Part shown: positions 1 through 64,000 of the stretch, in pieces
Position numbering within the stretch: the first letter of the stretch is position 1
Layout of the letters: every line of letters starts with the position of its first letter
Program-made: the position numbers and the translations under genes
Notes under the pieces: generated by a model
Told to the model about the DNA's origin: nothing
What the model saw: the letters and a program-made list of their open reading frames with translations, nothing else
Database searches by the model: none
Source: a bacterium SCSIO 12643
Lineage (GTDB): Bacteria > Bacteroidota > Bacteroidia > Flavobacteriales_G > Salibacteraceae
DNA: 64,000 bases
NCBI GenBank assembly: GCA_024398135.1
Contig: CP073750.1
Span: 2,294,001-2,358,000, forward strand
Reading direction: 5' to 3'

Positions 1-71
1 TTTATTTAGGACAGAACTTCGAATTAAGAAGAAAGAAATTTGACGCAAATAAAAAATTAGATTAAGCGAAT

Positions 72-737
72 ATGGCAAATCAAAAAAAAATAGCACCATC
101 TTTATTATCAGCGGATTTTAGTAGGTTGCAAGAAGATATCACTTTGGTAGAAGAAGGTGGCGCAGATGTACTGCATGTGGATGTGATGGATGGCCATTTT
201 GTTCCAAATATCACTTTTGGACCTTTTATCGTAAAGGCAATTAAAAAATGTGCGTCAATTCCATTGGATGTACATTTGATGATTGAGAATCCGGAACGTT
301 ATATTGAAGATTTCGCTAAAGCAGGCTCTGACTATATTACTGTTCATGTAGAAGCATGTACGCATATTCATAGAGTATTGCAACAAATCAAAGCTACAGG
401 TGCAAAAGTAGGAGTGTCGTTAAATCCGGGGACGCCATTAAGTAGTATTGAAGAGGTATTGGGAGATGTAGATTTGATTTTGATTATGTCGGTAAACCCT
501 GGATTTGGAGGACAATCATTTATCCAGGGAGCATTGGATAAGATTAGACGTTTACGCCAAATGTTGAGTGAAAGAGGTTTGGATCATGTGGAGATTGAAA
601 TTGATGGAGGTGTCAAATTGGATAATATTGCTGAAGTAGCAGAAGCCGGAGTGGATATCTTTGTGTCAGGATCAGGAATATATAAAGCTGAAGACCCAAA
701 GGATATGATTGCTCAGATGAAGAAGGTGATTGCTTAA
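72..737 (+). CDS. rpe: Ribulose-phosphate 3-epimerase
   Basis: Interconverts D-ribulose 5-phosphate and D-xylulose 5-phosphate in the pentose phosphate pathway; cytosolic TIM barrel. The 221-residue length is normal for the family. Visible motifs are APSLLSADF at the N-terminus, HVDVMDGHFVPN with metal ligands His35 and Asp37, DVHLMI with His68, the phosphate-binding MSVNPGFGGQSF, and EIDGGV near residue 178 carrying the catalytic Asp. The start is an ATG in AT-rich sequence without a clear Shine-Dalgarno site. It abuts the stop of the convergent RDD gene without a gap, so there is no room for a terminator between them. Identification is secure. Confidence 0.97.
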   Translation: MANQKKIAPSLLSADFSRLQEDITLVEEGGADVLHVDVMDGHFVPNITFGPFIVKAIKKCASIPLDVHLMIENPERYIEDFAKAGSDYITVHVEACTHIHRVLQQIKATGAKVGVSLNPGTPLSSIEEVLGDVDLILIMSVNPGFGGQSFIQGALDKIRRLRQMLSERGLDHVEIEIDGGVKLDNIAEVAEAGVDIFVSGSGIYKAEDPKDMIAQMKKVIA

Positions 738-1457
738 TTATCGGGTAAGAATAACATAATCACGTAGAAGGTCCTTTAAAAACAGTAAAGGATCTTTGAC
801 TTTTTCGTTGATATCTAATTCGAATTTTAGTTTATCCACCATTTCCCATAAGGCAGTCTTGTGAGCCTGGTTAACATTGCGCTGTGCTCTAAAAATCGTT
901 GATTTTACCAATAACATGTCCTTGTCGTTTAATTTCTCTACCTGCGGATATTTAGGAGAGTAATTCTCTTTTGTTTTCATTTCCAAAAGATCATTCAGGG
1001 ATACGGTCTCCTTTTTATCAAATTTAATCACTGTGGTTCCAGCCATGACATCACCTAATCTTTGACCATACGCAGATGAAATGGAAAATGTAGTAGCCAC
1101 CATAAAAAGTGATCCATATAAATCTATAATTCGAAAAACCCAACGAATCACATAATCCAATACAGAGGGAGGAGCCCCGGTGAATTTTAGCACCTGAAGT
1201 CCAATAGCTTTTTTTCCAGGTGTGCTACCACGCGTAAAGATTTCAAAGAGTAGAGAGTAGAACAATATGATCAAAAAAATCAAATAAATGAGCCAATCAC
1301 CTGCAAGACCCAAAAAGTTAAAAAGAAGAAGTAGTAGCAAGATTCCACCTCCTAAGATGAGAAAATCAATCAAAAATGCTCCGGCTCTTTGTCCAAGTGT
1401 CGCCACCTGAAAATTGATGGAGACCAATGAAGCTGTTTTGGATGTGATTTGTTTCAA
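738..1457 (-). CDS. RDD family membrane protein
   Basis: Integral membrane protein of the RDD family, 239 residues. Residues about 20-150 hold the hallmarks: GQRAGAFLID (the Arg/Asp signature in the first membrane helix), further hydrophobic segments at about 48-72 and 105-125, and RGSTPGKKAIGLQV. The remaining cytoplasmic tail (about 150-239) is charged and helical. The only start I can find in frame is a TTG at 1457. It is divergent from the SpoIIM/DUF4129/DUF4350/MoxR/DUF58 operon; RDD genes commonly sit next to this operon in Bacteroidota. Some RDD proteins act in ion exchange, but nothing here fixes a substrate. Confidence 0.85.
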   Translation of the reverse strand: MKQITSKTASLVSINFQVATLGQRAGAFLIDFLILGGGILLLLLLFNFLGLAGDWLIYLIFLIILFYSLLFEIFTRGSTPGKKAIGLQVLKFTGAPPSVLDYVIRWVFRIIDLYGSLFMVATTFSISSAYGQRLGDVMAGTTVIKFDKKETVSLNDLLEMKTKENYSPKYPQVEKLNDKDMLLVKSTIFRAQRNVNQAHKTALWEMVDKLKFELDINEKVKDPLLFLKDLLRDYVILTR

Positions 1458-1611
1458 AGCTGTGGGTTTTGAGCATGTAAAGGAAAGGTCTTTTTTGATC
1501 TTTACCTAATAATTGGAAAATAAATTCATTTTGGAGTTTATAAAGCCCAATACTATTCGTTTGATTTGGTTGTTTCCTTGGTTGAATTTTTTACTTTTAT
1601 CGACTGAAGAG

Positions 1612-3444
1612 ATGAAAGAAACCAGTTTCATTAGCCAGAATAAGGATAAATGGTCTGAAGGAGAAAAACTTTTTAAAAAAGAAACTTCTAACCCTGAGGA
1701 AATTTCGGAGATGTTTGTTGAGGTATCCGAAGACTTATCCTATAGCCGAACTTTTTACCCCCATCGCGGTGTACGTATTTATTTGAATCGGTTTGCACAG
1801 GCATTGTTTTTCAAAATAGATATTAGGAAAGTGACGCTGAAGGGGATTAAAAAATTTTGGAAGGAAGAAATACCTTATTCAATGCATCAGTCACGAAAAG
1901 ATATGCGTCTGGCGTTATTTATCTTTTTTATAGGTGCGTTGATCGGGACCACATCCAATCTATATGATCCTGAATTTGTAAGAGGTATCCTCGGGGATCA
2001 CTATGTGAATATGACGCTGGAAAACATAGATAAAGGTGATCCGGTAGCGGTGTATAAAAGTCATGGAGCTACAGATATGTTTTTCTATATCACGTTGAAT
2101 AATCTGATGGTCGCATACCGAACATTCGTCATGGGGATTATGTTTTCAGTAGGATCTGTGCTTATTCTATTTTATAATGCTGTGATGGTAGGCTCATTCC
2201 AGACATTCTTTTTTCAACATGGAGTGGGTTTTGAAAGTATGTTGGCCATTTGGTTGCACGGAACTCTCGAAATATCATCAATAATCCTCGCGGGTGGAGC
2301 TGGATTAACCCTGGGGAGAGGGCTGCTGTTTCCAGACACATATACCCGATTTGAAGCTTTTCAAATGTCTGCCCAGCGCGGAATCAAAGTCATGATTGGA
2401 ATTACTCCTGTATTTATTCTTGCAGGGTTTATTGAAAGTTTTGCGACAAGATTTACGGATGCTCCAACAATTATTCGATTGATCATTATTTTGGGCTCTT
2501 TGTTTTTCATTTTAGGCTATTACGTTTGGCTACCCTGGCAAAAGAGTAAGAAGGGGTTTTCAAAAGATTTGGGTCTTTATAGAATTCCACCTACCGATAC
2601 CGAAAAGATTGAGCTTTTAAAAATCAAGGAAATGTCGGAAATGCTTTCTTCTGCGATTAAGTTGATCAAAGAAATGGGAAGTTTTCCATTGAAGATGTCA
2701 CTAGGTGCAGCGTTAGCTTTTTCCTTTTATTTTATTTATGATCATAGTGATGGTAACCTTTTGGATATTATTAATGGCAGCGGAATCATTACCAATATTT
2801 ATCGATACTTTACCTACTATCAATTGAATCTGGGATTCTTAATCAATACGGTTTTATTCTTTTTGGTTTTTGGAAGTGTAATTCTGGCTGCGAAGAGGTA
2901 TTTAAAACCAGAGAAAAAGTTTAGTACGCGTCAATGGGGAGTTTTATTGGTGTTGGTGGTGTTATGGAACTTTATTTTCTTACTTCCTGAATCTGTTTCC
3001 TGGTGGGTGTCAATGTTGCTGACACCATTTGTTTTTTTAATGATGGTGGGCGCTTTCTATTGGGAAGAACAAAAGTTAAACGTAAATCAAATTATTTCTG
3101 TAGGATGGATTCAATATTATAAAAGCATCGCGCTGTTGGTTGTGATGTCCATTCTGGCTTTTGTCATGATGATGATTTTGTATTCGCCATTTATCTGGAC
3201 CTATTTTGAAGTGATTCAAATGAATATAGATATGGAGGCGGAAACAGCAGTACAATTGATCGCTTTCATTATTACGTTCGTTTTATCGTTTGTATACTTC
3301 TTCATTTATCAAATGATTCTGGTGGGAATGGTGATGGCTTTCTATTCTAATTTGGAAGTCAAGTTTGCATGGGAGTTAAAATCAAGAATATCTAAAATAA
3401 AAACCAAAAAGTTTGCTTATGGATTGGAGCGTGAGGTGGATTAG
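1612..3444 (+). CDS. SpoIIM-like (DUF95) multi-spanning membrane protein
   Basis: First gene of a five-gene operon. The N-terminal 100 or so residues are soluble and the rest is hydrophobic with many predicted membrane helices; the first part (SRKDMRLALFIFFIGALIGT onward) resembles the stage II sporulation protein M / DUF95 domain. The C-terminal half adds a further set of helices, so at about 610 residues it is longer than Bacillus SpoIIM. I chose ATG 1612 (MKETSFISQNKDKW). The frame is open from a TTG at 1513, but those 33 codons look like untranslated leader. The organism is not a spore former, so the name is only a family label. The operon context suggests a membrane partner of the MoxR/DUF58 pair. 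Confidence 0.8.
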   Translation: MKETSFISQNKDKWSEGEKLFKKETSNPEEISEMFVEVSEDLSYSRTFYPHRGVRIYLNRFAQALFFKIDIRKVTLKGIKKFWKEEIPYSMHQSRKDMRLALFIFFIGALIGTTSNLYDPEFVRGILGDHYVNMTLENIDKGDPVAVYKSHGATDMFFYITLNNLMVAYRTFVMGIMFSVGSVLILFYNAVMVGSFQTFFFQHGVGFESMLAIWLHGTLEISSIILAGGAGLTLGRGLLFPDTYTRFEAFQMSAQRGIKVMIGITPVFILAGFIESFATRFTDAPTIIRLIIILGSLFFILGYYVWLPWQKSKKGFSKDLGLYRIPPTDTEKIELLKIKEMSEMLSSAIKLIKEMGSFPLKMSLGAALAFSFYFIYDHSDGNLLDIINGSGIITNIYRYFTYYQLNLGFLINTVLFFLVFGSVILAAKRYLKPEKKFSTRQWGVLLVLVVLWNFIFLLPESVSWWVSMLLTPFVFLMMVGAFYWEEQKLNVNQIISVGWIQYYKSIALLVVMSILAFVMMMILYSPFIWTYFEVIQMNIDMEAETAVQLIAFIITFVLSFVYFFIYQMILVGMVMAFYSNLEVKFAWELKSRISKIKTKKFAYGLEREVD

Positions 3445-4105
3445 GTTTTTATGGATATTTGGTCTGATGGGTATTATGTTAAGTATAAATGCTCAATCAC
3501 AAGATTCGGTTCGAATTCATAAAACAGATACAGCCTGGTGGAATGAAGAGACTAAGGGTGTTGAATACTTTTACGAAAGACCGGAAATGAGAGAGGTGAA
3601 GCATTCCACATCATCTCCCAAATTTGATTGGGGAAGTGTTGAGTTTTTAAAATACTTCGTGTTGATTTTGATTGCCGGGGTGTTGGTTTTTGTGTTGTAC
3701 CGGTTGTATGGTCAATCGATGTTTGAGTTTACCTCTTCCAGGAAAGCCAAACAACTTTTAAATATTACTGAGGAAGAATTAGATGAACGATTCTTAGAAT
3801 TGGATTTGGTTAAAATGCTTAAGATTGCTGAATCTCAGAAAAACTGGAAAATGGCCTTGCGTTTGCGCTTCCTTCAAGTGCTTAAGGCCCTGGTAGATTC
3901 TGAGAGTATTCAGTGGCATCCTGATTTAACCAATAGACAAATCTCATATAAACTTCAATTAGGAGAACAACGAACTCAATTTAATGAACTGGTGCGAATT
4001 TATGAGTTCGCCTGGTACAGTAATGCGGAGGTGGATGCGCCATATTATTCGCGTGTAAAAGAAAAATTCACATTGTACAGAAAGGGATTTATTACCAATG
4101 TTTAA
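3419..4105 (+). CDS. DUF4129 domain protein
   Basis: About 228 residues. The N-terminal hydrophobic stretch ending in SINAQSQD looks like a signal peptide. A second membrane helix lies at about residues 75-95 (FVLILIAGVLVFVLYRLYG). The C-terminal cytoplasmic part contains the DUF4129-like pattern of a helix followed by WHPDLTNRQISYKL. The start is ATG 3419, overlapping the end of the upstream gene by 26 bases; the next gene overlaps its 3' end by 8 bases, which suggests translational coupling. DUF4129 genes are regular neighbours of MoxR and DUF58 genes. The biochemical role is unknown. Confidence 0.8.
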   Translation: MDWSVRWIRFLWIFGLMGIMLSINAQSQDSVRIHKTDTAWWNEETKGVEYFYERPEMREVKHSTSSPKFDWGSVEFLKYFVLILIAGVLVFVLYRLYGQSMFEFTSSRKAKQLLNITEEELDERFLELDLVKMLKIAESQKNWKMALRLRFLQVLKALVDSESIQWHPDLTNRQISYKLQLGEQRTQFNELVRIYEFAWYSNAEVDAPYYSRVKEKFTLYRKGFITNV

Positions 4106-5420
4106 GAACAGTAAAATATGGATTTTTATTGCTGCTGCCATTGGCTTGCTGACCATTTATTTTGTGTTTTTTGGAAAGCCAAGAGTAGATTGGAGCGAAA
4201 CATATATTCTGGATAAGAAAAAGGCAAAGGGGACTTATTTTATTACTGAAATTCTAAAAAGATATAATTCCGAAAGTGATTTTGAGATTTTAGATGCACC
4301 AATTCATATCTCATTAAATAATGTTGAAGAAAGATCAAATTATGTATTTATCGGAGAGGATATTTATCTGGTAGAGAATGATGCTGAAGCATTGATAGAT
4401 TTTGTAAATAAAGGAAATAATGCATTCATATTTACAGAGAATCTTTCATACGAATTAATCGAAAAGTTAGCATCAAAAGAGGTGGATTTTTACTATGAAT
4501 CTAGAAATGCCAATGGAGCTGTTTTTAGTTTAAAAGATCCGAGATTAGAAATGGAAGTAGATTCTTCTTTCCATTATGGGGTGTTTGGAAAAGTGAAGAG
4601 TCAATGGAGTTTTATTTCGTCTGATAGTTTGGAAACCGTGAATGGAGAAGTATTAGGTCGGGTTCGACTTAAGGGCGTCACTCAGAATTATCATTACATA
4701 GATAGTACTGATAGTTATGATTTAGAAATCATAGACACTTTGTGTAATGGTGCGAATTATTTCAGGATAAAACAAGGTCAGGGGTATTTCTATTTTCATA
4801 CGCAGCCGAATGTTTTTGTGAATGCCTACCTTATGGAAAATAATGATTTGGATTATGTGGATGGTGTATTTGCATATCTAAATGAAGGAGATATTCTATG
4901 GGAAGAACATAATTGGATATTCAATAGACCTTATTTAAAACTATATGTACCTAGAACTACCTTTTATCGGGATGATGAGAGTATTTTAAGTATGATTTTA
5001 GAAAATCAGGAATTAAAATGGGGCTGGTATGGATTATTGATTATGGCTATTCTTTTTGTCATATTTAATGGAAAAAGAAAACAGGCGACCATACCAATTA
5101 TTGAAGATAGATCGAATAGAACGCTGATTCAGATTAAAAAATTAGGATATCTGTATAAAGATTCTACAGAGTATTTTGAGATTACTCAGAATATGTTTGA
5201 AAACTTCCTGTGGTATTTACATGTCAAACTGAATATTGATACGCATCAGGGAACAGAAAAGATTATTCGAGAAATCGTAAAAGTGACGAAATATGATGAA
5301 GAAGAAATCAGAAGCATTTTTACGAGATATCAAAAAATTGAAAATTGGAAATCTGTGACTCATGGAGTTTTTATTAAACTTCATGATGATATAGAAAAGT
5401 TTTATCGTAACCTTAAATAG
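4098..5420 (+). CDS. DUF4350 domain protein
   Basis: 440 residues: a membrane helix at about 7-25, a large extracytoplasmic region, a second helix at about 305-325 (WYGLLIMAILFVIFNGKRK) and a cytoplasmic C-terminal part. Near the N-terminus, DKKKAKGTYFITEILKRY followed by a hydrophobic beta-alpha pattern (YVFIGEDI, LIDFVNKGNNAFIF) matches the DUF4350 / GldG-like fold. It overlaps the DUF4129 gene by 8 bases and ends just before the MoxR gene. Together with SpoIIM-like, DUF4129, MoxR and DUF58 genes it forms a recurrent Bacteroidota operon whose function has not been settled. Confidence 0.78.
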   Translation: MFKNSKIWIFIAAAIGLLTIYFVFFGKPRVDWSETYILDKKKAKGTYFITEILKRYNSESDFEILDAPIHISLNNVEERSNYVFIGEDIYLVENDAEALIDFVNKGNNAFIFTENLSYELIEKLASKEVDFYYESRNANGAVFSLKDPRLEMEVDSSFHYGVFGKVKSQWSFISSDSLETVNGEVLGRVRLKGVTQNYHYIDSTDSYDLEIIDTLCNGANYFRIKQGQGYFYFHTQPNVFVNAYLMENNDLDYVDGVFAYLNEGDILWEEHNWIFNRPYLKLYVPRTTFYRDDESILSMILENQELKWGWYGLLIMAILFVIFNGKRKQATIPIIEDRSNRTLIQIKKLGYLYKDSTEYFEITQNMFENFLWYLHVKLNIDTHQGTEKIIREIVKVTKYDEEEIRSIFTRYQKIENWKSVTHGVFIKLHDDIEKFYRNLK

Positions 5421-5425
5421 TGATT

Positions 5426-6529
5426 ATGGAAGATAATAAGCAGTTAAATGAAGAACAGAATGGAACCGATAAGGTTCTTGGCAATGTATCTGGTTCTGTT
5501 GAAACCAAAGAAGAAATCAAGAAAGAGGTAGCAGAAGATACGACTGTTAGTGAAACAAAAATGTACACCAATATTCCGGTCGAAGATTTACAAAAGTTAC
5601 ATAGTGATGCGGAACGTGTACGTGTAGAGATTTCTAAAATGTTGATCGGTCAAAGTGAGTTGATTGACTTATTGCTGGTTTCTTTATTTACAGGTGGTCA
5701 CGTGCTATTAGAAGGTGTACCGGGAATTGCAAAAACTTTGGCTGCAAAACTGTTAGCAAAAAGTATTGATACTGGATTTTCAAGAGTGCAATTTACTCCG
5801 GATTTGATGCCTGCGGATGTGATTGGTTCAGCTGTATTTAATATGAAAACTTCCACATTTGATTTTCAGAAAGGTCCCGTGTTTTCAAATATCGTGTTGA
5901 TTGATGAAATCAATAGAGCTCCGGCCAAGACTCAAGCGGCATTAATTGAGGTGATGGAAGAGAAGCAGGTAACCATTGATGGAACTACGCATAAGATGGA
6001 TCAGCCATTTTTTATTGTGGCAACACAAAACCCAATTGAACAGGAAGGAACTTATCAGCTCCCGGAAGCGCAGTTGGATAGATTCACGTTTAGAATACGT
6101 TTAGAATTGCCTGAATTAAATGAAGAAAAAATGATTTTGGAACGTTATCAAAGTGATTTTGCGCAATCATTTGAGAATATCCAAAAGGTACTAAAGCCAT
6201 CAGATATTGATCGAATTTACAATATGGTGGAGAAGGTATATATCAAAAAAGAAGTGCTAGATTACATTGCAGAAATTGTTGTGAGTACACGAAACTCTTA
6301 TCAGATTTATATGGGAGCATCCCCCAGAGCTTCACTTTGGTTACTAAAAACCTCAAAAGCTTTTGCTGCACTTCAGGGACGTGATTTTGTGACTCCTGAT
6401 GATGTGAAGTTTTTAGCGCCATACGTTTTAAATCACCGAATTGTTTTATCGCACGAAAAAGAGTTGGAAGGTGCACCTTCTGAAATGGTCATCAAAGAGT
6501 TAATTGAATCAATTGAAGTACCTCGTTAA
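5426..6529 (+). CDS. MoxR family AAA+ ATPase
   Basis: About 367 residues. Walker A is GVPGIAKT (about residues 97-104) and Walker B is VLIDEINRAPAKTQAALIEVMEE. Sensor 1 lies in FIVATQNPIEQEGTYQLPEAQLDRF, a sequence highly typical of MoxR. MoxR ATPases act as chaperone-like partners of VWA/DUF58 proteins. The first 45 residues are acidic, low in complexity and not part of the domain. The start is ATG 5426 rather than the GTG six bases earlier. It overlaps the DUF58 start by one base (taATG), so the ATPase and the VWA-type protein are almost certainly co-translated. Confidence 0.93.
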   Translation: MEDNKQLNEEQNGTDKVLGNVSGSVETKEEIKKEVAEDTTVSETKMYTNIPVEDLQKLHSDAERVRVEISKMLIGQSELIDLLLVSLFTGGHVLLEGVPGIAKTLAAKLLAKSIDTGFSRVQFTPDLMPADVIGSAVFNMKTSTFDFQKGPVFSNIVLIDEINRAPAKTQAALIEVMEEKQVTIDGTTHKMDQPFFIVATQNPIEQEGTYQLPEAQLDRFTFRIRLELPELNEEKMILERYQSDFAQSFENIQKVLKPSDIDRIYNMVEKVYIKKEVLDYIAEIVVSTRNSYQIYMGASPRASLWLLKTSKAFAALQGRDFVTPDDVKFLAPYVLNHRIVLSHEKELEGAPSEMVIKELIESIEVPR

Positions 6530-7851
6530 TGCGTGGAATTTATTTAAGTAATCGATTTTATTGGGCATTGTCCGGAATCATTGTCCTTTTTTTTATAGGA
6601 TACGGGTTGCGTATATCTTTTGATTTAGGGCAATTGCTTTTAGTGGTTTTAATCATTCTGATTTTAATCGATATCGCATTATTGTATTGGCCTAAACACA
6701 GTTTGACTGGCTCAAGAGAGATTCCGGAGTTGATGACTTTGGGAGACCAGAATAAAATTACCATCCGAATATATAACCAATATCCATTTAACCTAAATCT
6801 TAATGTCGTAGATGAATTGCCGTATCAGCTTCAGGAGCGAAATTTAATGTTGCATGCGAAGGTGAATGGCAATGAATTGTCTCGATTTGATTATGAAATT
6901 CTACCAAAAGAAAGAGGGGAGTATAGATTTGGTGTGATTAATATCTTTTTAAATAGTCCGATTGGGTTGGTGCAAAGAAGAATTAAATGCGGAGAGGAAC
7001 AGGTGGGTAAAGTTTTCCCTTCTGTAAACCAAATGAAAAAATACGAGATTTTGGCGTTAGCGAGAATCTCTACTTTGGATGGAATTAAAAAGATTCGAAA
7101 GATTGGTCATAATTATGAGTTTGATCAAATTAAAAATTACGTGATTGGAGATGATATCCGTGCGATTAATTGGCGTGCGACAGGAAAGCGAAATCAATTA
7201 ATGGTAAATCAATATCAGGATGAAAGGTCTCAGGCTGTTTATGTTTTTATTGATAAAAGCCGAAGCATGGAGATGCGCTTTGAAAAGATGCGTTATTTGG
7301 ATTATGCGGTGAATTCTGCTTTGGTGATGCTGAATGTTGCGCTTAAGAAATACGATAAAGCGGGTCTCGTGACGTTTTCAGATAAAGTTGGAGCATCTAT
7401 TAAAGCAGATCGGAGTTCGTTGCAGTTAAAGCGAATTTTAGAGCAATTGTATCGGGAAAAGCCATCCGAAAAGGAAGCCAATTATGACCTGATGATGCGT
7501 ATCACGCGTAAGATGCTAAATGGAAGATCTTTAATCTTATTGTATACCAATTTTGAAAGTATTCATGCATTGGAACGTCAACTGCCTTATTTAAGAAGGC
7601 TAAACAAAATGCATTTATTGGTGGTCGTTTTCTTTGAAGATAAGGAGATTGAAGAATTTTCACATAGTGAGATTGAAGAAGAAGTCAACGTGTATCAAAG
7701 AATCCTGGCAGGGAAGTATGTTTCGGAAAAACGCAAGATGCAGAATTTATTGATGAAACATCGCATTCAAACCATCTTAACCACTCCAGAGAATCTATCT
7801 ATTGATTCATTAAATAAATATCTGGAGTTAAAAGCGCGTGGATTGATATAA
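6529..7851 (+). CDS. DUF58 / VWA-like domain protein
   Basis: 440 residues. Two membrane helices lie at about 10-50. An extracytoplasmic beta-rich segment follows, then the DUF58 signature GDDIRAINWRATGKRNQLMV (about residues 206-225). A von Willebrand A-like fold comes next, with the metal-site motif DKSRSM starting at Asp242, matching the DxSxS pattern. It is the last gene of the MoxR operon, followed closely by a terminator. DUF58 proteins are the usual partners of MoxR ATPases. No BatA/B/D/E genes follow, so this is not the full aerotolerance (Bat) operon. Confidence 0.9.
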   Translation: MRGIYLSNRFYWALSGIIVLFFIGYGLRISFDLGQLLLVVLIILILIDIALLYWPKHSLTGSREIPELMTLGDQNKITIRIYNQYPFNLNLNVVDELPYQLQERNLMLHAKVNGNELSRFDYEILPKERGEYRFGVINIFLNSPIGLVQRRIKCGEEQVGKVFPSVNQMKKYEILALARISTLDGIKKIRKIGHNYEFDQIKNYVIGDDIRAINWRATGKRNQLMVNQYQDERSQAVYVFIDKSRSMEMRFEKMRYLDYAVNSALVMLNVALKKYDKAGLVTFSDKVGASIKADRSSLQLKRILEQLYREKPSEKEANYDLMMRITRKMLNGRSLILLYTNFESIHALERQLPYLRRLNKMHLLVVVFFEDKEIEEFSHSEIEEEVNVYQRILAGKYVSEKRKMQNLLMKHRIQTILTTPENLSIDSLNKYLELKARGLI

Positions 7852-7854
7852 AAT

Positions 7855-7886
7855 AAAAAAGCCATCCTCATTTGGGATGGCTTTAA
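7855..7886. terminator. Bidirectional intrinsic terminator between DUF58 and efp
   Basis: A-run, GCCATCC, a 7-base loop, GGATGGC and a T-run. The stem with its A/T extensions works on both strands, serving the MoxR/DUF58 operon on plus and the lpx-efp operon on minus. Confidence 0.85.
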
Positions 7887-7908
7887 AATCCTATTGAAAA
7901 AGAATAAA

Positions 7909-8481
7909 CTATTCTTTTAAACGCTCAACGTAAGCACGTTTTCTGGTATCAACTCTAATTTTATCGCCTTCGTTAATGAATAAAGGGACTCTAATTTCTG
8001 CACCGGTTTCTGTTGTTGCAGGTTTTGTTGCATTTGTGGCAGTGTCACCTTTAACACCAGGCTCCGTATAAGTGATCTCCAAATTAACAAAAGCAGGTAG
8101 CTCTGCTGTTAAAGGACGTTCTTCTTCTGCGTGGAATACGATAGTTACGATATCACTTTCTTTCATCAAATCCGCATTCTCTAATGCATTCTTTGGTAAG
8201 TAAATTTGTTCGTAATCTTCCGTGTTCATAAAGTTAAACCCTTCATCATCTCCGTATAAATATTGATAGTTACGAGTTTCCACACGTACTACATCAATTT
8301 TTGCACTGGAAGGGAAAGTGTTATCTACCACCTTTCCACTTGTTAAACTCTTCAATTTAGTACGGATAAAAGCAGGACCTTTACCAGGCTTAACGTGAAG
8401 GAATTCAACAATTTTATAGATGTCGTTATTGTGCATGATACACAATCCGTTTTTAATCTCTGAAGTATTTGCTAAAGCCAT
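7909..8481 (-). CDS. efp: Translation elongation factor P
   Basis: Relieves ribosome stalling at polyproline stretches. 190 residues with three beta-barrel domains. The tip of domain I carries HVKPGKGPAF with Lys34 at the position modified or required in EF-P. The C-terminal domain has the conserved pattern GDKIRVDTRKRAYVER. It is the last gene of the lpxD-lpxC/fabZ-lpxA-efp operon, 7 bases after lpxA. efp directly after lpxA is a common Bacteroidota arrangement. There is no evidence here for the modification enzymes. Confidence 0.97.
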   Translation of the reverse strand: MALANTSEIKNGLCIMHNNDIYKIVEFLHVKPGKGPAFIRTKLKSLTSGKVVDNTFPSSAKIDVVRVETRNYQYLYGDDEGFNFMNTEDYEQIYLPKNALENADLMKESDIVTIVFHAEEERPLTAELPAFVNLEITYTEPGVKGDTATNATKPATTETGAEIRVPLFINEGDKIRVDTRKRAYVERLKE

Positions 8482-8488
8482 ATCTTGT

Positions 8489-9268
8489 TTAGTTTATTGG
8501 ACTTTTAATAATACCATTTTTAGAATTAGCGATAAACTCTAAAATTTGGGTCTTTATTTTTGAATCCTTAACAGTGAAAGTAATATCATCAACTCCTTTC
8601 GCTATCGTTGTATTGTGAATATATAGTTTTTTATAAATCTCTTCTGCTGCACGGATATCTTCTTCTGGCACACCTCTACGTTTCATACCAATCGAGTTTA
8701 CACCTACAAATGCTAAAGGTGTTCTTGCTGCTTTTACAAATGGAGGTACATTTTGACGAATGCCTGACATTCCACCTACAAAAGCAAAAGATCCGATACG
8801 CACAAATTGTGCGATACCCACCTGACCTTCAATAGTTGCGTAATCCTCAATAGTCACGTGTCCGGAAACGCCAGCTGAATTCGCTAAAATACAGTGGTTT
8901 CCAATAATACAATCATGACCAATGTGCGTATACGCCATTAGTAAGGTGTGATCCCCAACACGTGTTTCCCATCTGTCATTTGTACCTCGGTTGATGGTTA
9001 CACATTCTCTAATTACAGTATGATTTCCTACGATCGCTTTTGTAGGTTCTCCTTTATATTTAAGATCTTGTGGGTCTGCACCAATCACCGCACCTGGGAA
9101 AATATGACAGTCATGTCCTATTTCAGTACCATTCATAATGGTCACATTGGATTCAATTTTTGTGTTGTCTCCAATTTTTACGTCCGCTTCTATTGTTGAG
9201 AAAGGGCCAACATGTACGTTTTCCCCAAGTTGTGCATCTGGATGCACATATGCTAAGTTACTAATCAT
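8489..9268 (-). CDS. lpxA: UDP-N-acetylglucosamine acyltransferase LpxA
   Basis: First committed acyl transfer of lipid A synthesis: moves a hydroxyacyl chain from ACP to the 3-OH of UDP-GlcNAc. 259 residues with left-handed beta-helix hexapeptide repeats through about residue 190 and a helical C-terminal domain. MAYTHIGHDC contains His115 and His118, corresponding to the active-site His pair of E. coli LpxA (HIAHDC). GGMSGIRQNVPPF and the C-terminal helices are typical. It starts 2 bases after the lpxC-fabZ stop and 7 bases before efp. Confidence 0.97.
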   Translation of the reverse strand: MISNLAYVHPDAQLGENVHVGPFSTIEADVKIGDNTKIESNVTIMNGTEIGHDCHIFPGAVIGADPQDLKYKGEPTKAIVGNHTVIRECVTINRGTNDRWETRVGDHTLLMAYTHIGHDCIIGNHCILANSAGVSGHVTIEDYATIEGQVGIAQFVRIGSFAFVGGMSGIRQNVPPFVKAARTPLAFVGVNSIGMKRRGVPEEDIRAAEEIYKKLYIHNTTIAKGVDDITFTVKDSKIKTQILEFIANSKNGIIKSPIN

Positions 9269-9270
9269 TA

Positions 9271-10665
9271 TTAGTTTTTGTTTCTTGAAATTTGCGCTAA
9301 GAGTTCACCTTCAGCAACGACTTTGTTTCTAACGTAAGCAGTCGCTTTCATATTGGCTAGACCTCTTCTAATAGGCGCGATGAGTTCCAAAGATAATACC
9401 AAAGAATCTCCAGGGACAACTTTCTGTTTGAATTTGACCCCATCTATCTTTAAGAAGTATGTTGAGTAGTTCTCCGGATCTTCCACTGTAGATAAAACAA
9501 GGAACCCTCCTGCTTGCGCTAAAGCTTCTACGATAAGTACTCCAGGGAATACCGCTTCTTCCGGAAAGTGCCCATCAAATACAGCTTCGTTTCTGGTAAT
9601 ATTTTTTAATCCAACTACATGCGTTTCTGAAAGCTCCAGAATTTTGTCAACCAAAAGCATTGGGTAACGATGTGGAAGTTTATTCTCTATATCCTTGATG
9701 TGGTAAAGTGCCTCTTTGTTTAAATCGAAATTGATTTGTTTCTTTTGTTTTAGCACCTGTTTCTTGAGCTCTTTTGCAAAATCTTTGTTTCCTGTATGTC
9801 CAGGACGAGCAGTTAAAATGTGCGCGCGGATATGCTTTCCAACTAAAGCAAAATCACCAATTAAATCCAGTAATTTGTGTCTTGCCGGTTCATTTTGGAA
9901 ACGTAATTCAACGTTATTTAGAATTCCACGATTTGTAGATTCCAACATAGAAGCAGGCTTGTCAAATGCTTTTGAAAGCTTTTGTTTGTCCTCTTCTGAA
10001 ATTTCACGATCAATCATCACAATCGCGTTATCCACATCTCCACCTTTAACCAGACCAGCATCTACCAATTGAACCAATTCACGTAGGAAAACGAAAGTTC
10101 TACATGGAGCGATTTCTTTTTCAAATTCGCTGATGTGGTACATACTTGAATGTTGTGTGCCTAATAATGGAGAATGGTAATCTACCATTACAGTTACTCT
10201 ATAGTGATCGTCAGGAACAGCTAAATATTCAGCTCCACTCGCTTCACTTTCGAACTTCATTACCTCGTTCAGGTAAAAATATTCTCTCTCTGCATCTTGT
10301 TCTTCAAGTCCTACTTCAAGAATTGCATCTACCCATTGTTTGGAGCTACCATCCAGAATTGGAACTTCAGCACCATCAATTTCAATAATAGCATTATCTA
10401 CATCCATTCCGTATAGTGCAGCTAATAAATGCTCGGTAGTATGTACTTCTGAACCATTTTGCTCTAGTGTAGTACTTCTGGTAGTAGTGGTTACATTGCT
10501 AACATCTGCTTTGATTGTAGGTTGTCCATCAACATCCATTCGTTGAAATACAAACCAGGTATCCACTGGGGCAGGTTTTACAGTTACAGTTGCGAGTTGT
10601 CCAGTATGTAGCCCGACTCCTTTAATTGTAAACGGAGCTTTTAGCGTTTTTTGATTTACAATCAT
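9271..10665 (-). CDS. lpxC/fabZ: LpxC-FabZ bifunctional fusion
   Basis: One polypeptide of 464 residues with two enzymes. Residues 1 to about 305 are UDP-3-O-acyl-GlcNAc deacetylase LpxC: TTEHLLAAL with Glu78 and zinc ligand His79, and ARHKLLDLIGD with His263 and Asp267 as further zinc ligands. Residues from about 320 are 3-hydroxyacyl-ACP dehydratase FabZ: LPHRYPMLLVD with catalytic His332, then DGHFPEEAVFPGVLIVEALA. The fusion links lipid A deacetylation with fatty acid elongation and is characteristic of Bacteroidota. It lies between lpxD (14 bases) and lpxA (2 bases). No frameshift is seen at the junction. Confidence 0.97.
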   Translation of the reverse strand: MIVNQKTLKAPFTIKGVGLHTGQLATVTVKPAPVDTWFVFQRMDVDGQPTIKADVSNVTTTTRSTTLEQNGSEVHTTEHLLAALYGMDVDNAIIEIDGAEVPILDGSSKQWVDAILEVGLEEQDAEREYFYLNEVMKFESEASGAEYLAVPDDHYRVTVMVDYHSPLLGTQHSSMYHISEFEKEIAPCRTFVFLRELVQLVDAGLVKGGDVDNAIVMIDREISEEDKQKLSKAFDKPASMLESTNRGILNNVELRFQNEPARHKLLDLIGDFALVGKHIRAHILTARPGHTGNKDFAKELKKQVLKQKKQINFDLNKEALYHIKDIENKLPHRYPMLLVDKILELSETHVVGLKNITRNEAVFDGHFPEEAVFPGVLIVEALAQAGGFLVLSTVEDPENYSTYFLKIDGVKFKQKVVPGDSLVLSLELIAPIRRGLANMKATAYVRNKVVAEGELLAQISRNKN

Positions 10666-10679
10666 CTATATAGTTTCAA

Positions 10680-11720
10680 TTACGACTTAAGATTTTTTAT
10701 CTCCTTTTTTAGATCATTTATATCCGAAGCAAGTTTAGGAAGCTTACGGAAATAAACATATGATTTCTTATAATCCATTACCGGGAATGCTGGGGCACCT
10801 TGTTGAATACTGTTTTCTTCAACAATATTACCCTGAACACCACTCTTAGCAGCAAGCTTAACACCATCTGCAATTTTTTGGTGTCCGGCAAATCCTACTT
10901 GCCCGCCAAACATACAGTTCTTACCGATAATCGTAGAACCAGCGATACCTGTTTGTGCCGCAGCAACAGTGTTTTCACCAATTTCAACATTGTGACCTAC
11001 CTGAATAAGGTTGTCTAGCTTTACACCTTTGCGGATAATAGTAGAACCAATGGTACCACGATCTACAGTAGTATTGGCACCAATTTCAACATGGTCTTCT
11101 AAAACCACATTTCCAATATGATATAATTTTTGATAATTATTCTCCTGATTCGGTTGGAATCCAAATCCTTCACTTCCGATTACAGCTCCAGGCTGAATCG
11201 TACAATGATTACCGATTATAGAATCATCTTCAATGGTTACATTGAAGTGAAAATGACAATCCGATCCAATTTTCACACCATTACCTATGCTTACACCAGC
11301 TTTAAATCTACAGTTGTCACCTACTACAGTATGATGACCGATGTATACATTGGCGCCAATGTATACATTTTCACCAACGGTGGCAGATTCTTCAATTACT
11401 GCAGTTGGATGAATTCCCGTTTGACTGTTTTTGTACTGGTGATAAACTTCAAGGATTTTACCAACAGATAACCTTGGATCCTCTACACGAATTAATGTCA
11501 AAGTAGATGGAAGTTCTTTTTCTGCTTTGAAATCATTACTTACAATGGCAGCACTTGCTTGAGTCGTATATAAGAACTTAGCATATTTTAAATCAGAGAG
11601 AAAGCAAACCGAACCTTCTTTACCTTTTTCAATTTGAGCGAGATCATTTAACAATACTTCTGAATTTCCTTCCAGATTCCCTTCTAATAATCCGGCCAAT
11701 TGCGCTGCGGTAAATTCCAT
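10680..11720 (-). CDS. lpxD: UDP-3-O-acylglucosamine N-acyltransferase LpxD
   Basis: Adds the second hydroxyacyl chain (N-linked) in lipid A synthesis. 346 residues: an N-terminal uridine-binding domain (to about residue 100), long left-handed beta-helix repeats (IHPTAVIEESATVGENVYIG onward) and a C-terminal helix. The catalytic His is expected in the FHFNVTIEDD / LIQVGHNVEIGENT region. First gene of the lpxD-lpxC/fabZ-lpxA-efp operon; the order follows the pathway only loosely, but the three lipid A enzymes are clearly co-transcribed. A -7-like box lies 35 bases upstream. Confidence 0.96.
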   Translation of the reverse strand: MEFTAAQLAGLLEGNLEGNSEVLLNDLAQIEKGKEGSVCFLSDLKYAKFLYTTQASAAIVSNDFKAEKELPSTLTLIRVEDPRLSVGKILEVYHQYKNSQTGIHPTAVIEESATVGENVYIGANVYIGHHTVVGDNCRFKAGVSIGNGVKIGSDCHFHFNVTIEDDSIIGNHCTIQPGAVIGSEGFGFQPNQENNYQKLYHIGNVVLEDHVEIGANTTVDRGTIGSTIIRKGVKLDNLIQVGHNVEIGENTVAAAQTGIAGSTIIGKNCMFGGQVGFAGHQKIADGVKLAAKSGVQGNIVEENSIQQGAPAFPVMDYKKSYVYFRKLPKLASDINDLKKEIKNLKS

Positions 11721-11754
11721 GATGTGATTTGAATATACTTTGTTTTGTACGCGC

Positions 11755-11762
11755 CAAAAATA
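11755..11762 (-). promoter_or_regulatory. Possible -7 box for lpxD
   Basis: On the minus strand this reads TATTTTTG, a full match to the Bacteroidota -7 consensus TAnnTTTG, 35 bases before the lpxD ATG. I see no good -33 TTTG at the usual 17-23 bases upstream, so the call rests on one element. Confidence 0.4.
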
Positions 11763-11881
11763 ATGCTAAAATGCTGTTTTGCCTTGATATCAAGGCAATT
11801 TTATTAACATCCCATATCGGTAAAAAGGATAGATGGTTTTTTAAGGTTTTAATGGGTGTATTTACATGACTTTTGGTGCGT

Positions 11882-12397
11882 CTAAATTTGAGGATATTCA
11901 CTAGCGTATTGATGATTATTTCCAGCCATAAATGGAAAGAACAGAAAGAACCCTACAGTTCCTCCATCCATGTGAAGTAAAATTAAATTGTGATCTTTGG
12001 TTAGCCCAATATAATTGAAATGATCTTGTAACGTCCAGAGTAAAGGTCCGGCAGTATAATGTGTTTCCCAGTTTCTTTTGGTTTTAAAGTATCCGTTTTT
12101 GAACTTTCCCTTAATTTGAATGGTGTCAATACAAACGCCATGCGCATATTTTTCTATCAAAATAAGCTTGCGGGAAATTGCTTGTAAATGAACAGAATCA
12201 TAAGGAGATTTAGTATGTTCTTCGCGGGTAGAGATTAAAGGGAGATTCTTATGCGAACAATCAAAAGCCCCGGAAAGAAAAGTGTAATTTTTAGATGTTA
12301 GTTTTTGATCTAAACCCTTACGTTGAGCAGTTTTCATTGTGGAACATGCCCCCAATAGGAAAAGAGAAAAGAATGCTATTAAAAAGTACGTTTTCAA
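11882..12397 (-). CDS. Hypothetical lipoprotein
   Basis: 171 residues starting with a clear lipoprotein signal: MKTYFLIAFFSLFLLGACST, lipobox LGAC. The only usable start is TTG 12397. The mature part has no motif I recognise. It contains short hydrophobic beta-like stretches (KLILIEKYAHGVCIDTIQI; HNLILLHMDGGTVGFFLFFP) and one further Cys. It lies between the HD phosphohydrolase and lpxD, genes I recall as adjacent in related genomes, so it may be a lineage-specific insertion there. Function unknown. Confidence 0.7.
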   Translation of the reverse strand: MKTYFLIAFFSLFLLGACSTMKTAQRKGLDQKLTSKNYTFLSGAFDCSHKNLPLISTREEHTKSPYDSVHLQAISRKLILIEKYAHGVCIDTIQIKGKFKNGYFKTKRNWETHYTAGPLLWTLQDHFNYIGLTKDHNLILLHMDGGTVGFFLFFPFMAGNNHQYASEYPQI

Positions 12398-12441
12398 ATC
12401 TTTAGAATGAGAATAAAAACGTGAAATTCATTGACCTATTG

Positions 12442-13674
12442 TTATCTTACATAACAAAGGAAGTGTTTGACAACCGGTTCCGATAAAACGGAAATATTGA
12501 GTAGTGCAGCATCTTCTCCAATATTGTGAACAGATCCGTCTTTGTGTAAAATCTGGATATGTTCTGACTTTGATTTAAATGCCCGGTTCTCTACTTTTCC
12601 ATTAAATACGAAATATTCAGTTTCTTCTGCTGTTAATCCGATTTTTTGAGAAGCTTCTTGAATTTGATTGTCAATTTCTTCTTTGGTAAATGGATTATCA
12701 CTAAACTTCACTTTAAGTAAAGACCTTTGAATGAGTCTTTGTGAAAGCTGACTTAAGATTTTATCCTCGCAATTTTGCCACACTTTAATGGCACTGATCA
12801 CATCAAAATCATCAAGTTGTGAAAAGAGATTTAACAAATCGGGTTGTGTTTCAAAATCTTCTTTTGACACACTGTTTTGTAAGAAAAACTTTAGCGCAGG
12901 GCTGGCAAATAATTCTGTTCCCGATCTGCTGATTTCTGCAGCTCGTTTCATAATGTTAACCAAAAGATTTTCAGCACTCAATACTGTTTTGTGTAAATAT
13001 ACCTGCCAGTACATTAATCTTCTTGCGATGATGAATTTTTCAATGCTATAAATTCCTTTTGCTTCAATAACCAGGTTGTCATTTGCTACATCAAGCATCT
13101 GGATGATTCTATCCGAACCAATCACACCTTCACTTACTCCGGTAAAGAAACTATCGCGCATCAGATAGTCCAATCGATCCATGTCCAATTGGCTGGATAC
13201 CAATTGATGTAAGAAAGCTTTGTGATAGGTGTTGGTGAAAATTTTAATCGCTAAATCCAACTTGCCATCAAACTCTTTGGATAGCGCTTTCATGAATTGA
13301 ATGGAAATGTCTTCATGACTTACTCCTTCAATAATGCTATGTTCCAATGTGTGAGAAAATGGTCCATGCCCGATATCATGCAATAGAATGGCCAAATAAA
13401 CGCCCTCTGATTCTTCGGGTGTGATTTCATGTCCTTTTTGACGAATAACCGCAATCGCACGGTTCATCAAGTGATATGCCCCTAAGGTGTGTTGAAATCT
13501 GGTATGATTCGCTCCGGTATAAACCACATTGGTGAGTCCCAGCTGGTTGATTCTTCTAAGTCTTTGGAACCAAGGGTGTTCAATCATATCGTAAATAATT
13601 CCACGATGGATAGAAATAAAACCGTACAAAGGATCGTTAAAGATTTTCTTTTTAATAATCGTTAAATCGGACAT
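12442..13674 (-). CDS. HD domain phosphohydrolase
   Basis: 410 residues, member of the HD superfamily related to dGTP triphosphohydrolase-like proteins. Metal-site residues are visible: His62 in HTRFQHTLGAYHL, His99-Asp100 in LLHDIGHGPFSHTLE, and a downstream Asp in SSQLDMDRLDYLMRDSF. The N-terminal FNDPLYGFISI and HPWFQRLRRINQLG are hallmarks of this group. The substrate is not known from sequence. It is divergent from porX with 72 bases between start codons, and lies near lpxD as in other Bacteroidota. Confidence 0.9.
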   Translation of the reverse strand: MSDLTIIKKKIFNDPLYGFISIHRGIIYDMIEHPWFQRLRRINQLGLTNVVYTGANHTRFQHTLGAYHLMNRAIAVIRQKGHEITPEESEGVYLAILLHDIGHGPFSHTLEHSIIEGVSHEDISIQFMKALSKEFDGKLDLAIKIFTNTYHKAFLHQLVSSQLDMDRLDYLMRDSFFTGVSEGVIGSDRIIQMLDVANDNLVIEAKGIYSIEKFIIARRLMYWQVYLHKTVLSAENLLVNIMKRAAEISRSGTELFASPALKFFLQNSVSKEDFETQPDLLNLFSQLDDFDVISAIKVWQNCEDKILSQLSQRLIQRSLLKVKFSDNPFTKEEIDNQIQEASQKIGLTAEETEYFVFNGKVENRAFKSKSEHIQILHKDGSVHNIGEDAALLNISVLSEPVVKHFLCYVR

Positions 13675-13732
13675 AAATAATACATTAGTTAAATAGTAAA
13701 ACCGTTCCTTTGTTGGGAATCAATTGTTAAGA

Positions 13733-13740
13733 CAAAAATA
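13733..13740 (-). promoter_or_regulatory. Possible -7 box for the HD phosphohydrolase
   Basis: Reads TATTTTTG on the minus strand, matching TAnnTTTG, 59 bases before the HD gene start and only 6 bases from the porX ATG on the other strand. No convincing -33 element was found. Confidence 0.35.
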
Positions 13741-13746
13741 CAAACT

Positions 13747-15300
13747 ATGAGCGTTAAAATTCTTTGGGCAGACGATGAAATAGACTTATTAAAACCACAT
13801 ATTTTTTTCTTGAAAGAAAAAGGTTTTGAAGTTCTAGAAGCTAAAAGTGGAGATGATGCACTTGAAATTTTGGAAGAAGAAGAACATATGGATATTGTGT
13901 TTTTGGATGAGAATATGCCGGGTTTAACCGGATTGGAAACTTTGAGAAAAATAAAATCTAAAAACTCCACTTTGCCTATCATTATGATCACGAAGAGTGA
14001 GGAGGAAGAGATTATGGAAAGTGCGATTGGTGGTCAGATTTCTGATTATTTGATTAAACCTGTGAATCCAAGTCAGATTTTACTTTCTATTAAAAAGAAT
14101 CTGGATAAGAATAAACTGGTAAGCGAGAAAACTACGGCAAATTATCAGCAGGAGTTTAGAAATATCGGAATGCGCTTAGGTGATCGTTTGGATAGTTCAG
14201 AATGGATTGAGTTGTATCAGGATATTGTGTATTGGGAAATCGAATTAGAGAAATCGGGTGATGACAGCATGAAAGAGGTTTTTGCGATGCAAAAGTCGGA
14301 GGCGAATGCACAGTTCTCTAAATATGTGGCGCAAAATTATCTGGATTGGATTAATGATGAAGAAGAATCTCCAATGATGTCACATAGACTGTTGGCGCAA
14401 AAAGTTTTTCCGATGCTTAAAGAGCAGGAGTCATTATTTCTTGTGGTGATTGACAATTTAAGATACGACCATTGGAAAATCATGCGCCCTATGTTGGAGG
14501 AGTATTTTAGAGTAGATAGTGAGGAAGCCTATTATGGGATTTTACCAACGGCAACGCAGTATGCAAGAAATGCGATGTTTGCAGGGATGATGCCTTCGGA
14601 AATTGAGCGTATGTTTCCGAAAATGTGGTTGAATGAGAATGATGAGGGAGGAAAAAATCAGTATGAAAAAGAGTTTTTAGAAAATAATCTGAAGAGAGAA
14701 GGGAAAAACGTGAAGTTTAGCTACAATAAGATTACAAATCTGGCTAATGGGAAGAAACTGTTACAAAATCTTCCGAACTTAATGAAAAATGATTTGAATG
14801 TGATTGTGTACAACTTCGTTGATATGCTTTCGCATGCGAGAACTGAGATGGAGGTAATTCGTGAATTAGCGGATGATGAAGCGGCATACAGGTCCATTGC
14901 TAAAAGTTGGTTTGAACATTCGGCATTATTTGAAATGATGAAAATCATGTCGGACAAAGGCTGCAGAGTTGCGGTAACGACAGATCATGGAAGTATCAAA
15001 GTGGGAGAGCCCACAAAGGTGGTTGGAGATAAGAATACGAATACCAATTTGCGTTATAAAGTGGGTAAATCGCTTCAGTATAACGAAAAAGATGTGTTGG
15101 CTGTAACCAATCCAACAGAAGCAGGGTTACCAAAAGTAAATGTGTCTTCGGCTTTTGTTTTTGCCAAGGAAGATAAATTCTTCGCTTATCCGAATAACTA
15201 CAACTATTATGTAGGTTATTACAGAGATACATTCCAACATGGTGGGATTTCTTTAGAAGAATGTTTGATCCCGTTTGTGACATTGAATCCGAAGAATTAG
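13747..15300 (+). CDS. porX: PorX: response regulator with PglZ/alkaline phosphatase domain
   Basis: Regulator of the type IX secretion system in Bacteroidota. 517 residues. An N-terminal receiver domain (about 1-120) has the acidic pair Asp9-Asp10, phospho-acceptor Asp54 in FLDENMPG, and Lys in LIKPVNP. A helical linker follows, then a C-terminal PglZ-type alkaline phosphatase-like domain (about 200-515) with VVIDNLRYDHW, NFVDMLSHAR, TTDHGS and a final FQHGGISLEECLIPFVTL that supplies metal ligands. Length and architecture match PorX. The cognate kinase PorY is not in the window. It ends just before a strong terminator. PorV-like and T9SS-type cargo genes lie at 54-59 kb. Confidence 0.95.
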   Translation: MSVKILWADDEIDLLKPHIFFLKEKGFEVLEAKSGDDALEILEEEEHMDIVFLDENMPGLTGLETLRKIKSKNSTLPIIMITKSEEEEIMESAIGGQISDYLIKPVNPSQILLSIKKNLDKNKLVSEKTTANYQQEFRNIGMRLGDRLDSSEWIELYQDIVYWEIELEKSGDDSMKEVFAMQKSEANAQFSKYVAQNYLDWINDEEESPMMSHRLLAQKVFPMLKEQESLFLVVIDNLRYDHWKIMRPMLEEYFRVDSEEAYYGILPTATQYARNAMFAGMMPSEIERMFPKMWLNENDEGGKNQYEKEFLENNLKREGKNVKFSYNKITNLANGKKLLQNLPNLMKNDLNVIVYNFVDMLSHARTEMEVIRELADDEAAYRSIAKSWFEHSALFEMMKIMSDKGCRVAVTTDHGSIKVGEPTKVVGDKNTNTNLRYKVGKSLQYNEKDVLAVTNPTEAGLPKVNVSSAFVFAKEDKFFAYPNNYNYYVGYYRDTFQHGGISLEECLIPFVTLNPKN

Positions 15301-15319
15301 AAAGATTAAATATCATGAT

Positions 15320-15352
15320 AAAAGCCTTTAGAATTTTCTAAAGGCTTTTTTG
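15320..15352 (+). terminator. porX terminator (copy 1 of a near-identical pair)
   Basis: Stem AAGCCTTTAGAA / TTCTAAAGGCTT followed by a T-run. It is almost the same as the terminator at 17879-17912: one base differs in the loop, and the T-run lengths differ. Confidence 0.9.
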
Positions 15353-15528
15353 TTTTTTTAATATTTGATGAAATAATTAACCATTTAATAATCATAATTG
15401 AGAAAAGTATGGTTTAAATTAGTCAGCGAATTTTAACCCTTATGTAATGATGTAGATTATGACCCATGATAAGTTTAAATCGAATCAAAGTATAAGGCGC
15501 AATATTAACTTTTTAAAACCTATAAATT

Positions 15529-17853
15529 ATGAGTGGAAACGCTGTAACCTGCAAACAGGTGTGTTATTTAAATTCTATAGCAGAATTAAGACAAAAACAA
15601 AACTCTTCAGTTGGAGATATTGTTATTACTAAATCGTATTATGGAGATAATAACGGAGGAGGTAATGAATTTGAGTGTATTTCTGTCACTTCAACCGGAT
15701 ATACAGATAATGCTGGAACAACGATTATTGGCAATGATAATAGAGTTTGGAGGGCTGTTGTTAAAGACTATATATATGTTGAACAGTTTGGCGTACGTGA
15801 TGAATCAGTCTCACAAGATTCTACCATCCAAATGCAAGCTTGCTTTGACTATTTTAAAACATCTCTGGAATCTTCGTGTTATTCGGAAACAAAGAATGTT
15901 TACATGATTGAATCCTTGACTTTGGATGATATGAAAGATAATTGCCGAATTGACTTACAATGTACATTAAAGAAAACCGTTGCCGCAGTTGATGCTATGG
16001 TTAGATTTTCTGCACAAACTAAACCTATGAAGGGGATTTATCTGAAATTAAATTTAGATGGTAACGGAGATAATCAGACAACTTATCAACCTAATACATC
16101 ATATGACTATTATCCGGTCAAAGAGTATTTTGGACACAATCCTCCTGTTGGTTTTGCATATCCAATTGGAACAGGTTTATATATTACAGAAGCAGATTAT
16201 GACTTATCGTATATTGAAGATTGTGTAGTTAATGTAAATGGATGGAATTGGGGAAAAAGCTTGATCTACGGGAATGCTGTGAAAAGCATTCGTTATGAGA
16301 GTATTATAGCTGATACTGTATTGTTACACCCTTTAGGAATAGCAGCACCTTATAATCCTGATCGTAAAAAATATACTATGCAAGTGGATTATATTAAAGC
16401 GTATAGATGTGGAACTATTTTCGATATTTCAGCCCCAGTAAAAAATGATTATGATTATAGTGCAGAGTGTAATATAGTAAGAGCAGAAGGGGAAGAAGTA
16501 TGGTTAAATTCTAAATTGTCTGGGGCCTGGAGCTTAACGGTCCAGTCGATATTATTTTATAATTGTGGGACTAACCCAACACATAAACTAGCTGTAGGAG
16601 ATGAAAATAAATACTTTGCATATTGGAAAACTGAACAAAGCGAACATTATGGGATACATTTTGATAGTATCACAGCAATAAAATGTGTTCGAGCAGGAAC
16701 CTTTTCAAATGGGTATATTGGAGAGATCAATTTGATTGATCAGCAATCTACTGCGGTAAGCTTACATAATATGACTGTAGAAAAAATGTCAATTACTGGA
16801 ACTGATAAAGATGTGCCTGCAAATGTTTTACCAGGGGTAATTGACTATAATTCAAAGATTGGAACTTTGTGTTTTGAGAACGTGATTTCAGATATTGCAA
16901 CAACCTTATTTCCATTATCTGGTTATTTTCAAGGATATAGTATTTATACGAGCAGTGGGAATTGCATTATAGATAATATAATTTTTAATGGTTATAGGAA
17001 TACTCAAGCATGGTGGTTGATATTGCCGAATGTTACTCAGTTTGTAATTAACAACATCTTATTTTTGAAGAATCAATACTTTGAGACGCATCATGGATTG
17101 AATAATTATGCCACTAATGGGGCTGCATTTTTAACCTTATCTCAGGTTGATGGAGCGAAAGTAAGTTTGAAGAATACCGATTTCACCAGAAATGTCGAAA
17201 TTACCGATCCAAAGGGAGTCTATTTTAGATCAGTTACAACCTTAAGAAAACCTACATTTATTTTAAAAGATGTTATAGGAATGATTTATTCTTCAGGTTG
17301 TGTTTTACCAATGAATTCTACAACGTTGGTTTCTAGTGCGGAACGTTCTGGTAATATGTATCAATGGAATAAAGATGGGATAGACTATTATTCAGATCAA
17401 GAACCAGATACAGAATTACCGAATGGTCAGATAAAGAATGTAACAGTAAAATCGGTGTCTTCTCTACCCTTGATCCTTCAAGAAGGATATTACGTTTATA
17501 TATCTGAATTAAAGAAAATAGCCACCCTCTCAGGCTCTATATGGTTAGATGCAACTGGAATACAGTGTGTTGGTCCTTCATCTGTTTGGAATTCATTGGA
17601 TAAACCATTTGGATTTAAATATTATGATACAGATACATCTTCGGTTAGAGTTTATGATACTCAGATTGTGTCTTTAACCTGGGCAGAGTTAGTGACTAGA
17701 AAAGCTAATAATCAAGTTTTTGTAGGAGATGTTTATATAGTAACCGACCAGTCGAATAAACAAATCCTTATACAGGCGATTGACTCTAATAATGATTATT
17801 GGTTTAATAAAGTGGATACATCAGGTAATTATACATCCTATAAGATTGTATAG
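15529..17853 (+). CDS. Phage tailspike-like right-handed beta-helix protein
   Basis: 774 residues, no signal peptide or membrane segment. The first 120 residues resemble the head of phage tailspikes and pectate-lyase-superfamily proteins: SIAELRQ, GDIVITKSYYGDNNGGGNEF, NRVWRAVV, then VEQFGV and a run like DSTIQMQACFDYF. Residues about 120-600 are rich in short beta strands with Asn and Gly turns, as in a parallel beta-helix. The tail (about 600-774) holds further small beta modules. I see no clear catalytic motif. It stands alone between two near-identical terminators (15320-15352 and 17879-17912), inside what I recall as a conserved porX-tsaE-ald neighbourhood. The 176 bases before it show no clear promoter. 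It may be a transferred gene; its function (glycan binding or depolymerase, injection-system fibre) is open. Confidence 0.6.
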   Translation: MSGNAVTCKQVCYLNSIAELRQKQNSSVGDIVITKSYYGDNNGGGNEFECISVTSTGYTDNAGTTIIGNDNRVWRAVVKDYIYVEQFGVRDESVSQDSTIQMQACFDYFKTSLESSCYSETKNVYMIESLTLDDMKDNCRIDLQCTLKKTVAAVDAMVRFSAQTKPMKGIYLKLNLDGNGDNQTTYQPNTSYDYYPVKEYFGHNPPVGFAYPIGTGLYITEADYDLSYIEDCVVNVNGWNWGKSLIYGNAVKSIRYESIIADTVLLHPLGIAAPYNPDRKKYTMQVDYIKAYRCGTIFDISAPVKNDYDYSAECNIVRAEGEEVWLNSKLSGAWSLTVQSILFYNCGTNPTHKLAVGDENKYFAYWKTEQSEHYGIHFDSITAIKCVRAGTFSNGYIGEINLIDQQSTAVSLHNMTVEKMSITGTDKDVPANVLPGVIDYNSKIGTLCFENVISDIATTLFPLSGYFQGYSIYTSSGNCIIDNIIFNGYRNTQAWWLILPNVTQFVINNILFLKNQYFETHHGLNNYATNGAAFLTLSQVDGAKVSLKNTDFTRNVEITDPKGVYFRSVTTLRKPTFILKDVIGMIYSSGCVLPMNSTTLVSSAERSGNMYQWNKDGIDYYSDQEPDTELPNGQIKNVTVKSVSSLPLILQEGYYVYISELKKIATLSGSIWLDATGIQCVGPSSVWNSLDKPFGFKYYDTDTSSVRVYDTQIVSLTWAELVTRKANNQVFVGDVYIVTDQSNKQILIQAIDSNNDYWFNKVDTSGNYTSYKIV

Positions 17854-17878
17854 TTTATTTTATGAAATATAGTGAATT

Positions 17879-17912
17879 AAAAAGCCTTTAGAATTGTCTA
17901 AAGGCTTTTTTT
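17879..17912 (+). terminator. Terminator after the beta-helix gene (copy 2)
   Basis: Same stem as the porX terminator (AAGCCTTTAGA / TCTAAAGGCTT) with a T-run; the central base is G instead of T. Confidence 0.9.
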
Positions 17913-18022
17913 GTGACTGATTTTAAAGTAAAAGCGCTTTGAAATTTTAAATTTGTCGTGGTTCCACACAAAATCAAAGCTTTTCGAACCGACTTATTAT
18001 ACTAATTTTCTTAATCAAAAGA

Positions 18023-19192
18023 ATGAGGTCAATTTGGATGTCCGTTTGGATAATTGTGCTAGGTCTGAATTCGTTATGTGCGCAGGAAACGATTGCGCCA
18101 GAAGTAAAGAAACTACCATTTATCCGATTAAATTATCAGTCTGGAGGAGTGCTTCCCACAAACAATTTTTTGAAAGGAGATAATGCCACAGGTCAACCTA
18201 TAAATGCCTATCAAGCAGGAGCTTTAGAGTACGGGTTACAAACCAATGGAGAAAAAGAATGGCATCATATCTGGGGGATGCCATCCGTAGGAGTTGGGCT
18301 CTATACCGTAGATTTTTTTAATGATGAAGAATTGGGACATCCTGCAGCATTATATGGATTTTTCAACAATACTTTGATGAAATGGAAGAAGTTTGAATTG
18401 CATTTTGAAGGAGCCGCTGGAATGACTTTTAATTGGAAGCCTTATGATCCTGAAATTAATCCTTTTAATGTAGCCATTGGATCGTATAACACGGTGTATC
18501 TGGATTTTGGTTTTCGTGGACAATGGAAGCTTGGAAAAAAATGGCAGTTGGATTTGGCGTATACTTTTACGCATTTCTCAAACGGTGCAACTACGCTACC
18601 CAATATGGGTATAAATATGACAGGTCCGAAAGTAGGTTTGGCATATCATATCCATGGAAATGATCCGGTTTTTTACCCGTTGGAAAGAAAAGAGTTTGAG
18701 CCTAAAAATGAATTTTTTGGAGATGTGAAGTTGAGCACGAAGCAGGTTAAATTTGATACATCCATCACACAGTTGTCCACAGAATATTTAGGAATCAACT
18801 ACAATGTTTTTGGTTTGAGTTTGGGATATCTGAGACACTTTCACAGTAAGTGGAAATATGGTGGAGGTATAGATGTGGCATACGATGAAAGTACAACCGC
18901 ACAGTTGGATGTGGTGAACGGAATTTATGATCCTCAAGAAACAGAATCACAGTGGCATTGGAATATGAGCGTATTTGCTACCGGACAGATGGTGGTAGGG
19001 AAAACCTCATTTTTTGCTGATTTGGGGTATTACCTGTTTAGAAAAGAAATTCCTGGACAGACACCAGATTTATATCAAAGATTTGGAGTAAGATGGAATG
19101 TTTACAAAGGAGTACAGCTGGGAGCTGCATTGAGGGCATACAACTTTGGAATTGCGGATTATATTGAATGGAGTATTGGATATAAATTCTAG
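18023..19192 (+). CDS. PagL-like lipid A deacylase / acyloxyacyl hydrolase
   Basis: 389 residues. Signal peptide MRSIWMSVWIIVLGLNSLCA, then alternating beta-strand sequence of an outer-membrane barrel. YTFTHFSNGAT contains His184 and Ser186, matching the catalytic His-x-Ser motif of PagL lipid A 3-O-deacylases. Residues 1-230 cover the PagL-type barrel. The C-terminal 150 residues continue as beta-strands, ending in YIEWSIGYKF, so the protein is longer than PagL (about 150-170 mature residues); Bacteroidota members are usually of this longer kind. The likely role is trimming lipid A acyl chains in the outer membrane, a link with the lpx operon upstream, though the exact substrate is unproven. 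Confidence 0.82.
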   Translation: MRSIWMSVWIIVLGLNSLCAQETIAPEVKKLPFIRLNYQSGGVLPTNNFLKGDNATGQPINAYQAGALEYGLQTNGEKEWHHIWGMPSVGVGLYTVDFFNDEELGHPAALYGFFNNTLMKWKKFELHFEGAAGMTFNWKPYDPEINPFNVAIGSYNTVYLDFGFRGQWKLGKKWQLDLAYTFTHFSNGATTLPNMGINMTGPKVGLAYHIHGNDPVFYPLERKEFEPKNEFFGDVKLSTKQVKFDTSITQLSTEYLGINYNVFGLSLGYLRHFHSKWKYGGGIDVAYDESTTAQLDVVNGIYDPQETESQWHWNMSVFATGQMVVGKTSFFADLGYYLFRKEIPGQTPDLYQRFGVRWNVYKGVQLGAALRAYNFGIADYIEWSIGYKF

Positions 19193-19204
19193 AACCATTG
19201 TCAA

Positions 19205-20116
19205 ATGAATATCGATCAAGTTGAAAATAGAGCTCTTTGGGTGACGGTGGCTGTCAGCGTGGTGATGGCCATAGCCGGATGGGTGACCTATCATTTAACC
19301 GGGTCGCAAGCAATGCTACTTGATGGCAATTTTTCTTTTGTATTGGCTGGTGCGACTGTGATTGCTATCATTATCTCAAAGAATAAACATAAAAAATCAT
19401 CTACGTTTCCTTTTGGGAATTATGTATACGAAGCTGCATTTATACTTTCAAAGGGGTTATTGATTCTTGGAATTATTGTCGCTGCCTTTTTTCAGAATAT
19501 GGCTAAGATTCTGAATTATTTTAATGGCGAGAAACCCGAGATGGTCATAATGGAACCCATTTATTATTATGTAGGGTTGATACTTCTTTTGACCGGAGCA
19601 TTACTACTGTATTTCCGGTGGGAAAATCAAAAGATTAATAATGGAAGCAGTATGCTTATGGTAGAAAGTGAATCGGCAAAGATTGATGGCGCTTTGACCT
19701 TGGCTACCGGGATAGCTTTTGCCATGATGTCTTTGATAAAGGAAGGGTCATCATTGGAATTTCTGTTATACATTGGGGATTCGTTGTTGGTGCTAATTTT
19801 AGGTTTGATGATGATTGGTAGTCCGATTCAGATTATAAAAAATGCCTTTATTGAATTAGGTGGAGGTTCCATTCAGAATCAAAATGAAAAAGAGAAAATA
19901 GAATCCTCAGTAGATTCTGTGATTCAGAATAGGTTTCCGTTTGATTCTTTTATCACAAAATTAGGCTCCAGTTATTGGATTGTAATCTATGTAGACTTTG
20001 ATTTGGGAATTGAAACCAAAGAATACCATCGTTTGAGTTCAGAGATAAAACGTGTCCTGAAGAAGGATTTTGAAACCATATTTGTTGATATTGCATTAAA
20101 AGATAATCATGAGTGA
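19205..20116 (+). CDS. Cation diffusion facilitator (CDF) family transporter
   Basis: 303 residues with six predicted membrane helices in about 1-210 and a cytoplasmic C-terminal domain. AMLLDGNFSFVLAG carries the Asp of the transport site in helix 2; FPFGNYVYEAAF matches the CDF loop signature (FPFGxxxxE); ESAKIDGALT is the equivalent in helix 5. The usual His of the zinc site in helix 2 (HxxxD) is Leu here (MLLDG, ILLDG-like), so the metal may not be zinc. It overlaps the TMEM175-like gene by 8 bases, suggesting co-translation. Confidence 0.85.
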   Translation: MNIDQVENRALWVTVAVSVVMAIAGWVTYHLTGSQAMLLDGNFSFVLAGATVIAIIISKNKHKKSSTFPFGNYVYEAAFILSKGLLILGIIVAAFFQNMAKILNYFNGEKPEMVIMEPIYYYVGLILLLTGALLLYFRWENQKINNGSSMLMVESESAKIDGALTLATGIAFAMMSLIKEGSSLEFLLYIGDSLLVLILGLMMIGSPIQIIKNAFIELGGGSIQNQNEKEKIESSVDSVIQNRFPFDSFITKLGSSYWIVIYVDFDLGIETKEYHRLSSEIKRVLKKDFETIFVDIALKDNHE

Positions 20117-20771
20117 TAATTTAGATGAATTAGAAGTAAAAGAATGGCGGATACGCCTAAGGTTTTTATCGGATATTGTTTTTGCTACCGCGATGACTAT
20201 AATGATTCTGAATTTGGAGATTCCGGATATTGGGCATATTAACAGTACAGCTGAGTTGACCAAGTTTTTACTAAAACAACTAACTAATATGGGAGGTTTC
20301 TTTATTGCCTTTGTTACCATCGCCATTTACTGGATGAAACATCTGGAACATTTTGGAGTAACGCTGAAGGTGAATCAAACATTTATTTGGTTTCAGATTT
20401 TATTTCTGGCTATGATTATGCTGGTGCCATTTTGGAATGCCTATGTGACTAACTTCCCTGATAATGTAGCAATAAAAGTATTTTTTAGTGCAAACCTTTT
20501 ACTGATCGGTTTATTTTCATATCTCAGTTTCAACTATGCGACTCACCCGGATCACCGATTGGTCATTGATACGGTATCAGATGAAACAATTTTAACAACT
20601 AAAAAGCAAATTTTGGCAGAGCCAGCTATTGCATTGGTAGCGGCAGGATTGGTGTTTATCAATCCGATATTATGGGATATTTCATTTATTATGATCCCAG
20701 TATTGTTTACTTTGAGAAAGAAACTGGTGAAAGTCAAGTACTTTAAGTTTTTAAAGAAACCGGCAGTATAA
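20109..20771 (+). CDS. TMEM175/DUF1211-type potassium channel
   Basis: 220 residues with about six membrane helices. Helix 1 carries the family signature in RLRFLSDIVFATAMTIMIL, close to the FSD-V-A-T-L pattern of bacterial TMEM175 channels. Bacterial members have one repeat per chain and assemble as tetramers, and this length fits one repeat. The third position is shifted slightly (RFLSD instead of RFSD), which deserves an alignment. It overlaps the CDF transporter gene by 8 bases; a metal exporter plus a potassium channel could act together in ion balance (inference). Confidence 0.8.
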   Translation: MSDNLDELEVKEWRIRLRFLSDIVFATAMTIMILNLEIPDIGHINSTAELTKFLLKQLTNMGGFFIAFVTIAIYWMKHLEHFGVTLKVNQTFIWFQILFLAMIMLVPFWNAYVTNFPDNVAIKVFFSANLLLIGLFSYLSFNYATHPDHRLVIDTVSDETILTTKKQILAEPAIALVAAGLVFINPILWDISFIMIPVLFTLRKKLVKVKYFKFLKKPAV

Positions 20772-20799
20772 ATAGAGCTAAATATTATCCTCATAAGAA

Positions 20800-20807
20800 T
20801 ACATTTG
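20800..20807 (+). promoter_or_regulatory. Possible -7 box for tsaE
   Basis: TACATTTG matches TAnnTTTG exactly but ends only 5 bases before the tsaE ATG. If used, the transcript would be leaderless or nearly so. No good -33 element is seen. Confidence 0.35.
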
Positions 20808-20812
20808 CGGTA

Positions 20813-21232
20813 ATGGAAAAAGTATTTGAGAACGTTACATTATCAGAGTTAGGAGATATAGCGCAAGAATTGATCTCTCATTTTGATCAGTCTAAAGTGA
20901 TTTTGTTTTACGGTCACATGGGAGCAGGGAAAACAACCTTTATACATCGCTTGTGTCAGGAGATGTCAGTTATTGATGATGTCAGTAGTCCTACTTTTTC
21001 AATTGTGAATGAATATGTAACGAAATCGGATGAAATCATATACCATTTCGACTTTTATAGGTTAAAATCAGAGATGGAGGCTTATGATTTGGGATATGAA
21101 GATTATCTTTATAGCGGTAATGTATGTTTAATCGAATGGCCGGACAAGATCGCATCATTATTGCCGGATGAGGTAATAGAATTTCATATCAACGGAATAG
21201 GAGATAGTCGTGAGATAAAATTGATTTGGTAA
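20813..21232 (+). CDS. tsaE: tRNA threonylcarbamoyladenosine ATPase TsaE
   Basis: Small P-loop ATPase of the TsaBDE complex that makes t6A37 in tRNAs reading ANN codons. 139 residues, normal length. Walker A is GHMGAGKTT (residues 34-42). VSSPTFSIVNEY and HFDFYRLKSEMEAYDLGYEDYL are standard TsaE motifs, and CLIEWPDKIASLLPDE closes the domain. It overlaps ald by one base (taATG). tsaE-ald near porX is an arrangement I recall from Flavobacteriia. Confidence 0.96.
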   Translation: MEKVFENVTLSELGDIAQELISHFDQSKVILFYGHMGAGKTTFIHRLCQEMSVIDDVSSPTFSIVNEYVTKSDEIIYHFDFYRLKSEMEAYDLGYEDYLYSGNVCLIEWPDKIASLLPDEVIEFHINGIGDSREIKLIW

Positions 21233-22455
21233 TGACAGAAGAAGAAAATCCATTAAAGAGTTTAAGTCAGCAAGCATCATTAATGCCTAAAGAGCAATTA
21301 TTTGCTATTCGCAATGCGGATCGAAGATTGTTTATAGGGTTGCCCAAAGAAACTTCATTTCAAGAGAATAGGGTGGGATTAACACCTTCCGGAGTGAAAG
21401 TGTTGGTCAATAATGGCCACGAAGTTTGGGTTGAGATGGGTGCAGGAGTACCTGCTGGATTTTCTGATATGGAGTACAGCGATGCCGGAGCGCGTATTGT
21501 AGAATCTTCCAAAGAAGTTTTTCAGGCACAAGTGGTTTTAAAAGTAGAGCCACCTTCGCTGGAAGAAATCAAAATGATGACACGCAGACAATTGTTGATT
21601 TCAGCATTACAATTGTCTATTCAACCTGAAGATTTTCTAAAACAATTAATTACTAAAAAAATCACAGCAATTGCCTGGGATTATCTGAGAGGAGCTGATG
21701 GTAGTTTCCCATTAGTGACAGCAATGGGTGAAATTGCAGGAAATACAGCAGTGCTAATTGCCGCGGAATATCTAAGCAAGGTGAACAATGGTTTAGGTTC
21801 AATGCTGGGAGGAATCCCTGGAGTGAAACCAAGTGAAGTGGTGATCATTGGAGCAGGAAGTGTGGGAGAATATGCCGCACGTGCAGCCATTGGTTTAGGT
21901 GCTATTGTTAAGGTATTTGATGAGGATACGTATAAGTTGAGAAGACTCCAAAATCAAATTGGTCAAAAACTGTTTACTTCGGTGATTCAACCTGATGTAT
22001 TAGGTGAAGCATTGTCTACAGCAGATGTGGCGATCGGAGCGGTAAGAGCTGCGCATGGACGTACACCTAATATGGTTTCGGATGAGATGGTAGAAGGAAT
22101 GAAGATGGGTTCTGTGATTGTGGATGTAAGTATTGATCAGGGAGGATGTTTCGAAACTTCGGAAGTGACTAATCATGAATATCCGGTATTTGAAAAACAT
22201 GGAGTAATCCATTACTGTGTACCAAATATTGCATCCAGAGTATCGCAAACAGCATCTATGGCTTTGAATAACATCTTTGTGCCGCTAATGTTGAATATTG
22301 GTAGAGAAGCTGGTGTGGACAGTCTCATTAAACAGGATACTGGTTTGCGAAATGGAGTGTATTTATTCAAAGGAATGCTCACCAATAAGTTCTTGAGTGA
22401 TACCTACGGAATTCCATATAAAGATTTGGACTTGTTGATTTCTGCGATTGGTTAG
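21232..22455 (+). CDS. ald: Alanine dehydrogenase
   Basis: Converts L-alanine to pyruvate and ammonia with NAD, or the reverse. 407 residues. The N-terminal domain has the family patterns GLPKETSFQENRVGLTPSGV and AAYS-like DMEYSDAGA. The Rossmann NAD domain shows GVKPSEVVIIGAGSVGEYAA (about residues 200-220). The C-terminal part has HYCVPNIASRVSQTASMALNN, typical of Ald. An extra N-terminal segment of about 35 residues precedes the domain. The start ATG 21232 overlaps the tsaE stop, and the 3' end overlaps the convergent chrA stop by 4 bases. Transhydrogenase alpha is the nearest alternative, but the neighbours and C-terminus favour Ald. Confidence 0.93.
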   Translation: MTEEENPLKSLSQQASLMPKEQLFAIRNADRRLFIGLPKETSFQENRVGLTPSGVKVLVNNGHEVWVEMGAGVPAGFSDMEYSDAGARIVESSKEVFQAQVVLKVEPPSLEEIKMMTRRQLLISALQLSIQPEDFLKQLITKKITAIAWDYLRGADGSFPLVTAMGEIAGNTAVLIAAEYLSKVNNGLGSMLGGIPGVKPSEVVIIGAGSVGEYAARAAIGLGAIVKVFDEDTYKLRRLQNQIGQKLFTSVIQPDVLGEALSTADVAIGAVRAAHGRTPNMVSDEMVEGMKMGSVIVDVSIDQGGCFETSEVTNHEYPVFEKHGVIHYCVPNIASRVSQTASMALNNIFVPLMLNIGREAGVDSLIKQDTGLRNGVYLFKGMLTNKFLSDTYGIPYKDLDLLISAIG

Positions 22456-23564
22456 ATCATCATTAAACCATATCCAATTACTGCTCCACCAATGATTACC
22501 CAAACAGAGCTGACTTTTGGAAATTTAAATGCGATTAGAATACTTAGTCCCATTAGCAACCATGCTTTCCAATCTGTACCTACATCCATTCCGATTTTAA
22601 AAGTCACCGCGGCCATAATGCCAACAGCAGCTACATTTACCGCGTCCAGAAAAGAAGACAGTATTTTTGATTTTCTCAATAATGGGATCAGTTTAACCAA
22701 AAGTCCCACAAGGATAAAAGAAGGGAGAAACATTCCTGCAGAAGCATACAATGCGCCTGTAATTCCATTCAATTGATATCCTACAAATGTGGCGGTCGTT
22801 AATACTGGCCCGGGAGTAAATTGTCCCATTGCGATGGCATCCAATAATTGTGCTTTGGTTAACCATCCTAGTTTTTCTACCATTTCAGCATCTATATATG
22901 CAATCAATACATAACCACTTCCGAATAGAACCATAGCAATTTTTAAGAAGACCATGAAAATGGAGGTGTTAGATAGAACTAGCGGCTTAAAGGCTAGTAG
23001 AGGGATTACGCTTTGAATGGTAGTCTTGTTTTGTAAAATATACATCACAAAGGCTCCAATAATTCCCAGACTAATAATGATGAGAAATTCATCCATCCCG
23101 GCTAAGGAAGCGATTAAGGACAGAACCCCTAAAACCGCTAGTTGCCATCCTTTGACAGCTTTTTTGCCGAGCTTGTAAGTGGCATTTAAAATAATTCCAA
23201 TTACAGCCGGTTTGATGCCGTAAAACAATGGCGCAATAGCTGGAACTTCTCCATATTTACCGTATAGAATTGCCAATAGTAAAGTAAATACGACTGCGGG
23301 AAATATAAATGCAAGCCCTCCAACAATAAGCCCGGCCCATCCGGCTCTTACATGTCCACAATGCATGGTCATCTGCGTAGAATTGGGCCCGGGTACCAGA
23401 TTAGTAGCACCAACCATATCCAGAAAATACTGCTGCGATATCCATTTTCTTTTATGGACGATTTCATCTTCCATCATGGCAATGTGCGCTGCTGGTCCAC
23501 CAAATGCAATAAAGCCGAGTTTAAAGAATACGAGGAAAACCTCTTTAATTTTTGTTAGGTTCAT
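22452..23564 (-). CDS. chrA: Chromate transporter family protein ChrA
   Basis: 370 residues, about ten membrane helices in two homologous halves. The signature GGPAAHIAMMEDEIVHKRKWI with FLDMVGATNLVPGPNSTQM is present in the first half. A second copy with the GQFTPGPVL pattern (FGSGYVLIAYIDAEMV, AIAMGQFTPGPV) is in the second half. Bidomain ChrA proteins export chromate and perhaps sulfate-like oxyanions; the physiological substrate here is unknown. Its stop overlaps the convergent ald stop by 4 bases. Confidence 0.9.
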   Translation of the reverse strand: MNLTKIKEVFLVFFKLGFIAFGGPAAHIAMMEDEIVHKRKWISQQYFLDMVGATNLVPGPNSTQMTMHCGHVRAGWAGLIVGGLAFIFPAVVFTLLLAILYGKYGEVPAIAPLFYGIKPAVIGIILNATYKLGKKAVKGWQLAVLGVLSLIASLAGMDEFLIIISLGIIGAFVMYILQNKTTIQSVIPLLAFKPLVLSNTSIFMVFLKIAMVLFGSGYVLIAYIDAEMVEKLGWLTKAQLLDAIAMGQFTPGPVLTTATFVGYQLNGITGALYASAGMFLPSFILVGLLVKLIPLLRKSKILSSFLDAVNVAAVGIMAAVTFKIGMDVGTDWKAWLLMGLSILIAFKFPKVSSVWVIIGGAVIGYGLMMI

Positions 23565-23570
23565 GATATT

Positions 23571-24056
23571 TTATTTTCGAATAGGTGATGGCCTATCAAG
23601 CGGTTGCTTTACGGTGAAGTAAGCTACATTTTCCATGGCATGACAAGCATTACAGTTTCGCGTAAGAACTTCAAAGTTTTTGTTGAAAATAGTAGAATCC
23701 TGAAGTTCAATGCTTTTTTTCATTTCGGGTAGAATTTGAGCGAGAAAAAACTCTGCAGATTTTGCACGCTTTGGTCTTCGTTCTAAACCATTTTTAATTG
23801 TTTTTTCAATCTTTTCAACTTGATATTGGGCATATTCCCAGTTTTGATCTTGACCGGCCCAAAACAGCTCCTTGTAACGGTAACCCGTTTCGACCATCGC
23901 CAGGTCAAAACCTCTAAACTGTCGTTCAATACTTTCAATTTTGTCTTGTTCTGATCCTTTGATCCATTTTCCGTCAACGGATTTTGGGGTGCTTTTTGAA
24001 CATGCTCCTAGAAAGAGTATCAGAAAACTATATGTGATAAATCTCATTTTGATCAT
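23571..24056 (-). CDS. Haem-binding lipoprotein with CxxCH motif
   Basis: 161 residues. Lipoprotein signal MIKMRFITYSFLILFLGACSK (lipobox LGAC; ATG 24047 is an alternative start). The mature part is helical with many charged residues and one haem c motif, CNACH, near residue 136, so it is probably an exported monohaem protein with a helical bundle like cytochrome c-prime. No Met sixth ligand is evident. It is 6 bases from the chrA start on the same strand, so the two are likely co-transcribed (this gene first, then chrA). The electron partner is unknown. Confidence 0.75.
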   Translation of the reverse strand: MIKMRFITYSFLILFLGACSKSTPKSVDGKWIKGSEQDKIESIERQFRGFDLAMVETGYRYKELFWAGQDQNWEYAQYQVEKIEKTIKNGLERRPKRAKSAEFFLAQILPEMKKSIELQDSTIFNKNFEVLTRNCNACHAMENVAYFTVKQPLDRPSPIRK

Positions 24057-24125
24057 TTTAAATTACATGACAAAAATCGATTTCACATGTAGTAAAAAAT
24101 GGTCTATATGAAAAAACAATGGTGG

Positions 24126-24947
24126 TTATGAACTTTGATTCTTGTATTGGGAAGGAAGTAATTCAGTGTGACGTTTAAAATACTTGGTAAAATGAGAATT
24201 GTCTTTAAACCCAAGGTTGTAAGCGATTTCAGTGATGCTGAGGTCAGTATATAAAAGCATTCTTTTTGCTTCATTCAGGATTTCATCTGCAATAACCGAT
24301 GAGGCGGATTTTTGTGTTTCTTTTTTACAAATCGCATTTAGATTTTGTGGAGTGGTATGTAGTTCCTGAGCATAGAAAGCCACCTGATGCGAATTCCGTA
24401 ATTCTGTAAGTAGTAAGTCTTTGAATTTTTGAAAAGTACTTTTCTTAGAGGCGGTTGTAACGGAGGTGTTCTTGGCGGATTGTAAAATCAAAGCCATGAG
24501 CGATTTGATCAGACTTTCCAAGACCAGATGTGAATTGTTTTGTTTTTGGTGCTCTCTATCTAAAATTTGACAAATCTGAACGATAGATTTTGAATCAAAA
24601 AGGGAGATATAGGGGTACAGACTTAATTGAGAGAAAAGATTTTTGAATTCACTATCGTGACTTTGATCTACGAGTGGTTTTTTGATGATTAATACGTAAC
24701 CATCCGGTTCAGATTGAATATCCCAGTGATGGACCTGGTCCTGACGAACAATAAAAATACAAGGAGTGTCAATCTCAAATGCATTGGTATCTATAGCGTG
24801 TGTGCCCTGACCGCTGGATAAGAAAACGATCTCGAAATAACTATGATGCTTATGTGGAGGTGTTTGTCTGATATTCTTGCGGAAAGGGGAAATTTTGAAA
24901 TTGATTCCATGCTGAATTTTGTTTTTAATTTCTATTCCCGATTCCAT
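24126..24947 (-). CDS. AraC family transcriptional regulator
   Basis: About 273 residues starting at ATG 24947 (MESGIEIKNK). The N-terminal cupin-type sensor (about 20-140) has HKHHSYFEIVFLSSGQG and later IFIVRQDQVHHWDI. The C-terminal part (about 180-273) has two helix-turn-helix motifs ending in ITEIAYNLGFKDNSHFTKYFKRHT, the AraC signature. The ligand is unknown. The next gene on the same strand, the haem lipoprotein with chrA, starts after 69 bases and could be a target (inference). Confidence 0.92.
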   Translation of the reverse strand: MESGIEIKNKIQHGINFKISPFRKNIRQTPPHKHHSYFEIVFLSSGQGTHAIDTNAFEIDTPCIFIVRQDQVHHWDIQSEPDGYVLIIKKPLVDQSHDSEFKNLFSQLSLYPYISLFDSKSIVQICQILDREHQKQNNSHLVLESLIKSLMALILQSAKNTSVTTASKKSTFQKFKDLLLTELRNSHQVAFYAQELHTTPQNLNAICKKETQKSASSVIADEILNEAKRMLLYTDLSITEIAYNLGFKDNSHFTKYFKRHTELLPSQYKNQSS

Positions 24948-24976
24948 CAAGAACAAATATAATGGGTTCTAAGAGG

Positions 24977-25564
24977 TTAACATTGTTTTTTTGCTACGGT
25001 TATTTTTCCGGATTTATTGGTAATGGTATAACTGATTTCTTCAAAAGTGCATCGTGGTTCGATGGTAAAATGGATGTGTCCATCAACCTTAAAATCTTCC
25101 TCAGGATTGAATGTGAATTTCTGTTTATAGAGTGTGTTATCATAGACAAAGTTGACCATGAAATCTCCCCAGGGATTTTTGGTTTCTTTGGATTGGGGTA
25201 ACTCTTTCATTTTTCCAATTGGTTTTAGATGTACGTTTTTATTAAGACAAGTGCCGAATTTGCCCGTGAAATTTCCATCTGAATAAGGCGAAATGTAATA
25301 AGAGTTCTTCTCAAGTTCCATAGAAATAATGAAGGTGAATTCATTCGGTGTAGTTTGTTCAATTTGAAGGTTAAGATGATAAGGTTCTGCTTTTTTGTTT
25401 TCATTGTGCTGATTCCAATTAGAAATAAAGAAGTCTACAGGAAGTGTATAAGATGAACTTGAAATTTCCGAAGAATATGAAGCAGATGATAAAGTGAATT
25501 GTTGAGGAGTAAGACTACACCCTGTGAAGATGAGCAGTAAAAAAAAGGATGATAAATAGTTCAT
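24977..25564 (-). CDS. Hypothetical lipoprotein
   Basis: About 195 residues from ATG 25564; the frame is open further upstream, but only this start gives a lipoprotein signal (MNYLSSFFLLLIFTGCS, lipobox FTGC). The mature part is beta-rich with a Ser-rich patch (SSASYSSEISSSSYTLP) and three Cys, one in EPRCTFEEISY and one at the C-terminal end. I recognise no family. It stands alone between the AraC regulator and the NTR-like secreted protein. Confidence 0.65.
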   Translation of the reverse strand: MNYLSSFFLLLIFTGCSLTPQQFTLSSASYSSEISSSSYTLPVDFFISNWNQHNENKKAEPYHLNLQIEQTTPNEFTFIISMELEKNSYYISPYSDGNFTGKFGTCLNKNVHLKPIGKMKELPQSKETKNPWGDFMVNFVYDNTLYKQKFTFNPEEDFKVDGHIHFTIEPRCTFEEISYTITNKSGKITVAKKQC

Positions 25565-25706
25565 AACAAATTGGTATTTAAAGTGAAACAATGGATTGCT
25601 TTTTGCAATTTGAATCAAATCTACCGGACTCCATATCAAGAGCGTGTTACGAAACGTAAATTAGTGTAAATGGGTTGTAATCATTTGTGAGTCGGGAGAT
25701 GTAGCA

Positions 25707-26267
25707 CTATTTATCTAAATATTCCAAATCACTTTGAGCATCAACTAAGGGTCGTGTACGATAACAAATATTTGTTCGAAAGATGCCTTGAAGTTCTTTT
25801 TGACTTCTTCCGAGTTTTTCAGAACTGTAGTTTACATTTTTCTCATACTTCCCATAGCTAAGGTAGCTTTCTCCAATACGAAACGGAAATCCACAGTCTC
25901 CATTTCCGAATCCTGTGCGAATGGTAATGGTATCTGATTGAATTTTCCCTTTGTAAACTGTTTCTACTAAGAGAGCGTAATCTATCAGCTGGATATTGAA
26001 GTTGATGTTACTGTTTTTCCACTCCTCATAATTGGTTAATGTACCTTGTTTTTGAGCTGTTTCATATTGACTTTTGGTATATGATGTATCCGACCAAATC
26101 CGCACAATTTGAGAATCCAGAATTTTACCTGTAACAATATAATCAGCTTCTTTGATGGAGGTTTTAATGTTTGATGTTCCCATACAGGAACAACTCCAGA
26201 CTGATCTGGAATGGATGAGGAAAATCAGACCAAGGATGAGTTTTAATATTTGAAGTTGTTTTGTCAT
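25707..26267 (-). CDS. Secreted NTR/TIMP-like protein
   Basis: About 186 residues from ATG 26267; a GTG at 26279 is less likely. A signal peptide is followed by a mature start of CSCMG, then ADYIVTGKILDS. This CxC N-terminus plus ADxxxxGKV pattern is that of the netrin-like / tissue-inhibitor-of-metalloproteinase fold. Two further Cys (NGDCGFPF, TNICYRTR) would allow two disulfides. In TIMPs the free N-terminal Cys chelates the zinc of a metalloprotease; whether bacterial relatives inhibit proteases is not known. No partner protease is adjacent. Confidence 0.7.
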   Translation of the reverse strand: MTKQLQILKLILGLIFLIHSRSVWSCSCMGTSNIKTSIKEADYIVTGKILDSQIVRIWSDTSYTKSQYETAQKQGTLTNYEEWKNSNINFNIQLIDYALLVETVYKGKIQSDTITIRTGFGNGDCGFPFRIGESYLSYGKYEKNVNYSSEKLGRSQKELQGIFRTNICYRTRPLVDAQSDLEYLDK

Positions 26268-26363
26268 CTTGATGATCACAATTTGAACCAGCTAATATAT
26301 CAAATGATTATCCCGGGTCAAATTCATTTTCTGAATAGATGAAATAGGCTCCATTTATGGTAT

Positions 26364-26390
26364 AAAAAGGAGCACATTTCTGTGCTCCTT
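26364..26390 (-). terminator. Intrinsic terminator of the osmC-metZ-metX-thrA operon
   Basis: On the minus strand a 10-bp stem AAGGAGCACA / TGTGCTCCTT with a 4-base loop is followed by TTTTT, starting 8 bases after the thrA stop. Confidence 0.92.
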
Positions 26391-26397
26391 AATCAGT

Positions 26398-28812
26398 CTA
26401 TTTCTTATCTGCGATGCGCATCAGGTCGCCAAAGACTCCTCGGGCAGTAACTTCTGCGCCTGCTCCGGCTCCTTGAATTACAATAGGGCGGTCACCGTAG
26501 GATTCGGTATAGATTTCAATGATAGAATCAGAACCACTGACTTGTCCCAAAGCGCTAAATTTAGATGCTGAAACCAATTCCACTTTTAACTTTCCGGTAC
26601 TTTGTTGAAGGTCTCCATAGAGATCACCCACATAACGCAAAACATGATTTTCGGATTGTTGACTTTTGATCTTTTCATATTCCGTATCAAATTGATCCAG
26701 GTGATCCAAAAAGTCTGTTTGATTTAAGTCTTGTAGGATTTCCGGAACCAGGTTTTGAATTTCGATATCTTCAAACTCGTTTTCCAAATCCAATTCGCGG
26801 GCAAGAATCAATAGTTTTCGAGCCACGTCATTTCCACATAAATCTTCTCGTGGATCAGGTTCGGTATATCCTAAGTTTATCGCTTCCTGAAGAATGGTAC
26901 TAAATGATTCATCACGCTCAGAAAATTGATTAAACAAAAAGCTTAATGATCCCGAGAATATTCCTTTGATTCGGGTGATGTTTTCCCCGGAATCATGCAA
27001 AAGTTTGATAGTATCAATCAACGGTAATCCCGCACCGACATTGGTCTCATAAAGATAGTTTTTAGAATATTGCTGTAGTGTAGAACGTAGATCGTTATAA
27101 AACTCAAAACTCTTTGTGTTTGCGAGTTTATTGGAAGAAATCAGATCAAAACCATTTTCAATGAGAGTAGTATATTTTTCAGTGAAACCATCGCTGGCTG
27201 TATTGTCAATGGCGACCAGATTTTCCAGATGATTCTGCTGTGCAAACTGAATAACCGCATCAACATTTGAAAAGTTTTCCGGTGCTTTTTTGAAAGCTGT
27301 ACGCCATTCGGATGGCGCCCCGTTTTTATCCAGTAATAACTGAGATGAGCCTGCAATTGCAAATATGTTCAGTAGAATTCCTTTTCGTTTTTCAATCTTT
27401 TTTTGAGAACGAACGATTTGATCGATTAATGAACCTCCTACGGTACCTTTTCCGAAAATAGCCACGTTGATTTTCTTAGAAATTCCAAATATCTGTGCAT
27501 GGATAAGGTGTACAGCTTTATCAATATCCTTACTTTGTACCACCAGACTGATATTGTTACCATTAGAAGTGTTGTTGATGAGCAAGATCTCGATGTTGTT
27601 TTGCGCTAGCGATTTTAAAGGATTATGAAACTCATTTAGATTTTGACCAATGATGGTAATCACACCAATATGCTCATCTGCACTAATTTGATCAATATCG
27701 TGGTGAGCGAGTTCGTATTTGAATGTATCTTCTAATGCTACAATGGATTTGGAAGCGTCTTCTTTGGCAACAATAAAACTTACGCCACGCTCAGAAGAAC
27801 CTTGAGAAATAATACCGATACTTACATTCAGATTTTGCAGTGTATTAAAGATGCGTGCATCAATTCCAACTTTACCCAATAGACCAGCTCCGGTAATATG
27901 AATCAAACTCACCTGATTTTGGACAGATATGGATTTCACACCGTTTTGATGGGCTCTTGAGCTTACGGTAGTGCCATTAAATTCAGGGTTGAAAGTATTC
28001 AAAATTCGCAAAGGAATAGCGGCTTGAGCTAAAGGTGCAATGGTCTTTTCATGAAGAATTGAAGCGCCAAAATTGGCCAATTCATGTGCTTCCTGATAGG
28101 AGAGATTTGGGATACTGGTAGCATCGTCTACTTGTGCAGGGTTTGCGGTAAAAATACCATTGACATTGGTGTAACTTAATACTTCTTCAGCGCCAATAAA
28201 TTGTGCAATTAGTGAAGCAGAATAATTGCTGCCGTTTCGCCCTAAAGTTGTGATTTGTCCTGAACGATCGGCTGCAATAAATCCGGTGATGATTGTAATC
28301 GTATTTGGAGCAATTTTTTTGAAATACGATTGTGTCTTTGCTAATGATTGCTGTTCATCAACGGTGTGAATCCCATCCTTATTTTCGGTCACCAATAATT
28401 CTTTGGCATGTACTTCAATCGCATGAATCCCTCTTTTTTTCAATAAAGCGGTCACCATCTTTACCGATAAAATTTCCCCTTGCGCCAGAACCAAATCTTT
28501 TACGGATGGGCTGTAATCTTTTAAAGTACGTACTGCTTCCAAAGTATTTTTCAGTAATTCAAATTCATGAAATAAATCCAGACTGATTTCAGGGGCCAGT
28601 TGGTAACGTTTGAATACGCTTAAATCATGGCTGTAATTCTGGCCTCGACTCGCTTTGGTAAGCATGTTTTCTAAAGTATCTGTAGAGTTTCCTCTTGCAG
28701 AAACAACCACAGCGATAGATTCGTTTTTTGATTTGTTTTCAATGATTTCAATGGCATTTTTTAATCCATTGTCATTGGAGAGGGAAGACCCTCCGAATTT
28801 TAAGATTTTCAT
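26398..28812 (-). CDS. thrA: Bifunctional aspartate kinase / homoserine dehydrogenase
   Basis: Catalyses the first and third steps from aspartate to homoserine. 804 residues. The kinase domain is at the N-terminus (MKILKFGGSSLSN; TLGRNGSNYSASLIA), the ACT regulatory region at about 300-440, and homoserine dehydrogenase from about 445 (INVAIFGKGTVGGSLIDQ; LYETNVGAGLPLIDTIK; IKGIFSGSLSFLFNQF; GYTEPDPREDLCGNDVARKL). The start overlaps the metX stop by 4 bases. It is the last gene of the methionine operon and lacks thrB/thrC beside it, so this copy is wired to methionine supply, and regulated by the leader at 31376-31497 (inference). Confidence 0.95.
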   Translation of the reverse strand: MKILKFGGSSLSNDNGLKNAIEIIENKSKNESIAVVVSARGNSTDTLENMLTKASRGQNYSHDLSVFKRYQLAPEISLDLFHEFELLKNTLEAVRTLKDYSPSVKDLVLAQGEILSVKMVTALLKKRGIHAIEVHAKELLVTENKDGIHTVDEQQSLAKTQSYFKKIAPNTITIITGFIAADRSGQITTLGRNGSNYSASLIAQFIGAEEVLSYTNVNGIFTANPAQVDDATSIPNLSYQEAHELANFGASILHEKTIAPLAQAAIPLRILNTFNPEFNGTTVSSRAHQNGVKSISVQNQVSLIHITGAGLLGKVGIDARIFNTLQNLNVSIGIISQGSSERGVSFIVAKEDASKSIVALEDTFKYELAHHDIDQISADEHIGVITIIGQNLNEFHNPLKSLAQNNIEILLINNTSNGNNISLVVQSKDIDKAVHLIHAQIFGISKKINVAIFGKGTVGGSLIDQIVRSQKKIEKRKGILLNIFAIAGSSQLLLDKNGAPSEWRTAFKKAPENFSNVDAVIQFAQQNHLENLVAIDNTASDGFTEKYTTLIENGFDLISSNKLANTKSFEFYNDLRSTLQQYSKNYLYETNVGAGLPLIDTIKLLHDSGENITRIKGIFSGSLSFLFNQFSERDESFSTILQEAINLGYTEPDPREDLCGNDVARKLLILARELDLENEFEDIEIQNLVPEILQDLNQTDFLDHLDQFDTEYEKIKSQQSENHVLRYVGDLYGDLQQSTGKLKVELVSASKFSALGQVSGSDSIIEIYTESYGDRPIVIQGAGAGAEVTARGVFGDLMRIADKK

Positions 28813-29780
28813 GATATGGAGAAATATGGTTTTAGTATTTGTGATAGCTGATCGTATTCGATGAGAAAAGCATCATGTCCATGAACTGATTGAATTTCAT
28901 GGTATGAATTGGTCACATCGAATTGATCTAAAATTTTTTTGGTATTCAAATTCGTATCCTTGTGGAAGTAGATGTCTGTGTCAATTGCAATTTGAATCAC
29001 ATGAGATTGTAGTGGTTTTAAAGCTGCTTCTATCGAATCTTTTTGTTTCGAGATATCGATCGTAGATAAAATGTAATTCATCGTACGATAAGCCTGAACC
29101 TGAAAACGTTTCGCTAAAGATTTTCCATGAAATTGGAGCCAATCACTGACTACAGGAATATTCTGATTAGTTTTTTTGTGGTTGAATTTGGAATCAAACG
29201 AAACAGGAGTACGATAGAATAGCATGGCCATCATTCTGGCATCTTCCAGCGGTTTAGAGGAATGTTGTAGAATAGACTCCTGAACGGAAGTTTGTCCTAC
29301 GATCCAATCCGAACTTTTCCAGGCGGATGCAATAGGAATTAGATGCTGAATAAACTCTGGGTGTGCAACGGCCATTTCCCATGCAATGCCCCCGCCAATG
29401 GAACCACCAATTGCGGCATACAATTGTGTGATTTCCATTTGAGTCATGGCGAGGAACTGTAATGCTGCAATGTCAAAGGCATTAAATGAAGTATGATCAG
29501 TTTGGAGTGCATGGTCATACCCATTTCCATAAATATTAAAGGCAATCACCGTATAGTGATCTGTATTTATAACCTTGTTTTTACCGATCAAATCTTTCCA
29601 CCATCCATCGTCCGGGTTTGCTACGTTTGAGTTTCCGGTGAGGGCATGATGTACCAGTATTATTGGTGCAGAGTGGAGCTGCGCACCAAACACCTGGTAT
29701 GAAAGTTTGATGTTTTCAAAAGTTTGTTGTCTGTGATTTTCAAACTTTTGAATGGTAATGAATTGCAGTGTGTTATTCAT
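28809..29780 (-). CDS. metX: Homoserine O-acetyltransferase-like alpha/beta hydrolase
   Basis: Acylates homoserine to activate it for sulfhydrylation. 323 residues, shorter than typical MetX (about 350-380). VHHALTGN provides the oxyanion region, GGSIGGGIAWEMA carries the nucleophile Ser127 (family pattern GGSxGG), DTDIYFH the Asp and VHGHDAFLIEY the His of the triad. It overlaps metZ upstream by 8 bases and thrA downstream by 4. Whether it uses acetyl-CoA or succinyl-CoA cannot be told reliably from sequence; the MetX fold favours acetyl. Confidence 0.88.
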   Translation of the reverse strand: MNNTLQFITIQKFENHRQQTFENIKLSYQVFGAQLHSAPIILVHHALTGNSNVANPDDGWWKDLIGKNKVINTDHYTVIAFNIYGNGYDHALQTDHTSFNAFDIAALQFLAMTQMEITQLYAAIGGSIGGGIAWEMAVAHPEFIQHLIPIASAWKSSDWIVGQTSVQESILQHSSKPLEDARMMAMLFYRTPVSFDSKFNHKKTNQNIPVVSDWLQFHGKSLAKRFQVQAYRTMNYILSTIDISKQKDSIEAALKPLQSHVIQIAIDTDIYFHKDTNLNTKKILDQFDVTNSYHEIQSVHGHDAFLIEYDQLSQILKPYFSIS

Positions 29781-30948
29781 GTTCTAAAGCTTGTTGAATG
29801 TCGTCTAAGATGTCGTGAATATGCTCGAGTCCAACAGATATCCGAATAAGACCATTGGTGATGCCTACCTCCAATCGTTCAGCTTCGGTAAGTTTGCTAT
29901 GCGTGGTTGAAGCCGGATGTGAAGCAATTGTTCTGGTGTCTCCCAGATTTGCGGTAAGTGAACACAGTTGTAATTTGTTTAGGAATTTTTTGCCCCCCTC
30001 AAGACCACCTTTGACCTCAAAAGCGACAATGTTTCCGCCAAATCGCATTTGTTTTTTAGCGAGTTGGTAATTGGGATGCGATGGTAAAAATGGATATCGT
30101 ACTTCTTCCAGTTGTGGATGCTTTTCCAAAGCAAAAGCCAACTCTTGGGCATTGGCAGAATGTTTTTCCACGCGTAATGCTAAGGTTTCAATACTCTTGG
30201 ATAAAACCCATGCGTTGAATGGAGAAATGGATGGCCCGGTATTTCGGGCGAATAAATAGATTTCTCGAATCAGATTCTTTTTTCCGGCTACAACACCACC
30301 TAGTACACGTCCTTGTCCGTCCAATAATTTGGTGGCGGAGTGAATGACCAAATCCGCACCATATTCAATAGGCTTTTGAATGATCGGAGTTGCAAAGCAG
30401 TTGTCAATAACCAACAGTAAATTATTCTTTTTCGCAATGCGAGCCAATTCTTCTAAATCCAGAATATCCAATCCGGGATTGGAAGGTGTTTCTGCATAAA
30501 GAATTTTGGTATTTGGACGAATCATGGATTCAATTTTAGAAAGGTTTCCGGATGAAAAATAACTGGATGAAATTCCCCATTTAGGGAGAAACTTTGTAAG
30601 CAAAGTATGGGTAGATCCAAAAACTGACCGAGCAGAAATGATGTGGTCTCCACTTTTTAATAAGCTGGCGAATGTGTTGAATATGGCAGCCATCCCTGTC
30701 GCAAAAGCATAACCATCTTCAGCTCCTTCCAGCGCTACAATTTTTTGAATAAATTCTGTTGCATTTGGATTGGTAAATCGACTGTAAATGTTCTTTTCCT
30801 TTTCTTCTGCAAATGATGCGCGCATGTCTTCCGCATCATCAAATATGAAGCTGGAAGTCAGGAATAAGGGAACACTATGTTCGGCATATTGAGTCGCTTC
30901 TAGTTGATTGCGAATGGCTTGTGTTTCCGGATGATATTTAGTTTTCAT
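29773..30948 (-). CDS. metZ: O-acyl-homoserine sulfhydrylase (MetZ type)
   Basis: PLP enzyme of the Cys/Met metabolism family that makes homocysteine from acyl-homoserine and sulfide. 391 residues. PLP Lys207 lies in VIHSATKLLDGQGRVLGG; the DGQGRVLGG continuation is characteristic of MetZ. Further motifs are YSRFTNPNATEF and SNPGLDILDL, with the C-terminal GLIRISVGLEHIHDI. Cystathionine gamma-synthase is the main alternative. It overlaps osmC by 11 bases and metX by 8. The use of sulfide fits the sulfide-handling genes at 39-44 kb. Confidence 0.92.
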   Translation of the reverse strand: MKTKYHPETQAIRNQLEATQYAEHSVPLFLTSSFIFDDAEDMRASFAEEKEKNIYSRFTNPNATEFIQKIVALEGAEDGYAFATGMAAIFNTFASLLKSGDHIISARSVFGSTHTLLTKFLPKWGISSSYFSSGNLSKIESMIRPNTKILYAETPSNPGLDILDLEELARIAKKNNLLLVIDNCFATPIIQKPIEYGADLVIHSATKLLDGQGRVLGGVVAGKKNLIREIYLFARNTGPSISPFNAWVLSKSIETLALRVEKHSANAQELAFALEKHPQLEEVRYPFLPSHPNYQLAKKQMRFGGNIVAFEVKGGLEGGKKFLNKLQLCSLTANLGDTRTIASHPASTTHSKLTEAERLEVGITNGLIRISVGLEHIHDILDDIQQALEHE

Positions 30949-31357
30949 ATTTTTTGTTGTTGAGATATAGTTGTGTTGTGATATTTGTAGCTTGTTCTAA
31001 CATTTTGCTCACCGAACAGTATTTGTCGATAGATAAATGAATAGCTCGTTGTGCTTTTTCCGGTTGGATATCCCCTAACAGGTGGAATTCTACGTGAATA
31101 GATTTGAATATGGCCGGAATGGCTTTTACACGTTCACCGTGAACCACGACTTTGTAGTCATCAATTTTCTGACGTTGTTTATTTAGAATTCCTATGACAT
31201 CAACGCTACTACAGCCTGCAACTCCCATTAAGAGTAGTTCCATTGGGCGAATGGGGTGTGCATCTGAGTTGTCAGAAACTCCAACCTGAATAGTATTTTG
31301 AAGTTCATTTTGAGCCTCAAACAGTAAGCCGTCTTTTTGATTTAGTTCTATTTTCAT
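30938..31357 (-). CDS. OsmC family protein
   Basis: 139 residues of the OsmC/Ohr fold. The two conserved Cys are present: Cys49 in LLMGVAGCSSVD and Cys114 in DKYCSVSKML, the usual pair for peroxide reduction. It is the first gene of the methionine operon and overlaps metZ by 11 bases. An OsmC-like protein at the head of metZ-metX-thrA suggests a role in sulfur or persulfide chemistry beside methionine synthesis, but that is inference. Its ATG lies 18 bases past the intrinsic terminator of the attenuator at 31376-31414. Confidence 0.9.
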   Translation of the reverse strand: MKIELNQKDGLLFEAQNELQNTIQVGVSDNSDAHPIRPMELLLMGVAGCSSVDVIGILNKQRQKIDDYKVVVHGERVKAIPAIFKSIHVEFHLLGDIQPEKAQRAIHLSIDKYCSVSKMLEQATNITTQLYLNNKKYEN

Positions 31358-31375
31358 TTGCGTAGTTTTTGGAAT

Positions 31376-31414
31376 AAAAAAAGTCCCTCTGGCGATGCTT
31401 TGCCGGAGGGACTT
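31376..31414 (-). terminator. Attenuator terminator upstream of osmC
   Basis: On the minus strand AAGTCCCTC, inner GGC/GCC pairing, GAGGGACTT, then a run of T. The stem is 9 bp, a C/A mismatch, then 3 bp, with an 8-base loop. It lies after the leader peptide stop and 18 bases before the osmC ATG, so full-length mRNA requires read-through. Confidence 0.9.
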
Positions 31415-31470
31415 TCAGAATTTACCTGGTGTGAATTCGTTCAGTTTTGACAAAGCTTGCGCCTATGAAG
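31386..31470 (-). promoter_or_regulatory. Antiterminator pairing of the methionine attenuator
   Basis: Minus-strand GGCGCAAGCTTTG (31463-31451, codons 12-17 of the leader peptide) is complementary to CAAAGCATCGCC (31402-31391) in the terminator loop and 3' arm: 6 bp plus 4 bp around a small internal loop. CTTC (31470-31467) can extend this to GAGG (31389-31386). Pairing would break the terminator. A ribosome reaching the leader stop would cover the first arm. Confidence 0.75.
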
Positions 31471-31497
31471 CATCATTCGATACATCATGAAGTACAT
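31441..31497 (-). CDS. Methionine-rich leader peptide of the osmC-metZ-metX-thrA operon
   Basis: An 18-codon ORF, MYFMMYRMMLHRRKLCQN then TGA. Codons 1, 4, 5, 8 and 9 are Met, five of the first nine. It lies between metF and osmC on the minus strand, 27 bases before the terminator stem. Position, Met content and the overlap of its distal codons with one arm of the antiterminator all fit a classical attenuation leader peptide: stalling at Met codons when charged Met-tRNA is scarce would favour read-through into the methionine operon. The start is ATG in AT-rich sequence without a Shine-Dalgarno site, as usual for this phylum. No clear promoter box was found upstream; it would lie near the metF 3' end. 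Confidence 0.82.
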   Translation of the reverse strand: MYFMMYRMMLHRRKLCQN

Positions 31498-31535
31498 TGA
31501 ATTGATATGTAAAATGTTTATTTCTATAGCTTTAA

Positions 31536-32489
31536 TTAAAATAGTGCTTGAGCAATGCGGTATACTGGATCAGCTTTGCCCATAGAATAATAATGAAGAG
31601 ATGGAACTCCATAATCCATCAATTCTTTTGATTGTTGAATAGCCCATTCTACCCCCACTTCTTTGACTTGTTTGTTACTCGTACATTTTTCAATTTCATC
31701 AGATAATGCTTCGGGTAAATCAATATGGAAAATACTTGGAAGCAAAGTGCCTTGTTTTTTAGTGGTGATTGGCTTGAGCCCCGGAATGATTGGAACGTGG
31801 ATGTCGTTTTTGCGGCATAAATCCACAAAATCAAAGTATTTTTGATTATCATAGAACATCTGCGTAACAATATAATCTGCTCCGGCATCTACTTTGGTTT
31901 TCAAATATTTGAGATCTGTTTTAAGATTAGGTGCTTCAAAGTGCTTTTCGGGATAACCCGCCACACCAATACAAAAATCAGTAGGATGTGCATTTTCCAG
32001 TTCATCATCTAAATACAATCCACGATTCATGTCTTTAACCTGATGCAAAAGATCAATAGCATATTGGTTTCCCTCTGGTTCCCCAACAAATCGTTGTTCC
32101 GATTTAATAGCATCACCTCGAATGAGTAACACATTGTCAATTCCCAAAAAGTTTAAATCAATCAATGCGTTTTCTGTATCTTCCTTCGTAAATCCACCAC
32201 AGATAATATGGGGTACTGTGGTGACATTGTATTTATTGGAGATCGCTGCACAAATGCCTACGGTTCCCGGACGCTTGCGTGTGGATTTTCTTTGAAGTAA
32301 ACCATTTGGCATAGTCTTGTATACGTACTCTTCACGATGATAGGTGACATCTACAAAGGGTGGATTGAATTCCATCAACGGATCTAAATGATCGTATAAA
32401 TCCTGAATATTTTCCCCCTTTTTAGGAGGTAAAATTTCGAGACTAAATAAAGTGCTTTTAGCGTTTTTAATATGTTCAGTGATTTTCAT
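31536..32489 (-). CDS. metF: 5,10-methylenetetrahydrofolate reductase
   Basis: Reduces methylene-THF to methyl-THF, the methyl donor for MetH. 317 residues, normal for bacterial MetF. Visible patterns are FSLEILPPKKGENI, FVDVTYHREE, TVPHIICGGFTKEDTE, LLIRGDAI, and YIVTQMFYDNQKYF near the FAD/folate site. It starts just one base after the metH stop, so it is the last gene of the metH operon and presumably shares its SAM-I riboswitch. The osmC attenuator leader begins 38 bases downstream of its stop. Confidence 0.97.
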   Translation of the reverse strand: MKITEHIKNAKSTLFSLEILPPKKGENIQDLYDHLDPLMEFNPPFVDVTYHREEYVYKTMPNGLLQRKSTRKRPGTVGICAAISNKYNVTTVPHIICGGFTKEDTENALIDLNFLGIDNVLLIRGDAIKSEQRFVGEPEGNQYAIDLLHQVKDMNRGLYLDDELENAHPTDFCIGVAGYPEKHFEAPNLKTDLKYLKTKVDAGADYIVTQMFYDNQKYFDFVDLCRKNDIHVPIIPGLKPITTKKQGTLLPSIFHIDLPEALSDEIEKCTSNKQVKEVGVEWAIQQSKELMDYGVPSLHYYSMGKADPVYRIAQALF

Positions 32490-32490
32490 T

Positions 32491-35169
32491 TTAGTATCCT
32501 AAATTTGGTTTAAGCCATTTTTCAGCTTCTTCTATGTCGAACCCTTTACGTTGTGCATAGGATTCTACTTGATCTTTTCCGATTTTTCCTACTCCGAAAT
32601 AGGAAGCATCAGGATGAGCGAAATAGAATCCGCTAACTGATGCAGCCGGGTACATAGCATAATTTTCTGTGAGTTGAATTCCCGTGTGTTTTTGAACTTC
32701 CAGGAGATTAAATAATGTTTCTTTTTCGGTATGATCCGGGCAAGCAGGGTATCCAGGTGCAGGTCGAATCCCTTGAAAAGATTCTTTAATCAAAGCTTCA
32801 TTGGATAATGATTCTTCAGGAGCATATCCCCAATATTCTTTTCTGACTTTTTCGTGCATAAGTTCAGCAAATGCCTCTGCCAATCTATCGGCCAAAGCTT
32901 TGACCATAATCACGTGGTAGTCATCATGATCTTGTTCGAATTTAGAAATCAACTTTTCAATTCCAATGCCTGCGGTAACCGCAAAAAGCCCTAAATGATT
33001 GCCGTGGTTAGAATTTTTTGGAGCGACATAATCAGCTAAACTATGATTGGGTTTGCCTGTGGCTTTTTTGCTTTGCTGACGTAAAAAATGAAACTGAGTC
33101 AATTCACTTTGAGACTGTTCAGGATCAAAAACATGAATAGATTCATTTTGGCTATATGCCGGAAAGATTCCAATAACAGCTTTAGCCTGGAGACTTCTGT
33201 TGGTAATGATGTGATCTAGCAATATTTGAGCATCGTTAAATAGTTTTTGTGCTTCTTCACCGACTACTTCGTGATCCAGAATTTTAGGATAACTTCCTTT
33301 AAGCATCCAGGTGCTAAAGAAAGGCGTCCAGTCGATGTAATTGCGAATTTCCTGAAGATCAAAATCTTCAAATACTTTAACTCCAGTAAACTCAGGATCG
33401 AGATTTTTTTGGTCATCCCAAACCAGTTGTTTTTTATTTAGAACCGCATCTGAAAAAGGGAGTAACTTTTTGACTTTCTGTTTGTTCAAATACCCTTCTC
33501 GAAGAGATTGGTATTCAGCCTTGATTTCTTTGAAATAATCCTGATTTTTAACCAAAGCCCCGGCCAAAGGAACGCTTCTGGAAGCATCATGAACGTGAAT
33601 CACTGGTCCACTATATTCCGGATCAATCTTAACAGCGGTGTGAATTCTGCTGGTTGTAGCCCCTCCAATCAGTAAAGGAATAGAGAAGTTTTGTTTTTCC
33701 ATTTCTTTGGCTACATGAACCATTTCATCCAGAGATGGAGTGATCAATCCGCTCAACCCAATCATGTCAACACCGAGTTCTCTGGCGGTTTTTAAAATCT
33801 TTTCAGCGGGAACCATTACGCCTAAATCTTCTATTTCATAGTTGTTGCAGGCGAGTACAACTCCGACAATATTTTTTCCAATATCATGGACATCCCCTTT
33901 CACTGTAGCCAACAAAATTTTAGCTTGTGATTTAGATGATGCAGTTTTTGCAGCTTCTAAATAGGGCAGGAGGTAGGCTACGGATTTTTTCATTACCCGT
34001 GCACTTTTGACCACTTGTGGTAAAAACATTTTTCCAGAACCAAATAGGTCTCCCACGATATTCATCCCATCCATTAATGGGCCTTCGATAACTTCTAGCG
34101 GAAATTCATAGTTATTACGTGCTTCTTCTGTGTCTTGATCGATATATTCTGTAATTCCTTTGACCAAAGCATGGCTGAGGCGATTTTCCACCTTTTCTTC
34201 TCTCCAGGAATCATCCTGAGTTTTTTGTTTAGAAGTACTTTTTACTGATTGTGCAAAATCTAGTAAACGTTCAGTAGCATCAACTCTGCGGTTGAGTAAT
34301 ACATCTTCAACATGTTCCAATAAATCGGCTGGGACTTCATCATATACTTCCAGAAGAGAAGGGTTGACAATTCCCATATCCATCCCGTTTTGAATGGCGT
34401 GGTATAAGAAAGAAGCGTGCATTGCTTCTCGAACGGTATTGTTACCACGAAATGAAAATGATACGTTGCTAACACCACCACTTACCTTTGCATGCGGGAG
34501 GTTCTCTTTGATCCATTTCGTTGCCAAAAAGAAATCCAAAGCATTGGTTCGGAGTTCTTCCATTCCCGTACCAACCGGAAATATATTCGGGTCGAATATA
34601 ATATCTTCCGGTGGAAATTGAATTTTTTCAGTTAGTAGTTGATAGGCACGAGCACAAATTTCAATTCTTCTGGCCAGATTATCTGCTTGTCCTTTTTCAT
34701 CAAACGCCATGACGATGACTGCGGCCCCGTATCGCTTAATTTTAATAGCCTGTTCCAGGAATTCTTCTTCTCCTGATTTTAGGCTGATAGAATTTACCAC
34801 ACCCTTGCCCTGAATGCACTGTAATCCGGCTTCAATGATTTCCCATTTCGAAGAATCAATCATGACGGGAACTCTGGCAATATCCGGTTCGGAAGCGATG
34901 AGATTTAGAAAGTGAACCATGCTTTTCACTCCATCAATCATCCCCTCATCCATGTTTACATCAATGATTTGGGCGCCATTTTCTACTTGTTCCTTAGCTA
35001 TGGATAAAGCCTCTTCATATTCCTCAGATTTAATGAGACGCAAGAACTTTTTGGAACCGGTTACATTAGTACGTTCACCTACATTCACAAAGTTGCTCGC
35101 AGATGAAATGACCAGAGGTTCCAGTCCGCTTAAAATCAAAGGTTTGATATTATTCATTGTTGTTAGCAT
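32491..35169 (-). CDS. metH: Cobalamin-dependent methionine synthase, large part
   Basis: 892 residues comprising the pterin-binding domain ([14 protein letters not shown]; about 20-280), the cap region, the B12-binding domain with [10 protein letters not shown] (His428 as lower axial ligand) and the C-terminal reactivation domain (about 570-892; [12 protein letters not shown] is the SAM-binding motif). The homocysteine-binding domain is encoded by the preceding gene. The start is ATG 35169 (or 35157), overlapping that gene by up to 20 bases. Splitting of MetH at this point is common in Bacteroidota, and both parts have intact starts and stops, so this is not a frameshift. Confidence 0.95.
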
Positions 35170-36154
35170 TTGCTTTTCTAGGTGAATATTGCGCTGCTAA
35201 TTCAGCAATGACTTTAATGTGCTTTGGTGTGGTTCCGCAACATCCGCCCACGATATTGAGCAAACCTTCTTGTAAAAAAGATTCGATTTGTTTTCCCATG
35301 ATCTCTGGAGTTTCATCATAGGCACCAAACTCATTCGGTAGGCCGGCATTGGGATGTGCACTCACTAAGAAGTTAGATTCTTTGTTAAGAACTTGAAGGT
35401 ATGGATGCATGTCTTTGGCTCCCAAAGCACAATTCAATCCGATACTAAGTAACGGGGCATGTGCCAATGAAATATGAAATGCTTCGGTAGTTTGACCTGA
35501 TAGTGTACGTCCGCTTGCATCGGTAATTGTTCCCGAAACCATGATAGGAACTTGTTTTCCTGATTGATCAAAATATTCTTGAATTCCAAAAAGCGCAGCC
35601 TTAGCATTAAGAGTGTCAAAGACAGTTTCAACCAATAAAATATCAACTCCACCTTCTACTAAGGCTTGCGCCTGCTCTATGTATGAGATTTTAAGTTCTT
35701 CGAATGTAATTCCTCTAAATCCGGGATTGTTTACATCCGGAGAGATAGAAGCAGTACGATTTGTTGGACCTATGGACCCTGCAACAAATCGGGGTTTTTC
35801 GGGATTTTTTCGGGTAAACTTTTCAGCAACTTCTTTGGCGATTCGAGCAGATTCAAAGTTCAGATCATAAACTGATTCTTCTAAACCGTAATCGGCTTGA
35901 GCGATACGTGTGGAGCTGAATGTATTGGTTTCAGCAATATCAGCTCCGGCTTCAAAATATTCTGAATGGATAGCTTTGAGAATATCAGGTTGTGTAAGTG
36001 CCAATAAATCATTGTTTCCTTTGAGAGGTAAATGATGATCAGCAAATCGAGCACCTCGAAAATCTTCTTCAGAAAGCTGGTATTTCTGAATCATTGTGCC
36101 CATTGCACCATCCAGTACCAGTATTCGTGATTTTAAAACTTCGGTAATTGTCAT
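35150..36154 (-). CDS. metH: Homocysteine S-methyltransferase part of split MetH
   Basis: About 334 residues, the N-terminal homocysteine/zinc domain of methionine synthase as a separate chain. The pattern [14 protein letters not shown] starts the barrel; zinc Cys are in [12 protein letters not shown] and [14 protein letters not shown] chose ATG 36154 ([10 protein letters not shown]). The frame is open to a TTG at 36184, but that lies inside the riboswitch P1 helix. First gene of metH(N)-metH-metF, directly behind a SAM-I riboswitch. Confidence 0.95.
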
Positions 36155-36180
36155 CTTTCTTGTTTCAGTTTTTAAACTTT

Positions 36181-36316
36181 TCAAGAAAGAAGGAGCGAGA
36201 GATCGCTACTTAACTCATCTTTACTCAACGGAGAATTGTTGAGATGGGAATTAGCACCATGCTCGTCATGGTTGCTAAGACTTCATAGGGCCCAATCCCT
36301 CCGTCTTTCTTGATAA
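36181..36316 (-). ncRNA. SAM-I (S-box) riboswitch upstream of metH
   Basis: On the minus strand the conserved S-box core is readable: CTTATCAAGAAAG, CGGAGGGA, GGGCCCTATGAAG, TTAGCAACC, GGTGCTAATTCC and AAGATGAG. P1 is formed by TCAAGAAAG (36313-36305) and CTTTCTTGA (36189-36181). The conserved segments are in the right order. It starts a few bases after the predicted transcription start and ends 26 bases before the metH(N) ATG. No intrinsic terminator follows, so control is probably translational. Confidence 0.93.
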
Positions 36317-36322
36317 GTGCTG

Positions 36323-36351
36323 CAAATGTAAAGGAATAAAAGTTGGACAAA
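36323..36351 (-). promoter_or_regulatory. Promoter of the metH-metF operon
   Basis: Minus strand TTTG (36351-36348), 17 bases, then TACATTTG (36330-36323), a full match to the Bacteroidota -33/-7 consensus with acceptable spacing. Transcription would start near 36317, right at the riboswitch. Confidence 0.75.
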
Positions 36352-36571
36352 AAAACTTTTTCTGAAATAAAATTTTTTTAAGCAAGAAATTTGAAGTCTG
36401 AATCAGAGGGAGTTGTTTGTCTGAAACCTTAGATATATCAAGGGGAAGGAACGTAAATACCATCTGATAAAACTAGCCCGATTTTGGATTAAAAAATATT
36501 TTTTAAATAGTGTTTTGAGAAAAAATATTTTGAAAAATGAATCAAACGGTCTTACAATTGTATCCGGAAAA

Positions 36572-36646
36572 ATGAAGAAAATGACACGAAATATGATGCA
36601 AATGAAGGAGTGTTCAATGCACGTTTCAGGCATTTATATGGAGTAG
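36572..36646 (+). CDS. Methionine-rich mini-ORF, possible leader peptide
   Basis: 24 codons beginning MKKMTRNMMQMKECSM; seven Met in total (positions 1, 4, 8, 9, 11, 16 and 23). It lies in the 400-base gap between the metH promoter and the plus-strand rhodanese gene, and is followed after 29 bases by an intrinsic terminator (36676-36705), with rhodanese 32 bases beyond. The layout is the same as in the osmC leader: Met-rich peptide, terminator, sulfur-related gene. I could not find a strong antiterminator; only TGGAG/CTCCA (36639-36643 with 36682-36686) pairs. The -7 region upstream is weak. It could also be chance or a small transcript. Confidence 0.4.
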   Translation: MKKMTRNMMQMKECSMHVSGIYME

Positions 36647-36675
36647 TTTTTAGATAAAAGAGTTATAACTTTAAC

Positions 36676-36705
36676 AGGCTTCTCCAATCAAGAGAAGCCT
36701 TTTTT
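36676..36705 (+). terminator. Intrinsic terminator before the rhodanese gene
   Basis: Stem AGGCTTCTC / GAGAAGCCT (9 bp) with a 7-base loop, then TTTTT. No annotated plus-strand gene ends here, so it either ends a small transcript starting in 36330-36570 or acts as an attenuator for the gene at 36738. Confidence 0.88.
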
Positions 36706-36737
36706 GTAGGTTAAAATTGAAAAAAAAGAAATAGAAG

Positions 36738-37058
36738 ATGATACCGGAAATTGATGTATTTGAATTGAAAGAATTAATTGAGAATAAATCTGATTTTCAG
36801 TTAGTTGATGTGCGTGAGCCATATGAATTTGAGATTGCTAATTTGGGTGACGATTTAATTCCAATAAGTTCATTTGTAGAACGTTTGGATGAGGTAGATC
36901 TAGACAAGAAGGTTGTGGTGATTTGTAGAAGTGGGGTGCGTAGCGCGAATGTGGTAGATTACTTAATGCGTGTAACCGGAAAAGACAATTTTTATAATTT
37001 GAAAGGGGGGATATTGGCCTGGGCGGATCATATTGATCCAACTATAACCAAATACTAG
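36738..37058 (+). CDS. Single-domain rhodanese-like protein
   Basis: 106 residues, one rhodanese domain. VDVREPYEFEIANL is the typical first half; VVVICRSGVRSANV carries active-site Cys63 in the loop CRSGVRS; LKGGILAWADHID closes the domain. Single-domain proteins of this kind transfer sulfane sulfur in the cytosol. The gene is separated from anything else on its strand and sits behind a Met-rich mini-ORF and a terminator. A second rhodanese of the same size is at 43076-43384. Confidence 0.93.
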   Translation: MIPEIDVFELKELIENKSDFQLVDVREPYEFEIANLGDDLIPISSFVERLDEVDLDKKVVVICRSGVRSANVVDYLMRVTGKDNFYNLKGGILAWADHIDPTITKY

Positions 37059-37103
37059 ATGGGATGCATGAAACTCACTGTATTTTATGATTTGTAAACT
37101 TAT

Positions 37104-38027
37104 TTAGACCAAAGGATTCAAAGCCCAGTTAAAGTGTTCTTCCACCAATTGTTTTTTATTGTCGTTAATGAATTGAATGAGCGCTTTTTGGGCAGGGCTT
37201 AATGATTTGCCCTTTGGATGAACTAGATGCCATTGCGTTGTGATAGGTAACCCTGCTAATGGATAAATACTCATTTTTTCGCTGTTTAATGCGGTTCTTA
37301 ATCCGATAAGAGGCATAATAGAAAAGCCAATACCTGCATTGATGGTTTGTTTAATGGCTTCATTAGAGACCAATTGCATACTGGTGCCTATATTGACATT
37401 TTTACTTTTTAAATATTTTTCCATAGCATTTCGAGTAGCTGAGCCCTTTTCACGAAATAGAAGAGTCACTTTCTCTAAATCCTTTGGTTTTTTCATTTTC
37501 CCTTTAAACTCCTGCGGTCCTGTGAGATATAGCCTGTTCTCCATCAGCTCTATGGCTTCCAATTGAATGTCTTCAGGTAAGACAGAGATGAGGGAAAAGT
37601 CGGTTTTATTCTTAGATAATCCTTCCAGAACCCTGGTCTTATTAGATACGTCAATGGAAATTTTTATTCCGGGATGTAGATCCATAAAAGGTTTTAAAAA
37701 ATAAGGGATAATATATTTTGCAGTGGATACAACAGAAATATTAATCGACCCTGTAAGTAGCCCTTTATGTTGGTTTACTGTATGTGTAATTTCGTCCATT
37801 TCATGTTTGATTCTACGACACTTTTGGGCAATATCGTTACCGAAATCGGTAACATATAATTGTCGACCAATAACTTCAATTAATGGAATTTCAAATTGTT
37901 CCTGCAATTTTTTGAGTTGAATTGATATGGCTGGTTGAGTTAAATGGAGTTCTTCTGCTGCCTTTGTAATGCTTTGTAAATCAACAACTGTTAAGAATAT
38001 TTCTAATTGATGTAAAGTGTAATGCAT
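37104..38027 (-). CDS. LysR family regulator (CbbR/CcmR-like)
   Basis: 307 residues. The N-terminal winged helix has LHQLEIFLTVVDLQSITKAA and LTQPAISIQLKKLQ. The C-terminal effector domain spans about 90-295, ending in LIQFINDNKKQLVEEHF. The effector-domain pattern resembles the CbbR/CcmR group that governs inorganic carbon genes. It is divergent from the 121-residue protein and sbtA with 90 bases between starts, which are therefore its likely targets. The 90-base gap is very AT-rich and contains an imperfect inverted repeat. Confidence 0.92.
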   Translation of the reverse strand: MHYTLHQLEIFLTVVDLQSITKAAEELHLTQPAISIQLKKLQEQFEIPLIEVIGRQLYVTDFGNDIAQKCRRIKHEMDEITHTVNQHKGLLTGSINISVVSTAKYIIPYFLKPFMDLHPGIKISIDVSNKTRVLEGLSKNKTDFSLISVLPEDIQLEAIELMENRLYLTGPQEFKGKMKKPKDLEKVTLLFREKGSATRNAMEKYLKSKNVNIGTSMQLVSNEAIKQTINAGIGFSIMPLIGLRTALNSEKMSIYPLAGLPITTQWHLVHPKGKSLSPAQKALIQFINDNKKQLVEEHFNWALNPLV

Positions 38028-38086
38028 TTACTTTTATTTATGTCTTGTATAAAATATTTAAATAAAAATTTATGATTGTAAAGATG

Positions 38087-38094
38087 TAGGTTTG
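38087..38094 (+). promoter_or_regulatory. -7 box for the sbtA pair
   Basis: TAGGTTTG matches TAnnTTTG, 23 bases before the ATG at 38118. There is no matching -33 TTTG. An AT-rich imperfect inverted repeat (ATAAAAT near 38050, AATTTAT near 38070) could be the LysR operator; a weak -33 is common at activated promoters. Confidence 0.5.
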
Positions 38095-38117
38095 CTTCGA
38101 ATTAAACAAATGGTATT

Positions 38118-38483
38118 ATGACATATTTAGCACAACAAGCATCAAGGTTGGGGGAGTTTGCACCAGATAGTATGACAAACGAATCCTTTGGAAATGAGGA
38201 GTTATGTATAAAAATGATTGACAAGGTGGTTCAAAACAGTTTTTCAGAATCTCAATTAAAAAAAGAGCCTATAGAGGGACAATTATCTGCTAAAGCGTTG
38301 TTTGACGAAACGGTAAAAAACAAGGGAGAGCAAAATAGAGTGAAAACTCGATTTGTTAATGATTCAACGATGGAAGTGGAGGGACTATCAAAAATGGCTC
38401 TTCATTCGTACTTACTCGAAGCTGAGAAGTTAGGAAAGAAGATAGAATTTGTGAAAACGACTACAATTAAAATTTGTAATTAG
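38118..38483 (+). CDS. Unknown small protein co-transcribed with sbtA
   Basis: 121 residues, soluble, no signal peptide or membrane helix. The sequence starts MTYLAQQASRLGEFAPDSM and has a mixed charged character with FVNDSTMEVEGLSKMALHSYLLEAEKLGKKIEF near the C-terminus. I recognise no family, and it does not have the glycine/Thr T-loop pattern expected of the PII-like partner SbtB. It ends 2 bases before the sbtA start, so the two are co-transcribed. It could be a regulator or partner of the transporter (inference). Confidence 0.65.
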   Translation: MTYLAQQASRLGEFAPDSMTNESFGNEELCIKMIDKVVQNSFSESQLKKEPIEGQLSAKALFDETVKNKGEQNRVKTRFVNDSTMEVEGLSKMALHSYLLEAEKLGKKIEFVKTTTIKICN

Positions 38484-38485
38484 AA

Positions 38486-39457
38486 ATGAACCTTCATAAT
38501 CTATTGGAGAATCTTACGAATCCTGCTTTAATGTTCTTTTTGCTTGGGGTGTTAGCGGTTCAAATCAAAAGTGATTTAAATATTCCGGAGAATAGTTCGA
38601 AATTCATTTCGATGTATTTGTTATTATCCATTGGGTTTAAAGGAGGACAAGAACTTTCACATAGTGGAATGAGCGAGGAATTAGTAAATAGTATGGGGCT
38701 TGGACTTCTTTTAGCTTCCTTGATTCCAATAGCTTCGTTTTTTATTTTGAGGTCTAAATTCGGGGTAGAAAATGCAGGAGCAATAGCAGCTTCATATGGT
38801 TCGGTCAGCGCAGTGACTTTCGTGACATCTACATCGTTTTTAGATTTTGAAGGGATTGAATTTAATGGGCATATGATTGCTGTAATGGCACTCATGGAAG
38901 CTCCGGCAATTATTGTTGGAGTTATGCTTATTCAATATTTCAAAAAGGGAGGAAGTCAGAGTAATACAGGATTGTCTGGTATTTTATGGCATTCTTTAAC
39001 CAATGGTAGTGTGCTGTTGATATTAGGAAGTTTGATCATTGGCTTTTTAGCCACAGCAGAACAAGCTGAAGGTATAAAACCATTTACCACGGATATTTTT
39101 AAGGGATTTCTGGCAGTATTTCTTTTGGATATGGGATTAACGAGCGGGAAACATCTTTCGGCAATTTTAAAGAAAGGAATTTATCCTTTTCTCTTCTCTA
39201 GTGTGATGCCTTTTTTTAATGGATTATTGGCATTGTGGATCAGTATGCAAATAACAGATGCAATTGGAAATCAGTTGTTGTTTGCTATTCTGGGAGCAAG
39301 TGCCTCATATATTGCAGTTCCCGCAGCGATGAAGCAAGCTGTACCCAAAGCCAATTCGGGATTGTATTTGCCAATGGCATTGGGTATTACTTTCCCAATA
39401 AACGTGATGCTGGGAATCCCTTTTTATTATTCGATTATTTTGATGTGTAATAGTTGA
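38486..39457 (+). CDS. sbtA: SbtA-type sodium-dependent bicarbonate transporter
   Basis: 323 residues, about ten membrane helices in two inverted repeats. NPALMFFLLGVLAVQIKSDL opens the first repeat; LSIGFKGGQEL and AASYGSVSAVTFVTS are typical SbtA patterns of helix breaks; the second half repeats this with FLLDMGLTSGKHL and GASASYIAVPAAMKQAVP. SbtA imports bicarbonate with sodium. In heterotrophic marine Flavobacteriia it supports anaplerotic carbon fixation. The neighbouring LysR regulator and small co-transcribed protein fit that picture. It ends before a bidirectional terminator. Confidence 0.93.
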   Translation: MNLHNLLENLTNPALMFFLLGVLAVQIKSDLNIPENSSKFISMYLLLSIGFKGGQELSHSGMSEELVNSMGLGLLLASLIPIASFFILRSKFGVENAGAIAASYGSVSAVTFVTSTSFLDFEGIEFNGHMIAVMALMEAPAIIVGVMLIQYFKKGGSQSNTGLSGILWHSLTNGSVLLILGSLIIGFLATAEQAEGIKPFTTDIFKGFLAVFLLDMGLTSGKHLSAILKKGIYPFLFSSVMPFFNGLLALWISMQITDAIGNQLLFAILGASASYIAVPAAMKQAVPKANSGLYLPMALGITFPINVMLGIPFYYSIILMCNS

Positions 39458-39506
39458 TTTAGTAGTTCGAAAATTTTATTTCATAGTTAGAAATATTGTT
39501 TGAGAA

Positions 39507-39532
39507 AAAAAGCTCCGGAAACGGAGCTTTTG
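39507..39532. terminator. Bidirectional terminator between sbtA and the SQR gene
   Basis: AAAAGCTCCG, GAAA loop, CGGAGCTTTT: a 10-bp stem with A and T runs on the two sides, serving both convergent genes. Confidence 0.93.
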
Positions 39533-39535
39533 TTA

Positions 39536-40879
39536 TTAAAAATCATATCCTTTCATCATCATGTTCCAATACATGAATGGAAGACCGTGTCGTTTTAAAA
39601 TCCACATAGGATAACTGGCTTTTCCGGTGTCAAAGAATTTACTCAAAATTGGGTCGGACATTCTTACTCCATTGTATCCAAATTCGGCTAATAACATCTT
39701 GTTTGGAGAGACAACAAGTGGACATGAAGAATAACCTGTATAGTTTTTATTATCAGCAGTTTTTCCTGCCATTAAATTTAAGATGTTTTTTACAATTACA
39801 GGAGCTTGTTTTCTGATTGCAGCTCCGGTACGTGCTGTTGGCAAATCAGTGATATCACCAACTCCAAAAGCATTCGTATAAAATTTTGATTGCAGAGAAT
39901 TTTTATCCACTGCCATCCAACCTTTATTCGGCCCTTCCTGATTGGCCAATTTTGTCTTTTGAAACCAACTTGGAGCAGATTGTGGAGGTGCTAAATGAAG
40001 CATGTCATATTTAATAGCATATCGGGTGCCTTTTTTCTCCATTTGGAATGTAGAATTTACTTCCTGAACTTCTCTTTTTACTCCGTCTTCCCAAATGTAA
40101 CCCATACATCCTGCCACATTACGTTCGTCATTCACAACATATTGATCACTACCATTAGGTAATTCTAAACGTTCGTAATAAGCTTCTTTTTTCTCGCCAT
40201 CAATTTCTACCAGTTTATAACCGTAACGTTGCTTGATGTTATATTTTTTCAAGTAGCGTTCCAGTTCATCTTTAAATGGTTGAACACCGAAAATCATTGT
40301 TCCAGGGGTGGCAAAAATGATGTTTGTTTCATTTTGAATTTGATGCTGATCTACATAATCTCCCATCAAATACATGATTTTTTGAGGAGCTCCAGGACAT
40401 TTAATTGGAGTTACAGGCTGTGTGAATAAAGCATTACCCCCTTTGAATTTCTTCATGACTTCCCAGGTATATTCCGGATCAATATAATTAGAACATACGC
40501 CATTTTTTCCGTAAGCTTCTTTAAGACCCTTAATGCCATCCAGATTGATTTGAATTCCGGCTGCCACGATGATATAATCGTATGTCACAGTATCTTTATT
40601 TTCAAGAAGTACTGTGTTGTTTTCAGGTTGTATATCTGCAACTTTTTCTTTGATCCATTTTACCCCGGATGGGATCAGCTTTTTTTCTGGTTTTAGTGTG
40701 TCTTTATAGTCCATTAAACCTGCTCCAACTAATGTGTAGGCCGGTTGATATGTATGCGTATCTGTTGGGTCAATAATAGCGATGTCTAAGCTGTTTTTAG
40801 CTCTTTTAAGTTGTGCGGCTACCATAACACCTCCGGTGCCCCCGCCAACGATAACGATTTGATGCTTTTTATTTCCCAT
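39536..40879 (-). CDS. sqr: Sulfide:quinone oxidoreductase
   Basis: Membrane-associated FAD enzyme oxidising sulfide to sulfane sulfur with electrons to quinone. 447 residues. FAD motif VIVGGGTGGVMVA at the N-terminus; YDYIIVAAGI; second FAD motif AFGVGDITDLP. The three redox Cys expected for SQR are present: Cys129 (KNGVCSNY), Cys161 (TPIKCPGAPQK) and Cys386 (GYSSCPLVV). With rhodanese and TauE/SafE genes at 43-44 kb it suggests sulfide oxidation or detoxification. The M3 peptidase gene lies between on the other strand. Confidence 0.93.
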   Translation of the reverse strand: MGNKKHQIVIVGGGTGGVMVAAQLKRAKNSLDIAIIDPTDTHTYQPAYTLVGAGLMDYKDTLKPEKKLIPSGVKWIKEKVADIQPENNTVLLENKDTVTYDYIIVAAGIQINLDGIKGLKEAYGKNGVCSNYIDPEYTWEVMKKFKGGNALFTQPVTPIKCPGAPQKIMYLMGDYVDQHQIQNETNIIFATPGTMIFGVQPFKDELERYLKKYNIKQRYGYKLVEIDGEKKEAYYERLELPNGSDQYVVNDERNVAGCMGYIWEDGVKREVQEVNSTFQMEKKGTRYAIKYDMLHLAPPQSAPSWFQKTKLANQEGPNKGWMAVDKNSLQSKFYTNAFGVGDITDLPTARTGAAIRKQAPVIVKNILNLMAGKTADNKNYTGYSSCPLVVSPNKMLLAEFGYNGVRMSDPILSKFFDTGKASYPMWILKRHGLPFMYWNMMMKGYDF

Positions 40880-40978
40880 GATTCTTGATTTAGTATTAAA
40901 ACTTTATTTTCATTTGCATTCTGTCTTTACGACTGTATAAAAGTAGGTTGTTTGGATAGTCGAAAAAATGATATTTAT

Positions 40979-43003
40979 ATGAGTCTACCTGTAACTAAAG
41001 TCACGCAACAAGAATTAATTAAATTTAGTGAGCTGAATATCAGTTCTTTTGTTGGGGAGTTGGAAAAACTGATTGAAAATGCGAAGGCAGAGTTAGATGC
41101 TTTGTTGAAGCAAAATGATACACCGAACTTTAAAAACACAATTGAAAAGTTAGAGTTTATTGGGCAGGGTGTTCAAGAATTATCCTCAATATTTTTTAAT
41201 CTAAATTCTGCAGAAACTACAGATGAAATTCAAGCCTTAGCTCCTGAGTTTTCAGCGAAGTTAACCGCATATGGAAATGATGTGGCTTTAAATGAAGAAT
41301 TGTTTTTGAGGGTAAAGTCCGTTTGGGATCGAAAAGATGATTTTGAATTGAATGTAGAACAACAAACGGTTTTAGAAAAAGCTTATCTGGGGTTTGTGCG
41401 AAATGGCGCTTTGTTAAATGAAGAACAAAAGCAGGAATTAAGACAGATTGATGAGCAGTTATCCAAAGCATCGTTGAAGTTTGGAGAAAATGTGTTGGCT
41501 GAAACCAATAGTTATAAATTGGTTTTAGAAAATGAAGAGGATCTGGATGGATTACCAGAAAGTGTAGTGGAATATGCGGCTCAAACGGCCAAAGAAACAG
41601 GTGATGAAGGAAAATGGGTGATTAATTTACAGTATCCTAGTTTTATCCCTTTCATGAAGTATTCTTCACGCAGGGATTTACGTGAAACCTTATACATGGC
41701 TTCGGCAACAAAAGCTTGTAAGGGTAATGATTTTGACAATCAGAACATTGTTAAAGAGATTGCAGGTTTGCGTATTAAAAGAGCCCATTTACTGGGGTAT
41801 GATTCTCATGCAGACTATGTGCTAGAGCGTAGAATGGCAAAATCGGCACAGGTTGTGGAAGATTTTATGGGAGATCTTTTAGCGAAATCAAAACCAGAAG
41901 CAGAAGCGGATGTAAAACGTGTTGGTGAGTTGGCATTGAAAGATGGAATTGATCAAATTCAACCCTGGGATTTTAGTTATTATGCTGAAAAGCTGAAGCA
42001 ACTGGAGTTGAATCTGGATGAAGAAAAAATTAAACCATATTTTGAATTGAATAATGTCATAAATGGAGTGTTCAATGTGGCGCGTATTTTATATGGTTAT
42101 GATTTTATCCTACGCGATGATATTGATGTGTATCATGATGATGTATTGACCTATGAGGTTTTAGATCGTGATGGAGAACATAAGGCATATTTTTATGCAG
42201 ATTTCTTTCCAAGAAAAGGGAAACGTCAGGGTGCCTGGATGACGTCATTCAAAGGTCAGTATAAGAAAGAAGGGAAAAATTACCGCCCGCATATTTCTAT
42301 CGTGTGTAACTTTTCTAAACCAACGGCATTAAAGCCGGCACTATTGACATTTAATGAAGTGACCACTTTGTTTCATGAATTTGGACATGCATTGCATGGA
42401 ATGTCTTCAGAATGCACATATCCTAGTGTAAGTGGTACAAGTGTATTTTGGGATTTTGTAGAGCTACCATCTCAAATCTTAGAGAATTGGTGTTACGAAA
42501 AAGAAGCGCTTGATTTCTTTGCACGTCATTATCGCACGCAGGAAATGATTCCGGATGAAGAGATTGAAAAGATTGTAAAATCACAGCAGTTTTTAGAAGG
42601 GTATAATACCATGCGTCAATTAAGTTTTGGTTATCTGGATATGGGGTGGCATACGCTTTCAGAAGAAAGAGAAGTAGATGTTTTCGAATTTGAGAAAGAG
42701 GTTCTGGAAAAAACAGCTTTGATGCCTAGGGTTGATGGAGCAAGTACAAGTTGTCAATTCTCGCATATTTTCAAAGGAGGTTATTCCTCGGGGTATTATA
42801 GTTATAAGTGGGCTGAAGTTTTAGATGCCGATGCGTTTGAAAAGTTTAAGGAAGAAGGTGTGTTCAATCAGGAGGTTGCGCAATCTTTTTATGACAATGT
42901 ATTAAGTAAAGGGGGGAGTGAGCATCCGTCAACGTTATACGAGCGTTTTAGAGGTAGAGCACCAAAAGTAGATGCGCTTTTAAAGCGTGCGGGATTAATG
43001 TAG
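40979..43003 (+). CDS. M3 family oligopeptidase
   Basis: Zinc metallopeptidase of the thimet oligopeptidase/Dcp/OpdA family, about 674 residues, cytosolic (no signal peptide). Zinc motif HEFGHALH begins at His466, with the third ligand Glu in FWDFVELPSQILENW. Further patterns are YGYDF, YFYADFFPRKGKRQGAW and GGYSSGYYSYKWAEVL near the C-terminus. The start is ATG 40979; an upstream in-frame TTG at 40952 adds residues of no family character. It is divergent from sqr and ends at a bidirectional terminator. Confidence 0.95.
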   Translation: MSLPVTKVTQQELIKFSELNISSFVGELEKLIENAKAELDALLKQNDTPNFKNTIEKLEFIGQGVQELSSIFFNLNSAETTDEIQALAPEFSAKLTAYGNDVALNEELFLRVKSVWDRKDDFELNVEQQTVLEKAYLGFVRNGALLNEEQKQELRQIDEQLSKASLKFGENVLAETNSYKLVLENEEDLDGLPESVVEYAAQTAKETGDEGKWVINLQYPSFIPFMKYSSRRDLRETLYMASATKACKGNDFDNQNIVKEIAGLRIKRAHLLGYDSHADYVLERRMAKSAQVVEDFMGDLLAKSKPEAEADVKRVGELALKDGIDQIQPWDFSYYAEKLKQLELNLDEEKIKPYFELNNVINGVFNVARILYGYDFILRDDIDVYHDDVLTYEVLDRDGEHKAYFYADFFPRKGKRQGAWMTSFKGQYKKEGKNYRPHISIVCNFSKPTALKPALLTFNEVTTLFHEFGHALHGMSSECTYPSVSGTSVFWDFVELPSQILENWCYEKEALDFFARHYRTQEMIPDEEIEKIVKSQQFLEGYNTMRQLSFGYLDMGWHTLSEEREVDVFEFEKEVLEKTALMPRVDGASTSCQFSHIFKGGYSSGYYSYKWAEVLDADAFEKFKEEGVFNQEVAQSFYDNVLSKGGSEHPSTLYERFRGRAPKVDALLKRAGLM

Positions 43004-43023
43004 ATCAGGTATTAGAATCATAA

Positions 43024-43055
43024 AAAAAGGGCATTGAATTTTCAATGCCCTTTTC
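43024..43055. terminator. Bidirectional terminator after the M3 peptidase
   Basis: AAAAGGGCATTGAA / TTCAATGCCCTTTT, a long stem with A and T runs, between convergent M3 peptidase and rhodanese genes. Confidence 0.93.
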
Positions 43056-43075
43056 TTTTCTCTAAATATCAATTA

Positions 43076-43384
43076 TTACACAATTTCGCCATGCCATGAG
43101 ATGATTCCGCCCATGAGGTTGGCTACCTTTACAAATCCATTACTAGACATGATACTACATGCAGAATAACTTCTTGCGCCACTTCTACAGTAAATCAAAT
43201 AATATTTGCTTTTATCTAGTTTATTTAGTTCTGCTTCCAGATTTGATGAGAAAAAATCCAGTAAAACTGCATTTTTCAGATGTCCCTGTTCAAATTCGTA
43301 ATCAGTTCTCACATCTAAAATAATTGCGTCTGGATTGTTATCAATCTCTCTTTGAAAATCTTCAGCATTTATATTATCAAACAT
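43076..43384 (-). CDS. Single-domain rhodanese-like protein (second copy)
   Basis: 102 residues. ILDVRTDYEFEQGHLKNAV and YYLIYCRSGARSYSA with active-site Cys66; GGIISWHGEIV at the end. Same domain size as the protein at 36738 but distinct in sequence. It follows the TauE/SafE gene by 17 bases on the same strand, so the two form an operon. Sulfane sulfur made by SQR could pass to such a rhodanese before export (inference). Confidence 0.93.
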   Translation of the reverse strand: MFDNINAEDFQREIDNNPDAIILDVRTDYEFEQGHLKNAVLLDFFSSNLEAELNKLDKSKYYLIYCRSGARSYSACSIMSSNGFVKVANLMGGIISWHGEIV

Positions 43385-43401
43385 ATCAAGTTACTTTTTT
43401 A

Positions 43402-44202
43402 CTAATTGATTAATGATTTTGTTAGAATAAAAATCCCCATTAAGAGGACAAACCATCCGAATGCAGGCTTTAGTTTAGCTCCGGAAATTTTGTTGGATAA
43501 CGCACTTCCGATAAATATTCCGATAATGGAAATAGAAGTGAATATGAGTAGAAATGTCCAGTCAATTTCTCGATTTGAAATATCTCCCAAAAATCCAATT
43601 AATGATTTCGCTGCAATGATCAGGAGTGAAGTTCCAATGGCTTGTTTCATAGGGAGTTTTGAAAGTACTACCAATGCTGGAATAATCAAGAATCCGCCTC
43701 CCGCACCTACCAGACCTGTTAGAACTCCAACCAGAACTCCTTCTAAAAGAATGAGTGCATAGTTGAATTCTTGTTTGGTTTCTTCTTGATGGGCTTCTTT
43801 TCGACCTCTGATCATAGAAATAGAAGCAGCGATCATTAAGACCGCAAACAATACCATGACTCCCATTTCTTTAGTGAAAATAAAAGAGTCAATAGTGAAC
43901 AACTGTTCAGGAATTAAAGGAACTAAAAACTTTCTGGTAGAGTATACAGATAGGATTGCAGGAAGTCCGAAAATACCCGCTGTTTTAAGATTGACCAGCC
44001 CTTTTTTGAAATAGTTTATAGACCCTACAGAGCTTGAAGCGCCTACAACAAATAGGGAATATGCAGTAGCAGTAACAGGATCAACTCCAATCAAGTAGAC
44101 CAAAACGGGAACGGTTAAAATACTACCACCACCCCCAATAAGGCCTAAAGAGATGCCAATTAAAACTGAAGAAATATATCCTATAATGACCAGTAAATCC
44201 AC
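43402..44202 (-). CDS. TauE/SafE family sulfite exporter-like protein
   Basis: 266 residues, about eight membrane helices with the family's two inverted repeats: LGLIGGGGSILTVPVLVYLIG early and TGLVGAGGGFLIIPALVVLS in the second half. The start is GTG 44202, no ATG being in frame nearby. It precedes the rhodanese gene by 17 bases. Family members export sulfite, thiosulfate or organosulfonates; the neighbourhood (SQR, rhodanese) suggests a sulfur oxyanion, but the substrate is not fixed by sequence. Confidence 0.9.
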   Translation of the reverse strand: MDLLVIIGYISSVLIGISLGLIGGGGSILTVPVLVYLIGVDPVTATAYSLFVVGASSSVGSINYFKKGLVNLKTAGIFGLPAILSVYSTRKFLVPLIPEQLFTIDSFIFTKEMGVMVLFAVLMIAASISMIRGRKEAHQEETKQEFNYALILLEGVLVGVLTGLVGAGGGFLIIPALVVLSKLPMKQAIGTSLLIIAAKSLIGFLGDISNREIDWTFLLIFTSISIIGIFIGSALSNKISGAKLKPAFGWFVLLMGIFILTKSLIN

Positions 44203-44225
44203 TCGAATGTATTTGGTTTATCCGG

Positions 44226-44233
44226 CAAATGTA
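44226..44233 (-). promoter_or_regulatory. -7 box for the TauE-rhodanese operon
   Basis: Minus strand TACATTTG, a full TAnnTTTG match 23 bases before the GTG start; identical to the metH -7 box. No clear -33. Confidence 0.5.
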
Positions 44234-44314
44234 CTCTTGCAAAATACAGTGTATTGTGATATTCAGCACAAACCGAATAAGAATTAAAAAATAGTTCCGG
44301 AGATGGAGTAGATA

Positions 44315-44776
44315 TTATTTAAGCGATGTGTATAAATCACCAAAATCAACCCAGTATTCATCTATTTTTCTAAGATGAGTAATGATGAAATTATGCATCG
44401 TGATCCAGTCCTCCTGAACAAATAAATTAGTCTCAGTATTTTCTACAGAAACTCTGGCAACTTCGGTCCCGTACGAATGTGTATAACTGGGATACCATTT
44501 AACCTCAGTTTCCATTAAATTTTCAAAAACAGTCTTGGTTTCTAAAAATTGCTCGTAAAAAAGTTCGCGAATTCCAGGATTTCTAAATTGAAGATCAATA
44601 CACACACGACAACCAAATCGATCTGCTTCAACACGGATGTAAATATCGTTTAAGTGTGTGGGGTATTTAAACCAGTTGATTCTCCTCCCTGAAGCGGAAC
44701 GGTATTTCTGAATTTTTTGAGTTAGAGTTCCCCAAAAGGCAGAACGTAGTGCTTTTTCCTCTTCTTTAGAATACAT
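44315..44776 (-). CDS. DUF4268 domain protein
   Basis: About 153 residues from ATG 44776 (MYSKEEEKALRS). The frame is open upstream into the methyltransferase gene, but that part is only a shadow. FWGTLTQKIQKYRSASGRRINWFKYPTH and YIRVEADRFGCRVCIDLQF are consistent with DUF4268, a small domain of unknown role sometimes attached to nuclease-like proteins. It follows the methyltransferase with one base between, so the two are co-transcribed. There is no catalytic motif. Confidence 0.75.
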   Translation of the reverse strand: MYSKEEEKALRSAFWGTLTQKIQKYRSASGRRINWFKYPTHLNDIYIRVEADRFGCRVCIDLQFRNPGIRELFYEQFLETKTVFENLMETEVKWYPSYTHSYGTEVARVSVENTETNLFVQEDWITMHNFIITHLRKIDEYWVDFGDLYTSLK

Positions 44777-44777
44777 C

Positions 44778-45395
44778 TTATTTTCTTTGGAATAAGGTGT
44801 AAATATATTCCCGGGTATCTCCCGAAGGCATGGTGTAGGTGTAATCGAAATTTTTAATAAGTTCAAATTCTGAACCAAGACCTTGGGCAATCATTTGTGT
44901 ATCATATCTACAAACGTCCAGACCAGAGCATTTCAATGCGCCTTCCAGATTAAATTCCGCAATGATGACAAATCCTTTTGGAGAAATAAGCTTTTTCAAT
45001 AAATCGAAATATGTCTTTTGATCTTTTTCCTCAGTAAAAAAATGAAGAACTGCCCGATCTATCCAAAGGTCCACCGCGGCAATGTGATTTAGCTTATTGG
45101 GATGAGTTAAGTCATCAACAATATATTCCACATGTTTTGACCCAGCTCTTGATTCTAATTTTTGCAGACTGACTTCGCTAATATCAGTAGCAATCAAGTT
45201 TTCATAGCCTTGTTCTAGTAGATAGTCTATCAACACAGTACTTCCGGCTCCAACATTAAGAATTCGTGAGGAAGGTTTTAAATCCGCAAGATTTAGCAGC
45301 TCAATTGAAGGGGATAAATCCTTTTCATACCATCCGAGCTTTTCATGAGGTTTGTTGGTGTATACGTTATCCCAATGTTCTTTTGATGAGCTCAT
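44778..45395 (-). CDS. Class I SAM-dependent methyltransferase
   Basis: 205 residues. HWDNVYTNKPHEKLGWYEKD is the typical N-terminus of a group of small class I methyltransferases; ILNVGAGSTVLIDYLL is motif I (SAM binding), LIATDISE motif II and VDLWIDRAVLHFF motif IV. The substrate is not evident; thiopurine-like or small-molecule methylation is possible. It is co-transcribed with the DUF4268 gene. The products of such enzymes (SAH) are recycled by AhcY at 47 kb. Confidence 0.88.
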   Translation of the reverse strand: MSSSKEHWDNVYTNKPHEKLGWYEKDLSPSIELLNLADLKPSSRILNVGAGSTVLIDYLLEQGYENLIATDISEVSLQKLESRAGSKHVEYIVDDLTHPNKLNHIAAVDLWIDRAVLHFFTEEKDQKTYFDLLKKLISPKGFVIIAEFNLEGALKCSGLDVCRYDTQMIAQGLGSEFELIKNFDYTYTMPSGDTREYIYTLFQRK

Positions 45396-45439
45396 AGATG
45401 TGTATGTGTTTTATGTGTCAATACTTGAGAATCCCAGGT

Positions 45440-46180
45440 TTAAATGTAATCTGCGTATCTGGTTTTAGAAATTTCATTGAGTAGTTCCGGTTGATCTTCA
45501 AAAGCATTTCCGATAACGGCAATATCTGCTCCGGCTTGAAATGCATTTTTTACATCGTTTGCAGATTTCATTCCTCCCCCCACAATCAACGGAATATCAA
45601 TAGAGGATTTTATCGCTTTAATCATTTCACCGCTTACAGGGAAATCAGCTCCGCTTCCAGCATCTGCATAAATGAGTTTTAAACCCAGCATTTCACCAGT
45701 CATGGCTGTTACCGCTGCTATCTCAGGTTTGTTGGCTGGAATAGGTTGGCTGTTGCTGATGTAAGAAGCTGTTGTTGGGCGACCTCCATCAATTAGCATA
45801 TATCCGGTGGGTAAAACCTCAATATTCGACTTTTTAATAGCGGGAGCAGCAATGACTTGTTGCCCGATTAAAAGGTCTGCATTTCTTCCTGAAATCAAAG
45901 ACAGAAAAAGTAATGCATCTGCTTGATTAGACAGTTGAGACGGACTTCCGGGAAATAGAACAATTGGAATATTGGTAAGGCTTTTTAAAGCGGATATAGT
46001 TTCTTCCATTTCATCACCTACCATAAGGCTTCCACCAACAAAAAAAAGATCTACCTTAGTCTCGTTGGCAATAGCAGCGATCTTTGAGAGATGTTCCTTT
46101 CTTCCTTTGTCAGGATCGATTAAAACCGCCAATTGCTTTTTCTTTTTACGCGAAATATGTTCTATATCCGTAAGAATCAT
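45440..46180 (-). CDS. Geranylgeranylglyceryl phosphate synthase-like prenyltransferase
   Basis: 246 residues, TIM barrel. LAVLIDPDKG, DLFFVGGSLMVGD, LFPGSPSQL, LPTGYMLIDGG, LIYADAGSGADFPV and PLIVGGGMKSANDV match the GGGPS/PcrB family, of the group II type found in Bacteroidota. Archaeal and Bacteroidota group II enzymes join geranylgeranyl diphosphate to glycerol 1-phosphate. The bacterial end product is uncertain. It is next to the PPTase gene on the same strand, 84 bases apart, with no terminator between. Confidence 0.93.
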   Translation of the reverse strand: MILTDIEHISRKKKKQLAVLIDPDKGRKEHLSKIAAIANETKVDLFFVGGSLMVGDEMEETISALKSLTNIPIVLFPGSPSQLSNQADALLFLSLISGRNADLLIGQQVIAAPAIKKSNIEVLPTGYMLIDGGRPTTASYISNSQPIPANKPEIAAVTAMTGEMLGLKLIYADAGSGADFPVSGEMIKAIKSSIDIPLIVGGGMKSANDVKNAFQAGADIAVIGNAFEDQPELLNEISKTRYADYI

Positions 46181-46264
46181 ATTGCAAGTATAACCATTTT
46201 TAGGTGTTGAATTTGGTCTGGTTGAAGCCGTGTTTCCACAACTTTTTAATAAACTAAGCTGTAG

Positions 46265-46906
46265 CTAACTTGAAGTTGGTTTTTCCATGGTGTAAACGAT
46301 CATTGTATTTCCAATTAATTCATAATTCATAGGAATTGAGGTGTCCATATCCGGCATATGAATTTGTCCGCAAAGCTCTCCCGAAGAATCCATATTGAAT
46401 GGCTCAATGAAAAGATTGCTTTTAAATTCTACATTTCCTTTGGAATAGTATTTGAAAAGGGCTTCTTTGGCACACCAGTAAACGATCATTTGATTTTCTA
46501 GTTCTTTACTTGAAATCAGTTCTGCTTCAGACATGAACTTGTGTTTAATTCGAGCAATTTTGGGTGTGATGACCTGAAGGTCTATTCCTACTTCAACACC
46601 AGGGTGAATGAGTATTCCAAGTAAACCATCAGAGTGGGATATGGAAATTTTATGCCCGGAAATAGCCAGGTTAGGTTTGCCGTTTTTTGAATATGAAATG
46701 TATTCTTCTTCGTTGTATATAGTTTGAATGACTTTACGAATACTTAAAAACTCGCATTTACGCTTATCATGTGAGATCGTACGATACTTGTGTAATTCTT
46801 CAGGAGATAATTTGATATCCCAAACATGGTCAATAATATCTAAATCTAATTGCACTATAATCAATCGCGAACCATTCGATAGGATATTATTTTTAATAAA
46901 CTTCAT
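46265..46906 (-). CDS. 4'-phosphopantetheinyl transferase
   Basis: Converts apo-carrier proteins to holo form by transferring phosphopantetheine from CoA. About 213 residues from ATG 46906 ([12 protein letters not shown]); 58 further in-frame residues upstream overlap ahcY and are not real. Sfp-type motifs are present: [20 protein letters not shown] (metal site) and [11 protein letters not shown] (WxxKEA). It may activate ACP or a secondary carrier protein. It is divergent from ahcY with 45 bases between starts. Confidence 0.88.
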
Positions 46907-46914
46907 ATATCGAT

Positions 46915-46922
46915 TATCTTTG
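46915..46922 (+). promoter_or_regulatory. -7 box for ahcY
   Basis: TATCTTTG, a full TAnnTTTG match, 29 bases before the ahcY ATG. The -33 region is only T-rich (near 46891-46894). Confidence 0.55.
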
Positions 46923-46951
46923 CACCCGTTTTTAATAAAAGCAATTGTAGT

Positions 46952-48256
46952 ATGGTAAAGACAGATAATTACAAAGTAAAGGATATTTCTCTTGCGGATT
47001 GGGGAAGAAAGGAAATAAAATTGGCGGAAGCTGAGATGCCTGGATTGATGGCGCTTCGTGAGGAGTATAAGGATGAACAACCGCTTAAAGGAGCTAGAAT
47101 TGCGGGATGTTTACATATGACCATTCAAACTGCGGTTTTAATTGAAACTTTAACTGCATTAGGTGCTGAGGTGACCTGGTCATCATGTAATATTTTTTCT
47201 ACTCAAGATCAGGCTGCCGCGGCTATTGCTGCAACAGGAGTCCCTGTTTTTGCATGGAAAGGAATGAATGAAGAAGAATTTGATTGGTGTATTGAGCAAA
47301 CATTACATGCGTTCGAAGATGGGAAACCTTTAAATATGATTTTGGATGATGGTGGTGATTTGACCAATATGGTTTTTGATCGTTTTCCAGAATTAACAGC
47401 TGGTATCAATGGTCTTTCGGAAGAGACGACTACTGGGGTCCACAGATTGATTGAAAGAGAAAAGAATGGTACTTTGGTGATGCCTGCAATTAATGTTAAT
47501 GATTCTGTAACAAAATCTAAATTCGATAACAAATATGGTTGTAGAGAATCTGCGGTAGATGCTATTCGTAGAGCAACAGATATTATGTTGGCAGGAAAAG
47601 TGGTTGTAGTTGCAGGTTATGGAGATGTAGGTAAAGGTACAGCAGCTTCATTCAGTGGGGCAGGAGCGAGAGTTATTGTAACTGAAATTGATCCAATTTG
47701 TGCATTACAAGCAGCAATGGAAGGGTATGAAGTGAAGAAAATGGATAACGCCATTTTGGAAGCAGATATCGTGATCACGACTACTGGTAATAAAGATATT
47801 ATTGTAGGTAGACACTTTGAATCTATGAAAGACAAATGTATCGTTTGTAATATCGGTCATTTTGATAATGAGATTGATGTAGCATGGTTAAATAAAAATC
47901 ATGGTGATACTAAGGATGTGATCAAGCCTCAAGTGGATAAGTATACTATCAATGGGAAGGATGTAATTTTATTGGCTGAAGGAAGATTGGTAAATCTTGG
48001 TTTAGCAACTGGACATCCGTCTTTTGTGATGTCAAACTCATTCACGAACCAAACATTGGCGCAGATTGAGTTATGGAATACTCCTGAAAAATATGAGAAT
48101 AAAGTTTATACGCTTCCAAAGCACTTAGATGAAAAAGTGGCTAAATTACATCTGGCTAAAATTGGTGTGGAATTGGATGTGTTGAATGAGGAACAAGCGG
48201 CTTACATTGGGGTGTCTGTTGAGGGGCCTTATAAGAGCGATGAATACAGATATTAA
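46952..48256 (+). CDS. ahcY: S-adenosylhomocysteine hydrolase
   Basis: Splits SAH to adenosine and homocysteine, feeding MetH. 434 residues. N-terminal [19 protein letters not shown] and [19 protein letters not shown] domain [21 protein letters not shown]-terminal signature ends in [10 protein letters not shown], with the Lys-x-x-x-Tyr-Arg-Tyr end that reaches the cofactor of the partner subunit. Length and motifs match the tetrameric enzyme. It is monocistronic, with its own -7 box and a strong bidirectional terminator. It has no S-box; the usual riboswitch for ahcY in other phyla (SAH riboswitch) is also not seen. Confidence 0.97.
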
Positions 48257-48276
48257 TCTGGATAAATATTAAAATG

Positions 48277-48308
48277 AAAAAGCCTTCTGGAATTCCAGAA
48301 GGCTTTTT
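48277..48308. terminator. Bidirectional terminator after ahcY
   Basis: AAAAAGCCTTCTGG, AATT, CCAGAAGGCTTTTT: a 14-bp perfect stem between the convergent ahcY and lipoprotein genes. Confidence 0.95.
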
Positions 48309-48740
48309 TTATTGATTTCTTATTGTAATGAATGTCCCGTCAAAAGTTGTGGGATATTGTTTTAATCCGATCGTTGCAGGCGCCTTGATGACCGAGCCAT
48401 CCAGAACAGAAAATTCTGAACCACTACATGGATCCACTAATTTAAATCCTGTTGAATCTACATTAACTTTACACCACGCGTCTACATTATATGTAGAGTG
48501 GCGGTCAAAGCATTTGAATTCATCAACGTTAGAATGATAGATGACTAATCCATTTGATCCTCCGTTAATATATAACCAACCTCCTACCGGCTGAAGATCG
48601 AACGAGCTGGGCTCATTAATATTTATAGTGACATCAACAAAAACGTTTGGAATAACCGTATTGGGATTGTTCTTTGAGCATTCTGAAAAGAATGGTAGGA
48701 AAGAAAGAATTATCAATAATTTAAACATCTTGATATTCAT
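48309..48740 (-). CDS. Rieske-like lipoprotein with lost cluster ligands
   Basis: 143 residues with a signal peptide ending at FFSECSKNN (the lipobox has Glu just before Cys, unusual). The mature part matches the layout of Rieske-fold lipoproteins in this phylum: a first loop NVDEFKCFDRHSTYNV, then a second loop DPCSGSEFSVLDGSVI followed by APATIGLKQYPTTFDG. In canonical Rieske the loops are CxH and CPxHGS; here the Cys-Pro-x-His-Gly-Ser becomes Asp-Pro-Cys-Ser-Gly-Ser, so the His ligand and first Cys are gone. It is thus probably a cluster-less relative. Promoter at 48802-48809. Confidence 0.72.
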   Translation of the reverse strand: MNIKMFKLLIILSFLPFFSECSKNNPNTVIPNVFVDVTININEPSSFDLQPVGGWLYINGGSNGLVIYHSNVDEFKCFDRHSTYNVDAWCKVNVDSTGFKLVDPCSGSEFSVLDGSVIKAPATIGLKQYPTTFDGTFITIRNQ

Positions 48741-48801
48741 TTGTCTAATTTTCGTTTTCTTTGAAGAGAAAAAAGATAACCTTTGTTAGCTTTAATTATT
48801 G

Positions 48802-48809
48802 CAAAGATA
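48802..48809 (-). promoter_or_regulatory. -7 box for the Rieske-like lipoprotein
   Basis: Minus strand TATCTTTG, a full match, 61 bases before the ATG; the same 8 bases as the ahcY box. No clear -33. Confidence 0.45.
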
Positions 48810-48845
48810 GTTGAACTTTTTGTAGAAGATTTGTTAAAATCCGGT

Positions 48846-49142
48846 ATGCGTGTTAAAGAGAGTTTTGGAAAAGTAGTTTTGATTTTTATTATGAGTATGC
48901 TTCCGGTTTTTGTTTCTGCGCAAACGAAAGCTCCTAAACCTCCAACCAAAAAAGAGCAGGAAAAGAAAGCTGCTCAGAAGGAGAAGGATGCACAAAAAGC
49001 GGACGAGAAGGCCAAAAAGGAGTATCGAAAAATGCAATCCAAAAAAACTCGGAAATCGATGAAGCAAAACAAAAAGAGATCCGATAGAAATCGAAAATCC
49101 AAGGGAGCTCCTTTTTGGGAAAAATGGTTTAAACGAAGATAG
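48846..49142 (+). CDS. Small Lys/Arg-rich exported protein
   Basis: About 98 residues from ATG 48846. Signal peptide MRVKESFGKVVLIFIMSMLP ending at FVSAQ, then a mature region dominated by Lys, with Glu, Arg and Gln, in a helical pattern (KKEQEKKAAQKEKDAQKADE), and a C-terminus of PFWEKWFKRR. It is strongly basic and probably a disordered or helical periplasmic protein. The following gene encodes an acidic membrane-anchored protein 4 bases on, so the two may interact by charge (inference). No family recognised. Confidence 0.7.
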   Translation: MRVKESFGKVVLIFIMSMLPVFVSAQTKAPKPPTKKEQEKKAAQKEKDAQKADEKAKKEYRKMQSKKTRKSMKQNKKRSDRNRKSKGAPFWEKWFKRR

Positions 49143-49146
49143 TATT

Positions 49147-49548
49147 ATGGAAACTGCGGAAACTAAAATCTGGGTTATTGCTTTAATCATGTTGATCTCT
49201 TTTGTCTTTAATTGGCTAAAGAAGAAAAGACAGGGTAGTGAAGAAATAGAAGAGGTAGAGGCAGATGGTTCGTGGGGAATTAATGATATTATTCAGCAAT
49301 TTGAAGATGAATTTTGCGTGCAAAAAACAGAGCAGTATACAGAGGAGCCTCAGGTTGTTTTTGAAGAGGAATCAGTTAAAAATGTAGCCCCTAAGAGAGA
49401 TTATGAAAATGAGTCTCATAGTGCGTTTGAACATGTTAAGAAACCACCTGTGGTTAAAGATGAAGTTTTAGAAGAGCAAATCGATGTTGAATATGATCTG
49501 AGGCAGATGATTATTCATGATACTATTCTGAACAGACCCAAATATTAG
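49147..49548 (+). CDS. Acidic membrane-anchored protein
   Basis: 133 residues. One N-terminal membrane helix (IWVIALIMLISFVFNWLKKKR, residues about 8-28) and an acidic, low-complexity remainder. The C-terminus YDLRQMIIHDTILNRPKY resembles a short conserved tail (DL-x-x-A-I-x-x-x-E-I-L-N-R) that I recall from many uncharacterised Bacteroidota membrane proteins. It begins 4 bases after the basic exported protein. No functional motif. Confidence 0.72.
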   Translation: METAETKIWVIALIMLISFVFNWLKKKRQGSEEIEEVEADGSWGINDIIQQFEDEFCVQKTEQYTEEPQVVFEEESVKNVAPKRDYENESHSAFEHVKKPPVVKDEVLEEQIDVEYDLRQMIIHDTILNRPKY

Positions 49549-49983
49549 TTACCGTTCATATAAAAAAAACAACTTTGATTATTGATTTGTAGTCTGTAAT
49601 GAGTTGATTTATTTAACCTGTTGATTTTGTTGTGTTTATGTGGTTGTTTCGGGTGTGTAAACAGAATGTAAACCAGCTTTTAAAAAATGTTAACCCAACC
49701 ATTCAATTGAAATTTCGTGAAATTAACTGAAGAGCGTTCTTTATCTGCTGATACGATTTGAGTTTGAAAAGAGGATGATATAGAAGGTTAATTTGTTAGT
49801 GTACATGGACGAATTACCTCTTGAATTTCGCCTCGATGCTGTTAAATTTTATTAACGTTATGTTTACTTTAAATTGATGAATCGATGCTTGAGGATTCAA
49901 TAATTCAAATTTCAGATAAAAAATCTATCGGTAAATTGGCGCAAAGTCCTGAAAATAAAGGTTGTTTGGAGGGTTAAAATATA
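49549..49983. other. Gene-free stretch upstream of the TonB receptor
   Basis: 435 bases, AT-rich. I see no gene, tRNA, repeat array or strong hairpin. A 16-codon ORF at 49805-49855 is probably chance. The segment may contain regulatory sites for the surface module that I cannot identify. Confidence 0.5.
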
Positions 49984-50014
49984 TTTGCTAAAGTTTGTGA
50001 AATATATATCTTTA
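49984..50014 (+). promoter_or_regulatory. Promoter of the TonB receptor operon
   Basis: TTTG (49984-49987), 19 bases, then TATCTTTA (50007-50014): consensus -33, ideal spacing and a -7 with one mismatch (A for the final G). The ATG lies 51 bases further on. Confidence 0.75.
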
Positions 50015-50065
50015 CGCCCTTTAATTTTTGGGAAAATACATTTTCGAGATACTAAATATTAAACT

Positions 50066-53000
50066 ATGTTAAAAAAATTACTATCATTATTTATTCTGGC
50101 TGTGGTGATTTCTGTTGGAGCGATGGCTCAAGCAGGGCAAAGTGAGGTCAAAGGTAAGATTATCGATAAGCAGACGGGTGAACCGTTAGCTTTCGTAAAC
50201 ATTATTCTGGAAAAGAATGGTGTGCGTGTGACAGGGGGACAAACTGACTTTGACGGGAATTTTTCTATTAAGCCAATTCCACCAGGAACGTATACCTTAA
50301 AGTCTTCTTATGTTGGTTATCAACCAATCGCCCTTGAGGGTATTGTAGTAACTTCTGAGGAAACCAAGTTCGTTGATGTGAAAATGCAAAGTACTTCTAT
50401 TGAGATGAAGGACTTCGTAAAAGTAGCATATAAGAACAAGCTTATAGATAAAGGTAATACGACAGTTAAGCAAACAGTATCTGAAGAGGATTTTAAAAAC
50501 ATGGCGGTTCGTTCTGCTACTGATGTAGCAAAAAATACTGCGGGTGTTTATTCTGCGGATGATGGTTCGGGTAACTTGAATATTCGTGGTGCACGTTCTG
50601 ATGCGAACGTTTATTTCATTGATGGTATGAAGGTAGTGGGTTCATCGAATTTACCTAAAAATGGTATCGGTGAAATCTCTGTAATTTCAGGTGGTTTGCC
50701 AGCACAGTATGGTGATGTTACCGGTGGTGTAATTAGTATCACAACAAAAGGACCTTCTGCTGAGTATCACGGAGCTGTAGAGTACTTAACTTCTGGTTGG
50801 AAGTTTGGAGATAATATGGTAGGGTTGGATCCTTACGGATATAACGTAGTGGAAGGATCTTTATCAGGACCTTTATTAATGAAAAAAGATTCTACTGGTA
50901 AAAAGACTGAACCAATTATTGGTTTCTTCGTGTCAGGTAACTATACACATGTGGTTGATAATGCACCTTCAGCAATTGGAATGTGGAAAGTGAAAGATGA
51001 TGTTTTAGAAGAAATTAAAGCAAACCCAGTAACTGTTGTGCCAGGTTCTGGTCAGGTAATTCAAAATGCTGAGTTGTTAAGAATGGATTCGTTTGAAAAA
51101 GTGAAAACCAGACAAAACGTGGCAAGTGGAACTTATGTGTTAAATGGTAAGTTAGACTTCAATACAGGTAAAACAACAAACTTAACTTTTGGTGGTTCAT
51201 ACAACTCTTCTAAGTTTAGAGGAAGTACAAGATTAAGTTCAGGTTCTAGTTCGGGTGATTATTATGACAACTCGTTATTTAACTATGATCATAATGCTCA
51301 AATCAATAATAATGACTGGAGGGTGTTTGGTCGATTTGTACAAAGATTCGGTAACAATAATACTGATGAGAATAAAAAATCAAGCATCAATAACGCATTC
51401 TATAGTATTCAGTTCGGTTATAACGAAAGAAATGAAAAAAGTGGTGATGCAGTTCACGGTGATAAATATTGGGACTATGGTTATGTTGGAGAGTTTAAAA
51501 GATTCCAACAAAGACAGTATGAGTTAACTAATTTAGCTGGAGATTCATTGTATTTAGGAAACGGACAATGGGTAACTCAAGGTACTTACAATATTCAACA
51601 AACATTTGAGGATACATTAATTGGTTTTACTCCTGGAGCTGCAAATCCTGAGATGGCATCTTATACATCTAATTATTATAAATTATTTGGATGGGAAGGA
51701 TATGATGAAAATGGCAACCCAGTTTATGATAGAGACCTGGCTTCAAGAGATGAAGATGGTGATGGACAAATTACTGGAAATGAAGCAAACTATTTCTTAA
51801 GAAATCAAGAAAATATTTTGAACAGTGGAGGTTACTTAAATGGAACTGCTGCTAGAACAGTATATGGTGTATGGTATAGTCCAGCACAAGTTTCAAATAA
51901 CTCAAGAAAAGCAAAAACCCAACAATATCGTGTGAGTTTAATGGGATCTGCTGATATTAAGAAACACGCTGTTTCTGTAGGTTTCGAATATGAGCAAAGG
52001 GTAATCCGTGCATATTCAATTGCTCCACGTGGTTTATGGACAATTGGTAACTTGAGAGCAAACTCTCACTTGCAAAACTTGGATGAAATGAATCCGATTT
52101 TAACAAATGAGCAAACGGCAACTACAGTTTCTTATGATAGATTGAATGCTGCTCCTGGTGCTTATAGAGGTGAAATCAACGAAGATGCGCAGTCTTTCTT
52201 TGATTACAACTTAAGAAGAACTTTAGGTTTAAATACTGATGGAAATGACTTTATCGATTTTAATAGCTTAAAACCAGAGCAATTAAGCATCGATTACTTT
52301 AGTGCATCTGAGTTATTAAATAACGGTAACAACCTTGTAACTTATTATGGTTATGATGCATATGGTAACCAAACAACAGGAAGTACTACATTAAATGACT
52401 TCTTTGAGCAAACAGATGAGTTTGGAAATTATACCAGACCAGTTGATGCATTTAGACCAAACTACGTTTCAGGATGGATTCAAGATAAATATGCTTTTGA
52501 TGACCTGGTATTTAACGTAGGTATCCGTGTAGATAGATTGGATTTAAATCAAAGTGTATTGAAAGATGAGTACGTGTTATTCCCAACAGTAAAAGCAGGG
52601 GAGGATGAAGCTCAACAATTAGCAGCAAATATGGAAGGAAGCTATAGCATTCCTGGAAATATTGGTTCTGATTATGTTGTTTATGTAGACAATGTGAAAA
52701 ACCCAACTGAGATTACTGGTTACCGTGATGGATCAACCTGGTATAACAGTGAAGGTGTGGAAATTGAAAATTCAGAAGCTTTAGTAGGTGCGTCTGGTAT
52801 TGCTCCATTATTAGTGGATAAAGAGAATACACGTTCTTCTGATATTAATGTAAATTCATTTGAGGATTATACACCACAAGTGAATGTAATGCCAAGAATC
52901 GCATTCTCTTTCCCAATTAATGATGACGCATTGTTCTTCGCTCACTACGATGTGTTAACTAGAAGACCAACAGCAAGAGGAAACGGATCTATCGCGAGAT

Positions 53001-53947
53001 TGAATATTATAGATTATTACTACATGGATGCTGCAAACAATTCAACTGTAGTTAGTAATCCAAATTTGAAGCCTTCTCAAACTATTGATTATGCAGTAGG
53101 TTTCAAACAAAGAGTAACGAATAGTTCATCTATTACATTAGAAGCATTCTACCGTGAATTGCGTGATATGGTTCAAGTTGTAGGTTTACAAAATGCTTAC
53201 CCAAGAACATATTTAACTTATGGAAATATTGATTTCGGTACGATTAAAGGATTAATCTTATCATATGATTTAAGAAGAACTAAAAATATTCGTCTTACTG
53301 CTTCATATACTTTACAGTTTGCTGCAGGTACAGGGTCAGATGCATTTAGTGCTTCTAACTTGGTGAGATCAGGAAGACAAAGTTTAAGAAGTACCACTCC
53401 TTTAAATTATGACCAAAGACATAATATCGTTGCAAACTTCGATTATAGATTTGGTATGGGTAAAAACTGGGGTGGACCAGCTAATGCTAAATGGTTACAA
53501 GGAATGGGTGCGAACTTCATCTTTAATGTAGGTTCAGGAACACCATATTCTCGTCAAAATGTTGTGACAGGTGAAGGTTATATTACTCGCGTTGGATCAG
53601 CAACATTAGATGGAACTGTAAATGGATCAAGATTACCTTGGCAGTTTAAAATGGACTTAAGAATTGATAAAGATTTCGTTTTAGCAGAAGGTAGCAAACA
53701 CCCAATGAGAATGAACGTATATCTTCAAATGTTTAATGTATTCAACAACTTGAATGTACGTAGAGTATATAGATATACTGGATCAGCGTCTGATGATGGT
53801 TATTTAACTGATGCGAGATACCAGACAGATATTCAATCTCAAATTGATGAGCAATCATTTAGAGAGCAGTACTCAATGAAAATTAATGACCCAGCAAATT
53901 ACAACCTTCCAAGAAGAACAAGAATCGGTGTATTATTGACTTTCTAA
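50066..53947 (+). CDS. TonB-dependent receptor with carboxypeptidase-like N-terminal domain
   Basis: 1293 residues, outer-membrane transporter. Signal peptide MLKKLLSLFILAVVISVGAMAQ; a CarboxypepD-regulatory-like domain (about 25-110: VKGKIIDKQTGEPLAFVNI, TDFDGNFSIKPIPPG); plug (about 115-230: LNIRGARSDANVYFIDGMKV, GGLPAQYGDVTGGVIS); then a large beta-barrel. An EF-hand-like loop DEDGDGQITGNE at residues 562-573 sits in an extracellular region. The barrel ends in RTRIGVLLTF with the usual terminal Phe. No SusD partner follows. It is the first gene of the module with the 1450-residue protein and the PorV/PorQ-like protein. The substrate is unknown. Confidence 0.92.
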   Translation: MLKKLLSLFILAVVISVGAMAQAGQSEVKGKIIDKQTGEPLAFVNIILEKNGVRVTGGQTDFDGNFSIKPIPPGTYTLKSSYVGYQPIALEGIVVTSEETKFVDVKMQSTSIEMKDFVKVAYKNKLIDKGNTTVKQTVSEEDFKNMAVRSATDVAKNTAGVYSADDGSGNLNIRGARSDANVYFIDGMKVVGSSNLPKNGIGEISVISGGLPAQYGDVTGGVISITTKGPSAEYHGAVEYLTSGWKFGDNMVGLDPYGYNVVEGSLSGPLLMKKDSTGKKTEPIIGFFVSGNYTHVVDNAPSAIGMWKVKDDVLEEIKANPVTVVPGSGQVIQNAELLRMDSFEKVKTRQNVASGTYVLNGKLDFNTGKTTNLTFGGSYNSSKFRGSTRLSSGSSSGDYYDNSLFNYDHNAQINNNDWRVFGRFVQRFGNNNTDENKKSSINNAFYSIQFGYNERNEKSGDAVHGDKYWDYGYVGEFKRFQQRQYELTNLAGDSLYLGNGQWVTQGTYNIQQTFEDTLIGFTPGAANPEMASYTSNYYKLFGWEGYDENGNPVYDRDLASRDEDGDGQITGNEANYFLRNQENILNSGGYLNGTAARTVYGVWYSPAQVSNNSRKAKTQQYRVSLMGSADIKKHAVSVGFEYEQRVIRAYSIAPRGLWTIGNLRANSHLQNLDEMNPILTNEQTATTVSYDRLNAAPGAYRGEINEDAQSFFDYNLRRTLGLNTDGNDFIDFNSLKPEQLSIDYFSASELLNNGNNLVTYYGYDAYGNQTTGSTTLNDFFEQTDEFGNYTRPVDAFRPNYVSGWIQDKYAFDDLVFNVGIRVDRLDLNQSVLKDEYVLFPTVKAGEDEAQQLAANMEGSYSIPGNIGSDYVVYVDNVKNPTEITGYRDGSTWYNSEGVEIENSEALVGASGIAPLLVDKENTRSSDINVNSFEDYTPQVNVMPRIAFSFPINDDALFFAHYDVLTRRPTARGNGSIARLNIIDYYYMDAANNSTVVSNPNLKPSQTIDYAVGFKQRVTNSSSITLEAFYRELRDMVQVVGLQNAYPRTYLTYGNIDFGTIKGLILSYDLRRTKNIRLTASYTLQFAAGTGSDAFSASNLVRSGRQSLRSTTPLNYDQRHNIVANFDYRFGMGKNWGGPANAKWLQGMGANFIFNVGSGTPYSRQNVVTGEGYITRVGSATLDGTVNGSRLPWQFKMDLRIDKDFVLAEGSKHPMRMNVYLQMFNVFNNLNVRRVYRYTGSASDDGYLTDARYQTDIQSQIDEQSFREQYSMKINDPANYNLPRRTRIGVLLTF

Positions 53948-53980
53948 GAAGGAAGTAGTTTAGAAAAAATTGTAAGAGTT

Positions 53981-56900
53981 ATGGTTAAAGTTAGAGATAT
54001 TATGAAGTTTAGAGTTACCATATTGGCAACTATGGCAATATTGATTTCCTCTACATCTTTCGGAAGAGAGTATCAAGGGAATTATAAAAGATCAGGCGGA
54101 GGAAGTGGAGATGCAACAGCGGCAAACTGTGCACCTCCGGTGAATTCAAATGAGTTATCAATCAATAATGTTAGAGCATTGATCCAAACCGGTGGAGATA
54201 TGTGGTGGGATCTTGTTGGTGTACCTAGATATGAGGTGCCAAAGGGGTCTGGTAGAACTGCATTATTTGCTGGGTCTTTATGGCTTGGTGGTCGTGATGC
54301 TTCTGGACAGTTAAAAGTAGCTGCTTTGAGATTCCGTCAAAGAGGTATGGATTTCTGGACAGGTCCTTTGAATACAGTTACTGCGGAGATTGATCCGACA
54401 ACCTGTGATCAATGGGATGTACATTTTAGATCTACGCGTCAAGAGGTGGATGCATTCGTTCAAAGAGATGCTATTCCAAACTATGTGACTCCTGAGTTTA
54501 TTAAAACCTGGCCTGCGCATGGTGATCCTTCAAAAGGTGAGGATACTTATTTAGCACCATTTATTGATGTGGATGGAGACGGATTTTATAACTATGAAAA
54601 TGGTGACTATCCTGGTTATGACTTATCTGGTAATGTAGATTGTCAAGGTCAGTTATTGAATGTGTATGGTGATGAGAACTTATGGTGGATTTTTAACGAT
54701 AAGGGAAATATTCATACTGAAACTGGAGGTCAGGCGATCGGTATGGAAATTCGTGCTCAGGCTTTCTCATTCGCAACGAATGATGAAGTAAATAACATGA
54801 CTTTCTATAACTATGAGTTGGTTAACCGTTCTTCTTTTGATTTAAGAGATACATATTTTGGATTCTGGGTAGATGCAGATTTAGGTAATGCGCAGGATGA
54901 TTATGTAGGTTGTGATGTTGAAAGAGGTTTAGGATTTGCATATAACGGTGACGAGTTTGATGATGATAATTCAGGTCGTCCAGGTTATGGAGAGAATCCT
55001 CCGGCAATTGGTGTGGATTTCTTCCAGGGACCTTTCCAGGATAGCGATGGTAAAGACAACTGTTTATGTGATAACTATGTGGATGCAATAGCTGATGATG
55101 GTATTGTATACGATGGTAGTGGAGTTGGTTACGGTGATGGAATTCCTGATAATGAAAGATTGGGTATGAGAGCTTTCTTATACCACATTAATAACCAAGA
55201 TCCAAGAGTTGGTGATCCTGATGTAGCTTCAGATTACTATAACTTCTTGAGAAGTGTATGGAAAGATAATTCAGACATGGTTTATGGTGGTACTGGACAT
55301 AGAAATAGTGCTGGAGCCGTACAACCATTGGTTCAAGCGAATTATATGTTCCCTGGAGATTCTGATCCAAAAGGATGGGGTACTGGAGGTAATGTTCAAG
55401 CTCCTTGGACTGAGGTTACAGCAGGTAACGTACCAGCTGATAGACGTTTCGTTCAATCTGCAGGTCCTTTCGCTTTAGCACCTGGAGCTGTGAATAATAT
55501 TACTGTAGGTGTTGTATGGGCGAGAGCTTCAACAGGTGGTGCTGCTGCGTCAGTTCAAGCTATGAAGCAAGCGGATACTAAAACACAAGCATTGTTTGAT
55601 AACTGTTTCCAATTATTGGATGGTCCTGATGCTCCGGTAGTAAATATTACTGAAATGGATGAGCAATTGGTGTTCCAATTAGACAATTTCGCTGGAAACA
55701 ATGTAAATGAAAGTTATTTTGAAGTGGATCCATTTATTGTTCCACCTACAGATTCTATTCAAGATGAAAATGGAGATTGGATCTCTAAGGATGATGACCC
55801 AATTTTATTTGATTCTTTAGTTACTGAATACAAAAGTTACAGATTCCAGGGATATCAAGTTTATCAATTGAAAGATGGAACTGTATCAGCAGCTGATTTA
55901 TACGATGAAGATTTAGCAAAGTTGGTATTCCAATGTGATATTAAAGATGGAGTAACAAGATTAATCAATTATAGATTTGATTTAGATCTTCAAGCTGTAG
56001 TTCCGGAATTGAGAGTAGATAATGCTGCAAATGATGGAGTATACAAAACATTCACTCTAACCGAAGATTTATTCGCATTAGGTGATAGAAAAATGGTTAA
56101 TTATAGAACGTATTACTATATGGCTATTGCTTATGCTCACAATAATTATAAAGAGTATAGTCAGACTGTGGATGGGTTAGATGGACAAAGAACTCCATAC
56201 TTACCAAGTAGAAAGGCTCCTACTGGACCAATTATTAGATATTCTGCAATTCCGCACAAAACTGATATGCAAAATGGCGGTCAGGTATTAAATTCTTCAT
56301 ACGGAGACCATGTACCGGTTGTAAGAATTGAAGGTCTTGGAAACAATGGACATTTCTTAGAAATGGATCAGGCAAGTATTGATGAAGCAATGAGTGGTGC
56401 GCCATATAGAGTAGCAAATCCAAAATATAATGTTGGAAATGTTACAGGAGCGACAAGTACTCCTATTGCTGTAAAAGTTGTAGATCCGTTACAAGTAAAA
56501 GCAGGTGATTATACTATTATGTATAAAGACTCTAATAATGCTGGTTTACAGGAAGCATACTGGATTTTATTTGGAGGTGCTTTAGGAACTGATACCATCG
56601 TATCAAAATCGAAGATTTCTGGTCAAAAAGAAGAATTGATTCCTGAATTAGGTATTTCTGTTACGATTAAAGATGTAGAGAATGCGTGGTATGATAAATT
56701 CAATAATGGTTATATCGGAGCACGTGTGATCTATGATGATTATAATAAGCAATGGTTATCTGGAGTTCCAAGTTTAGATGGTAATACTTACCAAAACTGG
56801 ATTCGTTCAGGATTGAATGCTGAACAAGGACAAGAGGCTTATTTTGATTATGATGTGACTGTAAACAGTAATGGTAACCGTGAGACTGATAGAGCAATTG

Positions 56901-58333
56901 ATCCGGAGGAAGTTTATGAAGCGGTAATCGATGGAACCTGGGCTCCATTTAGATTAGCATCGTGGAACATTCATGCTCCTGGTGCGACTCGCGGAGGAAC
57001 CTCTGATGCGCAAAAACTGTCATTGTTTAAAGAAATGTTTAGAGGATTACCATCATCTGGACAAGCGGTTAACGCTGGGTATCAATTGGCGTACTTAAAT
57101 GGTGTGGATATCGTATTCACAAGTGATAAGTCAAAATGGACGCGTTGTGTGGTTGTAGAAATGCAAGATGATCCAACACTAGCTGAAGGAAATGCTGCTA
57201 AACTTGATCCAAGGGCTGCTCCTTCGGTTGATAAAGCTGGTTTATCTGCTGGTGAGGCTGGATATAATCCAGCAGAAGGAGATTTAATTTCGCCAACTGG
57301 AATGGGATGGTTCCCAGGATATGCCATCGATATTGAAACTGGAGAGCGTTTAAATATGGCATTCGGTGAAGATTCTTATATAGTGTCTGAAAACGGAAAT
57401 GACATGATTTGGAATCCAACTGATAAGATTACAGAAGGACAAACAAGTAACAATATCCGTTTTGGTGGTAAGCATTATGTATTTGTATTCCGTAACAATG
57501 ATGTGGAAGAGCAATTACATCAGGTGCCATTAGATTATAATGACCCTGCAAATAGAATGCCTTCTTACGATCAAGGTGAGTTTATGCATGCGAAGTTGGC
57601 TTTAGGTGATAAAAACAATTTCTACCATGTATATCGTGCAGCAATGTGGGTTGGTTTACCATTGTTAGAATTCAACCAGGAATTATTATCTAACAAAGCA
57701 GTAGTGCAACTACGTGTGAACAAACAACATTCGTTATACTCTCCAGGAGAAAAATTAAGTATTGGAGCTCCATTAGAAAAAGGTGTAGAATACTTGGTAG
57801 AAAAAGGGCCAGTTAGATATAACAATGTTGAGTATGTACGTGGTCAAAATATCATCGGAGTAGATAATACAACAGTATTACAAGGTACATCTAGTACTGG
57901 TGATGATATCGTTGATAACGTGACTAAGACAATCAATGGAGGTCGTCCAACTTATAACTTCTCATTAACAGGGTTAGAAGCGAAGACTAACGTATCTGAA
58001 GTAGTTTCAAATGCATTGGGTAAAATTAGAGTGGTTCCAAATCCATACTATGCTTACTCTGAGTACGAGCAAGACAAAAACGACTTTAAAGTTCGCGTAA
58101 CTAATCTTCCTCAAAAATGTAAGGTAAGAATCTATACATTAAATGGTGTGTTAGTACGTGAGTTTACGAAAGATGACGACTCGATCACTTATATAGAGTG
58201 GGACTTGAAAAACCACGCTAGAATTCCGGTTGCAAGTGGTATGTACATTGTTCATGTAGAGGTTCCTGGAGTTGGGGAGACAATCCTTAAATGGTTCGGA
58301 GCGATGAGACCTGTTGATTTAGATTCATTTTAA
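53981..58333 (+). CDS. Large secreted protein with T9SS-like C-terminal domain
   Basis: 1450 residues. Signal sequence MKFRVTILATMAILISSTSF (from ATG 54002; 53981 also possible). The N-terminal third has aromatic and Gly-rich repeats and Ca-binding-like loops (DVDGDGFYNYENGDYPGY; DDDNSGRPGYGENPP). The middle is beta-rich. The last about 103 residues (KIRVVPNPYYAYSEY through KVRIYTLNGVLVREF to GMYIVHVEVPGVGETILKWF) form an Ig-like FlgD/T9SS-type C-terminal domain; the final WFGAMRPVDLDSF is not the exact type A signal end. It is 33 bases after the TonB receptor and 41 before the PorV/PorQ gene. Probably surface-exposed; the function is unknown. Confidence 0.8.
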   Translation: MVKVRDIMKFRVTILATMAILISSTSFGREYQGNYKRSGGGSGDATAANCAPPVNSNELSINNVRALIQTGGDMWWDLVGVPRYEVPKGSGRTALFAGSLWLGGRDASGQLKVAALRFRQRGMDFWTGPLNTVTAEIDPTTCDQWDVHFRSTRQEVDAFVQRDAIPNYVTPEFIKTWPAHGDPSKGEDTYLAPFIDVDGDGFYNYENGDYPGYDLSGNVDCQGQLLNVYGDENLWWIFNDKGNIHTETGGQAIGMEIRAQAFSFATNDEVNNMTFYNYELVNRSSFDLRDTYFGFWVDADLGNAQDDYVGCDVERGLGFAYNGDEFDDDNSGRPGYGENPPAIGVDFFQGPFQDSDGKDNCLCDNYVDAIADDGIVYDGSGVGYGDGIPDNERLGMRAFLYHINNQDPRVGDPDVASDYYNFLRSVWKDNSDMVYGGTGHRNSAGAVQPLVQANYMFPGDSDPKGWGTGGNVQAPWTEVTAGNVPADRRFVQSAGPFALAPGAVNNITVGVVWARASTGGAAASVQAMKQADTKTQALFDNCFQLLDGPDAPVVNITEMDEQLVFQLDNFAGNNVNESYFEVDPFIVPPTDSIQDENGDWISKDDDPILFDSLVTEYKSYRFQGYQVYQLKDGTVSAADLYDEDLAKLVFQCDIKDGVTRLINYRFDLDLQAVVPELRVDNAANDGVYKTFTLTEDLFALGDRKMVNYRTYYYMAIAYAHNNYKEYSQTVDGLDGQRTPYLPSRKAPTGPIIRYSAIPHKTDMQNGGQVLNSSYGDHVPVVRIEGLGNNGHFLEMDQASIDEAMSGAPYRVANPKYNVGNVTGATSTPIAVKVVDPLQVKAGDYTIMYKDSNNAGLQEAYWILFGGALGTDTIVSKSKISGQKEELIPELGISVTIKDVENAWYDKFNNGYIGARVIYDDYNKQWLSGVPSLDGNTYQNWIRSGLNAEQGQEAYFDYDVTVNSNGNRETDRAIDPEEVYEAVIDGTWAPFRLASWNIHAPGATRGGTSDAQKLSLFKEMFRGLPSSGQAVNAGYQLAYLNGVDIVFTSDKSKWTRCVVVEMQDDPTLAEGNAAKLDPRAAPSVDKAGLSAGEAGYNPAEGDLISPTGMGWFPGYAIDIETGERLNMAFGEDSYIVSENGNDMIWNPTDKITEGQTSNNIRFGGKHYVFVFRNNDVEEQLHQVPLDYNDPANRMPSYDQGEFMHAKLALGDKNNFYHVYRAAMWVGLPLLEFNQELLSNKAVVQLRVNKQHSLYSPGEKLSIGAPLEKGVEYLVEKGPVRYNNVEYVRGQNIIGVDNTTVLQGTSSTGDDIVDNVTKTINGGRPTYNFSLTGLEAKTNVSEVVSNALGKIRVVPNPYYAYSEYEQDKNDFKVRVTNLPQKCKVRIYTLNGVLVREFTKDDDSITYIEWDLKNHARIPVASGMYIVHVEVPGVGETILKWFGAMRPVDLDSF

Positions 58334-58374
58334 GAAAAGGACTATTTGATTAAAGAATTGATAATAAAACTATT

Positions 58375-59454
58375 ATGAGTATAAAATATAATAAAGTTAG
58401 ATTATTCACAGTGGCCTTGGCTCTGATGTTTGTAACACCAGGCCTTCAGGCAGGTAATAAGGATCGAATAGGTTCAAGTGGTGGGGAGCAAGTGAAGATT
58501 AATCCTTGGGCGAGAAGTGGAAGTTATTCAAATGCCAATTCAGCGAGTGTTGTTGGCGTTGAAGCTACGTTCTTAAATGTATCAGGTTTAGCAATGACCA
58601 AGAAAATGGATTTGAATTTCAACTATTCTTCTTGGTTAGGAGGATCTGGGATTGGTATCAGTTCATTTGGATATGGTCAAAGACTTGGTGATTATAGTGT
58701 TGTAGCGGCTGGATTCCAATCAATGGATTTTGGAGATATTCATAGAACCACAACAGATTTACCTGATGGAGCTGGAACCTTTAACGCGCAGTACAGTACA
58801 TTTTACTTATCATATGCGAGAGAGTTTTCAAATAGTATTTATGCTGGTGTAACTACTAAAGTAATTTCTGAAGGAATCTCTAATGCTAATGCTTCTGCTG
58901 TAGCGTTCGATTTTGGTATTCGTTATGTGACTGGTAAAAATGAAAATATCAAATTCGGTATAGCATTAAAGAACATTGGTTCTCAAATGAAGTTCGAAGG
59001 AGATGGATTCTCAACTTTAACTACAATTGATAGTAAGGTGTTCACTGTTTCTCAAAGAACACAAGGTGTGGAGTTACCATCTATTTTGAACATTGGTTTG
59101 ACATACGATTATCTAATTGGAGAATTATCTAATTCAGATTCAACTGGAGTTCGTGCAATGCATAGAATTTCACCAGCAATTAACTTCATGTCAAACTCGT
59201 TTGGGAAAGACCAAATCAGTTTCGGTATTGAGTATGCATTTAAAGAATTTGTGATGGCTCGTTTAGGTTATTTATACGAAGATCAAGTTACCGATGCGAG
59301 TTTATCTACTTTGGCTTATTCAGGTCCTTCAGGAGGTATTACAGTAGCATTACCGGTAAATAAAACGGGTAGTACTTTGGATATCGATTATGGATATCGA
59401 GCAACCAGAAACTTCTCTGGAACGCATACGATTGGTCTTAGATTGAACCTGTAG
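58375..59454 (+). CDS. PorV/PorQ family outer-membrane protein
   Basis: 359 residues. Signal peptide ending near TPGLQAG; then the FadL-like barrel pattern of the PorV/PorQ family: NSASVVGVEATFLNVSGLA near the start (corresponding to the conserved early sequence in PorV), many strands, and a last strand GTHTIGLRLNL. PorV carries T9SS cargo to the sortase; PorQ is a related member. Co-localisation with a T9SS-type cargo and TonB receptor supports a role in export or attachment of the 1450-residue protein (inference). A strong hairpin follows. Confidence 0.85.
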   Translation: MSIKYNKVRLFTVALALMFVTPGLQAGNKDRIGSSGGEQVKINPWARSGSYSNANSASVVGVEATFLNVSGLAMTKKMDLNFNYSSWLGGSGIGISSFGYGQRLGDYSVVAAGFQSMDFGDIHRTTTDLPDGAGTFNAQYSTFYLSYAREFSNSIYAGVTTKVISEGISNANASAVAFDFGIRYVTGKNENIKFGIALKNIGSQMKFEGDGFSTLTTIDSKVFTVSQRTQGVELPSILNIGLTYDYLIGELSNSDSTGVRAMHRISPAINFMSNSFGKDQISFGIEYAFKEFVMARLGYLYEDQVTDASLSTLAYSGPSGGITVALPVNKTGSTLDIDYGYRATRNFSGTHTIGLRLNL

Positions 59455-59494
59455 ACAGGTAGAGAAGATTTAGATTAAAATATTATATTTGTAG

Positions 59495-59530
59495 GACAGT
59501 CCCGCTTGATTCAAGCGGGACTGTCTTGTT
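59495..59530 (+). terminator. Terminator after the PorV/PorQ gene
   Basis: A near-perfect GC-rich stem GACAGTCCCGCTTGA / TCAAGCGGGACTGTC with a weak T-run (TTGTT). It separates the surface module from greA. Confidence 0.85.
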
Positions 59531-59547
59531 ATAAAAAAGAGGATAAT

Positions 59548-60021
59548 ATGTCGGAGATTTCATATTTTACAGCGGAAGGACTAGCTGCAGCAAAAGCTGA
59601 GTTGGAGAAAATGGAAAAGGTAGAAAGGCCTTTTATTACACGTCAAATTGCAGAAGCTAGAGATAAGGGAGATTTATCTGAGAATGCAGAATACCATGCT
59701 GCGAAAGAATCTCAGGGATTGTTAGAAGCTAAGATAGCGCGCTTAAAAAATGAGTTAAGTAATGCAAGAATATTGGATGATTCAAATTTGGACACATCGA
59801 AGGTTTTGATACTTTCAAAAGTGAAAATTAAGAATCTGACCAATAACATGGAAATGACTTACACGCTAGTAGCTCCTCAAGAGGCAAATTTAGCTGCAGG
59901 AAAGATATCTGTAAAGTCACCAATTGGAAAAGGTTTGTTAGGTTGTTCGGTAGGAGATATCGCTGAAGTAAAAGTCCCAACTGGTTTAATGAAATTTGAA
60001 ATTCTGGAGATTTCGAGATAA
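59548..60021 (+). CDS. greA: Transcription elongation factor GreA
   Basis: Stimulates RNA cleavage by backtracked RNA polymerase. 157 residues from ATG 59548 with a Shine-Dalgarno-like AGAGG upstream, rare in this window; the frame is open from an ATG at 59506 inside the terminator, which I reject. N-terminal coiled coil with the acidic tip EARDKGDLSENAEYHAAKE; C-terminal FKBP-like domain with SPIGKGLLGCSVGD. It is 4 bases before the HIT gene. Confidence 0.97.
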   Translation: MSEISYFTAEGLAAAKAELEKMEKVERPFITRQIAEARDKGDLSENAEYHAAKESQGLLEAKIARLKNELSNARILDDSNLDTSKVLILSKVKIKNLTNNMEMTYTLVAPQEANLAAGKISVKSPIGKGLLGCSVGDIAEVKVPTGLMKFEILEISR

Positions 60022-60025
60022 CATT

Positions 60026-60418
60026 ATGGCGAGTATTTTTACAAAGATCATTAATGGAGAAATTCCTTCGTATAGAATTGCGGAGGATGAAAAGTTTTAT
60101 GCTTTCTTAGATATTTCACCATTAGTTAAGGGACATACACTAGTTGTGCCAAAACTTGAAGAGGATTATATTTTCGATTTAGACGATGATATTTTGAGAG
60201 ATATGATGATCTTTTGTAAAAAAGTATCAGAGGCGATTAAGACTGCTTACCCTTGTGATCGAGTTGGTGTTAGTGTGATTGGTCTGGAAGTGCCACATGC
60301 TCACGTTCATTTGATTCCAATTAATGAAATGAATGATATGAACTTTGCACAACCAAAATTGAAATTGAGTCCAGAAGAGTTTGAAGAAATCGCAGAACGA
60401 ATTAGACAAAAGTTTTAA
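60026..60418 (+). CDS. HIT family nucleotide hydrolase
   Basis: About 130 residues from ATG 60026; upstream in-frame codons overlap greA. N-terminus [19 protein letters not shown]; catalytic triad HAHVHLIP (His-x-His-x-His-x-x) in [12 protein letters not shown]. Hint/PKCI-type nucleoside phosphoramidase or similar. It follows greA by 4 bases (operon) and overlaps the convergent ruvC stop by 4 bases. Confidence 0.95.
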
Positions 60419-60981
60419 CGTCCTTTTGAGACTTTCTGGGGGTTGTTTTTGACAAATGACTCCCATCCTGAATAAGATTTTCCTTTAACAACAGAATTAC
60501 CCTGAAAGAAATGACATAGCGCAGCTGCTAATCCATCTGTAGCATCCAGATGTTTTGGTAGGTCTTCCTTTTTAAGTTTTAAAATGCTTTGGAGCATTGA
60601 AGCTACCTGTTCCTTAGATGCTGTTCCGTTTCCGGTTATAGATTGTTTGATTTTTCTAGGGGCGTATTCAAATATGGGTAAATCTCTATAAACTGCTGCG
60701 GCCATAGCCACGCCCTGAGCACGTCCAAGTTTCAGCATGGATTGAACATTCTTACCGAAAAATGGGGCTTCCAGAGCGACTTCATCTGGATGGAATTCAT
60801 CAATTAGCCCTAGAGTTCTTTCAAAAATTCGTCTCAACTTGGCACCATGACTCGGCAGCTTTTGAAGATGAATAACTCCTAAAGTTAATAGTTCGGCCTT
60901 TTTCCCCTTTATTATAATGATACCATAACCCATGATAGTCGTTCCGGGATCAATTCCTAATATTATCTTTTCCGTAGTCAA
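60415..60981 (-). CDS. ruvC: Holliday junction resolvase RuvC
   Basis: Cuts Holliday junctions with RuvAB. 188 residues. Catalytic carboxylates: Asp in [13 protein letters not shown] at the N-terminus, Glu in [10 protein letters not shown], and Asp in [25 protein letters not shown] and [21 protein letters not shown] are typical. The start is TTG 60981, the only in-frame start giving the full domain. It is divergent from the flippase-like gene (28 bases between starts). Confidence 0.95.
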
Positions 60982-61009
60982 AATGAATAAATTTGTTGAA
61001 TTCTAAAGC

Positions 61010-61999
61010 ATGAAGTCCACAAATAAAAACAATCTCTATCGATTTCTGGGTATAACCCTTAAGGTGTTGATGCTGGGCTTGACTATATGGTTTATTTACG
61101 AAAGGATATTTACCACTAAAAACCTGGTTGAGATTAGAGATTATTTTAAGTCTCATTTATTTAATACCAGTCGACTTTGGATGTTTATTCTCAGTTTGAT
61201 CTTGATGTTGTTTAATTGGGGTGTTGAAGCCATTAAATGGAGACTGTTGATTTTAAAAATTGAAAATATTTCTATTATTCAATCTTTTAAAGCCATATTA
61301 TCTGGGGTTACGGTGAGTGTATTTACTCCAAATAGGATTGGAGAATATGCGGGTAGAGTGGTTTATATTCAAAATGCGGATAGAATTAAGGTGGCACTGA
61401 TTACAGTAATTACCAGTTTAAGCCAGTTAACCATTACACTTTTATTAGGCGCCTTGGCTCTGTTATTTTACCTAAGCGATTACCACGGAGATATTATTGG
61501 TGATTTATCCATTTATATTGGAGTACAGTTATACATCGTTTTTCTCGTTTTGAGTCTGTTGGTATTCTTAAATACATCGGTAATTAGTTTGATACTATCT
61601 AAAATCAAATTTTTGGCCGATAGATTTAAAAAGTACATTGATGTGTTTGCATATTATTCTCAGGTGGAATTGGCCCAAACTTTACTGTTAAGTTTAATCA
61701 GGTATATCATATTTTCCATACAATATTACCTTCTTTTATGCTTTTTCGATGTAGATATAACCATTGCTCAGGCCTTAATTCTAATTCCTGTATACTTTAT
61801 TACCTTAACTGCTATTCCATCAATTACTCTGGCAGAGTTGGGGATTAGAGAAGTGGTTGCCATTACCGTCTTTTCAGTAGTGGCGGAAAATGAGCTGGGG
61901 ATGGTTTCTACATCCTTTGTCATTTGGTTAATTAACCTGGCATTACCTGCACTTATTGGAATGATTTTCGTTTTACGCGCTAAATTGTTTAAAGATTAA
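61010..61999 (+). CDS. Flippase-like (LPG synthase TM region) membrane protein
   Basis: 329 residues with about eight membrane helices. NWGVEAIKWRLLI and SVFTPNRIGEYAGRVVYI match the UPF0104/AglD-YbhN family, and the C-terminal TLAELGIREVVAITVF is typical. Family members include the membrane part of lysylphosphatidylglycerol synthase; here there is no synthetase part. It is followed immediately by the GT2 gene, suggesting joint work on a lipid-linked sugar (inference). Confidence 0.87.
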   Translation: MKSTNKNNLYRFLGITLKVLMLGLTIWFIYERIFTTKNLVEIRDYFKSHLFNTSRLWMFILSLILMLFNWGVEAIKWRLLILKIENISIIQSFKAILSGVTVSVFTPNRIGEYAGRVVYIQNADRIKVALITVITSLSQLTITLLLGALALLFYLSDYHGDIIGDLSIYIGVQLYIVFLVLSLLVFLNTSVISLILSKIKFLADRFKKYIDVFAYYSQVELAQTLLLSLIRYIIFSIQYYLLLCFFDVDITIAQALILIPVYFITLTAIPSITLAELGIREVVAITVFSVVAENELGMVSTSFVIWLINLALPALIGMIFVLRAKLFKD

Positions 62000-63082
62000 A
62001 TGAACATTTATCTGATCATATCGATAGTTGTTCTTTTGAGCTATGGCTCATTATTATGGTGGTTTCGAAGAGGCATTGGGAATCTGAATGAGAAAACGAG
62101 TAATACAGATAAACCATCTATAAGTGTAATTGTAGCTCTTAAAAATGAAGAGAAAAATGTTCGGAGCATGGTGCGATCCTTGAATGAAATAGATTACCCA
62201 GATGAATTGTTGGAAATTATTTTAGTAAATGATCATTCTACTGATGGAACCCAAGAAAGGTTAAATGCATTCCAATCAAATGCAATTCAGGTATACTTAA
62301 ATGAAGGTAAGGGTAAAAAATCCGCAATACTCACCGGGGTAAAAAAAGCAAAAGGTGACTGGATCGCGGTGACTGATGCAGATTGTAAAGTGCCACAGCT
62401 TTGGTTGAAATCATTGACCAAATCAATAACGAGACAAATCAAAATGGTTTTAGGTCCGGTATTTATTCAAAATGAAAGTAAGGGATTTCTGGAAATATTC
62501 CAGCAAATAGAGTTTTTAGGCCTTCAGGGAGCAACAGCTGGTTCAGCTGGGGTAGAACATCCAATATCTGCAAATGGCGCAAATATGTTGTTTCATAAAG
62601 TGACCTTTAATGAAATTCAGCCATATGAAGATAATATCGATTTGAACACAGGAGATGATCAATTCCTAATGATGAAGATGGTGTCCGAAAAAGGTGCAGA
62701 AGCCGTAACTTATTGTTGGGAACAAAATGCAAGTGTTTTAACGAAAGCAGTTCCAACCTGGAGTAAGTATTTTACACAAAGAATTAGATGGGCATCCAAA
62801 GGAACCGCATATAAAGATTTAACCATAGTCTCTATTGGGGCTTTGGTGATATTATCTTCTTTGTGGGTGGGAATCAGTATTGTTTTTGGTTTGAGTAGTA
62901 GAGATTATTTATTAAGTCTTGGTGTTCTGGGGGGGAAGCTCCTTATAGATTTAATAATCATAAAACCCACTTTGAAGTTAGCACAGGGCAAAGTCAGTTT
63001 CTTCCAGTATCTATTCTCAGGGATATTTTACCCTTTCGTAGTGGTTGTTTCAGCTTTAGCTGGAATTTTTAGAAGAATTTAA
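62000..63082 (+). CDS. Membrane glycosyltransferase family 2
   Basis: 360 residues. An N-terminal membrane helix, then a GT-A domain: ISVIVALKNEEKNV, LVNDHSTDGTQ, AVTDADCKVP (DxD region), TGDDQFLMMK (acceptor) and QRIRWASKG (the QxxRW processive-type motif). Two or three C-terminal membrane helices follow. The QxxRW motif is shared with cellulose synthase-like enzymes. It abuts the flippase-like gene and overlaps the convergent transporter stop by 4 bases. The sugar and product are unknown. Confidence 0.9.
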   Translation: MNIYLIISIVVLLSYGSLLWWFRRGIGNLNEKTSNTDKPSISVIVALKNEEKNVRSMVRSLNEIDYPDELLEIILVNDHSTDGTQERLNAFQSNAIQVYLNEGKGKKSAILTGVKKAKGDWIAVTDADCKVPQLWLKSLTKSITRQIKMVLGPVFIQNESKGFLEIFQQIEFLGLQGATAGSAGVEHPISANGANMLFHKVTFNEIQPYEDNIDLNTGDDQFLMMKMVSEKGAEAVTYCWEQNASVLTKAVPTWSKYFTQRIRWASKGTAYKDLTIVSIGALVILSSLWVGISIVFGLSSRDYLLSLGVLGGKLLIDLIIIKPTLKLAQGKVSFFQYLFSGIFYPFVVVVSALAGIFRRI

Positions 63083-64000
63083 AAAATTAAAAGCCCGACC
63101 GCGAAAATGATAAGACCGATAATGAAAAGGAATAAAGAATAAGGTAGAATCTGTTTCGCTTTGAGATTCGTAATTCCCAATAGCGGCAATGCCCAAAAAG
63201 GTTGTAACATATTGGTGAGTTGATCCCCATAAGCAAAAGCTAAAATGTTTTTAGCATATGGAGCGCCAATATCATGTGCAGTTTGAATCAATAAAGGTCC
63301 TTGAATAGCCCATTGCCCTCCACCACTTGGGACTAAAATATTAACAACACCGGCACTGAAAAAAGTAAAGAAGGTAAACGATGTAGGACCTGAGATAGAT
63401 GAAATGTAATTGGAAAACATAGAAATAAGCTCAGAATCTCTCATGATTCCCATGATTCCAAAATACAAAGGGAATTGAATAAGTATTCCGGAAGCCCCAG
63501 AAATAGCTTCATCTACGGCTTTTAAGAATCTATAGAAGTCGCCATGAAAAAGTATACCCAGGCTCAATAACAAAAGATTGATATTGTTAGGAGTGAAGAA
63601 GTGGTCAAATCCCGTAACCCAAAATATTTTGTATAAAACATAAATAAGTAGAATTGAGCCAAATGAGAAGCTGAGGATTTTAGAATGATCCAATTTTTCA
63701 GCACCAGAAATCATTGGAACGGAGTCCACTTCAAAATGTGAATTGAGCTGAATTGGTGTTGAAGGGCTTTTTTTACCTAAAAAGAATAGTGCTATAGGAA
63801 CAATCAACAAGAGCAGAACCGAAATAAATATATTTAAAGATGAAAATACAGTTTCACTATATATAATCGCTTGAGGAAGTTCGTTGGTAAATGATGCTGT
63901 TGGAAATAAGGAAGCCAAATGTCCAGATTCAGCAACTTTTGCCAATGAAGATCCAGAAAAACCCCCATGCCATACCATCAGTCCCGAATAACCAGCGGCA
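63079..64000 (-). CDS. Short-chain fatty acid transporter (AtoE-like), N-terminus missing
   Basis: About 300 C-terminal residues of a larger protein; the frame is open to the window edge, where the sequence reads AAGYSGLMVWHGGFSGSS, a family pattern well inside AtoE. Membrane helices and the motifs FGIMGIMRDSELISMFS, NILVPSGGGQWAIQGPL and AYGDQLTNMLQPFWALPLLGI support the short-chain fatty acid transporter (AtoE) family, normally about 440 residues. Probably intact beyond the edge rather than truncated. Confidence 0.88.
   Translation of the reverse strand, partial: AAGYSGLMVWHGGFSGSSLAKVAESGHLASLFPTASFTNELPQAIIYSETVFSSLNIFISVLLLLIVPIALFFLGKKSPSTPIQLNSHFEVDSVPMISGAEKLDHSKILSFSFGSILLIYVLYKIFWVTGFDHFFTPNNINLLLLSLGILFHGDFYRFLKAVDEAISGASGILIQFPLYFGIMGIMRDSELISMFSNYISSISGPTSFTFFTFFSAGVVNILVPSGGGQWAIQGPLLIQTAHDIGAPYAKNILAFAYGDQLTNMLQPFWALPLLGITNLKAKQILPYSLFLFIIGLIIFAVGLLIF

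Follow-up and report, generated by a model that had tools for sequence, protein, structure and literature searches.

The window, a 64,000-nucleotide stretch of contig CP073750.1 of bacterium SCSIO 12643, carries on its minus strand, in this order, a SAM-I riboswitch, metH (as two genes), metF, a gap of 178 bp, osmC, metZ, metX, and thrA (Table 1), with both a short leader ORF and an intrinsic terminator contained in the metF-osmC gap. The element before metH is the only SAM-I match in the window and has a consensus promoter (TACATTTG) directly upstream; the upstream metH gene probably starts at 36154 rather than at the listed end. No terminator was found in the metH SAM-I region (36150-36319, minus strand), where UUCUUUCUUG can pair with one of two alternative partners, CAAGAAAG within the aptamer and CAAGAAAGAUG at the start of metH. 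This SAM-I element seems to act on translation and, given this and the lack of a terminator, polymerase may get as far as metF whatever the SAM level. The 178-bp gap contains no recognisable sigma-A promoter for the leader itself (the best -7 box matches at 4/6, below the coding background), so that the leader probably rides on the metH-metF transcript, and the proximity of its ATG to the metF stop codon makes reinitiation after metF possible.

Table 1 Features of the metH-thrA gene run (window positions)
Feature	Position	Strand	Remarks
SAM-I riboswitch before metH	36212-36319	-	RF00162, 75.3 bits
metH in two genes, upstream of metF	32491-36184	-	32491-35169 and 35150-36184
metF, neighbour upstream of leader	31536-32489	-	Stop codon 38 nt before leader ATG
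Leader ORF MYFMMYRMMLHRRKLCQN	31441-31497	-	18 codons; putative control codons Met 4, 5, 8, 9
Antiterminator 5' strand GCUUUGUC	31449-31456	-	Codons 14-17; helix covaries in 5 sequences
Antiterminator 3' strand GGCAAAGC	31397-31404	-	Last 2 nt of terminator 5' arm and loop
Intrinsic terminator AAAGUCCCUCCGGC...GCCAGAGGGACUUUUUUU	about 31376-31415	-	Stem covaries in relatives
osmC-like gene, first behind terminator	30938-31357	-	Pfam OsmC; ATG at 31357
metZ, O-succinylhomoserine sulfhydrylase type	29773-30948	-
metX, homoserine acyltransferase type	28809-29780	-
thrA, aspartokinase/homoserine dehydrogenase	26398-28812	-	PRK09436, 767 bits

The leader ORF noted in a preliminary description of this DNA, with Met at residues 1, 4, 5, 8, and 9, is present, running from the ATG at 31497 to a TGA stop at 31443-31441, and its peptide opens with MYFMMYRMM and ends with KLCQN. 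This enrichment in codons for the amino acid that the operon produces is exceptional, as none of 5000 dinucleotide-shuffled versions of the gap contained five Met in nine residues, and a scan of 2.46 Mb of this genome, covering 1051 upstream gaps, gave no second ORF with five and two with four. The RMM motif and the CQN end of the peptide are common to the leaders of relatives described below.

Between the leader ORF and the first gene, the terminator (hairpin and U7 at 31413-31376, -19.6 kcal/mol, z -4.7) ends 18 nt before the osmC ATG, as originally reported, and lies 123-160 nt after metF. The 87 nt upstream are complementary to the 3' arm and loop at -20.5 kcal/mol, stronger than expected from shuffled sequence (p = 0.0035) and from real 87-mers (p = 0.007), and this complementarity ranks 2/162 among the strong terminators of this genome. 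An antiterminator had been proposed from this pairing with its helix slightly misplaced, the conserved core being the 8 bp that join 31456-31449 with 31404-31397, and the GGCG/CGCC and CTTC/GAGG extensions, although possible in this sequence, do not recur in relatives. The proposed mutual exclusion of the two structures holds for the core helix; in the full-length RNA the terminator (about -28.6 kcal/mol, against -22.8 kcal/mol for the alternative) is preferred in every ribosome state, and any switch must therefore be kinetic.

Both states were folded in a model that assumes the decision point and the width of the ribosome masks. When the RNA was exposed no further than 31391 (polymerase at the U-tract), the antiterminator was the best fold without a ribosome and with a ribosome at Met 4, 5, 8 or, more weakly, 9, and was gone with the ribosome at the stop codon (13 antiterminator nucleotides for Met 4/5, 12 for Met 8, 8 for Met 9, and 0 at the stop). 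In this model, a ribosome at the stop codon would block the antiterminator and one at the control codons would not, and only 0.6% of shuffled leaders showed the same ribosome-dependent switch.

Alignment of osmC and metZ leaders from relatives had been suggested as a check, but the osmC loci gave none, with only short chance matches to the leader DNA in 40 relatives and in 395 genomes of the class and nothing convincing upstream of some 140 osmC/metZ/metX loci. A scan for Met-rich upstream ORFs in 441 upstream gaps (91 relative loci) returned three matches, all before metY (O-acetylhomoserine sulfhydrylase), and it is mainly before this gene that homologous leaders stand. When the comparison of metY leaders was widened to Met and Cys codons and SAM-I was scored by sequence motif, Met/Cys-rich ORFs with intrinsic terminators occurred in 6/6 Flavobacteriaceae metY leaders without SAM-I (L098, L114, L134, L140, L151, and L169) and in 0/41 with SAM-I (40 by motif and L161 by eye; Fisher 9e-8); metY directly follows another coding gene at L154 and L168. 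Homologous leaders with the same order of ORF, antiterminator, and terminator are present at four other loci, and Cys codons join Met in the leaders of relatives, unlike the Met-dominated leader at osmC. A further family member precedes metZ in Zunongwangia (L136), members precede nitrite/sulfite-reductase-like genes at L136 and likely at L139, and the leaders are in tandem at L009.

The leaders fall into two types. Type A peptides resemble MNxIxNxMxxMMCxxYAExxxV and have the antiterminator GCAGAGG/CCUCUG, while type B peptides end in YCQN, and the leader before osmC (KLCQN) belongs to type B; A is followed by B in tandem at L098, L140, L151, and L169. The type B antiterminator pairs UAUUGCC with GGUAAUA in relatives and GCUUUGUC with GGCAAAGC in the leader at osmC. 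In an alignment of only five sequences (A7), made with the helix already known and without the L098 type B leader, which has a 2-nt bulge in the helix, 91.5% of the antiterminator cells are paired and three pairs are changed on both sides, two of them by the present leader, compared with 29-51% paired and 0-1 double-sided changes in slid controls. The terminator stem covaries in relatives as well, so that both the Met codons and the covarying stems that the preliminary description had proposed to look for were found, and the antiterminator formed by leader-codon RNA and terminator is conserved.

Covariance models for type B (R1) and type A (R2) were run over 395 genomes. The leader at osmC scores 93.4 bits against R1, being part of the training set; outside that set, G226 gave an R1 match of 53 bits located 66 nt downstream of an R2 match, and its sequence reads MKNKITMMCCMMGNENYVKA and a terminator, MSVKRINKMCCCKNTMCMTMRIRIRYYPD and a terminator with GGUAUUACC/GGUAAUAC, then metY. 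A nitrite/sulfite-reductase-like gene in G344 (L342) is preceded by two Met/Cys leaders in tandem, MNNKVKHNFKAINNTMMCCMMCI and MTTTLIIQFLTFNMIMCMCFMCLRMRKDFTMRYCKS, both of which have their own terminator and antiterminator. An R2 match at G000:3846510 (45.6 bits) was rejected, being no more than a terminator behind a gene (L340), and R2 matches near 45 bits are for this reason not trusted.

A second candidate region lies in the window at 36572-36705 (plus strand), divergent from SAM-I-metH, with a Met-rich ORF (MKKMTRNMMQMKECSMHVSGIYME, 7 Met of 24), a terminator (AGGCTTCTC...GAGAAGCCTTTTTT) followed after 32 nt by a rhodanese gene (36738-37058), and a possible antiterminator (GGAGUAGUUU/AGGCUUCUCC); it scores 35.6 bits to R2. 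In this genome, the metK leader has a weak hairpin and no Met-rich ORF, and hisG and ilvD, sought for his and ilv attenuators as positive controls, were not found; the absence of these families from the 4.1-Mb genome suggests auxotrophy for His and branched-chain amino acids with Met synthesis kept. Two other genomes of the genus yielded no match for metF. Several copies of a unit made of a tRNA-end-like ...GGGTTCGAGTCCCGTCCGGACCGC and a terminator stand between small genes at L221 (genome 42-57 kb).

Taken together, the locus is best read as a ribosome-mediated transcription attenuator that would sense the speed of Met-codon decoding (estimated probability about 0.83), as had been proposed by analogy with trp/his-type attenuation; this is a predicted function, resting on sequence comparison and modelled folds. 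RNA polymerase, probably arriving from metH-metF, would transcribe the leader while a ribosome translates MYFMMYRMM and the following codons. When charged Met-tRNA is scarce, the ribosome would wait at Met 4/5 or 8/9, or fail to initiate, leaving codons 14-17 (GCUUUGUC) free to pair with GGCAAAGC as it emerges; this antiterminator would tie up the end of the terminator 5' arm and the loop, and polymerase would read into osmC-metZ-metX-thrA. When Met-tRNA is plentiful, the ribosome would reach the stop codon and cover GCUUUGUC, the terminator would form, and transcription would end before osmC. Counted against the attenuator are the antiterminator core of only 8 bp, the advantage of about 6 kcal/mol for the full-length terminator, the gap without a recognisable promoter, the few aligned sequences, and the lack of an ortholog of the leader before osmC in the genomes searched.

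A plain intergenic terminator after metF, with the ORF and the pairing coincidental and osmC expressed by leaky read-through, would suit a leader without its own promoter in a genome that commonly has a terminator 40 nt or less from a start (20/354 co-directional gaps). Most such cases, however, occur in gaps of 46-97 bp close behind the previous gene, no such conserved terminator follows metF in relatives, and homology of the ORF, antiterminator, and terminator to the metY leaders of other genera makes coincidence highly unlikely. It is also doubtful, if a little less so, that the attenuator was once active, arrived together with the operon or close to it, and is now decayed and functionless after loss of its promoter and type A partner: the type B leaders of relatives usually come second in a tandem that has a consensus promoter before it, and the leader at osmC stands alone without a clear one, but its ORF, antiterminator, and strong terminator are all intact, and a dead terminator of this strength before essential Met genes would be costly.

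The leaders of relatives carry Cys codons, which weakens the case for Met as the sole amino acid sensed, and their mixtures of Met and Cys (MMCCC, MMRCC) and the position of some before nitrite/sulfite-reductase-like genes would agree with sensing of cysteine or of general sulfur-amino-acid supply instead of Met alone; with five Met and one Cys only, the latter inside the antiterminator arm, such sensing is unlikely for the leader before osmC, though it retains a small share of the probability. Use of the terminator by a metabolite-binding riboswitch, either a degenerate SAM-I or a new class, is extremely improbable. It has a precedent in G013 of the same family, where SAM-I and a terminator stand immediately before osmC-metZ-metX-thrA, but at E values up to 10 the leader strand has no Rfam match to SAM-I (RF00162) or a T-box and none near a gathering score, and the conserved parts are the ORF, antiterminator, and terminator, with no large conserved aptamer. 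A faint CACCAGGTAAATTC likeness, considered as a degenerate SAM-I, was rejected as Rfam gave no support.

Attenuation of this kind is known, and the predicted Met/Cys version in the Bacteroidota would be the new part. As in the trp, his, and thr attenuators of Proteobacteria, a short ORF rich in cognate codons and an intrinsic terminator precede the structural genes and distal leader codons pair with the terminator 5' arm; the codons there are Trp, His, or Thr instead of Met. An untranslated trp leader terminates, whereas the folds at osmC place the no-ribosome state on the antiterminator side, which would suit Met because a shortage of it slows initiation too. A Met leader is unusual in that every leader starts with Met, so that shortage lowers both initiation and elongation. 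A Met leader peptide, metL, has been proposed before metNIQ in Streptomyces lividans TK24 (PMC8079986); this is an actinobacterial transporter operon with no clear intrinsic terminator according to its authors, and the metL peptide (MSTTSDRTPATEATTTPGARCMCRRMCAF) is unrelated in sequence to the present leader. Within the same phylum, leader-peptide attenuation of an unspecified kind was suggested at amino-acid operons of Flavobacterium psychrophilum (PMC9723704), where pheA and hisG figure in the main text as genes with structured 5' elements and methionine is not mentioned. A full-text literature search, with subscription papers mostly outside its scope and hence weak as evidence, returned no Met leader attenuator in Bacteroidota, and the Met/Cys family is apparently undescribed.

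In Bacteroidota, methionine genes have been known chiefly for riboswitches that respond to the product SAM. SAM-I elements (RF00162) occupy the same place before the same targets (metY, metX, and osmC), but their aptamer senses SAM, whereas the leader peptide would sense charged Met-tRNA through the ribosome; given the arrangement in G013, related genomes would use different sensors at one and the same junction. A combination of SAM-I with a Cys/Met leader also occurs in G015 and G008 of the same family (L203, 11969-11817, and L209, 3432-3268, both minus strand), where ORFs that end in MMHLCCCCCCCCNCC and MMMCCCCCTMCCC stand between SAM-I and genes resembling metX and metY. In the present gene run, the Met leader would operate beside, not instead of, the SAM-I upstream of metH. 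It is reasonably likely that these cases belong to a Bacteroidota regulon of Met/Cys leader attenuators, often as an A-then-B tandem, which replace or supplement SAM riboswitches at metY, metZ, osmC, and sulfite-reductase-like genes and which, in this genome, would combine SAM-I at metH with a Met-tRNA sensor at the metF-osmC junction. The R1 and R2 models and the peptide motifs can be used for mapping the family and, with both kinds of sensor at the same genes in related genera, the exchange of one sensor for the other is directly testable.
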